Source: Erysipelotrichaceae bacterium RD49
GTDB taxonomy: Bacteria > Bacillota_I > Bacilli_A > Erysipelotrichales > Erysipelotrichaceae
Assembly (NCBI GenBank): GCA_015233825.1
Contig: JADGIS010000009.1
Location: forward strand, 1 to 33,394
Direction of reading: 5' to 3'
Length of the DNA: 33,394 nt
The notes under the pieces are model-generated. The model did not search any database and was not told where the DNA came from. It was given only the letters and a program-made list of their open reading frames with translations. The translations under genes were made by a program, and so were the position numbers. Below are positions 1 to 33,394 of this stretch, in pieces (position 1 is the stretch's first letter; each line of letters begins with the position of its first letter).

Positions 1-19
1 AGATGTGTATAAGAGACAG
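1..19. other. Residual Tn5/Nextera mosaic-end adapter
   Basis: The first 19 bases, AGATGTGTATAAGAGACAG, are exactly the Tn5 transposase mosaic end used in Nextera libraries. This is untrimmed adapter, not organism sequence. It shows that the window starts at a contig end. Confidence 0.97.
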
Positions 20-65
20 GTTATTGCCAGTAGTTTCGGTTACAAATTAGTGAAAAGTTTGGGAT
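20..65 (+). repeat. 46-bp inverted copy of 32091-32136 (probable chimeric join)
   Basis: These 46 bases are the exact reverse complement of 32091-32136, which lies downstream of the gntR-type gene. The match stops at base 65. From base 66 onward a RibD-like coding sequence begins in mid-gene. Because the segment sits between a sequencing adapter and an interrupted gene, a chimeric fragment is more likely than a natural repeat. Confidence 0.85.
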
Positions 66-476
66 ATAAGAAATGCCCAGCGAAACCAGATAAGCCCGAT
101 AAGCTAGTGAGGCTTAATTGGTAAGCACTTCAATAATCTGCGCTTTCTCCCGGCCGGGCCGCTCATAAAATTTACTCATCCAGCCAATCTCGCCAAGCGG
201 ATCCAGTGAAACAAAGTAGAGAGCAGCTTGTTTGGGAGCGATAAAGTCTCCATCCGGTACAGGCAGGTTTTCAAAACCTGCCAAATTTGGCTGGTGGAAG
301 TGTGTAAATTCCTTGACTGTGGTCGTTCCATATAACCAGGCATGGGCATTTGCCTCGCTTCTGTATTGACCAAAATAACTGGAACCCAGTTTGGTTACAT
401 CCAGCCCAAAAAACGGGTCGTCAATCCGGCCGTTAAGCGAGCTGAGAATTTGAATGGTTGTATAGGGTCTTTTCAT
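66..476 (-). pseudogene. RibD C-terminal/DHFR-like reductase, in-frame stop and truncated by contig end
   Basis: The open part is 120 codons (114-476). It starts MKRPYTTIQILSSLNGRIDD, the first strand of the RibD C-terminal (dihydrofolate-reductase-like) fold that binds NAD(P)H and reduces pyrimidine or pterin substrates. Family members are usually about 220-250 residues. The frame meets TAA at 114-116. The same frame then goes on with plausible family sequence (ASLAYRAYLVSLGISYI) until base 66, where the chimeric 46-bp segment replaces the expected continuation. The stop is one C-to-T change from CAA (Gln). So the gene is either a recent nonsense mutant or carries a base error near the contig edge; its true 3' end is not in the window. 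The start codon at 474-476 is preceded on the minus strand by AAGGAAA. The substrate cannot be told from sequence. Confidence 0.7.
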
Positions 477-590
477 CTAAGATTTTTCCTTTCTTGGCAG
501 ATTCGGGTTAATGATGTAACCTGCCTGATTTTTACAGTATCTTTATTGTAGAAACCGACAGCTGCTACCGGTCAAGATTTTTTCCTCACC

Positions 591-630
591 AAAAAAGCTG
601 CCTGCTCCCCCTCGATGGAACAGACAGCTT
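591..630 (-). terminator. Rho-independent terminator downstream of the MalY/PatB gene
   Basis: On the minus strand, an imperfect GC-rich hairpin (AAGCTGTCTGTTCC paired with GGAGCAGGCAGCTT) is followed by six T residues. It lies about 110 bp beyond the stop codon of the lyase gene. Confidence 0.7.
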
Positions 631-742
631 ACCCGTTTCGAAAGCGTTTAATATGGCTCTTCTCTTTTCTCTTTCAACTTAATATTCCTTTAGAAAATTT
701 GGAATACTATCGAAACAGTCGGAAGACCAGTTTAATCGAATC

Positions 743-1990
743 TCATTGATTTTCTGGTGCGTTAAAAACGTATCGGTCTAAACGTTCAAACGCTTCTTGA
801 ACGCGTGAAAGCGGTAAAGCCAAGTTCAGGCGAATGGCATAATCGCCATGGAACATCCGGCCGTCCTGCCAGCATACCCCGCATTTCAACCCTGCTTTAA
901 GCAGGTCATCCATCGACTTGTGATGGGTTTTGCACCAGTCTTCGCAATCGATAAATAACATATAAGTACCCTGCGGCTTGCTGACACGAACGCCTTCGAA
1001 CTTTTGATCGATGTAGTCGCAAGCGTAGTCAATATTGCCTTTGATCACTTCATTGAGCTCATCAACCCATTCATACCCTTCAGGCTGATAGGCACCAACC
1101 AAAGCATACAGACTTAAAACGTTCATTTCGTTATAGTGGCTGAGTGAGGACTCTTTATGGATTCGATCCCGCAATGTCTTGTTATAAATAATATGGTATG
1201 AACCAACCAAACCCGCTAAATTAAACGTTTTGGATGGGGCATAGAAAGCTGCTGTATTGTCGCGCAGATAACCAGTAGCCATCTGTGTTGGAATATGCTC
1301 TGCGCCTGGCCTGATAATATCCGACCAGATTTCATCGGAGACCACTTTGACGTCATATTTTTCGCAGAGCTTGGAGAGTTCTTCAAGTTCCCATTTTTCC
1401 CAGACCCGGCCGCAGGGGTTATGTGGGGAGCAGAAGACCATAGCGTGGATATTGTTTTCCACAATCCGCTTCTCCATGTCCTCAAAATCCATCCGCCAGA
1501 CATTGTTCTCATCGAGTTTCAATGGCGAAAGAATCATGTTGTAGCCATTGTTTTTCAGGGAGTTGGTAAAGCCAATATAGGTTGGTGAATGCAGCAACAC
1601 CTGATCCCCTTTGGAACACAAGACATTTAAAGCACTGATCACCCCGCCTAATACCCCATTTTCATACCCGATGAATTCAGGTTCGAGATTCTTCATATTG
1701 TGGCGGGTTGTCTGCCATTTGATAATTTCATCAAAATATTCTTTACGCGGGGTGAAGTAGCCATAGGCAGGATGTTCAAGACGTTTTGCCATCGACGTTG
1801 TAATGGTTGGCACCACTGGAAAGTTCATATCGGCTACCCACATTGGAATCTTGTCAAGATTGTCGATGGTTTCAACGGTTTCTTCCGGAACCGTCGTAAA
1901 TCTTCCATCCTCATCAGGCATAGGGACAAAATCAGCCGCAATCGCATCCTGCCCTTTGCGCTTCATGATGGTTGTAAAATCATATTTCAT
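743..1990 (-). CDS. MalY/PatB-family PLP-dependent C-S lyase (cystathionine beta-lyase / aminotransferase)
   Basis: This 415-residue fold-type I PLP enzyme matches the usual family length of about 390-415. Visible signatures are WVADMNF (51-57), which follows the MalY/PatB WVADMDF pattern; the CSPHNPCGRVW block (188-198); SDEIW with the pyridine-nitrogen aspartate at about 219; and the Schiff-base lysine in APSKTFNLAG (K254). A late arginine in YAIRLNLALP is the likely carboxylate clamp. Family members cleave cystathionine or cysteine to pyruvate, ammonia and a thiol, and some also transaminate, so the exact substrate is open. The protein is cytosolic. AGAGGAAAACC lies just before the ATG. 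It ends in TGA, showing TGA is used as a stop here. It appears to be transcribed alone, with a terminator at 591-630. Confidence 0.92.
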   Translation of the reverse strand: MKYDFTTIMKRKGQDAIAADFVPMPDEDGRFTTVPEETVETIDNLDKIPMWVADMNFPVVPTITTSMAKRLEHPAYGYFTPRKEYFDEIIKWQTTRHNMKNLEPEFIGYENGVLGGVISALNVLCSKGDQVLLHSPTYIGFTNSLKNNGYNMILSPLKLDENNVWRMDFEDMEKRIVENNIHAMVFCSPHNPCGRVWEKWELEELSKLCEKYDVKVVSDEIWSDIIRPGAEHIPTQMATGYLRDNTAAFYAPSKTFNLAGLVGSYHIIYNKTLRDRIHKESSLSHYNEMNVLSLYALVGAYQPEGYEWVDELNEVIKGNIDYACDYIDQKFEGVRVSKPQGTYMLFIDCEDWCKTHHKSMDDLLKAGLKCGVCWQDGRMFHGDYAIRLNLALPLSRVQEAFERLDRYVFNAPENQ

Positions 1991-2186
1991 GGTTTTCCTC
2001 TTCTCTAGCTATCTCATGCGCAAGCTGATTTTTGAAAAAAGCAAGACTTTTGCGCATGGTCTTTTGAAATTATAGCTTGCAGGACTAAGTGTGGCTATAG
2101 TTCATTTCCATTCAATCCATACAGTCAATCAAGGCAGTTTCAAGACTGATCGGCTGCTGCTTTGATAAGAGGGGAAAGGCAGATTT

Positions 2187-2220
2187 AAAAAGCCGTTCTA
2201 GAATTTCATCCTAGAACGGC
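2187..2220 (-). terminator. Terminator of the HAD phosphatase pair
   Basis: A perfect 10-bp stem (GCCGTTCTAG at 2192-2201 with CTAGAACGGC at 2211-2220) is followed on the minus strand by TTTTTAAA. It lies 45 bp beyond the stop of the gene at 2265. Confidence 0.85.
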
Positions 2221-2264
2221 CGACCGTTTTATTTAAAAAATCGAGTCCTATTTCATCTTCTGAT

Positions 2265-3128
2265 TCAATTGACGAGTCCAGAGAGGATTGGTTCATCGAA
2301 ATAGTCTTCAAGGCGGACATTTTCATCCAGCAAGCCAAGTTTTATAAAGGCATGAAACAAGCCATTGTCCAATACAGAATCCGTGACCAGATCAGCAGCT
2401 TCCTTAGCTGCCGGAGCGCCATTGCCCATTGCCACTGCGATATCGGCATGCCGAAACATGGATAAATCATTTTCAGAATCTCCAAAAGCAATTGTCCGAT
2501 ACTGCTGGCCTAAAATCTCTTCGATAATTTGAAACGCCCGTCCTTTGTCATAGGCTTTCTGGGTCATCTCCCCGTTAATCAGCTCATCCTCATCTTGAAA
2601 TGGAAAAGCAGTAAACGCCATTCCTTCCCTTTCCAGCAAATCATCGATGGATCCGGGCAGAATATCCACGAGCGATATTTTCATGCCATCGCCATAGTCT
2701 TCTGCACTCATTTCACTCAAGTCAGGGACACTTGAATAAAAGAACTTCTGACCTTTCTTACGTTGTTCGACTTTCGCAAACAAGTCCCGGCATTTCTGGT
2801 TGGAAAACGTCTTTTGGGATCCTTCAATACAAACACCAACATCAGTGCCTTGAAAATGGTCGATAATCCGGCGCAGCCGGTTTTCTCCAATCGGCTGAAA
2901 GAAAATCCGCTGGCCTTCCAGCCAGATTTCAGTTCCGGCAGAATAGATCTGGCCGCTGAATGGCAGTCCTTCTAAAGAAGGCCAGGCAGAAGAACGGCTG
3001 CGGCCGGTGTTGGCAAAGACCAGATGCCCGTTTTGAACCGCCAGTTTAATCGCAATTAACGCTGAGGCGGGAATTTTTTCATCCCACCATAATGTCTGGT
3101 CTAAATCGAGGCAGATCAGTGATTTCAT
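2265..3128 (-). CDS. HAD-superfamily (Cof/type IIB-like) phosphatase, copy 1
   Basis: This 287-residue protein shows all the HAD phosphatase motifs. Motif I is DLDQT (8-12) with nucleophile Asp8 and acid/base Asp10. Motif II is the Thr in NTGRSRSS. A motif III Lys lies in KISLVD, and motif IV is GDSENDLSMF, which binds Mg2+. It is a paralogue of the next gene upstream on the same strand, with the same DLDxTLWW opening. HAD IIB enzymes dephosphorylate small sugar phosphates or cofactors; the substrate here is unknown. The frame stays open to 3161, but I place the start at 3128 because it aligns with the paralogue's MKS start and AAAGG lies about 10 bases upstream. The gap to the upstream gene is only 71 bp, so the two are probably co-transcribed. 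Confidence 0.88.
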   Translation of the reverse strand: MKSLICLDLDQTLWWDEKIPASALIAIKLAVQNGHLVFANTGRSRSSAWPSLEGLPFSGQIYSAGTEIWLEGQRIFFQPIGENRLRRIIDHFQGTDVGVCIEGSQKTFSNQKCRDLFAKVEQRKKGQKFFYSSVPDLSEMSAEDYGDGMKISLVDILPGSIDDLLEREGMAFTAFPFQDEDELINGEMTQKAYDKGRAFQIIEEILGQQYRTIAFGDSENDLSMFRHADIAVAMGNGAPAAKEAADLVTDSVLDNGLFHAFIKLGLLDENVRLEDYFDEPILSGLVN

Positions 3129-3199
3129 ACGCCCACAGCCTTTCTCATTCGAAATCTTCATTCAGTTCAATCGAAAACACATTTTTGCAAATTCTAAGC

Positions 3200-4048
3200 T
3201 TAACGTTCTTTCCTTGTCCATTCCGGTTCTTTATTGGGATTCAAAAGGCCCAACCGGTCAAATGCTTTATACAGTCCATCATCAAAGATTGTATCCGTGA
3301 TATAATCGGCGGCTGCTTTAACAGGTTCTGTCCCATTGCCCATTGCAATCGCGATATCTGCTGTCTGAAACATCGGCAGATCATTTTCGGAATCACCGAG
3401 TGCAATCGTCTGGTATGGTTCATTCAATAGATCCAAAATCGTTTGAAAAGCAGTGCCTTTGGTTAGATTCTGGTCGGTAATTTCGCCATTGACGTCGCTT
3501 CCTTCTTTAAAGACGCTAAAGGCTGTCATTGTCAACCCTTCCCGTTTTAAAAGATCATCGATCTGGCCTTCTTGCAGACCATGGACCGAAATCTTCATGA
3601 TGTCTGCAAATTCATTCTCTTTGATTTCGCTGATATCCGGCGCATTCATAAAGCTATCCATCCGTGGGGCGCCAATGAGATGCTGGGCTTTCTTTTCAAA
3701 GCGGGCTCTGGCTTTGGCATTGTGAAACAACGTATTGGATCCTTCCAAGGTGATGGCCACATCCCATTGGTTGAGTTGATCCAGGACCCGTCTGGCTCTT
3801 TGAGCGCCAAGCGGCTGGCAGAAAACTGGCTTGCCATGAATCCAGATCTCAGATCCGGCTGAATAAACCTGCCCCGTTAAAGGCAGTCCTTCTAAAGCTT
3901 TTTGGGAACTGCTGCGGCTGCGGCCGGTATTGGAAAAAATGAAATGGCCATTCGCCTGTGCCATCCGTAAAGCTTCCAAAGCTGATTTTGGAACTTTTTC
4001 TCCCCACCATAACGTTCCATCTAAATCTAAAAAAACAACCGATTTCAA
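3200..4048 (-). CDS. HAD-superfamily (Cof/type IIB-like) phosphatase, copy 2
   Basis: This 282-residue protein starts MKSVVFLDLDGTLWW, with canonical motif I DLDGT (8-12), motif II in NTGRSRSS, a motif III Lys in MKISVHG and motif IV GDSENDLPMF. It shares motif order, length and many blocks with the neighbour at 2265-3128 (for example the TGQVYSAGSEIW / SGQIYSAGTEIW region), so the pair arose by tandem duplication. It is the first gene of the likely two-gene unit. The role is dephosphorylation of a small phosphorylated metabolite; the substrate is not predictable. Differences in the cap domain (roughly residues 85-195) would set substrate choice and may mean that the copies have diverged in function. 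Confidence 0.9.
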   Translation of the reverse strand: MKSVVFLDLDGTLWWGEKVPKSALEALRMAQANGHFIFSNTGRSRSSSQKALEGLPLTGQVYSAGSEIWIHGKPVFCQPLGAQRARRVLDQLNQWDVAITLEGSNTLFHNAKARARFEKKAQHLIGAPRMDSFMNAPDISEIKENEFADIMKISVHGLQEGQIDDLLKREGLTMTAFSVFKEGSDVNGEITDQNLTKGTAFQTILDLLNEPYQTIALGDSENDLPMFQTADIAIAMGNGTEPVKAAADYITDTIFDDGLYKAFDRLGLLNPNKEPEWTRKER

Positions 4049-4295
4049 CTCTTTTCACTCCTGTCTCTCTTTTCTTCACTCTCGCAGTGACCGATATTTG
4101 AATTCTCGATTTGAATATCGAATTTCTGCAAATTTATGATAACAGTGGCGGAAAGCACGAGAAACACAAGCCAAAAGCTTGGAACGAATTGGCCAGAAAC
4201 AGACAATCTGGCTTTAAAGTGGAACAGCTTACACATGATTGTTTTGAAGAGATCAACCAGAGCGTAACCGTGAAGACCAAAGAGCGAAAATCACT

Positions 4296-5351
4296 TTAGC
4301 TAAACCGCTCATCTGTCTTTTCAATTTCTTTAAACGGCCGCAGATACGCCTTTTCATACTGCTTGGAAAGAATGGTATCGCAAGCTTGTCCAAGGTCTGG
4401 ATGCTGGTTTTTTAAAGTCTGCAACGCCAAATGAATTCCCCGCAAAGCCTGGTCCGCTTCAATCATGCCAAGACTCTGGCTGATCCACTCTGCCTGGTGA
4501 TCCTGCAAATAGCCAGGCAAGGCTGAAGGCAGCCTATAGAGATGAGCAAATTCATTCTCCTGACTAAATAATGGCCGATACAACCCTTCTAAGACATGGG
4601 CAGTATCTTCTTTTTGCATATCTTCGACCATTCCATCCAGCCGTTTTTGCAAATCATTGCTTAAATTGGCAAGCAGACTCAAGGCTGGACCGCTTTTTAA
4701 AATCAGTGATTCATCCAGATCAACCTGCATGGCCGCTTTAAACGCTGCTCTGGCCATCGGATAGTCCTGCTTGAAGGAGAAGTATAAGGGCAAAATTTCC
4801 ACCGGCAGCTGGATCTGATGCAGCCTGCTTGCCAGGTCAGCTTCAAGTGGCAGATCGGGCAGATCAGATTTTATATTTTGGCGATTATGGATTTCGAGAA
4901 TCTCAAGAATCACAGAATGAAATTCCGGCTTTGCCTGCGCCAGCTGGAGTACACTGCCCGGATCTCCAAACAAAAGTCCGTAGCCAAGAATCTGCATCCA
5001 GGCAGGGAGCGAGTCGTCAAAGAGAACCGCCAATTGGGTGGAGCTAGCTTTTGTGGCTGCTTTCGTTTTGAGGGCAGACAGGCTGGGTTTGAACTGGCTG
5101 TATACTTTGGCAAAGCGCGCCGCAAATGCTGTTTCGCCTGGATCATTTTGAATCGCCTTTTCATACCAGCTCCAGGTCTCATCAAATTGTTTTTGGTCGG
5201 CATGTTTTTTCATTGTATCTTCGGACATCATTGCCCAAGTCCGTTCAAAAGAAGGTTTTCGGTTTTTCTCGTTGAGCATGGTGCCGCAAATAGGGCACAC
5301 TTGCAGTTTAAACGCATTGGTCAACGGCGTTTGACAGTGATCGCAATGCAT
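4296..5351 (-). CDS. Zinc-ribbon protein of unknown function
   Basis: This 351-residue protein opens with two CxxC pairs, CDHC and CPIC, within the first 26 residues: a small zinc ribbon. The rest is mainly helical. An early segment (WSWYEKAIQNDPGETAFAAR) resembles a TPR-like helix pair, and I see no catalytic motif or membrane segment. The frame is open upstream to 5387, but I chose the ATG at 5349-5351 because AAAGGA lies 8 bases upstream and the zinc ribbon then begins at residue 2. I do not recognise the gene. A zinc ribbon followed by repeats suggests protein or nucleic-acid binding, but that is inference only. Confidence 0.75.
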   Translation of the reverse strand: MHCDHCQTPLTNAFKLQVCPICGTMLNEKNRKPSFERTWAMMSEDTMKKHADQKQFDETWSWYEKAIQNDPGETAFAARFAKVYSQFKPSLSALKTKAATKASSTQLAVLFDDSLPAWMQILGYGLLFGDPGSVLQLAQAKPEFHSVILEILEIHNRQNIKSDLPDLPLEADLASRLHQIQLPVEILPLYFSFKQDYPMARAAFKAAMQVDLDESLILKSGPALSLLANLSNDLQKRLDGMVEDMQKEDTAHVLEGLYRPLFSQENEFAHLYRLPSALPGYLQDHQAEWISQSLGMIEADQALRGIHLALQTLKNQHPDLGQACDTILSKQYEKAYLRPFKEIEKTDERFS

Positions 5352-5767
5352 ACAATCATCCTTTCTTTTCGTATCGGTATTCAGCAAAAACAGATCCTGA
5401 TTCTCGGTTTGTCGCTTGCTCTGTTACAGAGGCTTCTGATCGCATCGGACTGTTTTGGCTGCCATTGCCAGATCCTGACAAAAGTCATTTGAGTCTTTGA
5501 GCTTTCCTGGTCAAACAGTTTTCATCCGCGAGTCAGTCAGACTTCATTGTATTCCAATTCGCCTTTGGCTCAAGGCTTCGATTAATCTTTTGGCTGAATG
5601 CAGGCATTTTACCAGACACATTTGCACAAATTTGATTGAATTTTCTAACTGAGCGGTTTTTTCTTTTCACTGCTTGAGATTGGAAGAAGAGAATGGTCAG
5701 TCAAATGAATCCATGCTTATAAAGCAGACGTTTAAAATAGTCTTAAGTAAGAAAGCGAGGCTTTATT
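5352..5767. other. Intergenic region with no gene seen
   Basis: This 416-bp stretch lies between divergent genes, so it should hold promoters for both. TAAAAT at 5733-5738 is a possible -10 for the downstream plus-strand gene, but no good -35 lies at the right distance. The open frame on the plus strand here runs antisense into the zinc-ribbon gene and shows no protein-like features. Confidence 0.5.
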
Positions 5768-6049
5768 ATGGCTAAAAAAGGTATCGTTTTAGAAGCTCAG
5801 TCCGAACTGACAACTGACCAGATTGATCTGGTAGAAGAAATTAAAGAACATCTGATCAAAGCACAGTCTATGGTCGATGTAATCGCAAACTCCATTGAGG
5901 GTAAAAACAAAGACAATACTCTCGATCTGGCTTCCGAATTGAATTCCATGATCACTGTTTACGATGAACTTCATCATGCAATCGGTGATGCTGACAGTAT
6001 TCTGGATGCATTAAAAGAAGACCAAAAAGTAGACGCGAAAAACGACTAA
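5768..6049 (+). CDS. Small acidic helical protein, unknown function
   Basis: This is 93 residues with AAGCGAGG upstream of the ATG. The sequence is acidic and almost wholly amphipathic helix (for example QIDLVEEIKEHLIKAQSM and ELNSMITVYDELHHAIGDAD), with no cysteines, membrane segment or catalytic motif. It is a standalone gene: it diverges from the zinc-ribbon gene and has its own terminator at 6066-6092. I do not recognise a family. The coding case rests on codon structure, the ribosome site and the terminator directly behind the stop. Confidence 0.8.
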   Translation: MAKKGIVLEAQSELTTDQIDLVEEIKEHLIKAQSMVDVIANSIEGKNKDNTLDLASELNSMITVYDELHHAIGDADSILDALKEDQKVDAKND

Positions 6050-6065
6050 TCTAACCACTCACATG

Positions 6066-6092
6066 AAGCGGGGATTCATTCCCTGCTTTTTT
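6066..6092 (+). terminator. Terminator of the 93-residue gene
   Basis: AAGCGGGGA (6066-6074) pairs with TCCCTGCTT (6080-6088) with one G-T wobble, followed by a T tract. It begins 17 bp after the stop codon. Confidence 0.85.
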
Positions 6093-6118
6093 ATTTCGGC
6101 AGCTCCTCCTCTCAATGC

Positions 6119-6158
6119 AAAATGGATCTGCATTTATGATCTGCAGATCCATTTTTTG
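6119..6158. terminator. Bidirectional terminator-like hairpin between convergent genes
   Basis: A perfect 14-bp stem (6119-6132 with 6142-6155) has a 9-base loop. A run of T follows on the plus strand and TTTT on the minus strand. It lies between a plus-strand gene ending at 6049 and a minus-strand gene ending at 6255, so it can serve both. Confidence 0.8.
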
Positions 6159-6254
6159 TCGGTTCTCTATTTTTGCTGGCAGCTGTTTGATCCTTGCTCA
6201 TCTTCAAGAAAATTTGCGCTGATGCCTCTTTGGATAAGAAAAAATCAGATCAAG

Positions 6255-6494
6255 CTATTTCATGTCCTGTTTCAGGGCTTTGAGCTGCATTTTTTCGAGC
6301 TTGATTTCTTCTTCAAGCAATGGAACTGCCTGGTCCACATAATTTTTAGCTGTCGGCAGGCCGCCAAGTTTCGAGGAGACTCTCTTCAATCCATCCAGGA
6401 CGGTTTCTTTGTCGGCAATACTTTCCTTATAAACTTCAATTCTTTTCCCTAACTCTTCCAAGCTGGTTAATTTTGTCTCTAATTCTTTATCCAT
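6255..6494 (-). CDS. Small coiled-coil protein, unknown function
   Basis: This is 79 residues of charged heptad-like helix (ELETKLTSLEELGKRIEVYK, then LLEEEIKLEKMQLKALKQ) with a short break at KLGGLPTA near the middle. GAGGTG lies 5-6 bases upstream of the ATG at 6492-6494. There is no signal peptide, membrane helix or enzyme motif. It is downstream of the sensor kinase on the same strand, but a terminator (6545-6585) lies between them, so it is probably transcribed separately. No family is recognised; an antiparallel helical hairpin is the likely fold. Confidence 0.7.
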   Translation of the reverse strand: MDKELETKLTSLEELGKRIEVYKESIADKETVLDGLKRVSSKLGGLPTAKNYVDQAVPLLEEEIKLEKMQLKALKQDMK

Positions 6495-6544
6495 ACTTCA
6501 CCTCTGTATGCTTTCTGTCTCTATTTTGGCAGTATTTGCACCAT

Positions 6545-6585
6545 CTAAAAAACCATCTGCACGTTTCTTGATCAAGCAGATGGTT
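6545..6585 (-). terminator. Terminator of the sensor kinase gene
   Basis: A perfect 10-bp stem (AACCATCTGC at 6551-6560 with GCAGATGGTT at 6576-6585) is followed on the minus strand by TTTTTT. It lies 27 bp past the kinase stop codon. Confidence 0.85.
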
Positions 6586-6611
6586 AAATGGTTTCATGAT
6601 GGCTTTTTGGT

Positions 6612-8132
6612 TTAAAAACTGTACTTGGGCAGTGTAATCGTAAAGACAGCTCCTTTTTGGCCGTCTGTGCGGTTGCCGGCTTTGATCGTGCCGCCGTGCG
6701 CTTTCATGATGGAATCACAGATCGGTAAGCCAAGGCCAAACCCCCGCAAGGCGCCTGGGGCCGTGGATTTCGTTGTATAAAACATTTTAAAAACTTTATC
6801 GATCGCCGCCGGACTTAAGCCGATACCATGATCAGAGACGCTGACCTCGACCTGACCGGAGTCAGGTGCTTCTTTGACCTCCACTTCAATTGGAGTGCTG
6901 TTTTTTGAATACTTGTTGGCATTGTCGATCAGGTTAATCAAAACCTGCTTGATCAAGGCTGAATCCATCTGGGCAGCCAATACATCCTCTGGCACGACGA
7001 CTTGAATCGGCCGGCTGGGCAGGCGGACATTCATCGTTTCCACAGCGGAGTTCACCACATCCTCCACAACCATAACTTCTTTTTTCATATCCACCTGGCC
7101 ATTTTGGAGCCGGGTGAGCGACAGGACATTTTGGACCAGTGTGAACAGCCAGCTGGTTTCTTTGGAAATGCTGGCAGCCAGGTCATATTCTTTCGAATTT
7201 TCCGGAAGCATTTCCATCAGCACCTCACAAGTGCCGGAAATACCGGCCAGCGGCGTTCTCAAATCATGAGAGATCGAACGAAGAAGATTGGTTTTGTATC
7301 GTTCCTGCGAAAGAACCATCCGGCTCTCTTCTTGTTTCGTTTCCAAAACGATTTTGTCAAAGACAATCGCTGCGGTTTCAATCATCGTATTGATGGTTCG
7401 AAAATCCTGCTCGGTAAACATGGAAGCATTGGTAGCCGGAATGGCGATTGCGCCGATGATCTTGCCTTGTGGAGAGTAAAAAGGCCATTCGTATTGGGTG
7501 GAGGTTACGAAATAGCCGGTTTCTGATTTGGGCTTTTGATATTCTTCAAATGTCCGTGTCTGGTCAGTAGGCGCCTTTGGATTGAAAATGCCGTTTTCAT
7601 AGAGAACAAAATTCTCCTGCGGCTTTCCATTTTCGTCAAAAAGCAGCAGCCGGCAGTCCGTGTTGAAGGTTTGGTGAATATTGAATAAAGTCAGATTGAT
7701 AACCTCATCCAAGGACGAGACGCCAGCCAGATCTTTGGTCAAACGATAAAGAACCTGGCTTCTTTCTTCCCGACGTCTAGCTTGAATTTCAGCCGTTTTG
7801 ACTTTGCTGGTAATTGAAGAGATCAAAAGTGAAATGATAAGCATCAATCCAGTGGTTAAAATGTTATAAAGAGTGGGATGAGCAAAAGCCATGACTGGTG
7901 CCGTAATAAAATAGAAATAGGACACCGCAAGAAAAACGGATGCCGCAGCCCCATAGATATAGCCCTGCGACCAATATGAAACAAGAACAACCCCTAAAAT
8001 ATAAATACAGCATAAACTCTCGTCAGGCGCATCGTACTGCCGCAGGATCTGGGCGAAGAAGATACACAATATACAGACAGAGAAGGTCAACAGCCAGTCT
8101 TTAAGCCGCTGGTATTTTTCACCTTTTAACAT
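6612..8132 (-). CDS. KdpD-like membrane sensor histidine kinase (orphan)
   Basis: This is a 506-residue sensor kinase. About four membrane helices (roughly residues 15-105) form a KdpD-type DUF4118 module. A GAF-like segment follows (about 125-260), then the HisKA domain with the phospho-acceptor His in SISHDLRTPLAG, and a HATPase domain with the N box (INLIDNANKYS), G1 (VSDHGIGL) and G2 (LRGFGLGLPI). It matches the C-terminal half of KdpD; the N-terminal KdpD and Usp domains of the ~900-residue protein are missing. No response regulator or kdpABC genes lie nearby, so it is an orphan whose partner is elsewhere. The K+ and turgor sensing known for KdpD is therefore only a guess. AAGGAAG precedes the ATG, and a hairpin (8150-8169) sits just upstream of it. 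Confidence 0.9.
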   Translation of the reverse strand: MLKGEKYQRLKDWLLTFSVCILCIFFAQILRQYDAPDESLCCIYILGVVLVSYWSQGYIYGAAASVFLAVSYFYFITAPVMAFAHPTLYNILTTGLMLIISLLISSITSKVKTAEIQARRREERSQVLYRLTKDLAGVSSLDEVINLTLFNIHQTFNTDCRLLLFDENGKPQENFVLYENGIFNPKAPTDQTRTFEEYQKPKSETGYFVTSTQYEWPFYSPQGKIIGAIAIPATNASMFTEQDFRTINTMIETAAIVFDKIVLETKQEESRMVLSQERYKTNLLRSISHDLRTPLAGISGTCEVLMEMLPENSKEYDLAASISKETSWLFTLVQNVLSLTRLQNGQVDMKKEVMVVEDVVNSAVETMNVRLPSRPIQVVVPEDVLAAQMDSALIKQVLINLIDNANKYSKNSTPIEVEVKEAPDSGQVEVSVSDHGIGLSPAAIDKVFKMFYTTKSTAPGALRGFGLGLPICDSIMKAHGGTIKAGNRTDGQKGAVFTITLPKYSF

Positions 8133-8828
8133 ATTTATTCTTCCTTAATCCAGTCTTTTCGCTGACTGGCCTTTTTTCTTTTATCTGTTCTTTAGCTCAA
8201 TCATAGTCTTTCTCATCCAAAACATCCACTTGATTTTTTTGATGAAGGATAGAGCTTTGCATTTGACTATGTTTATATCAGCGCTTTCATATGATTTATG
8301 AATCTTTTATAGAAATCCAATACTTTTTACAGCATAAACTTACCCATTAAAGAGAAGATAAGTATTCATTTTGAAAAGACCAATTCAACCGTCCGGGGGT
8401 TTCTTCTTGCTTAATGAATCTATAAATGTAGCATCAGCATCTTCTCCTTTTGCCCAAGCAAAACCAGTTGGAAGGAGCAAAAGCTTAAGGTTCCTGATTT
8501 TTTGTGACGAAAAATCCTGTTTATTCTTTTCACGTTACGATTTATTTTCTTGTCCTAAATAAAATTCATCTCATACGATTGATGAGCAATCCTGTTATTT
8601 GGTACAAGCCCTTTTTAAATTTGCCTTAGCTTGATGCGTATCGTAGTTTTAGCCTTTATACTGTCTTTGCTTACAATTTTTCTGTTCCATTCTCTCAAAA
8701 TTAAAACAGTATAAATATCCAAGAATGTAAGAAAACCGATTTTCTTACATTCACAGAAACGATTATTGGATGGCTTTTTCGGCTGTTTTCAAGTGTCCTG
8801 ACGTCACATTTTGAAAGATCGCGGATAG
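8133..8828. other. Long gap with hairpins but no supported gene
   Basis: There is no convincing ORF. The 63-codon frame at 8371-8562 lacks an ATG with a ribosome site and looks random. Three structures stand out. CCAGTC/GACTGG (8150-8155/8164-8169) reads as a plus-strand terminator or as a hairpin in the kinase 5' UTR. CTTTTGC (8447-8453) can pair with 8477-8483, or its TTTTGC with 8458-8463. A perfect 13-bp inverted repeat lies at 8723-8752. Confidence 0.5.
8723..8752. repeat. Perfect 13-bp inverted repeat
   Basis: GAATGTAAGAAAA is followed by a 4-base loop (CCGA) and its exact complement. No T tract follows on either side, so it is more like a protein-binding site or RNA hairpin than a terminator. 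It lies about 155 bp beyond the stop of the 170-residue minus-strand gene. Confidence 0.55.
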
Positions 8829-8860
8829 AAAAAACGGCCTGTACCTCTGGACAGACCGTT
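8829..8860 (-). terminator. Terminator of the 170-residue protein gene
   Basis: On the minus strand, AACGGTCTGTCC pairs imperfectly with GGTACAGGCCGTT and six T residues follow. It lies about 45 bp past the stop codon at 8907. Confidence 0.85.
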
Positions 8861-8906
8861 TGGTTGAATGATAATCAAATCGAGTTTTCTGGCGGTTAAG
8901 GGGCCG

Positions 8907-9419
8907 TTATTGTTTTTTGCCAGTCATCATGACGTTTTTGTTTTCACCTTTTCCATAGGCAATAGCGTCTTTCAAATAGCCTTGGTAAGTGTCAACCAGT
9001 GAGTCAAGATACTCTTCAGCTTCTTTGGATTCACCTTGTAAAGCAGTTAAAGCACAATGCGCAGCCGCTGCTTCGGTACCGGCTAAAATGGTCATCGCGA
9101 TGACTCTTGGAAATCCCTTGTATTCTTCCGTGCAGATTTCCTTGAATTCCTCTGTTTCGACGATGGAGTTGTAAACAGGCTGAATATTGGTCGACTGCTG
9201 CAGGATTTTCATCATGTTATCGGGGTTGTCAACATAGAGTCCAACCTGCTGGTAGCAGTAATCAAGCAGAGCCTGGTAGGTTTTGACATCTTCCATGCTG
9301 GATGCTTGCTCGCTCAGGGCTTTATAATTCGATTCCATGACCTTGTCAGTCATTGTAATGATCTCTTCAAGTTTTTCTTTGGTCAATAAGCGATGGAGTT
9401 CGCTGTGAATATCTTCCAT
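8907..9419 (-). CDS. Conserved-looking hypothetical helical protein
   Basis: The protein has 170 residues from the ATG at 9417-9419, chosen because a strong AGGGAGG lies 7-8 bases upstream; the frame stays open to 9476 without another ribosome site. It is all-helical and soluble in appearance. A small-residue-rich helix (VIAMTILAGTEAAAAHCALTALQG) lies near residues 105-130 and the tail is basic. No catalytic motif, signal peptide or metal-binding cluster is visible. It has its own terminator (8829-8860). No family is recognised. Confidence 0.75.
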   Translation of the reverse strand: MEDIHSELHRLLTKEKLEEIITMTDKVMESNYKALSEQASSMEDVKTYQALLDYCYQQVGLYVDNPDNMMKILQQSTNIQPVYNSIVETEEFKEICTEEYKGFPRVIAMTILAGTEAAAAHCALTALQGESKEAEEYLDSLVDTYQGYLKDAIAYGKGENKNVMMTGKKQ

Positions 9420-9588
9420 AAAATATTCCTCCCTGTTTTTATTGTAGAGCCTGCCAGAAAGATCTTGTTCTGACATGACTTTGCTTTTTTCTCTTCTTTC
9501 AAGCGATTGAAGTCTTATTTTGGCAAGAAACAGCTGAATCGGTTTTATTTATGATCATCTTTACAGGTATAAACCTCTTTTTCCTCCT

Positions 9589-10509
9589 CTAGCTTTCAAG
9601 ATCCTGCTGTGTAATCAGCAAGCTATAAAAGTACTGCTCCTGGAAGGCAGTTTTGGCCAAAATCTGCTGTGGTGAAATCCGGTTGGTTGTGGAAGATACC
9701 ATCCATTTGGTTTCAACGTCATTGAATCGATGCCATATCCCAATGACCTTTTCAGTGAAATCTCTCTGCGATGTATTGGCGTCTACAAGATATACATCCT
9801 GCTCTTGACCATCACCGCCGATAACTTCTGGTATATATCCATAATTGATTGGATAAACCAGGTCTGGATATTTAGGATGGACACTTCCAGCGGGCGGTCA
9901 ATTTTCCCTCGAATAGTCGTTTCAAGAATTGTCTGGTCCTGCTTAGCCAGATTGGCTTTCCAAGTTTCAAAGCTTTTTAAATCGATCATAAAGAAATAGT
10001 CCAAATTGCTGGCAAACTTCCCTTCCTCTTGAAGTTTTTGGATTTCGTTAATGGACATCCATCGGTAGGCCTGGCTTTCTTTGCCGGATGCTTGGTCAAG
10101 ATGAGGATCTCCTTGGTAGCCAAACAGCCAAACGTCCAATAAGTCTTGAAATACTTCGCCACTGATCGTTTCACGAATCTTCGAGAAGACAATCTGGCTG
10201 TTTGCTGGGTCCAAGTCGACGCCGATTTCTTCTTTCACTTCCCGCAGTGCTCCTTGCAGACTGGTTTCGCCTGCTATTACATGGCCGCCAGGACATTCCC
10301 ATTGGTTAGGATGACTTTTGCGTTTGGCTGATCTTTGCGCGATCAAAAACTGTCCTTTTTACATTGCGGATCCATACGTGAATGCAAAGATGAAACCGGT
10401 CTTTGGGGATTTTCTGGCCGCGCTCTATCCGTTCATCGGTCAAAATTCGGTCTTCGAGATACAAATTCCAGCGTTCACCTGACTCGATCTTTCCCTTTTG
10501 CTTTTCCAT
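9589..10509 (-). pseudogene. NUDIX hydrolase fused to an inorganic-pyrophosphatase-like domain, two frameshifts
   Basis: Three reading frames join into one ~306-residue protein. The N-terminal part starts at the ATG at 10507-10509 with GGAG 7 bases upstream and runs to IHVWIRNVK. A T5 run at 10356-10360 (A5 on the coding strand) has one base too many; removing it continues GQFLIAQRSAKRKSHPNQW and the NUDIX box GHVIAGE-x7-REVKEEIGV. Near 9887-9888 a G run is one base short. Restoring it gives IDRPLGSVHPKYPDLVYPIN, then YGYIPEVIGGDGQEQD, the start of a soluble inorganic pyrophosphatase fold, continuing to KVIGIWHRFND and LESstop at 9589. The pyrophosphatase metal motif (normally DGDPxD) reads DGQEQD, so one acidic ligand is missing. 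NUDIX enzymes hydrolyse nucleoside-diphosphate-linked substrates and release PPi or Pi, which would suit the second domain. The two shifts are of opposite sign and both lie in homopolymers, so assembly error is also possible. Confidence 0.75.
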
Positions 10510-10655
10510 ATTTGTTCTCCACAAAATCTGTTCTCTACAAATTCTAAGCTCTTTTTTCGCTGCTCTAACCCATTTCCCTGCTCAATTCAGCTTTATGCTT
10601 AACTTGCCTGTTGGTTTGATTATGTTTTGGGTACACGATTCTGAATTTTCTATTT

Positions 10656-10757
10656 AGGATCTCCTGAATATTTAGTCTCGCTGAACAGACTATTTATCTA
10701 CTTTATACCCAGTACATTTGGGGCTTATCTATCGGACCTTATTTTCCTGTGGCTTCT
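10656..10757 (+). repeat. Left arm of ~100-bp inverted repeat bounding a 1.5-kb island
   Basis: This segment matches the reverse complement of 12060-12160 over about 100 bases with scattered mismatches, by eye about 80-85 percent identical. The outermost part, AGGATCTCCTGAATATTTAG, is unchanged in both arms. An internal hairpin (TAGTCT / AGACTA) is present in this copy. It lies just beyond the stop of the YdjM-like gene. Confidence 0.8.
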
Positions 10758-10779
10758 TTCTTCATGCAGACATTTTGCG

Positions 10780-11367
10780 CTACCAGACCCAAATCTTGGC
10801 AGCAAACAAAATAGGAATCGTGATCAAACTTGCACTCATTAAAAATCGATTGGCGGCTCCTTTGGCATAACACAGATGCAGGCAGATCCGACTGTCTAAA
10901 GGGAAGAATAACTGGATTCCCCGTCGATTGAGCAGATCGAGCATTAAATGAGAAAGATAGCCAATCGCAAAATAAACTGCCAGTGATGGACTGATCAGAT
11001 TGACACAGACAGTAAACAAAAATAACGCAAGAATTGAGTGGGTAAAAGAGCGGTGATTGGTCCAGGCCCCGATCAGATACAAAAACACAAATCCCGCGCC
11101 GCCCATCCAGACTTCTTCTTCATTGGGATTGAGTCCAATACCAAAATCAAAGAGTTTTGAAGCATACAGCAAGCAGGCTGCTCCAATTAATCCGGTCAGC
11201 TGGCAGACCAGGACATCGTTTTTCGATTTCAAAGACACAATATCTACATCTGGTGCCACGCCTCCAAAGCCGCCCATCGCGATTGCAGCGGTGCATGCGA
11301 TTGGATTATTGGGTGCAATAGCCAAAGCCCAAAGAGCCCCCACACATAAATGGGTTTTACTCATCAT
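10780..11367 (-). CDS. YdjM-like membrane-bound metal-dependent hydrolase
   Basis: This 195-residue integral membrane protein has about five hydrophobic segments. The family hallmarks are an N-terminal SKTHLCVG; an acidic APDVDIVS pair after a Gly-rich stretch; the HRSFTHSIL motif; and GYLSHLMLDLLNRRGIQLFFP, in which conserved His and Asp residues would bind a metal. This matches the LexA-regulated YdjM family (DUF457), thought to be membrane metal-dependent hydrolases of unknown substrate. TAGGAG lies upstream of the two adjacent ATG codons at 11362-11367. It is the only intact gene in the island bounded by the inverted repeats at 10656-10757 and 12060-12160, next to a dead toxin-antitoxin pair, which suggests that it was acquired. 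No LexA box was recognised upstream. Confidence 0.85.
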   Translation of the reverse strand: MMSKTHLCVGALWALAIAPNNPIACTAAIAMGGFGGVAPDVDIVSLKSKNDVLVCQLTGLIGAACLLYASKLFDFGIGLNPNEEEVWMGGAGFVFLYLIGAWTNHRSFTHSILALFLFTVCVNLISPSLAVYFAIGYLSHLMLDLLNRRGIQLFFPLDSRICLHLCYAKGAANRFLMSASLITIPILFAAKIWVW

Positions 11368-11682
11368 AGTCCTATTCTCCTATTCCCCGTTTGGAACTTG
11401 ACAAGCTGCCAGTGGGGATTTTTTCGTCTCATTGATCTTCAAACCATTCCAATTCCGACTTAATGATCTTCTATGGATACATTTTATTGACTCAATTTCA
11501 TGATTTTTCATTCTTTTGAATATTTAATTTCCACGACTCAGTTTTTAGCCCAAAAGAAAAATGCATGGTCATCAAACCAGAACAGTTTGAATTCATGCAC
11601 TTACTATACAATAAATTACGGATTATATGCTCAAAGAAATAGATCCACTTTACAAAATCTCTATAAATTTTCAAACATTCTG
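11368..11682. other. AT-rich gap inside the island, no gene seen
   Basis: This stretch lies between the YdjM-like gene and the brnA remnant. The remainder of a brnA gene would be expected here, but no recognisable antitoxin sequence remains in any frame. Open frames on the plus strand are low-complexity and unsupported. Confidence 0.5.
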
Positions 11683-11754
11683 CTAGTGAACTACTCGGTC
11701 ATTGAATGGCCGAGGATTCCCGCTCCATGTCCTAAAATTATATTCGTCACGCAT
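11683..11754 (-). pseudogene. brnA: brnA antitoxin remnant (N-terminal 23 codons)
   Basis: The ATG overlaps the end of the brnT remnant (ATGCGTGA), the usual brnTA overlap. It encodes MRDEYNFRTWSGNPRPFNDR and then a stop at 11683. The MRxEYxF..xxNP opening is typical of BrnA, the DNA-binding antitoxin that also represses its operon. The ribbon-helix-helix domain that should follow is absent. Confidence 0.55.
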
Positions 11755-12054
11755 ATTTTTCACCATTCCTTTCCCAATACACATTTTCTTCCTTTCGAGT
11801 GGCTCTTCTCGCCGATATAATTCGAATCACTTCACCCTCCTGTCTGAAACAATGAACAATAGTAAGACAATTCATTCTTTCACTATATCTAACAATCAAA
11901 AAGTGCTCTTCTTCTTCCAAAATAGAATGGTCAGGATCTGGAATTACCAGGGTATCAAAGTCATAAAATACGGAAACAGTTTCTTCTAAATATGATGCTT
12001 TTTCTCATTAATCCGATTCTTATTTTCATCTCACTCGAAGTCTATCTTGTTCAT
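11747..12054 (-). pseudogene. brnT: brnT toxin pseudogene (nonsense plus frameshift)
   Basis: Stitching frames gives a BrnT-family RNase toxin. MNKIDFE is followed by TGA at 12031-12033 where the family has Trp, then DENKNRINEKKHHI. A frameshift near 11988-11991 follows, then GLU-rich EETVSVFYDFDTLVIPDPDH, SILEEEEHFLIVRYSE, VIRIISARRATRKE and a stop at 11747. The IPDPDHS and RIISARRAT blocks are the most typical BrnT motifs. BrnT normally cleaves mRNA and is neutralised by BrnA encoded just downstream. Here both partners are broken. Other genes in the window end in TGA, so recoding as Trp is unlikely. Confidence 0.8.
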
Positions 12055-12059
12055 ACTTA

Positions 12060-12160
12060 GGAACCACAGGAAAACAAGGCCCAATAGATAAACTCCAATT
12101 TTACTGTATATAAAGTAGATAAACAGTCTGTTCAGCGGGACTAAATATTCAGGAGATCCT
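12060..12160 (-). repeat. Right arm of ~100-bp inverted repeat bounding the island
   Basis: This is the inverted partner of 10656-10757. It lies immediately upstream of the brnT remnant and ends with AGGAGATCCT. No clear target-site duplication is visible outside the two arms. Confidence 0.8.
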
Positions 12161-12584
12161 TATATGGATAATTATCATGCCAGTAATTGCCAACCTTTCA
12201 CTTTAATTGAGCACTTAGTCATAGCATCAAAAAAGCGATAACTAATCCACCATCTGACTTCACTGCCCATTCTCCTGTTCAAAAATTTTGATATTTCACT
12301 GCTCCTCACTCGATATGAATTCCTGATGGAAGTGTTTTACACGGTTCATCGTGTTGAAAGGAAGAAGAATAAAAAGACTATTCTTTTCGCGGCGTCGTGT
12401 GTCCTAAGGTACCGTGTTTTTCTTATTGAAAAATTTGCAGACAGATTGATTCTGCTGTTCACGTTTTTGTCTTTTCCCCACCTCTAGTAACAATCTTGTC
12501 AGGACAATCCTTCATATACACCACTGCTGTCATGTCGATCCTGACAGTTTTTGATTGTGAAACTGCATTTATGTAACCTTCTCA
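12161..12584. other. Gap with no gene seen
   Basis: Nothing recognisable as a gene or known RNA lies between the island's right repeat and the rlmD terminator. The composition is mixed, with no long open frame and no strong promoter. Confidence 0.45.
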
Positions 12585-12622
12585 AAAAGAATCGCCCAGA
12601 GATTCTATCTTCTCTGGGCGAT
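12585..12622 (-). terminator. Terminator of rlmD
   Basis: A perfect 12-bp stem on the minus strand (ATCGCCCAGAGA with TCTCTGGGCGAT) has an 8-base loop and is followed by TCTTTTT. It starts 10 bp beyond the stop codon at 12632. Confidence 0.9.
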
Positions 12623-12631
12623 GGCTTTTCA

Positions 12632-13903
12632 CTACTTATTCTTGTTTCGCTTGGATTGTTTCAGCTCCCGCAGGGCTTTTTCATAAGGATTGAGCTCCTT
12701 TTTCGACTTCTGAATGCCTTTTGAAGGACTCTTCTTCTCAAAAGCCTTCGGTTTTTCTTTAGCTGGTGTCAGCAGAACTATACTCTCGACATGTTTGGTA
12801 TTAGGAAACATATCGACCAGTTCCATCGTCTTGGTTGTATAGCCAAGGCGGGCAAACTGGCGCAGATCACGAACCTGGGTCTGGGGATCACAGGAGATAT
12901 ATAGGATTTTTTCTGGCTCTAAAGAACAAGCTGAGCTGATAAACTCCCGGCTCGTTCCGGCCCGAGGCGGATCAAGAATGATGGCATCATAGCGTTTATG
13001 GCTGCGTGCGGCTTCTTCCATAAACTTAGTTGAATCCATGGCTACAAAGCGGGCATTGGTAATCCCATTTTGCTTCGCATTGAAGCGGGCATTTTCAACG
13101 GCATCTTTATTGATTTCAACACCTGTTACCTGACCACAATCAGCACCCAGTGAAAGACCGATGGTTCCCACGCCGCAATACGTATCTAAAACATCATCTC
13201 TTGGATTGAGATCCAACATCTCCTTGGCTAACTGGTAGAGTACCTCACACTGGTCGTGATTGATTTGGTAAAAAGAAGAGGCAGTAAAGGTGATTTTCAA
13301 GCCGGCTAAAATATCGGTAATGGTTCCATTACCATATAAAACCAGGGTCTGGTCCTGCAGGACGATGGAGGTGTCGCGTGGATTGATATTTTGCAAAATG
13401 GTTTTAATCTGCGGAAATTTTTCCCGCAGTGCATTGACTAAATTTTTGCGGGATGGAAACTCTTTGGTGGACGTGACAAAAACGACCATCACTTCGTCAG
13501 TTGCCTTGGCATAGCGAATCAAGACATGACGCAGCAGGCCGGTTCCTGTTTTGGGTGAGTAAAGCTGGATTTTCATCGAGTCAACAAGCCGCGTGATTTC
13601 TTCTAAAATCTCGTTGACTAACCCTGGCTGCATGCGGCAGCCCTTAGAATTGACAACCCGGTGTGAATGCGGGGCATACAATCCGCTGTAGACCTTCTTA
13701 TCTTTATCTTTCGCAAACCCATAAATGACCTTGTTGCGGTAAGCAATTGCACTTTCAGCCATATGTACAGGCATGACGGTAATTTTTAATTTGGCATCAT
13801 CGACCAGTTTCTGGACTTCCTGCTGTTTGAGCTCGCCTTGTTTGGCATACGACATTTTCAGCAGTTCGCATCCTCCGCATTGTTTTGCGACTGGACAATT
13901 CAT
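12632..13903 (-). CDS. rlmD: 23S rRNA (uracil-C5)-methyltransferase, RlmD/RlmCD type
   Basis: This 423-residue TrmA/RumA-family enzyme transfers a methyl group from SAM to C5 of uridine in 23S rRNA (U1939 for RlmD; U747 and U1939 for the dual RlmCD known in some Firmicutes). Four cysteines for a [4Fe-4S] cluster are visible: C3, C9 and C12 in NCPVAKQCGGC, and C89 in SKGCRMQPG. The SAM-binding core holds VLDTYCGVGTIGLSL and ILDPPRAG. The catalytic Cys is in YISCDPQTQVRDL and the general base Glu in NTKHVESIVLL. There is no N-terminal TRAM domain, since the cluster motif begins at residue 3. The C-terminal tail is Lys-rich and may help to bind RNA. GGAGGG lies 6 bases upstream of the ATG. It is divergent from the mgtE operon. 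Confidence 0.93.
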   Translation of the reverse strand: MNCPVAKQCGGCELLKMSYAKQGELKQQEVQKLVDDAKLKITVMPVHMAESAIAYRNKVIYGFAKDKDKKVYSGLYAPHSHRVVNSKGCRMQPGLVNEILEEITRLVDSMKIQLYSPKTGTGLLRHVLIRYAKATDEVMVVFVTSTKEFPSRKNLVNALREKFPQIKTILQNINPRDTSIVLQDQTLVLYGNGTITDILAGLKITFTASSFYQINHDQCEVLYQLAKEMLDLNPRDDVLDTYCGVGTIGLSLGADCGQVTGVEINKDAVENARFNAKQNGITNARFVAMDSTKFMEEAARSHKRYDAIILDPPRAGTSREFISSACSLEPEKILYISCDPQTQVRDLRQFARLGYTTKTMELVDMFPNTKHVESIVLLTPAKEKPKAFEKKSPSKGIQKSKKELNPYEKALRELKQSKRNKNK

Positions 13904-13986
13904 AATTATCCCTCCAAATCTTTTGTTTCATTGTTACATATCTTTTGCACCTCAGCAAAAGCAGACAACTGACAAGATTTCCGGAT

Positions 13987-14010
13987 TATAATGAAACCGA
14001 ATGTGAGGTG
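13987..14010 (+). promoter_or_regulatory. mgtE operon -10 box, start region and leader Shine-Dalgarno
   Basis: A perfect TATAAT lies at 13987-13992, preceded by a weak -35 region, so transcription should start near 13999. GAGGTG at 14005-14010 is 6 bases upstream of the leader ATG, giving a leader ORF with a short, efficient 5' end. Confidence 0.65.
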
Positions 14011-14016
14011 ACCCCG

Positions 14017-14088
14017 ATGACAAACGATGACCCGGCTCCGGATGTGATTGAACAAACGGGGCAGCCTTTTTTTAGAGATCCTTCATGA
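14017..14088 (+). CDS. Candidate Mg2+-sensing leader peptide of the mgtE operon
   Basis: This is a 23-codon ORF with its own Shine-Dalgarno site (GAGGTG at 14005-14010), ending in TGA 30 bases before the mgtE start. The peptide begins MTNDDPAPDVIEQ and ends PFFRDPS, so three Asp and two Pro fall within residues 4-9. In enterobacteria, MgtL (which begins MEPDPTPLP) senses low Mg2+ because acidic and Pro-rich nascent chains destabilise the ribosome, changing RNA folding and switching on mgtA. The resemblance here is in composition and position, not homology. Inside the ORF lies an intrinsic-terminator-like hairpin with a U7 tract (14034-14073), whose 5' arm overlaps codons 6-8 (Pro-Ala-Pro). 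This is short enough to arise by chance; the promoter, ribosome site, attenuator and Mg2+ transporter context together make the case. Confidence 0.6.
   Translation: MTNDDPAPDVIEQTGQPFFRDPS
14034..14073 (+). terminator. Attenuator-like terminator within the mgtE leader ORF
   Basis: GGCTCC (14034-14039) pairs with GG-C-AGCC (14060-14066) with one bulged C, followed directly by seven T at 14067-14073. A ribosome on codons 6-8 would block the 5' arm. An alternative pairing puts CCCCG (14012-14016) with CGGGG (14057-14061). Confidence 0.55.
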
Positions 14089-14106
14089 TCTTTTCCTTCT
14101 GCCCCG
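14057..14106 (+). promoter_or_regulatory. Alternative hairpin ending at the mgtE Shine-Dalgarno site
   Basis: CGGGGCAG (14057-14064) pairs perfectly with CTGCCCCG (14099-14106), which abuts the AAGGAGG ribosome site at 14107-14113. It uses the same bases as the 3' arm of the attenuator hairpin, so the two are mutually exclusive. Confidence 0.5.
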
Positions 14107-14118
14107 AAGGAGGTTAAG

Positions 14119-15552
14119 ATGAGTGACGTTCAAAATTCTGCACTGCCTGTCAATTCCGGCAGTCAGCAGCGTCCGGATTATGAAAACCAGATTCTCGAGC
14201 TGATCAGTAAAACTATCTCTCCCAAAGCCCTGAGAGATGAGCTCGAAGACTATCATGCCAATGATATAGCGGATGCATTTACCAGACTGGATGATGCCGC
14301 CAGAGAAAAGCTGTTCAAGCTGCTCGATGCGGATCGTCTGGCGGAAATCATCCCCTATTTAGATGCTGATGAACAGGCTGGCTACCTGAATTCCATCAAC
14401 ATCAAAAAGACCCTGGCCATTCTGGCCGAAATGGAGCCGCAGGATGCCGGCCGCATTCTCAAGCGGATTTCCAAGACCCGCCGGGAAGTGATTTTTGAAC
14501 TTCTCGATGCTGAAACCAGACGGAATTTAAAGCGTATTTATGCTTACAGCGACGATGAAATCGGTTCGCAGATGTCGACCGATTTTATCGAAATTCCCCG
14601 CTATTACAATATTAAAGAAACGATGCGCTCACTGCGCGACCAGGCCAGAGAAAGCGATACCGATAACATTTCTCTGGTCTATGTCATTGACGAAAATGGC
14701 TTATATTATGGTGCAATCCGCATTCAGGATTTATTTGCAGCCAGAGCCAATACCAATCTGGAAGATATCATTCAAGTCAACTTCCCGATTGTTTACGCCA
14801 ATGAAACCATTGACTCGTTGATGGAAGATTTAAAGGACTACGATGAAGATTCGATTCCGGTTTTAAACAATGACAACCAGATCGAAGGGATTATTACCAA
14901 GTCAAGACTTCTGCAGTTATTCGATCAGGAAATGAAAGAAGACTATGCCAAGCTGGCTGGTCTTTCGGCGCAGGAAGATTTAAAGGAAACCGTATTTCGT
15001 TCGATTGTCAAACGAACCCCCTGGCTGATCCTGCTTTTATTTTTGTCTTTGCTTGTATCAGCCGTGATCTCGATGTTTGAAAGCGTCGTAGCCAAACTGA
15101 CGGTTGCCGTGGTCTTCCAATCCTTGATTTTGGATATGTCTGGCAATGTCGGCACCCAATCGTTAGCCGTCTCCATACGCGTTTTGGCCGATCCTGAGCT
15201 GACACGCACGCAGCGCTGGAAACTGATGCTGAAGGAAGTTCGGGCGGGTGCAGTCAATGGACTGATTATTGGAACGGGATCGGCTTTGGTGCTGACTTTG
15301 TTTATCCACTTTTTTTCCGGTTATGTCTGGCTGCAGGCCAGCGCAATCGCCCTATGCATCGGTCTGGCGATGGTAACCGCGATGATCATTTCCTCCTTTA
15401 CCGGCACAGCGATTCCAATCGCCCTTTCTGCCTGGGGAATTGATCCGGCAGCCGCTTCCGGTCCATTGATCACCACGCTCAATGACTTGATTGGTGCGAC
15501 TACGTATTACTCCATGATCTGGGTGTTTTTGATCCAGATGCTTCATATTTAG
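14119..15552 (+). CDS. mgtE: Magnesium transporter MgtE, copy 1
   Basis: This 477-residue MgtE-family Mg2+ channel has the expected order. The soluble MgtE N domain (about 25-150) is followed by a CBS pair (about 155-285, including DEDSIPVLNNDNQIEGIITKSRL) and five membrane helices (from about 300). The pore signature is SGPLITTLNDLIGATTYY, whose Asp lines the ion path in family structures. The acidic N and CBS domains bind Mg2+ and close the channel when Mg2+ is plentiful. AAGGAGG lies 5 bases upstream of the ATG, behind the leader ORF described above. Only 12 bases separate its stop from copy 2, so the two form an operon. The N-terminal 20 residues are variable and probably disordered. Confidence 0.95.
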   Translation: MSDVQNSALPVNSGSQQRPDYENQILELISKTISPKALRDELEDYHANDIADAFTRLDDAAREKLFKLLDADRLAEIIPYLDADEQAGYLNSINIKKTLAILAEMEPQDAGRILKRISKTRREVIFELLDAETRRNLKRIYAYSDDEIGSQMSTDFIEIPRYYNIKETMRSLRDQARESDTDNISLVYVIDENGLYYGAIRIQDLFAARANTNLEDIIQVNFPIVYANETIDSLMEDLKDYDEDSIPVLNNDNQIEGIITKSRLLQLFDQEMKEDYAKLAGLSAQEDLKETVFRSIVKRTPWLILLLFLSLLVSAVISMFESVVAKLTVAVVFQSLILDMSGNVGTQSLAVSIRVLADPELTRTQRWKLMLKEVRAGAVNGLIIGTGSALVLTLFIHFFSGYVWLQASAIALCIGLAMVTAMIISSFTGTAIPIALSAWGIDPAAASGPLITTLNDLIGATTYYSMIWVFLIQMLHI

Positions 15553-15564
15553 GAGGACGCATGT

Positions 15565-17010
15565 ATGGACGAAAACAAACCACAGATTGATGAAGAAGTA
15601 GAAGCCAGCACGGAAGAGGTCGTTCATTCCCGTCCTCATTATGAAGAACAGATTTTAAAACTGATCCGTTCCGTCAATTCGCCAAAACTTCTGCGTGAAA
15701 AACTTGATGACTACCATGCTAACGATATTGCCGATGCGTTTGAAAGCCTCAGTCCTCTAGAACGAGAAAAACTCTACAAAATGCTCGACACTGAGCGCTT
15801 AACGGAAATCATCGAGTATATGGATGAAGAAGATCAGGCCCGCTTTTTAAATGAGATGAATATCCGGAAGATCATCGCTATTCTCAATGCGATGGAAACC
15901 GATAAAGCGGCTGATTTGCTTAAAGAATTCGATAAAGAGAAACGTGAAATTGTCCTTGAACTGCTGGAACCGGAAGTGCGCAAGCAGATTTCGGTGATCT
16001 TCTCCTATGATGAAGAAGAAATCGGTTCGAAGATGACCACCAATTATATTGAAGTTGCCAAAGGCGTTTCGGTCCGCCAGGCGATGAAAGATTTAATCGC
16101 CCAGGCTCCTGAAAACGACAACATCACGACAATTTATGTCCGGGATGAAAATGGAATGTATTATGGCGCAGTGAATTTAAAAGATTTGATTATCTCCAGA
16201 GCCGATACGCCGCTCGAAGATATCATTGCAACCAGCTATCCGTATGTGTATGCCAATGAGCCGATTGATAAAGTCGTTGAAGAACTAAAAGATTATAACG
16301 AAGACTCCATTCCTGTTTTGAACAATGACAATCTGCTCCTTGGTGTCATCACTTCCCAGGACTTGCTGGAAGTCATGGACGAAGAAATGGGAGAAGACTA
16401 CGCCAAGCTGGCCGGTCTGGTTGCCGAAGAAGACTTGGAAGAAACGCTCTTCCAATCTTTAAAGAAGCGTCTGCCCTGGCTTTTGGTCTTGCTGGTTTTG
16501 GGCCTGCTGGTCTCGAGCGTCGTTTCCTTGTTTGAAGGCGTTGTCGCCCAGCTGACCATTGTCATGGCTTTCCAGTCCTTGATTTTGGGTATGGCTGGTA
16601 ATGCGGGTACGCAGTCTTTGGCTGTATCGATCCGCGTTTTAATGGATGAATCCCTGACCCGCAAACAAAAGGTCCACTTGATCTGGAAAGAAGTCCGTGT
16701 TGGCTTTGTCAATGGTTTATTGATCGGCGTTGTTTCGTTTGCCCTGCTTGGCTTATATATTCATGTCGTGAAAGCCTACGGCTGGGGCGAATCGTATGCG
16801 ATCTCGCTTTGCATCGGCATTGCCTTGTGGCTGTCCATGATCATCTCTTCCCTGACTGGTACAACAATTCCGTTGTTCTTCAAAAAAGTCGGTGTCGATC
16901 CAGCTGTAGCGAGTGGACCGCTGATCACAACGGTCAACGATATGGTCGGTGTTATCACCTACTATGGATTGGCCTGGATCTTCCTGATCCAGATCCTTCA
17001 TCTGCACTAA
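15565..17010 (+). CDS. mgtE: Magnesium transporter MgtE, copy 2
   Basis: This 481-residue paralogue of the preceding gene has the same domain order: an N domain with DDYHANDIADAF near residue 45, a CBS pair ending DEDSIPVLNNDNLLL-like sequence (NEDSIPVLNNDNLLLGVITSQ), five membrane helices from about 300, and the pore motif SGPLITTVNDMVGVITYY. The acidic head (residues 1-20, rich in Glu) is longer than in copy 1. AGGAGG lies upstream of the ATG. MgtE is a homodimer, and two co-expressed copies could form homo- or heterodimers with different Mg2+ set points; that is inference. A long hairpin follows the stop. Confidence 0.95.
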   Translation: MDENKPQIDEEVEASTEEVVHSRPHYEEQILKLIRSVNSPKLLREKLDDYHANDIADAFESLSPLEREKLYKMLDTERLTEIIEYMDEEDQARFLNEMNIRKIIAILNAMETDKAADLLKEFDKEKREIVLELLEPEVRKQISVIFSYDEEEIGSKMTTNYIEVAKGVSVRQAMKDLIAQAPENDNITTIYVRDENGMYYGAVNLKDLIISRADTPLEDIIATSYPYVYANEPIDKVVEELKDYNEDSIPVLNNDNLLLGVITSQDLLEVMDEEMGEDYAKLAGLVAEEDLEETLFQSLKKRLPWLLVLLVLGLLVSSVVSLFEGVVAQLTIVMAFQSLILGMAGNAGTQSLAVSIRVLMDESLTRKQKVHLIWKEVRVGFVNGLLIGVVSFALLGLYIHVVKAYGWGESYAISLCIGIALWLSMIISSLTGTTIPLFFKKVGVDPAVASGPLITTVNDMVGVITYYGLAWIFLIQILHLH

Positions 17011-17040
17011 GAATAAAACTCCAATGGATTTGATCAATAA

Positions 17041-17100
17041 AAAGGTCTCAATCGAGGATACAGACAATTGGATTGTCCATATTCTTGATCGAGACCTTTT
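17041..17100 (+). terminator. Long near-perfect hairpin behind the mgtE operon
   Basis: The 60-base segment folds almost entirely on itself. AAAGGTCTC pairs with GAGACCTTT, ATCGAGGATA with TATTCTTGAT (two wobbles), and GACAAT with ATTGTC around a 3-base loop. It ends in TTTT and starts about 30 bp past the stop, so termination is the likely role. It is unusually long for a simple terminator. Confidence 0.7.
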
Positions 17101-17222
17101 GCTGTAATTCTGGTTTCAGCGCTGGACTGGGATTTATTTGCCCAATCCTTTGAACTTTGCTTTTGAATGACTCGTCAAGCTTCCCCTTCCAAAGATTCAC
17201 CAATTTTTTCAGAGACCCGAAA

Positions 17223-17429
17223 ATAAAAGCGCCAAAACTCATCGTGACTGGTGAAATTGCGCATTCCCGCTATATGGCAGAAGACGCCTATAATCGTTTA
17301 ACCGAGCCTAAGCAGCTGGTGATCGTTCCAGACGCCACCCATGTAGATCTGTATGATCAGATGGATAAGATTCCTTTTGATACCATTGCAGACTTCTTTG
17401 CCAAAAATCTAGAGTCAAAAGCTGAATAG
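17223..17429 (+). pseudogene. C-terminal remnant of an alpha/beta hydrolase
   Basis: About 65 codons match the end of an alpha/beta-hydrolase fold: PKLIVTGEIAHSRYMAEDAY, LVIVPDATHVDLYDQ with the likely catalytic His, and IPFDTIADFF. The nucleophile elbow (GxSxG) and the rest of the N-terminal half are missing. The frame is open from a TTG at 17157 but with no ribosome site, and those first codons look random. The 5' part was probably lost by deletion beside the mgtE operon. A good terminator still follows at 17445-17477. Confidence 0.65.
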
Positions 17430-17444
17430 TCTTGTCATTCTCTG

Positions 17445-17477
17445 AAAAGCTCTTTGGTAGATTGGCCAAAGAGCTTT
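17445..17477 (+). terminator. Terminator behind the hydrolase remnant
   Basis: AAAAGCTCTTTGG (17445-17457) pairs perfectly with CCAAAGAGCTTTT (17465-17477), a 13-bp stem with T and A tracts on both sides. It can act in both directions. Confidence 0.85.
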
Positions 17478-17678
17478 TATTATGAATTCGCTTTGGTGGC
17501 TGTCTAAAGCAAAGTTCTCTTATTCTCTTTTCATCTCAAATTCATAGAAATGCCATATCAAACAGATTGAATTCGGCTTATTTACTATAAATAAAGAATT
17601 GTCCGGGCACTGCTTCCTGTTTTTGTTCTCTCTTTTTGTACAATCGGGCCATAGAAGACCGAAAAAAGGGGGAATGGA

Positions 17679-19277
17679 ATGGATTATTTGGTTGTTGCGC
17701 TTATTGTCATTATCTGTTTGTTTGCCAATCGGATTTCCGATAAAATCGGACTTCCCGCTTTGGTAGCCTTTATGCTTTTAGGAACACTGTTTGGAGCAGA
17801 TGTTCCGTTTCGAATTGCCTTTGAAAACTTTTCGCTGGGTGAAAAAATCTGCTCGGCCGCTTTGATTTTCATCATGTTTTATGGTGGGTTCAACTTGAAG
17901 TGGAAGCAGGCTCGCAGTGCAGCGCCATTTGCGATTACCTTATCGACCGCTGGCGTTTTATTGACGGTTTTGTTTGCTACCATTTGCCTGATACTGCTGC
18001 TGCAAATGGACTTTAAAACTGCTTTTCTCATTTCCTCAGTGTTAGGATCGACCGATGGAGCGAGCGTCTTTTCGATTCTGCGCCGTTTCCGGCTAAATTT
18101 AAAAGACAATACTGCTTCTTTGCTTGAGATCGAAAGTGGATCCAATGACCCGGTTGCCTACATGCTGACGATGATTGCCATCCAGATGTTTCTCAATACC
18201 GCGTCCTCGAATATTTTTATCGATGTGGCTCTGCAGTTAGGGGGAGGGGTTGCCTTTGGCTGGTTTGGCGCCACGCTTTGCCAGAAACTGTTTCATATTA
18301 AAAATCTGGTTTCTTCTTCTATGGCCTCGCTGGCTATGATTGGAATGGTTCTGCTTTGTTATGGGGCAGCTTCCGTATGCAAAGGCAATGCTTACTTGAG
18401 TGTTTATATCATGGGCATTCTAGTCGGCAACCAGCCGCTGCCCTTTAAAAAGGACCTGATTGCTTTTTTCGATGGGTTGACAACCATCGCCCAGACCCTG
18501 ATTTTCTTTGTGCTGGGCCTGCTTTCCTTTCCTTCTCTAATGATTGAACTGCTTCCGACCTCGCTGAGCATTTTCTTGATTTTATTGGTGATCGCAAGGC
18601 CGCTCGCTGTCTTGCTGTGTTCTTTCCCATTTCATTCCAATTGGAAACGAAATCTGCTGATCTCATTTGCAGGTCTTCGCGGAGCAGCGTCGGGCGTATT
18701 CGCGGCAATGGCGGTGGCAGCAGGCGTGATTTTGCCGAAAAATCTGTTTCAGATTGTCTTTATGGTGACATTGCTTTCCGTTACGCTGCAAGGAACGCTT
18801 TTGCCTTGGGCAGCGAAAAAGCTGGACATGATTGATGAAAATGAAGATGTATTCAAAACTTTCAACGACTATGTTGAAGAAGCTTCCCTTTCCTTGATGA
18901 GTGTCAAAATCACCAAACATCATCCCTGGAATCAGCTGCTGATCAAAGAAGTCGGCTTTCCGAAAGATACGCTGGGTATTCTGGTGGAACGAAACAATGA
19001 GCGCTTAGCCTGCCGTGGCGATCTGCGCTTAGAGACGGGGGACTTGCTTGTATTGAGCGTTCCGCCTTATGAATCTGCAGCAAACGAAGTCATGGAAGAA
19101 CGGGTGCTTGATGCAGCAGATCCCTATGTTGGCAAATCTTTAAAAGATCTCGACCTGGATGCACAGACACTGATTGCCTTGATCCGCCGCGATGGCCAGA
19201 CTCTGGTTCCGGATGGATCGACTATTCTAGCCGCAGGCGACCAGCTGGTGATTTACCGCGGTACCACTGCTCTTTAA
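17679..19277 (+). CDS. K+/H+ antiporter, NhaP2/CvrA-like (CPA1 with RCK-C domain)
   Basis: This 532-residue protein has about 12 membrane helices over residues 1-385, in the CPA1 cation:proton antiporter fold. ESGSNDPVAYMLT carries the Asn-Asp pair of the ion site, and FAGLRGAASGVFA is a second conserved helix. The cytosolic tail (about 405-532) is a TrkA-C/RCK-C domain (PWNQLLIKEVGFPKDTLG... DLLVLSVPP, then PDGSTILAAGDQLVIY). This layout is typical of K+/H+ antiporters such as NhaP2, which expel K+ in exchange for H+ with nucleotide or ligand control through the tail. AAAAAAGGGGG lies upstream of the ATG. It is monocistronic, with a terminator at 19283-19317. Confidence 0.9.
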   Translation: MDYLVVALIVIICLFANRISDKIGLPALVAFMLLGTLFGADVPFRIAFENFSLGEKICSAALIFIMFYGGFNLKWKQARSAAPFAITLSTAGVLLTVLFATICLILLLQMDFKTAFLISSVLGSTDGASVFSILRRFRLNLKDNTASLLEIESGSNDPVAYMLTMIAIQMFLNTASSNIFIDVALQLGGGVAFGWFGATLCQKLFHIKNLVSSSMASLAMIGMVLLCYGAASVCKGNAYLSVYIMGILVGNQPLPFKKDLIAFFDGLTTIAQTLIFFVLGLLSFPSLMIELLPTSLSIFLILLVIARPLAVLLCSFPFHSNWKRNLLISFAGLRGAASGVFAAMAVAAGVILPKNLFQIVFMVTLLSVTLQGTLLPWAAKKLDMIDENEDVFKTFNDYVEEASLSLMSVKITKHHPWNQLLIKEVGFPKDTLGILVERNNERLACRGDLRLETGDLLVLSVPPYESAANEVMEERVLDAADPYVGKSLKDLDLDAQTLIALIRRDGQTLVPDGSTILAAGDQLVIYRGTTAL

Positions 19278-19282
19278 ATCCG

Positions 19283-19317
19283 AATGACTGATTGAAAGGA
19301 ATCGATCAGTCATTTTC
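19283..19317 (+). terminator. Terminator of the antiporter gene
   Basis: AATGACTGAT (19283-19292) pairs with ATCAGTCATT (19305-19314), followed by TT. It is 5 bp past the stop codon. The T tract is short. Confidence 0.7.
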
Positions 19318-19567
19318 CATTTCAAGGTTTGTCCTTTCAAGCCAAACTAACTTTCGAAAGGATAAGAATCTAAGGGAATTGGTAATCGCTGCGTATTTCA
19401 GGCAAAATTTGATCGATGCTCAAAAAAAGAAGAAGAAGTGCCAGTTGTATCCGCTTTTGGCCATGATCAGTCAGATTGTAATTCGCTTGAGCAAAACATC
19501 ACGAAGACTTGTAGTAAACTTGAAATAGATCATACGGATTGTGTGATTTTTGAAAGAAGGTGGACTT

Positions 19568-20011
19568 ATGCTGGCCTACGCAAGACAGGACACACTCAAT
19601 GCAATTGAATCTACAAGCAAAGCCATTGAAAAGAACGAAAAAAAGCTCGAAGAATATCGGCACCATATGGACACCGAAGAATCTTTTTTGAACAAGTGGT
19701 ATCGCTATTTTCAGATCCAGCATACCATCAGCACCATCAACTCCAAAAAAGCCGCCCTCAAAGACCTAGCTTTGAACCTCCAGTCTTTAGATGAAGCCAT
19801 GGAGTCTCAGCATCGTGACAATGAGATTCTCAAACATAACGAGCGGCTTCCCTTCCCAAAAGAACTGGCTGAACAGCTTACGGAAATCGACGAAAAATCC
19901 ATGAAGCTTCCAGAAACCGATTGGGGAACCGGACTTGTTTGTACGATCAACAACCTTGTAAAGTCAGGAAGCAATTTATTTAAGCCCAAAAACGATACTT
20001 CACCCAAGTAG
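19568..20011 (+). CDS. Coiled-coil hypothetical protein
   Basis: This 147-residue protein starts at ATG 19568-19570, where GAAGGTGG lies 5 bases upstream (a TTG at 19550 in the same frame is less likely). Residues 5-45 and 60-95 are heptad-rich, highly charged helices (AIEKNEKKLEEYRHHMDTEE, INSKKAALKDLALNLQ). The tail from about 120 is less regular and ends in Lys and Pro. There is no membrane helix, signal peptide or enzyme motif. Its style resembles the coiled-coil proteins at 6255 and 5768, but no clear homology is seen. No family is recognised. A terminator follows at 20105-20130. Confidence 0.75.
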   Translation: MLAYARQDTLNAIESTSKAIEKNEKKLEEYRHHMDTEESFLNKWYRYFQIQHTISTINSKKAALKDLALNLQSLDEAMESQHRDNEILKHNERLPFPKELAEQLTEIDEKSMKLPETDWGTGLVCTINNLVKSGSNLFKPKNDTSPK

Positions 20012-20104
20012 GGAGTTCTCGTTTCCAATATTGATCAGCGCAGATCAATTTGAAGGACCGAATTGTGCTGATCGGCCGATCCTACAACTTTCTGTTCATA
20101 TTTC

Positions 20105-20130
20105 ATGCCAGCAGACTTGCTGGCATTTAT
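20105..20130 (+). terminator. Terminator of the coiled-coil gene
   Basis: ATGCCAGCA pairs with TGCTGGCAT around a 4-base loop, followed by TTATT. It lies about 95 bp past the stop codon. Confidence 0.7.
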
Positions 20131-20262
20131 TGTTGAATCCATTCATTTTGGAAGATCCTCTTTCATTTTTCAGCCCAAAACCGATAGAAGCGGTACCACA
20201 AATATCTAAATCGGATTATTTATTAGATTGATCTAACTTTTCTTGCTTCACTTCCAATTTTG

Positions 20263-20292
20263 TTTGCAAAGTTAGTCAAAGCTAACTATACT
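20263..20292 (+). promoter_or_regulatory. Promoter with an inverted repeat in its spacer
   Basis: TTTGCA (20263-20268) and TATACT (20287-20292) are 18 bases apart. The spacer holds AGTTAG-tcaaag-CTAACT (20270-20287), a 6-bp inverted repeat resembling operators of the DtxR family. Transcription would start near 20299, at the foot of the structured RNA below. Confidence 0.55.
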
Positions 20293-20298
20293 GGAGAT

Positions 20299-20493
20299 GT
20301 CTAATCAATCAGAGATCAAACCTGAATCAAAAAGCTCCCTGATGGCTGATTCAGACGCACGACCTGCATTCTCTACCTCTGTTTCCTGGCATACAACAAC
20401 TATCCTTTCGGCGTCTGCTTGTGTTTTCTGATCTTCGAAGTTCACCAGCCAGATGGTTAATCTTTTGGGTTCAGGATCTCTGATTGAATTTTT
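20299..20493 (+). ncRNA. Candidate structured RNA (~195 nt, 6S-like architecture)
   Basis: Both ends of this segment pair with each other. CAATCAGAGATC (20306-20317) is complementary to GATCTCTGATTG (20475-20486), 12 bp perfect. After a 4-base bulge, CTGAA (20322-20326) pairs with TTCAG (20470-20474). Five T at 20489-20493 follow as in a terminator. Inside, TGGCTG (20343-20348) pairs with CAGCCA (20446-20451) and CAGACGC (20352-20358) with GCGTCTG (20411-20417). A large asymmetric bubble lies on the 3' side, with a small ACCA/TGGT hairpin in it. The promoter at 20263-20292 puts the start where the structure begins. A long closing stem, central bubble and ~190-nt length recall 6S RNA, which binds RNA polymerase, but I cannot match conserved 6S sequence. 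An untranslated leader for the small peptide gene at 20568 is the alternative. The 44-codon frame at 20297-20431 looks random. Confidence 0.45.
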
Positions 20494-20567
20494 ATTAACT
20501 CCACGCTTTTTGAGCGTTTAACGAATATAGACTCACCAAAATCAACCTGTAGAAATGGAGACACAAC

Positions 20568-20657
20568 ATGATGGCAAAACGAATGATCGTATCGAAACTT
20601 TATACCTTAGCTCTTTCCGGCTTAACCGTAATCAGCTTTACCCTGCTTTCTTTCTAA
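20568..20657 (+). CDS. 29-residue hydrophobic peptide
   Basis: This small ORF starts MMAKRM with GGAG 7 bases upstream. The rest is one hydrophobic helix (IVSKLYTLALSGLTVISFTL), ending LSF and TAA. A strong terminator follows 60 bp later (20717-20757), and no longer gene overlaps on the plus strand, so it looks like an independent transcription unit. A basic N-terminus and single membrane helix fit a small membrane protein or a type I toxin-like peptide. No antisense promoter was clear enough to argue for a toxin-antitoxin system, and no family is recognised. Confidence 0.5.
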   Translation: MMAKRMIVSKLYTLALSGLTVISFTLLSF

Positions 20658-20716
20658 AGCCTTCTGCTGGTCAAAAGCAATCAAGCCAAACCAAACTATA
20701 TCTCTACTGAAAACTA

Positions 20717-20757
20717 CCGCAGCCAGATTTCCTTTTTTCTGGCTGCGGCTTTTCTTT
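20717..20757 (+). terminator. Terminator behind the 29-residue peptide gene
   Basis: CCGCAGCCAGA (20717-20727) pairs perfectly with TCTGGCTGCGG (20738-20748), then CTTTTCTTTT follows. It is one of the strongest terminators in the window. Confidence 0.9.
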
Positions 20758-20856
20758 TGCCTGGTCGAAGACGATCTTCGCTCAAATACAGAAGACCGAT
20801 CCATTTTATTGAATTCGCCTTCTCTTTTCGGCAGCTATTTCTGACTGCTTATCCTA

Positions 20857-20890
20857 AATAATACCAATTGGCAAATAATACCAATTGGCA
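20857..20890. repeat. Tandem 17-bp repeat with palindromic core
   Basis: AAATAATACCAATTGGC occurs twice head to tail. Each copy holds the palindrome CCAATTGG, so on the minus strand the copies can pair into a hairpin followed by TATTATTT, just beyond the histidine phosphatase stop. It may act as that gene's terminator. Confidence 0.8.
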
Positions 20891-20898
20891 TTTTCCGC

Positions 20899-21516
20899 TT
20901 ACAGCGGCAGGCCGATTTTCTGGTCTAATGGCCAGCCGCTATCTTTGAGCGAATCTAACAAAGTATCCGGGAACAGATTGATGACTTTAAACTCCGGTTC
21001 TAAGCTGACTTCAAACCCACAGCCATGAAGCATTGGAATGGAAGCCGGCAGGCCTTGTGCTTTAGGCAGGGACTGATATAACAAAGTCATCAAAATAGAA
21101 TGGGAAATTATTGCGACACATTGAAACTCTGAGTCCTTCAAATCGTTGAGCAGACTCATTGCCCGATCGATCGCTTCCCGAATCGATTCCGCATGATACT
21201 GCTTTCGTTCCTGTTCGTATTTCTCTAAATCCAGCTCCGAAATCTGACCTGCCATCTGGCCTAAATCCAGTTCGTTGACTTGTTCAGAAAGCAGTTGAAT
21301 AAGATTGCCAGGGTTAATAATCTGGCCGGCAACTTGAGCCCGCTTCAATGGGCTGGTGACGATCAAATCCGGTTTTTGACCCTGTTTGCTTAAAATATAG
21401 CCAATCATCGCCATTTGCTGGATCCCTTCTTGGGATAAATCGACATCAATACGGCCTTTAATCCCTGTTACATCGGATTGAGTCTGGCCATGGCGAATAA
21501 AAATTGCTTTACGCAT
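20899..21516 (-). CDS. Histidine phosphatase (phosphoglycerate mutase-like) family protein
   Basis: This 205-residue protein opens MRKAIFIRHGQTQSD, the RHG motif whose His9 is phosphorylated during catalysis. GRIDVDLSQEG and SPLKRAQVAG supply the second Arg and core strand, and IISHSILMTLLYQ holds the second catalytic His. Length and motif order fit the cofactor-independent phosphatases of the family (PhoE/CobC-like), which act on small phosphorylated substrates; the specific one is unknown. It is cytosolic and appears monocistronic. AAAGGAAATTC lies directly upstream of the ATG. It is divergent from plsY. Confidence 0.88.
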   Translation of the reverse strand: MRKAIFIRHGQTQSDVTGIKGRIDVDLSQEGIQQMAMIGYILSKQGQKPDLIVTSPLKRAQVAGQIINPGNLIQLLSEQVNELDLGQMAGQISELDLEKYEQERKQYHAESIREAIDRAMSLLNDLKDSEFQCVAIISHSILMTLLYQSLPKAQGLPASIPMLHGCGFEVSLEPEFKVINLFPDTLLDSLKDSGWPLDQKIGLPL

Positions 21517-21804
21517 TGAATTTCCTTTCTACGATTACCAAAGCTCGAAAGAGTCAGCAGATCCTGCACTGATCAATTGAGTTTATTCGATATGGGATAG
21601 TTTAAATTCATTGTATGCCAGAACCTAAGGAGGAGTGAATCTCTTTTAAAATGGATGGATGAGAAACGCCGTGACGTCTCTTCTTAAAATGAAAATTACA
21701 CTCCATCTTTGTCTTTCTCCTTTTCTGTATGCGCAACCGCTTTCCTATCTTGATAATCGTTGATGTTCAACAGCTGATCTTGAAAGAAGACGCTTGATTC
21801 CTGT
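21517..21804. other. Divergent promoter region, no gene seen
   Basis: The 315-bp gap between the phosphatase and plsY holds no supported ORF. GGAGTG (21631-21636) and CACTCC (about 21701-21706) could close a ~75-nt structure, but no known RNA is recognised. Confidence 0.4.
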
Positions 21805-21825
21805 TAGAATAGGTCTATAAAGAGG
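21802..21825 (+). promoter_or_regulatory. Probable plsY extended -10 promoter and ribosome site
   Basis: TGTTAGAAT is an extended -10 box (TAGAAT at 21805-21810), with TTGAAA upstream at a slightly long spacing of 19. AGAGG at 21821-21825 lies 6 bases before the plsY ATG, so the 5' UTR would be about 15 nt. Confidence 0.55.
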
Positions 21826-21831
21826 TCATGT

Positions 21832-22455
21832 ATGAATAGTTTATGGTTTATTTTAGCCTGCTTAAGCGGGTATCTTTTAGGTTCAATTCCTTTTGCGCTA
21901 GTCATTGGCAAAGTTTTCTATAAAAAGGATTTACGGCAATATGGATCCGGAAATCCTGGCGGAACGAATGCTGGACGCGTATTAGGAAAAAAAGCGGGCG
22001 TCAGTGTTGTCGTTCTGGATGCGTTGAAAGTTGTTTTAGCCATCTGGATTGGTTCGCTGGTTTCGCCGCTTTGCGGCATGCTTTCTGGTTTTCTTTGCTG
22101 CTTAGGACACTGCTATCCGATCTTTGCCCGCTTCAAAGGCGGCAAAGCAGTGGCCAGTATGTATGGCTTTTTATTGGGGATGTCGATCTTTGTCTTTAGA
22201 AACGCTTTTTACTTCATCGTTCCCTTCTTGATGTTCTTCATCGTTTTATACCTGTATAAATGGGTATCGGTGGCTTCGATCTGTGCTTCAGTTTGCAGTT
22301 CACTCCAGATTCTGGCCATGAACTGGGGAGGAAACTGGCAAAACTACGTGTTAATCGCCTGCTCTTGGGCCTTAACCGTCCTGATTATTTACCGACACCG
22401 GGCCAATATTGAAAAAGTCCGCAATAACCAAGAAAGTAAAGTTACTTGGATTTAG
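21832..22455 (+). CDS. plsY: Glycerol-3-phosphate acyltransferase PlsY
   Basis: This 207-residue membrane enzyme transfers an acyl group from acyl-phosphate to glycerol-3-phosphate, the first step of phospholipid synthesis. The three PlsY motifs are present: GSIPFALVIGK near residue 17; the YGSGNPGGTNAGRVLGKKAG block near 41-60, which binds phosphate; and GHCYPIFARFKGGKAVAS near 92-110. About five hydrophobic segments span the protein, and the length is normal for the family. Its usual partner, PlsX, is not in the window. A terminator follows at 22472-22503. Confidence in the assignment is high. Confidence 0.97.
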   Translation: MNSLWFILACLSGYLLGSIPFALVIGKVFYKKDLRQYGSGNPGGTNAGRVLGKKAGVSVVVLDALKVVLAIWIGSLVSPLCGMLSGFLCCLGHCYPIFARFKGGKAVASMYGFLLGMSIFVFRNAFYFIVPFLMFFIVLYLYKWVSVASICASVCSSLQILAMNWGGNWQNYVLIACSWALTVLIIYRHRANIEKVRNNQESKVTWI

Positions 22456-22471
22456 CAAGAACTGTCGAATT

Positions 22472-22503
22472 AAGTCTTTGCTCTAGCGGCAAAGGCTTTT
22501 TTA
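22472..22503 (+). terminator. Terminator of plsY
   Basis: AGTCTTTGC pairs with GCAAAGGCT (one wobble) around a 7-base loop, followed by a T tract. It lies 17 bp past the stop. Confidence 0.85.
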
Positions 22504-22628
22504 TGTGGGGAGTTTAACCCATTTCTTGCTGACGGAATTCCAGTATGAGTAGTTTGCGCCAAGTGTTTTCAGCTCATGCTCAAAATCAAAATCAAAAAAA
22601 CGATGGTAAACACAATTTTGAAAGAATA

Positions 22629-22668
22629 AAACGGATGGAAGAATGCTGAGATATTCTTCCATCCGTTT
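22629..22668 (-). terminator. Strong hairpin downstream of the higA-like gene
   Basis: A perfect 16-bp stem (22629-22644 with 22653-22668) has an 8-base loop, with TTTT following on the minus strand. It lies about 175 bp beyond the antitoxin stop. The rest of the interval (22504-22628 and 22669-22843) shows no gene. Confidence 0.65.
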
Positions 22669-22843
22669 ATGGGTTAGTACCGTGGTGCTTTTTGTCCCCT
22701 TTTTATTCTATTTTATATAAATATAAATCAAATGGTTTGATAGATATTCTGTTTAGGGTATAGAGGATATTATTCGTGACAGACCAATGCTTCTCGTCTT
22801 CCATAACTATAGGTGAGAAAACTAAGTCCACTTAGGGAACCTC

Positions 22844-23125
22844 TTATTGAATGGTGATTGTAAGATGCTTTCCTAAAGCTGTTGCAATTCTGCTGATTGT
22901 GTCTATCCGTGTATTCTCTCCGCGTTCAATCCGGGCAATAGTGGACTGAGGTACATGAGACAATTGAGCCAACTCCCTTTGACTGAAACCGGCGTTTTGT
23001 CTTGCCCGATATACGGCAAGTACGCTCTCTAGAATTGCATTCTCTTTTAGAAATCCCTCCTTGAAATCATCATCCTGTAATCTAGAACTTAAATAATCAT
23101 TAAACTTAACTGTTGCTGGTGCCAT
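22844..23125 (-). CDS. HigA-like XRE-family antitoxin / transcriptional regulator
   Basis: The protein has 93 residues from the ATG at 23123-23125, chosen because GAGGAG lies about 10 bases upstream and MAPATVKFNDYL is the usual start in this family. An XRE helix-turn-helix fills the C-terminal half (RQNAGFSQRELAQLSHVPQSTIARIERGENTRIDTISRIATALG). HigA-type antitoxins bind the operon promoter and neutralise an upstream-encoded HigB mRNA-cleaving toxin. Here the same frame runs on upstream through a HigB tail (next entry), but no complete toxin gene remains. The antitoxin is therefore a likely orphan that may still repress its own or other promoters. Confidence 0.82.
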   Translation of the reverse strand: MAPATVKFNDYLSSRLQDDDFKEGFLKENAILESVLAVYRARQNAGFSQRELAQLSHVPQSTIARIERGENTRIDTISRIATALGKHLTITIQ

Positions 23126-23290
23126 ATTGATCATTCTCCTCAAATTCTCTTTTAACATTTTTACGTAATTAATCTCACTTACAGGAGTCTTTTGAGTTTT
23201 CCGAGTAAAAACATGAGTAGTGACGCATCTGTTTACAGATACGCGAAAATATAAGAAATGGGTGGATTTCTCAGGTAAGTTGATAATTGC
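23126..23290 (-). pseudogene. HigB-like toxin remnant (C-terminal tail)
   Basis: Reading upstream of the higA start in the same frame gives EKSTHFLYFR, then THVFTRKTQKTPVSEI and a basic helical end. FTxKTQKTP is the hallmark C-terminal block of HigB/RelE-type mRNA interferases. A TAA at 23291-23293 cuts the frame, and no N-terminal toxin sequence is recognisable upstream. The tail is in frame with the antitoxin without an intervening stop. The normal arrangement has separate genes, so the end of the toxin gene has also been altered. Confidence 0.6.
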
Positions 23291-23293
23291 TTA

Positions 23294-23480
23294 TATCCGA
23301 GGGTCATACGGTCGGAATATAAGGGAGAAATAAGATGGTCAAGTCCCTTCTAGCAAGGTCCTCTCTCTACGCAATTTGAAAAAGGAAGGAAGCTGGATAT
23401 CAGCGCTCCTGCCTAATTTCAAATCGATTTACTATTCTTATCGCTCTGATTATTTTAATTCAATCCGTTTTGACCGGTTT
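23294..23480. other. Gap upstream of the toxin remnant, no gene seen
   Basis: This interval lies where the N-terminal part of higB would be expected, before the end of the ABC exporter gene. No intact reading frame or clear terminator is seen. Confidence 0.4.
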
Positions 23481-25382
23481 CTAGCTTAGTTCGAACATGC
23501 CATTATAGAGCTGGGCATAGAAACCGTTTTTCTTCATCAATTCATCATGGCTCCCGCGTTCAACGATTTCCCCTTGTTCGAGAACCACAATGCAATCCGC
23601 ATTGCGCACCGTTGAAAGGCGATGGGCAATGACAAACGTTGTCCGGTCTTTCATCAGCGACTTCATGCCGTTTTCGATCAGTTTTTCGGTACGCGTGTCG
23701 ATGCTGGAGGTTGCTTCATCCAAAACAAGGACTGGTGGATTGGCTACGGCTGCTCTGGCAATGGAAAGCAGCTGACGCTGGCCTTGCGAAAGGCTGGCAC
23801 CATCCGAAGTAATCATCGTCTGGTAGCCTTCCGGCAGGCGACGGATGAAAGAATCCGCATTGGAGAGTTTGGCGGCGGCGATACATTCTTCATCGCTGGC
23901 ATTGAGATTTCCATAACGGATATTGTCCATGATTGTTCCGACAAAAAGATGGGTATCCTGCAGTACCATCGCCAGCGATTTACGCAAGTCATCTTTTGAA
24001 ATCAGCTTGATGTCGATGCCATCATACAAAATGCTGCCAGAATCCAGCTCATAAAACCGATTGAGCAGATTCGTGATGGTTGTTTTGCCTGCTCCTGTAC
24101 TGCCAACCAGTGCGATGGTCTGTCCAGATTTGGCATAGAGATTGAGATCTTTGAGGATCTGCTTACCGGGAACATAACTGAAGTTGACATCTTCAAAACG
24201 GACATTCCCCTCCAAGGGAACATAATCGCAGGTGCCATTGGCTCTTGGATGTTTCCAGACCCAGCCATCAGCTGGAATGGAACTTTCACTCCATTTTCCG
24301 GTTTCGGGATCTTTTCTTCCATAAGCCAGCGTGACTTTTCCCTGGTCTGGTTCGTCTTCCTGAGCCATAAATTCAAAGATGCGTTCGGCTCCGGAAAGTG
24401 CCGATAAAAGCATGGTTGTCTGCTGGACAAACTGGTTGATCGGGGCTGCTGCCTGACGGACAAAAACCAGATAACTGGCCAGTGATCCAACATCGCTCAT
24501 CCCATTTAAAACCATATAGCCGCCTACGACTGCGACAATTGCATAGTTGGTATACGAGAATGAAACAATGACAGGAACCATGGTTTGTGAATACGACAAG
24601 GCACGCTCCGAAGCTGTTTCCAGACGCTGATCATAGGCTTCAAATTCTTTCATGCTTGCTTTTTCATGGTTAAAGACTTTAATGACACGAAGGCCTGAAA
24701 TTGCTTCTTCGACAAACCCATTGAGCGCACCGATGAATTTCTGCTGCTCCCGAAAATACCGGCGGCTGACTTTAGATGCGATCAATACATAAACGATCAT
24801 GATCAAATAGAACATGGCCACAATCAAGGTCAGCTGCCAATTGAGCACGAATAACATAATCAAAGTGCCCGCTGCCTGGATAAAGCTTTGGATCACCGAA
24901 GCAAACGCGTTGTTCATGGCATCACTGACGGTATCGACATCACTGGTAAAGCGTGCCATCAGATCGCCGAATTTTGTGGTGTCAAAGACCCGCAGCGGCA
25001 GACTCTCCATTTTCGCAAACAGGTCTTTACGGATTTCGCGCGTTACCTGCTGGGCGGCTTTAGCCATGATCTGGGTATAGCCCCACGCACTCAAGACGCC
25101 GCAGATATAAATCACCACTGTAACGATGATCATTGTGGTGAGCAGCTGGCTTTGTCGATCGGCGGCGGCATTGACTACCGGCCGGATCATATAGGTGCCA
25201 AACAAGTTGGCTAAACCGGAAACCGTAACCAGAATGCCGACAAACAAAAATTCAAATTTATGGTTGCCCATATAGGACAGCAGCTTTTTAAAGGTCTGCG
25301 CGCGATGGGCTTCTGGCTTGGCTGTTTTTGGCGAGGTGGTATTGGGGATAGCTTGCGCTTGATTTGGCTTTTGGTTAGTCAT
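23481..25382 (-). CDS. ABC exporter half-transporter with canonical ATPase site
   Basis: This 633-residue protein has one membrane domain (six helices, about residues 40-320) followed by an ATPase domain. Walker A is GSTGAGKTT, the Q loop is MVLQDTHLF, the signature LSQGQRQLL, Walker B VLVLDEATSSIDT with the catalytic Glu, and the H loop AHRLS. A linker of about 50 residues (near 370-420, with DPETGKWSESS) precedes the ATPase core and is longer than usual. The start is the ATG at 25380-25382, which overlaps the stop of the upstream gene by 8 bases (ATGACTAA) behind GGAGG, so the two are translationally coupled. With its degenerate partner it should form a heterodimeric multidrug or lipid exporter of the BmrCD/TM287-288 type. 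The substrate is unknown. Confidence 0.92.
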   Translation of the reverse strand: MTNQKPNQAQAIPNTTSPKTAKPEAHRAQTFKKLLSYMGNHKFEFLFVGILVTVSGLANLFGTYMIRPVVNAAADRQSQLLTTMIIVTVVIYICGVLSAWGYTQIMAKAAQQVTREIRKDLFAKMESLPLRVFDTTKFGDLMARFTSDVDTVSDAMNNAFASVIQSFIQAAGTLIMLFVLNWQLTLIVAMFYLIMIVYVLIASKVSRRYFREQQKFIGALNGFVEEAISGLRVIKVFNHEKASMKEFEAYDQRLETASERALSYSQTMVPVIVSFSYTNYAIVAVVGGYMVLNGMSDVGSLASYLVFVRQAAAPINQFVQQTTMLLSALSGAERIFEFMAQEDEPDQGKVTLAYGRKDPETGKWSESSIPADGWVWKHPRANGTCDYVPLEGNVRFEDVNFSYVPGKQILKDLNLYAKSGQTIALVGSTGAGKTTITNLLNRFYELDSGSILYDGIDIKLISKDDLRKSLAMVLQDTHLFVGTIMDNIRYGNLNASDEECIAAAKLSNADSFIRRLPEGYQTMITSDGASLSQGQRQLLSIARAAVANPPVLVLDEATSSIDTRTEKLIENGMKSLMKDRTTFVIAHRLSTVRNADCIVVLEQGEIVERGSHDELMKKNGFYAQLYNGMFELS

Positions 25383-27099
25383 CCTGCATACCTCCTTGCT
25401 GGGACTCATAAATTTCTTTATAAATCGGGCTTGTTTCCAGCAGTTCATCATGGGTGCCGGTCTGGACGATTTTGCCCTGGTCCATGACCACGATCTGATC
25501 GCAATGGCGGATCGAAGAGATCCGCTGGGCGATGATGATCTGGGTTAAATCTTTGATTTTGGCTAAATTATCCCGAATCTTGGCATCCGTCTTGGTATCG
25601 ACAGCGGATGTGGAATCATCAAAGATCAAAATTTTCGGTTTTTTCAGCAAGGCTCTGGCAATACATAAGCGCTGTTTCTGCCCGCCGGATACGTTGTTTC
25701 CCTGCTGGCCAAGCTCCATATCCAGCCCACCAGGCAGTCGTTCGATCAGCTCGGTAGCCCCTGCCATATCAATGGCTTTGAGAATTTCTTCATCGCTGGC
25801 TTGCGGGTTGCCCCATTTGAGGTTGTCACGAACCGTACCCGAAAAGAGCACGTTCTTTTGCAAGACCATGCCAATTGAATCCCGCAGGTTGACCAGATCC
25901 AGGTCTTTGATATTTTCCTGGCCGACTTTTAGGTTGCCGCTCGACAGATCATACAATCGCGGAATCAGCATGGCTAAAGTAGACTTGGCTGCACCCGTGG
26001 CTCCGATAATGCCGACCCGGCTGCCCGATGGAATTTTCAGGGTAACATCGCTGAGAACATCTTCTTTGGCCTCTTTGGAATACTTCATGCTGACGTGATC
26101 AAATTCGATCGAGCCATCTTGAACTTCTTTGCCCTTGCGTGGCAAAACCATCGTTGGCTTTTCATCAAAAACTTCATCAATTCGGTTCAAGCTGGCAATC
26201 GATCTTGTCAGCAGCAAAAAGACATTGGACATCATGATAAACGAGTTCATGATCTGCAAAACGTAAGAAAGGATACCGGTCAGCTGGCCAACCTGGATCG
26301 TCCCTTCCATAATCATCTGCGAGCCGATTAAAAGCAGCACGACAATGACGGTATACATCGAACCCTGGAAAACCGGCAGATTCAAGAATGCATAGTGGTT
26401 GGTCTTTTCGTTGAGCGCTGCGAGCTGCTCATTTACCTTTTCAAAGCGGTCTACCTCATAATCCTTGCGCACAAACGATTTCACCAACCGAATCGCCACC
26501 AGGTTTTCTTCCACAACTCCATTGAGCGCATCGACTGTTTTTTGAATCAATCGATATTGAGGGGCAACTTTGGAGACAATCCAGACCATCACAAAGCCAA
26601 CAATTGGAAACGCGCAAAAGAAAACCAGGGAAAGCATCGGATTGATCGCGATACACATAATGATCCCCAATACCAGCATCAATGGACCGCGCGCCAACGG
26701 GCGGATTCCAGAGGTAATGGTATTTTGCAAGACGATGACATCACTGGTCATTCGGGTAATCAAACCCGAAGATTCAAAATGGTCGATATTTTCAAACGTG
26801 AAATTTTCGATCTTTTCAAACTGGGCCCGCCGGATCTTCTGGGCAAACCTGGCGCTGGCCTTGGCTGCAAACTTGGCATACAACAAGCCAAAGACAAACG
26901 AACCAATTGCACAGGCAATCATCCAAAGTCCCCGGTTGATAAAAATCGAAGTATCCCGGTTCATTACGCCGACATCGATAATATCGGACATCAAATACGG
27001 GATAATCACTTCAAAACTGGTCTCGATCGCAATGAAAATCAAAGCCAGAATAAAGTACTTGCGCAGACTTTTTCCTTGCTGGAGGACAGAAGATTTCAA
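25375..27099 (-). CDS. ABC exporter half-transporter with degenerate ATPase site
   Basis: The protein has 574 residues from a TTG at 27097-27099, chosen because AAAGGTGG lies 8 bases upstream and the protein then starts KSSVLQQGKSLRKYF like other family members. The frame stays open to 27363, and the ATGs at 27214-27216 and 27178-27180 lack ribosome sites. Six membrane helices precede the ATPase domain. Walker A is GATGAAKST (Ala for the last Gly), the signature VSGGQKQRL and Walker B ILIFDDSTSAVD, with Asp in place of the catalytic Glu. In heterodimeric exporters one subunit carries such an inactive Walker B, so this is the regulatory half of the pair with the gene it overlaps. No regulator gene is adjacent. 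Confidence 0.9.
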   Translation of the reverse strand: MKSSVLQQGKSLRKYFILALIFIAIETSFEVIIPYLMSDIIDVGVMNRDTSIFINRGLWMIACAIGSFVFGLLYAKFAAKASARFAQKIRRAQFEKIENFTFENIDHFESSGLITRMTSDVIVLQNTITSGIRPLARGPLMLVLGIIMCIAINPMLSLVFFCAFPIVGFVMVWIVSKVAPQYRLIQKTVDALNGVVEENLVAIRLVKSFVRKDYEVDRFEKVNEQLAALNEKTNHYAFLNLPVFQGSMYTVIVVLLLIGSQMIMEGTIQVGQLTGILSYVLQIMNSFIMMSNVFLLLTRSIASLNRIDEVFDEKPTMVLPRKGKEVQDGSIEFDHVSMKYSKEAKEDVLSDVTLKIPSGSRVGIIGATGAAKSTLAMLIPRLYDLSSGNLKVGQENIKDLDLVNLRDSIGMVLQKNVLFSGTVRDNLKWGNPQASDEEILKAIDMAGATELIERLPGGLDMELGQQGNNVSGGQKQRLCIARALLKKPKILIFDDSTSAVDTKTDAKIRDNLAKIKDLTQIIIAQRISSIRHCDQIVVMDQGKIVQTGTHDELLETSPIYKEIYESQQGGMQDD

Positions 27100-27335
27100 A
27101 CTGAATCCCACCTTTCTATGATTGAAATCAGCCTTATGGAAAACAGAAACAAGAATTTGATCAGGCTGTTCTTCGTCCATCTGCTCTTGCTTGTCTGATC
27201 TATATCGAAAAGCCATCTTCGAAAAGAAGCGATCCTTCTTCTTTTCAATCAGCCGCAAAATGATAGATTTTGATAAAACAAGAAACTTGATATGGACTTT
27301 GCATTTATTTTTGCACAGTCCCTGCCAAACCGCAT
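27100..27335. other. Leader region of the ABC exporter operon
   Basis: This interval is open in frame with the exporter but reads like non-coding sequence (Lys/Phe-rich, no domain). It should contain the operon promoter; none is convincing by eye. If translation instead begins at 27216, part of it would be coding. Confidence 0.4.
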
Positions 27336-27384
27336 AAGAAAAGCCGAGTTCTTGAACATTCAAAGAATATCCAGAACTCAGCTT
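27336..27384 (-). terminator. Terminator of the small membrane protein gene
   Basis: On the minus strand AAGCTGAGTTCTGG pairs with CAAGAACTCGGCTT (one mismatch) around a ~16-base loop, then TTTTCTT follows. It lies between the stop at 27520 and the ABC operon. Confidence 0.7.
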
Positions 27385-27519
27385 ATATTGGTAAAGATTT
27401 TAAACAGGGTTTTGAATGCAATTGAATCGCTTCTGTCAATCCAGTCCCATGATACTTCCCTATTGAAACAGAAAAACATTCAACACATTGTCCACTCATG
27501 TTCGCACTGATCCGCCAGC

Positions 27520-27924
27520 TTAAAGTGCTGAATCCTGCGTGATGGTCACAGCATCTGCCTTATGGCTTTGTTGCAGGAGAACAATCAAAATCATTAGGAT
27601 GACTGTGCCGATTGCAATGCCATTGTCTATCACCAAATTTGGATATACCGCTGCATCAAAAGATAAAATCAAGCAATTATAAAGAATAAGTCCGATTAGA
27701 AAGCCTAGCATCCCCTGAATACACGCTGCATAAACTGTTTTCCGAAACCATCTTCTCGTTTTCTGGTTGATAAAAAGGAGGAGCGCATCGACGATGATCC
27801 ACCAAATATAAGCTTCCAAAGAAGATAAATTCCCTTTTCCACTAAGAAGAGCACTTGCGTAAGGGATGAGTGGGACAATCCAAACGTATTTAAGTAATTC
27901 TGGGTAGTCTTTCGTGTTATTCAT
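27520..27924 (-). CDS. Small four-helix membrane protein, unknown function
   Basis: The protein has about 134 residues if the ATG at 27922-27924 is used. The frame is open to a TTG at 28053, but no start in it has a good ribosome site, so the N-terminus is uncertain. Four hydrophobic segments are visible: YVWIVPLIPYASALL, AYIWWIIVDALLLFI, AACIQGMLGFLIGLILYNCL and AIGTVILMILIVLL. A basic loop (NQKTRRWFRK) lies between the second and third. No transporter or enzyme motif is recognised. It has its own terminator. The sequence upstream to 28326 is AT-rich and shows no gene. Confidence 0.6.
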   Translation of the reverse strand: MNNTKDYPELLKYVWIVPLIPYASALLSGKGNLSSLEAYIWWIIVDALLLFINQKTRRWFRKTVYAACIQGMLGFLIGLILYNCLILSFDAAVYPNLVIDNGIAIGTVILMILIVLLQQSHKADAVTITQDSAL

Positions 27925-28326
27925 TTTAGAGTATCTTTCTAAATCGGTCATCATTGATTTTAAATTGATAAACCTGACAAATATGCTTCCTTTATTAGTT
28001 TGATTGAAGATTGATCTCCATTCATAAAGGTTGGCTTTTAACAGTAAAAACAAGCACCAGTATTTAAATTCAACAAGTAAGCAGAATGTTATAGACAGTG
28101 ACTGTATTCCTCGCCTTTAGATACGATTCAATCCGATCATGAGATGTTCTGTTTTTAAATACCTATGTAAAAAATGATATCCGTTTATATCAATGATCCA
28201 AGTTCTAAAATGGCTGCTATCATAAAACAATTTTTCTTCGTAAAAAGCAGAAAGATTGGGCTTCAAAGCGATCATTCTTTATATTATATTTATTCATTTC
28301 ATGTTCATTCTGTTTTTGTGATGGCC

Positions 28327-30078
28327 CTAATCAAAATCCAGATAGGCCCCCTTCATCGGACTGACGGCATGCGCTGAGAATAAACGCAGAGCACCTTTTT
28401 TATATTTCATTTCGCGCGGTTTCCAGTTTTCTTTTCGCTTTTTCAATATGGCATCGATCTCTTCCGGCGTTTTTCTTTCGCCGTTGATGCCAACAATATT
28501 CAGCTTTCTGCCCATGACATCGATTTCGATCAGATCGTTTTCTTCGACCAACGCAATAGGACCGCCATCCGCCGCTTCTGGTGAGCAGTGGCCAATGACC
28601 GGGCCGGTTGATGCCCCTGAAAAACGGCCGTCTGTAATCAAGGCAATCGATTTTCCCAATTCCTGGTCAGAACTGATGGCTTCCGATGTATAGAACATTT
28701 CCGGCATTCCGCTGCCTTTGGGTCCTTCATACCGGATAAAGACTGCGTCTCCTTTTTCCACCTTATGGTTAAGAACAGCCTCTAAACATTCTTCTTCCCT
28801 GTCGAATGGTTTGGCTTTCAGGACAGCCTTGAACATTTCTTTTGGACAGGCTGTATGCTTGATGACGGCGCCTTCTGGGACCAAGTTTCCTTTGAGAACC
28901 GCAATGGATCCATCTGTTCCAATTGGATTGTTATAAGGGCGAATGATATCTTCTTTCGTAACGTGGACGCCATAGCGCTGATTAAAATCTTCAAGCCATT
29001 TTTCACAATGATTATAGAATCCGTTCTTCTTTAAATCTTCCAGATTCTCGCCCAGTGTTTTGCCAGTGATGGTCACGGCATCCAGATGAAGATGGTCTTT
29101 GATTTCTTCCATAATGGCTGGTACACCACCTGCATAATAGAAGACTTCCGCCGGCCACTTTCCAGCCGGGCGGATATTTAATAAGTAATGGGCATTGCGG
29201 TGCAGTTTGTCGAAGGTGTCACCGGTAATCTCAATACCAAGTTCATGTGCAATGGCAGGAATATGAAGCAGCGAGTTCGTGCTTCCGGAAATTGCAGCAT
29301 GGACCAGAATTGCATTTTCAAAGCTGTCCATCGTCACGATGTCACTTGGCTTCATTCCTTCGGATCGAGCGAGTTTGACAGCCAGTTCTCCGGCTTGTTG
29401 GGCATAGTCAAGCAGGTCGGGGCTGGTGGACGGCATCAAGGCACTGCCAGGCAGTGCTAAACCAAGAGCTTCCGCCATAATCTGCATCGTGCTTGCGGTA
29501 CCAATAAATGAGCAGGCTCCGCAGCTGGGGCAGGCATTTTGTTTAGCCCAGTTGAGTTTATCTTCATCAATTTCACCTCGCTCATATTGAGCGCTATACT
29601 TACCCAGCTGCTCAAGCGTGAGCATTTCCGGTCCAGCATTCATCGTCCCCCCTGGAACAACAATCGCTGGAATGTTAACGCGGCAAAGCCCCATTAAGTT
29701 TCCTGGCAGGCCTTTATCACAGCTTGCCAGATAAACACCCGCGTCAAAGGGAGTGGCATTGGCCTGGATTTCAATCATGTTGGCAATCATTTCTCGGCTT
29801 GCCAATGAATAGTTAATGCCATCGGTCCCCTGGCTTTCCCCATCGCACATATCGGTTGTATAGTAGCGAGCTCCATGACCGCCGGCTTTGGCAACCCCAA
29901 AGCGGACTTTTTCCACCAGTTTGTTGAGATGGGCAGATCCAGGATGGCTGTCGCCATAGGTGCTTTCAATAAAGATCTGCGGTTTTGCCAGATCTTCTGG
30001 TTTCCATCCTGAACCGATTCGCAATGGATCGAGTTCCGGAGCGAGTTTTCTCATTTCTTGACTAATCAATTTTGCCAT
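28327..30078 (-). CDS. IlvD/Edd-family sugar-acid dehydratase
   Basis: This 583-residue dehydratase is of normal length for the IlvD/Edd family. The three cluster-ligand cysteines are C78 (DMCDGESQGTDG), C120 (ASCDKGLPG) and C189 (CPSCGACSFIGTASTMQ). Later blocks include HAAISGSTNSLLHIPAIAHE and LITDGRFSGASTGPVIGHCSPEA, the Mg2+/substrate region near the C-terminus. The family covers dihydroxy-acid dehydratase (branched-chain amino acids), phosphogluconate dehydratase and aldonate dehydratases. No other ilv gene is near, whereas a GntP permease and a FadR-type regulator follow upstream on the same strand, so dehydration of an imported aldonate such as gluconate to a 2-keto-3-deoxy acid is more likely. 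AAAGGAG precedes the ATG; a 16-bp palindrome lies 46 bp upstream. Confidence 0.88.
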   Translation of the reverse strand: MAKLISQEMRKLAPELDPLRIGSGWKPEDLAKPQIFIESTYGDSHPGSAHLNKLVEKVRFGVAKAGGHGARYYTTDMCDGESQGTDGINYSLASREMIANMIEIQANATPFDAGVYLASCDKGLPGNLMGLCRVNIPAIVVPGGTMNAGPEMLTLEQLGKYSAQYERGEIDEDKLNWAKQNACPSCGACSFIGTASTMQIMAEALGLALPGSALMPSTSPDLLDYAQQAGELAVKLARSEGMKPSDIVTMDSFENAILVHAAISGSTNSLLHIPAIAHELGIEITGDTFDKLHRNAHYLLNIRPAGKWPAEVFYYAGGVPAIMEEIKDHLHLDAVTITGKTLGENLEDLKKNGFYNHCEKWLEDFNQRYGVHVTKEDIIRPYNNPIGTDGSIAVLKGNLVPEGAVIKHTACPKEMFKAVLKAKPFDREEECLEAVLNHKVEKGDAVFIRYEGPKGSGMPEMFYTSEAISSDQELGKSIALITDGRFSGASTGPVIGHCSPEAADGGPIALVEENDLIEIDVMGRKLNIVGINGERKTPEEIDAILKKRKENWKPREMKYKKGALRLFSAHAVSPMKGAYLDFD

Positions 30079-30111
30079 TCTATTCTCCTTTATTTTTGCT
30101 GCTTTTACTCT

Positions 30112-30139
30112 TTTATATTTTATTGCTTTTCGAAAAGCA
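30112..30139 (-). promoter_or_regulatory. Perfect palindrome and -10-like box upstream of the dehydratase
   Basis: TGCTTTTCGAAAAGCA (30124-30139) is a perfect 16-bp palindrome with a central CG, the usual form of LacI-family operators. On the minus strand TATAAA (30112-30117) lies next to it toward the gene, so a bound protein would cover the -35 region. The rest of the 465-bp gap to the permease gene shows only a weak hairpin (30479-30503). Confidence 0.5.
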
Positions 30140-30543
30140 TTTTTCCTTTTGTTTTTCTCTTCCCCTTCCCTTCATTTTTTTGCCTCTTACTTCAAGGAAA
30201 GGAAGATGCTTCAGACAATTTGGTTTTCAATGCAGCGGACTCGTTTGAGATGTTCGTTCTATCCTTATTGATGCTGGCCGTTTGAAGATCCATCTCTTTT
30301 TTCACTGTGCATTGATTTGATCATCTGTCCTTTAACTCTGATGGTTAAGGCCGAGTGAGCCAGTTTTTCATCTTCTGCCAGATAGTCTATTGATCTAAGA
30401 ACCGTGAACTCTTTTTCGTTGTCTGAATTGCCTGTCTGTTGAAGTGCCGATCATTTGTTGATTGATTCCTCTGGGCTTATCAGCAGCTAAGCTGGCTGCT
30501 GATTCGACACGGGCTGCTTGACCGATGCTCTTTTTTACCTTCA

Positions 30544-31908
30544 TTAAATATTCTCGGGCCATGAATTAGGCGAAGAAAGAATTAAAGCAACGATAAATCC
30601 CGTTGTTCCAACCAAGGTCTCCATCACTGTCCATGTTTTCAGAGTCGTCTTTTCATCCATACCAACCAAAGACTTCACCAGCCAGAATCCAGAGTCATTA
30701 AAGTGAGAAGCCACTGTTGATCCCCCTGCGACTGCTGCCGTCACACAAGCAATATACAGAGGAGAAAGTGCTTCAATCCCTGGCAGAGCTGCAACGATAC
30801 CTGCTGCCATAGTCATCGCAACCGTGGAAGAACCAACGCAGATTCGAACAAGCGCAGCAACCACAAACGCAAGTAAAACAATAGGCATATTCATGGATGC
30901 AACCGCATTTCCAATGAAATCCCCCAGACCGGAATACTGAAGAACATATCTCAATACGCCACCACAGGCTGTCACCAGCAAAATCATTCCGCACGGTTCC
31001 AAAGACTTTGTCATTACTTTCTCCAATTCTTCTAAAGAGTATCCATGACGAATTCCCAGTACATACATTGCAGCAATTGTCGCAATTAACAAAGCTACAA
31101 ATGGTGTTCCAAGAAAACTAAAGATGGGATGGAGGAAGGCGAGCGGTTCAATGACATCTGTAAGTGATGACATTAAGATCAGTACCAGGGGAATCAGAAT
31201 GATCAACACAATGCTGGAAAACTTAGGAAACTTGCTTTCATCAAACTCTTGCTGATTGGCAATGTGTTCAGGAACTAGAACAAAGTACTTCTTTCCGCAG
31301 ATTGATCCCCAGATTGGTCCGGCAACAATCATAGCCAGCGTACCGCAGAAAACTCCTACCAAAATCACCCAGCCTAAGTCAACACCCAGCATCGTTGCCA
31401 CCAGAACAGGTCCTGGAGTAGGCGGAATAAACGCATGTCCGACAGCTAGACCAGCTAGCAGCGGAATGACATAAAACAAGGAAGAACGTCCAGTCTTCTT
31501 AGCCAATGAGAAAGCCAGCGGGATCAGAATAATCAGCCCGGCATCAAAGAATACTGGCATTGCAATGACCAGACCGGTAATTCCAAGAGCCCAAGCGGCT
31601 TTTCGATCCCCAAACTTATTGACCAGTGTGACCGCGATTGATTGCGCACCGCCAGATATTTCCAGAATGGCGCCAAACATTGACCCCAGTCCTACAAGCA
31701 GAGCAATTCCCTGGAGTGTATTTCCAATTCCATCATTTACAGCCTTTACGATCTCTTCAAGTGGCATTCCGGCAATCAATCCGATCGAAATCGCACCGAC
31801 CAGAATCGAGATCATTGCCTGAACCTTAAATTTTATAATCAGCAGCAACAAAATTGCCAAACCAATTACCGCTGCCAGGACGAGCCTGGTTGGATCAAGA
31901 ACTTGCAT
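30544..31908 (-). CDS. GntP-family gluconate/sugar-acid permease
   Basis: This 454-residue integral membrane protein has about 12-14 hydrophobic segments. Family blocks are visible: LVGLGSMFGAILEISGGAQSIA, AMPVFFDAGLIILIPLAF and GHAFIPPTPGPVLVATMLG. The last two are typical of the GntP gluconate:H+ symporters. Length matches the family (about 440-455). GAGGAG lies upstream of the ATG. Its neighbours are a sugar-acid dehydratase downstream and a GntR regulator upstream, which together form a transport, catabolism and control module. It may carry gluconate or a related aldonate; the substrate cannot be fixed from sequence. A promoter and two operator-like palindromes lie just upstream. Confidence 0.92.
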   Translation of the reverse strand: MQVLDPTRLVLAAVIGLAILLLLIIKFKVQAMISILVGAISIGLIAGMPLEEIVKAVNDGIGNTLQGIALLVGLGSMFGAILEISGGAQSIAVTLVNKFGDRKAAWALGITGLVIAMPVFFDAGLIILIPLAFSLAKKTGRSSLFYVIPLLAGLAVGHAFIPPTPGPVLVATMLGVDLGWVILVGVFCGTLAMIVAGPIWGSICGKKYFVLVPEHIANQQEFDESKFPKFSSIVLIILIPLVLILMSSLTDVIEPLAFLHPIFSFLGTPFVALLIATIAAMYVLGIRHGYSLEELEKVMTKSLEPCGMILLVTACGGVLRYVLQYSGLGDFIGNAVASMNMPIVLLAFVVAALVRICVGSSTVAMTMAAGIVAALPGIEALSPLYIACVTAAVAGGSTVASHFNDSGFWLVKSLVGMDEKTTLKTWTVMETLVGTTGFIVALILSSPNSWPENI

Positions 31909-31926
31909 AGTTTTCTCCTCTTTAAG

Positions 31927-31938
31927 TCAGACGTCTGA
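31927..31938. promoter_or_regulatory. Operator-like palindrome in the gntP 5' UTR
   Basis: TCAGACGTCTGA is a perfect 12-bp palindrome just upstream of the permease ribosome site. It resembles three other sites near 31979, 32422 and 33147 (loose pattern ATCAGAynTCwGAT). Confidence 0.6.
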
Positions 31939-31978
31939 TTTTTAGTGCATCAATACCATACTGAATCCGTTTTCACCT

Positions 31979-32027
31979 ATCAAGATGTCAGATGTATTTT
32001 TATACAACCTCTCCGTATTGACTACAA
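31979..32027 (-). promoter_or_regulatory. gntP promoter with operator over the start point
   Basis: On the minus strand TTGTAG (32022-32027) and TATAAA (31999-32004) are 17 bases apart. ATCAAGATGTCAGATGT (31979-31995, plus-strand reading) covers the expected start point and matches the operator pattern. Repression by the GntR protein encoded upstream is the natural reading. Confidence 0.6.
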
Positions 32028-32042
32028 GGAGTCAGAAACCAA

Positions 32043-32083
32043 TAAAAAAGACTGGAATCCCAACTTGATTCCAGCCTTTTTTC
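32043..32083 (-). terminator. Terminator between gntR and gntP
   Basis: CTGGAATC (32052-32059) pairs with GATTCCAG (32067-32074), flanked by A6 and T6 runs, so it can work in both directions. It separates gntR transcription from the gntP promoter. Confidence 0.85.
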
Positions 32084-32090
32084 CTTATTC

Positions 32091-32136
32091 ATCCCAAACT
32101 TTTCACTAATTTGTAACCGAAACTACTGGCAATAAC
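32091..32136 (-). repeat. Genomic copy of the 46-bp sequence found inverted at 20-65
   Basis: This is identical to the reverse complement of 20-65. It sits in ordinary intergenic sequence beside the terminator at 32043-32083, so this is probably the true location and the copy at the left end the artefact. Confidence 0.85.
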
Positions 32137-32403
32137 GTCTCACCAGCTTTAATAAATAAAAATGATTTCAATATACTTAAAATAATTTATTATAAATACT
32201 ATTAAGAGATATTGAAGATAGTTTGTTATCTTAAAATTCCGGTTACAATAGTAACAGAATTTTCGGAATAAAACAGTTAATAGCCAAGCAAGCAGAACGA
32301 ACAAAGTCACTTTATATAAAGTTAAATTTAATGTATAAAGTTGCTATAAAATGTTATTCACCTAATGCCTGTTACTATTTTATGAAAAGTTCAGGTATTC
32401 ATT
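32137..32403. other. AT-rich gap downstream of gntR
   Basis: There is no gene. The composition is clearly more AT-rich than the surroundings. A hairpin at 32234-32264 joins AAAATTC/GAATTTT and GTTAC/GTAAC. CGGTTACAA (32241-32249) is the reverse complement of TTGTAACCG (32111-32119). Confidence 0.5.
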
Positions 32404-33132
32404 TCATGAATCTTTAATACCGTCTGATGTCTGATCCAATTCTGCCATTTTTTCTTTCAATGCCTGCCGATTGTAGCTTAAGTGGTTGATCATGGCATAT
32501 CGGGCCCCTTCCGGATCCCGATTGACAATAGAGTTTGTCAGGTTGCGATGCGTTCTGATCGTTTCTTCTTTCAATTTTCTTCCCGTCAGGTCCACAAAAG
32601 CTGTCACTCCAGAATTGATAATGGGAATCAGCTTTTCCACGACTCTATTTTTCGAACAACGGGCGATTGCGGTATGAAACTCAATATCCTTTTGGGTATG
32701 GTCTTTATTTTCCATATATAAATTTTCTGTTTCATCACATAGCTGCTTCAGCAAAGCTAAATCTTCTTCTTCGGCATTCATTGCTGCTCTTGCAGCAATT
32801 TCGGGTTCGACCATAAAGCGAACTTCAAGAAGTTCAAAAGCCAGTCTGTACTTGTCCTTTCTGCCCGCAAGACCAAGCGGATCACCAGGTTCGGCATCTT
32901 TTGTCGTTTTCAAGACAAACGTTCCAGACCCTCTGCGTACTTCCAGGACACCTGAAGTGGTCAGCGATCGGACAGCTTCACGAATGGTTGAGCGGCTCAC
33001 CCCAAAAATTTGAGCGAGTTCAAACTCATTGGGCATTTTTGTACCCACTTCAAGCGGTGTTTTCTGAATATAGTCCAGGATTTCTTCTTCTACCTGACCG
33101 GTAAGCGATTTTCTTTTATTCCCTGTTTCCAT
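32404..33132 (-). CDS. GntR/FadR-subfamily transcriptional regulator (FCD domain)
   Basis: The protein has 242 residues from the ATG at 33130-33132, which has GGAGG 6 bases upstream; the GTG one codon earlier is too close to that site. The N-terminal winged helix-turn-helix (about 12-75) contains MPNEFELAQIFGVSRSTIREAVRSL and the wing GVLEVRRGSGTFV. The FCD effector domain (about 85-230) has His residues in DIEFHTAIARCS, IRTHRNL and MINHLSYN that would bind a metal and an organic acid. FadR-type regulators near gntP usually repress sugar-acid uptake until the acid binds. Operator-like sites lie at its own promoter (33147-33160), in its last codons (32422-32435) and before gntP. Confidence 0.92.
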   Translation of the reverse strand: METGNKRKSLTGQVEEEILDYIQKTPLEVGTKMPNEFELAQIFGVSRSTIREAVRSLTTSGVLEVRRGSGTFVLKTTKDAEPGDPLGLAGRKDKYRLAFELLEVRFMVEPEIAARAAMNAEEEDLALLKQLCDETENLYMENKDHTQKDIEFHTAIARCSKNRVVEKLIPIINSGVTAFVDLTGRKLKEETIRTHRNLTNSIVNRDPEGARYAMINHLSYNRQALKEKMAELDQTSDGIKDS

Positions 33133-33146
33133 CACGTTCCTCCATC

Positions 33147-33186
33147 ATCTGATATCTAATTCTTAACATAAGGCAAATCCTATCAA
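33147..33186 (-). promoter_or_regulatory. Probable gntR promoter with autoregulatory operator
   Basis: On the minus strand TTGATA (33181-33186) is 16 bases from AAGAAT (33159-33164). ATCTGATATCTAAT (33147-33160, plus-strand reading) overlaps the -10 and matches the pattern of the gntP sites. Confidence 0.5.
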
Positions 33187-33323
33187 GAACTGTATATAGG
33201 ACCGCTCATTTTTTTGAAAACGGCATAAGGTAATAATAAGCGAAAAGAAGCGAAAGAACCATATAGAAAGAAAAGAAATAGCACCACTGGCCGCGACCCC
33301 TAATGATGAAAATTGGGAGCCTG

Positions 33324-33394
33324 ATGACGTAACCTTCTGCTTTTACTATAATGTTGCGCGTGAAGAACTTTGAGCACGTTCTCTTTAGTTACAG
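33324..33394 (+). promoter_or_regulatory. Outward promoter with boxB/boxA-like sequence (possible rRNA operon leader)
   Basis: ATGACG (33324-33329) and TATAAT (33347-33352) are 17 bases apart and face out of the window. Downstream, AGAAC (33364-33368) pairs with GTTCT (33378-33382) and is followed by CTCTTTAG, close to the antitermination boxA. Contigs often end at rRNA operons, and this is the layout expected there, but no rRNA sequence is present. Confidence 0.4.

Follow-up and report, generated by a model that had tools for sequence, protein, structure and literature searches.

The two mgtE genes that stand in tandem in the 33,394-nucleotide stretch of DNA analyzed here (the window) raise the question of what controls them. 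Relatives and gene content suggest that the host is an Erysipelotrichales-type Firmicute. In Firmicutes, mgtE is known to be controlled by Mg2+ through the M-box (ykoK) riboswitch, RF00380. Using the covariance model of this riboswitch at the 44-bit threshold, we found no match in the leader of this operon. None of the five genus genomes gave an M-box match either (the Bacillus subtilis and Lactococcus lactis controls were positive), nor did 12 genomes from Clostridia, Negativicutes, and Holdemanella that are linked to this one by their mgtE. No Rfam family reached its gathering score anywhere in the window, the leader was without a credible match at an E value of ≤10, and neither the enterobacterial Mg_sensor nor any other Rfam leader was matched at gathering score. 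The initial annotation of this DNA had found no M-box either, and it had proposed that an Asp/Pro-rich leader peptide and its attenuator tie mgtE expression to Mg2+. Our analysis finds this idea largely correct in kind: the mgtE operon is probably governed by a translation-dependent attenuator that is run by the acidic/Pro leader peptide.

A search of 59 relatives recovered M-boxes in 8, and several of these lie immediately upstream of a divergent mgtE. For two mgtE genes with an M-box (leaders L109 in genome G014 and L130 in G033), an acidic-start ORF (MEASVPDRRW and MENAKPGGMETD) also lies between the M-box and mgtE, possibly placing the gene under double control.

The leader ORF and its conservation within the genus

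The elements described in the initial annotation (a TATAAT box, a Shine-Dalgarno [SD] site, a 23-codon ORF, and a U7 run inside this ORF, all before mgtE) were confirmed in the sequence (Table 1). The placement of the TATAAT box implies a very short 5′ untranslated region. A strict scan of the plus strand returned no sigma-70 promoter at the leader (there is no good −35 element, and the −10 box alone is evident), and a short-loop scan of the same strand returned no intrinsic terminator. The short SD-led ORF (uORF) has acidic codons within residues 2 to 5 (D4 and D5 of MTNDDPAP), and these are conserved. The second gene seems to have no leader of its own, as the uORF scan of the gap upstream of mgtE2 found none. 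Elsewhere in the window (positions 2265 to 4048, minus strand), two adjoining ORFs of 298 and 282 amino acids with similar LDLDxTLWW starts resemble a tandem pair of paralogous HAD-type hydrolases.

Table 1. Positions of leader and operon features in the window
Feature	Sequence	Position	Strand	Remarks
−10 box	TATAAT	13987..13992	+	12 nt 5′ of the uORF SD; kept in four genus members
uORF SD	GAGGT	14005-14009	+	
Segment 0 (uORF SD + spacer)	GAGGTGACCCCG	14005..14016	+	5′ arm of predicted OFF stem 0:2
Leader ORF	MTNDDPAPDVIEQTGQPFFRDPS, start MTNDDPAPDVIEQ	14017-14088	+	23 codons + TGA; SD-led; between TATAAT and tandem mgtE
Codons 3-8	NDDPAP	14023..14040	+	Six third positions variable, first/second fixed, in four species
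Segment 1 (codons 7-8)	GCTCCG	14035..14040	+	Alternative predicted partner for segment 2
Segment 2	CGGGGCAGCCTT	14057..14068	+	Shared arm; predicted to pair with 0, 1, or 3
T7 run within leader ORF	T7	14067..14073	+	3′ of stem 0:2; missing in G002 and G004
Hairpin 3:4	TCCTTC-TGCCCC-GAAGGA	14094..14111	+	Predicted to mask the mgtE SD
Segment 3	CTGCCCCG	14099..14106	+	8 bp with segment 2 (stem 2:3); predicted antiterminator/SD-releasing
mgtE SD (segment 4)	AGGAGG	14108..14113	+	mgtE ATG at 14119
mgtE1		14119..15552	+	Mg2+ transporter, MgtE family; Pfam MgtE_N, CBS, MgtE
mgtE2		15565..17010	+	Second MgtE of the operon; Pfam MgtE_N, CBS, MgtE; starts 12 nt past mgtE1

We searched the five genus genomes for the motif AGGTG-N4-10-ATG-x-Asn-Asp-Asp-Pro-Ala-Pro. 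It occurs once per genome and always before mgtE in four of them, which upholds the proposed tie between the acidic/Pro leader and mgtE; in the fifth (G003), the contig begins just upstream of mgtE and is truncated. The comparative set within the genus therefore comprises four sequences, with the leader peptides MTNDDPAPDVIEQ, MLNDDPAPDLVHR, MTNDDPAPLVNCT, and MTNDDPAPVPVTT. Across codons 3 to 8, all six third positions vary among the four species, while none of the 12 first and second positions do. Were six variable sites placed randomly among 18 positions, the chance of this pattern would be 1 in C(18,6), or ∼18,600 (about 5 × 10−5). The pattern indicates that the NDDPAP peptide is under purifying selection. 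The MgtE proteins of the genus are about 65 to 73% identical, and the leaders cannot be aligned upstream of the −10 box, which argues that the shared start reflects selection on the peptide rather than recent divergence. We propose NDDPAP as a candidate ribosome-pausing or -destabilizing motif. Past codon 9, the peptide diverges, and neither its length nor its C-terminal half is conserved. No such uORF was found in G031, a member of the same family whose mgtE is 54% identical. The mgtE genes behind one genus leader (L060, in G001) are broken by frameshifts or stops, which may be sequencing errors or real decay.

Competing helices in the leader RNA

Four helices are predicted to compete in the leader. 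The sequence GGGGCAG (in 14057-14064) is complementary to CTGCCCC (in 14099-14106), and the latter abuts the mgtE SD. Stem 0:2, in which GAGGTgaCCCCG (14005-14016, the uORF SD and spacer) pairs with CGGGGcaGCCTT (14057-14068), adjoins the T run; three genus members have it as their MFE fold, and two pairs in the inner portion of the stem show two-sided changes. Stem 1:2 (GCTCCG with CGGGGC) is predicted in four species at −13.8 to −15.6 kcal/mol, with one two-sided change. Stem 2:3 (CGGGGCAG with CTGCCCCG) has a predicted energy of −20.9 kcal/mol in the window and shows two-sided changes in G004 (e.g., GGGCGGA/TCCGCCC), so that compensatory changes are seen in 0:2, 1:2, and 2:3 across the genus members. 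These pair counts come from hand-checked registers, as a MAFFT alignment of the four leaders put some arms in the wrong place. A hairpin masking the SD of mgtE is predicted in all four members, and stems 1:2 and 3:4, the latter holding the target SD, are mutually exclusive with 2:3, although the sequences are few.

The GGGG(C)AG element persists inside the ORF in a reading frame that differs by species and pairs with TCTGCCC at the mgtE ribosome site. Against the scheme, segments 2 and 3 lie about 300 nt apart in the G001 leader. As segment 2 is kept in shifting reading frames, it is evidently constrained as RNA. The conservation of the ORF, of its Asp/Pro start, and of the competing hairpins, together with the synonymous bias (6/6 versus 0/12), supports the proposal of the initial annotation. 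The folding energy of the leader is mildly better than that of shuffled sequences (z = −1.58). As a sole line of support this z score was too weak to use and was set aside, and, with the weak single-sequence scans, it leaves the case to rest on comparative evidence.

The details of the original hairpin scheme held only in part. Competing stems that share an arm, one of them beside the mgtE SD, are indeed present, but the hairpin that was probably meant as the terminator (GCTCCG:CGGGGC) stands apart from the T run. Similarly, codons 7 and 8 do pair with segment 2 (stem 1:2), but the main OFF stem uses the uORF SD and spacer as its 5′ arm. As for the terminator itself, stem 0:2 abuts T7 in the window, and the run is a possible intrinsic terminator tail; the run is, however, displaced in G001 and lacking in G002 and G004. 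Since two of the four genus members have a weak T run or none, we take the conserved output to be the masking of the mgtE SD by 3:4 and its release by 2:3. Termination may be at most an additional layer on the control of mgtE translation.

Acidic-start leaders before mgtE in other genera

The acidic-start leader is not a one-off, as many genomes of Clostridia and of the Erysipelotrichales type have one upstream of mgtE. SD-led uORFs were found before mgtE in other genera of the same order and in Lachnospiraceae, Ruminococcaceae, Saccharofermentans, Succiniclasticum, and others, which extends leaders of this kind to Clostridia and Negativicutes. Examples are MANGDSHGSDGR, MTNSDSCGSSGR, MDGSDSHERSTG, and MDPSGDSSNSGW, and further uORFs start with MDSHEQ, MEGHEQ, MDNCDSCGP, MDKTDSVPR, or MDDKPGG. 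In an automated scan that applied one rule to every gene, SD-led uORFs were present in 38 (after deduplication) of 67 mgtE gaps versus 9 of 163 control gaps. Residue 5 was Asp or Glu in 28 of the 38 mgtE uORFs and in none of the 9 controls (P = 7 × 10−5 by Fisher's test). A second kind of uORF, with a conserved C-terminal (N/S)(S/N)(E/Q)DHLPPS (e.g., MIVDPLSGGHNGNSEDHLPPSVKFLFK), was observed in the short-type mgtE leaders L065, L066, L067, L069, and L075.

The association with mgtE bears on the nature of the signal. The leader could be an attenuator that depends on translation but responds to a signal different from Mg2+ (such as charged tRNA-Asp or tRNA-Pro, general translation capacity, or ATP), with the control of mgtE being incidental. 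Its anatomy requires just a ribosome slowed at codons 4 to 8, and in Salmonella, mgtM and mgtP read ATP and tRNA-Pro (PMC8092293). However, the wider family keeps an early acidic residue with no single repeated amino acid (MANGDS, MDSHEQ, MTNDDPAP, and MDKTDS), and the leaders track mgtE, being absent from the control genes and from the two corA-family genes of the same genome. We consider such a signal unlikely.

In the Clostridia group, the SD and start codon are kept, spacing changes are in-frame, and 53% of the single-nucleotide differences between codons are synonymous, versus 24% expected. Many of the peptides (MANGDSxGSDGR) are only mildly acidic, unlike typical intrinsic ribosome destabilization (IRD) sequences, and the NGDSxGSDGR subgroup may carry a novel arrest motif that depends on Mg2+. 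A search for the DNA pattern of the Clostridia group in its exact form gave no matches in 392 genomes of the window's own phylum and 3 in 391 genomes of a Clostridia class; one of the three is of the sort expected by chance, and a reversed-pattern control also matched once. These counts suggest that the exact Clostridial motif is group specific.

Codon choice in this group exceeds what the peptide requires. All 26 distinct sequences (leaders L005, L007, and L009 to L047) use AGT for Ser6, while Ser9 is nearly always TCA, and Arg12 is nearly always CGA. In several Clostridia leaders, codons 8 and 9 (GGGTCA) can pair with a TGACC(C/T) that lies in a downstream hairpin loop. The fixed codons, AGT at Ser6 above all, indicate that the Clostridia leaders are under constraint at the RNA level too.

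Such strong nucleotide conservation, along with the conserved long-range pairings, might be expected if the leader were an undescribed Mg2+ riboswitch, i.e., a structured RNA sensor in which the ORF is incidental. A sensor of this type is improbable, given that the Clostridia leaders retain their initiation signals and reading frame with the excess of synonymous differences described above, that codons 3 to 8 change purely at third positions within the genus, and that no Rfam family is matched.

Returning to an attenuator dependent on translation of the uORF, we examined its initiation region as a pairing partner across genera. In a swap test, the 12 nt made up of uORF spacer and start codon were paired with their own downstream region and compared with spacers from other leaders. 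Identical spacers were removed, leaving 46 distinct leaders, and near-identical ones were barred from swaps. The leaders' own pairing was in the top 10% for 22 of the 46 leaders (4.6 expected; P = 7 × 10−11), a test that takes leaders as independent, which their relatedness justifies only partly. Segment 0 of the window ranked at 0.03. Other cases are L005 (spacer TGATGGAACATG with agttccatcac-TTTTTT), L056 (GTGGAATAGATG with ctctgttccacc-TTTTTTT), L010 (TGAATATTAGTG with tgctaatattcat-TTTTT), and L055 (GGTGGTTGCATG with aatgcagccaca). These spacers are quite different in sequence, yet each is complementary to its own downstream arm, which amounts to covariation across genera. A T5 run is present in 37 leaders, and in 13 of these the 3′ arm next to it was in the top 10%; the 0:2 stem of the window likewise lies against its T7. 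A second downstream partner of the 3′ arm was more common than for swapped arms (9/34; P = 0.005), as was a partner inside the ORF (8/34; P = 0.017). Across many genera, then, the uORF spacer and start codon appear to form one arm of a switch whose downstream arm is species specific and often beside a U-run.

The overlap of RNA elements with the ORF also affects how the peptide is viewed. Its conserved N terminus, good SD, and own promoter-like box would suit a small protein acting in trans on MgtE, like MgtR and MgtS, rather than a cis leader; its length and C-terminal half are, however, unconserved, the overlapping RNA elements fall in different frames, and the 23 residues include no evident hydrophobic segment, all of which makes this very improbable. 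A chance ORF, with mgtE under a promoter or M-box only, is very improbable as well, since the commonness of short ORFs and the unimpressive strict promoter, terminator, and fold scans are outweighed by the codon-position pattern, the genus-wide conservation, the failure to detect an M-box, and the controls used in the scan and swap test. The comparisons show a genuine ORF, a constrained peptide, competing pairings, and a link to mgtE.

A proposed ribosome-dependent switch and its relation to known systems

We infer how the ribosome behaves, in which direction control runs, and that Mg2+ is the signal, as follows. By default, when no ribosome is present, the RNA would be OFF, with segment 0 paired to segment 2 and segment 3 masking the mgtE SD (segment 4); in the window, the U7 run after 0:2 may additionally end transcription. 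A ribosome lingering at the start codon and codons 4 to 8 would cover segments 0 and 1 together, so that 2 could pair with 3; the mgtE SD would then be free, and 0:2 could not form. Rapid passage of the ribosome would uncover 0 and 1 and restore the OFF state. At low Mg2+, ribosomes would pause or fall apart on the nascent chain, and more MgtE would be made. The position of NDDPAP is the one that this model calls for. Full drop-off would free segment 0 and favor the OFF state, and the model therefore needs a pause or rapid reinitiation.

The leader suggests that here the ribosome itself may be the magnesium gauge, in place of the usual riboswitch. IRD as an Mg2+ signal is established in enterobacteria, and in the open-licence literature, we found no Gram-positive case of it. 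In the literature found, accounts of leader peptides through which the ribosome senses Mg2+ come from enterobacteria only, and no published description of leader peptide or uORF attenuation of mgtE was found in the open-licence literature. Our best reading from these sequences is a new form of a known mode of control: leader-peptide attenuation of an Mg2+ transporter in Firmicutes, before mgtE and with the uORF initiation region as an arm. For the broader proposition, in which acidic leader peptides replace the M-box before mgtE throughout Firmicutes, the ribosome senses Mg2+, and the uORF initiation region provides a strand of the switch, we regard the chances as even. If true, ribosome stability as an Mg2+ gauge would be a general bacterial solution that apparently evolved independently before mgtE in gut-type Firmicutes in which no M-box is detected, and it would explain the control of MgtE without a riboswitch in many anaerobic Firmicutes. 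The leaders also supply peptides and compensatory mutants with which the idea can be put to a sharp test.

Several known systems resemble parts of this arrangement. In amino acid attenuators (trpL and the ilvB uORF; PMC10272879), the position of the ribosome on the leader ORF likewise selects the hairpin, but the leader described here does not repeat the codons of any single cognate amino acid, and its target is an Mg2+ transporter. The Mycobacterium M-box with uORF2 (PMC12810186) shares a conserved uORF, SD masking, and a Mg2+-related leader; there, however, the M-box senses and controls the uORF, whereas no riboswitch was detected in our leader. The MgtL peptide of Escherichia coli and Salmonella mgtA also has an acidic/Pro N terminus before an Mg2+ importer (PMC11282234 and PMC6460261), and its EPDP motif, similar in kind but not identical to NDDPAP, causes ribosome drop-off at low Mg2+ (PMC11282234). 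The output of MgtL is Rho-dependent termination, in contrast to SD masking and possibly an intrinsic terminator here. The leader is neither a member of the MgtL family by descent nor an M-box.

Among the systems compared, Salmonella mgtQ, a uORF in the mgtC-mgtB intergenic region, offers parallels in both peptide and RNA. Experiments have shown that its Asp2 and Glu5 codons raise MgtB by favoring stem 2:3 (PMC8092293). Both leaders have a short SD-led ORF with early acidic codons and an Mg2+ transporter as the target, and in both, stem 2:3 competes with 1:2 and with a stem 3:4 that masks the target SD. They differ in phylum, in target (mgtQ serves MgtB, a P-type ATPase), and in location (mgtQ is intergenic, whereas here the uORF occupies the 5′ leader of mgtE), and the published mgtQ model includes neither a segment 0, with the uORF SD as an arm, nor a U-run. 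We therefore regard the mgtE leader as analogous to mgtQ and not as a member by descent, and we claim no sequence homology between the two.
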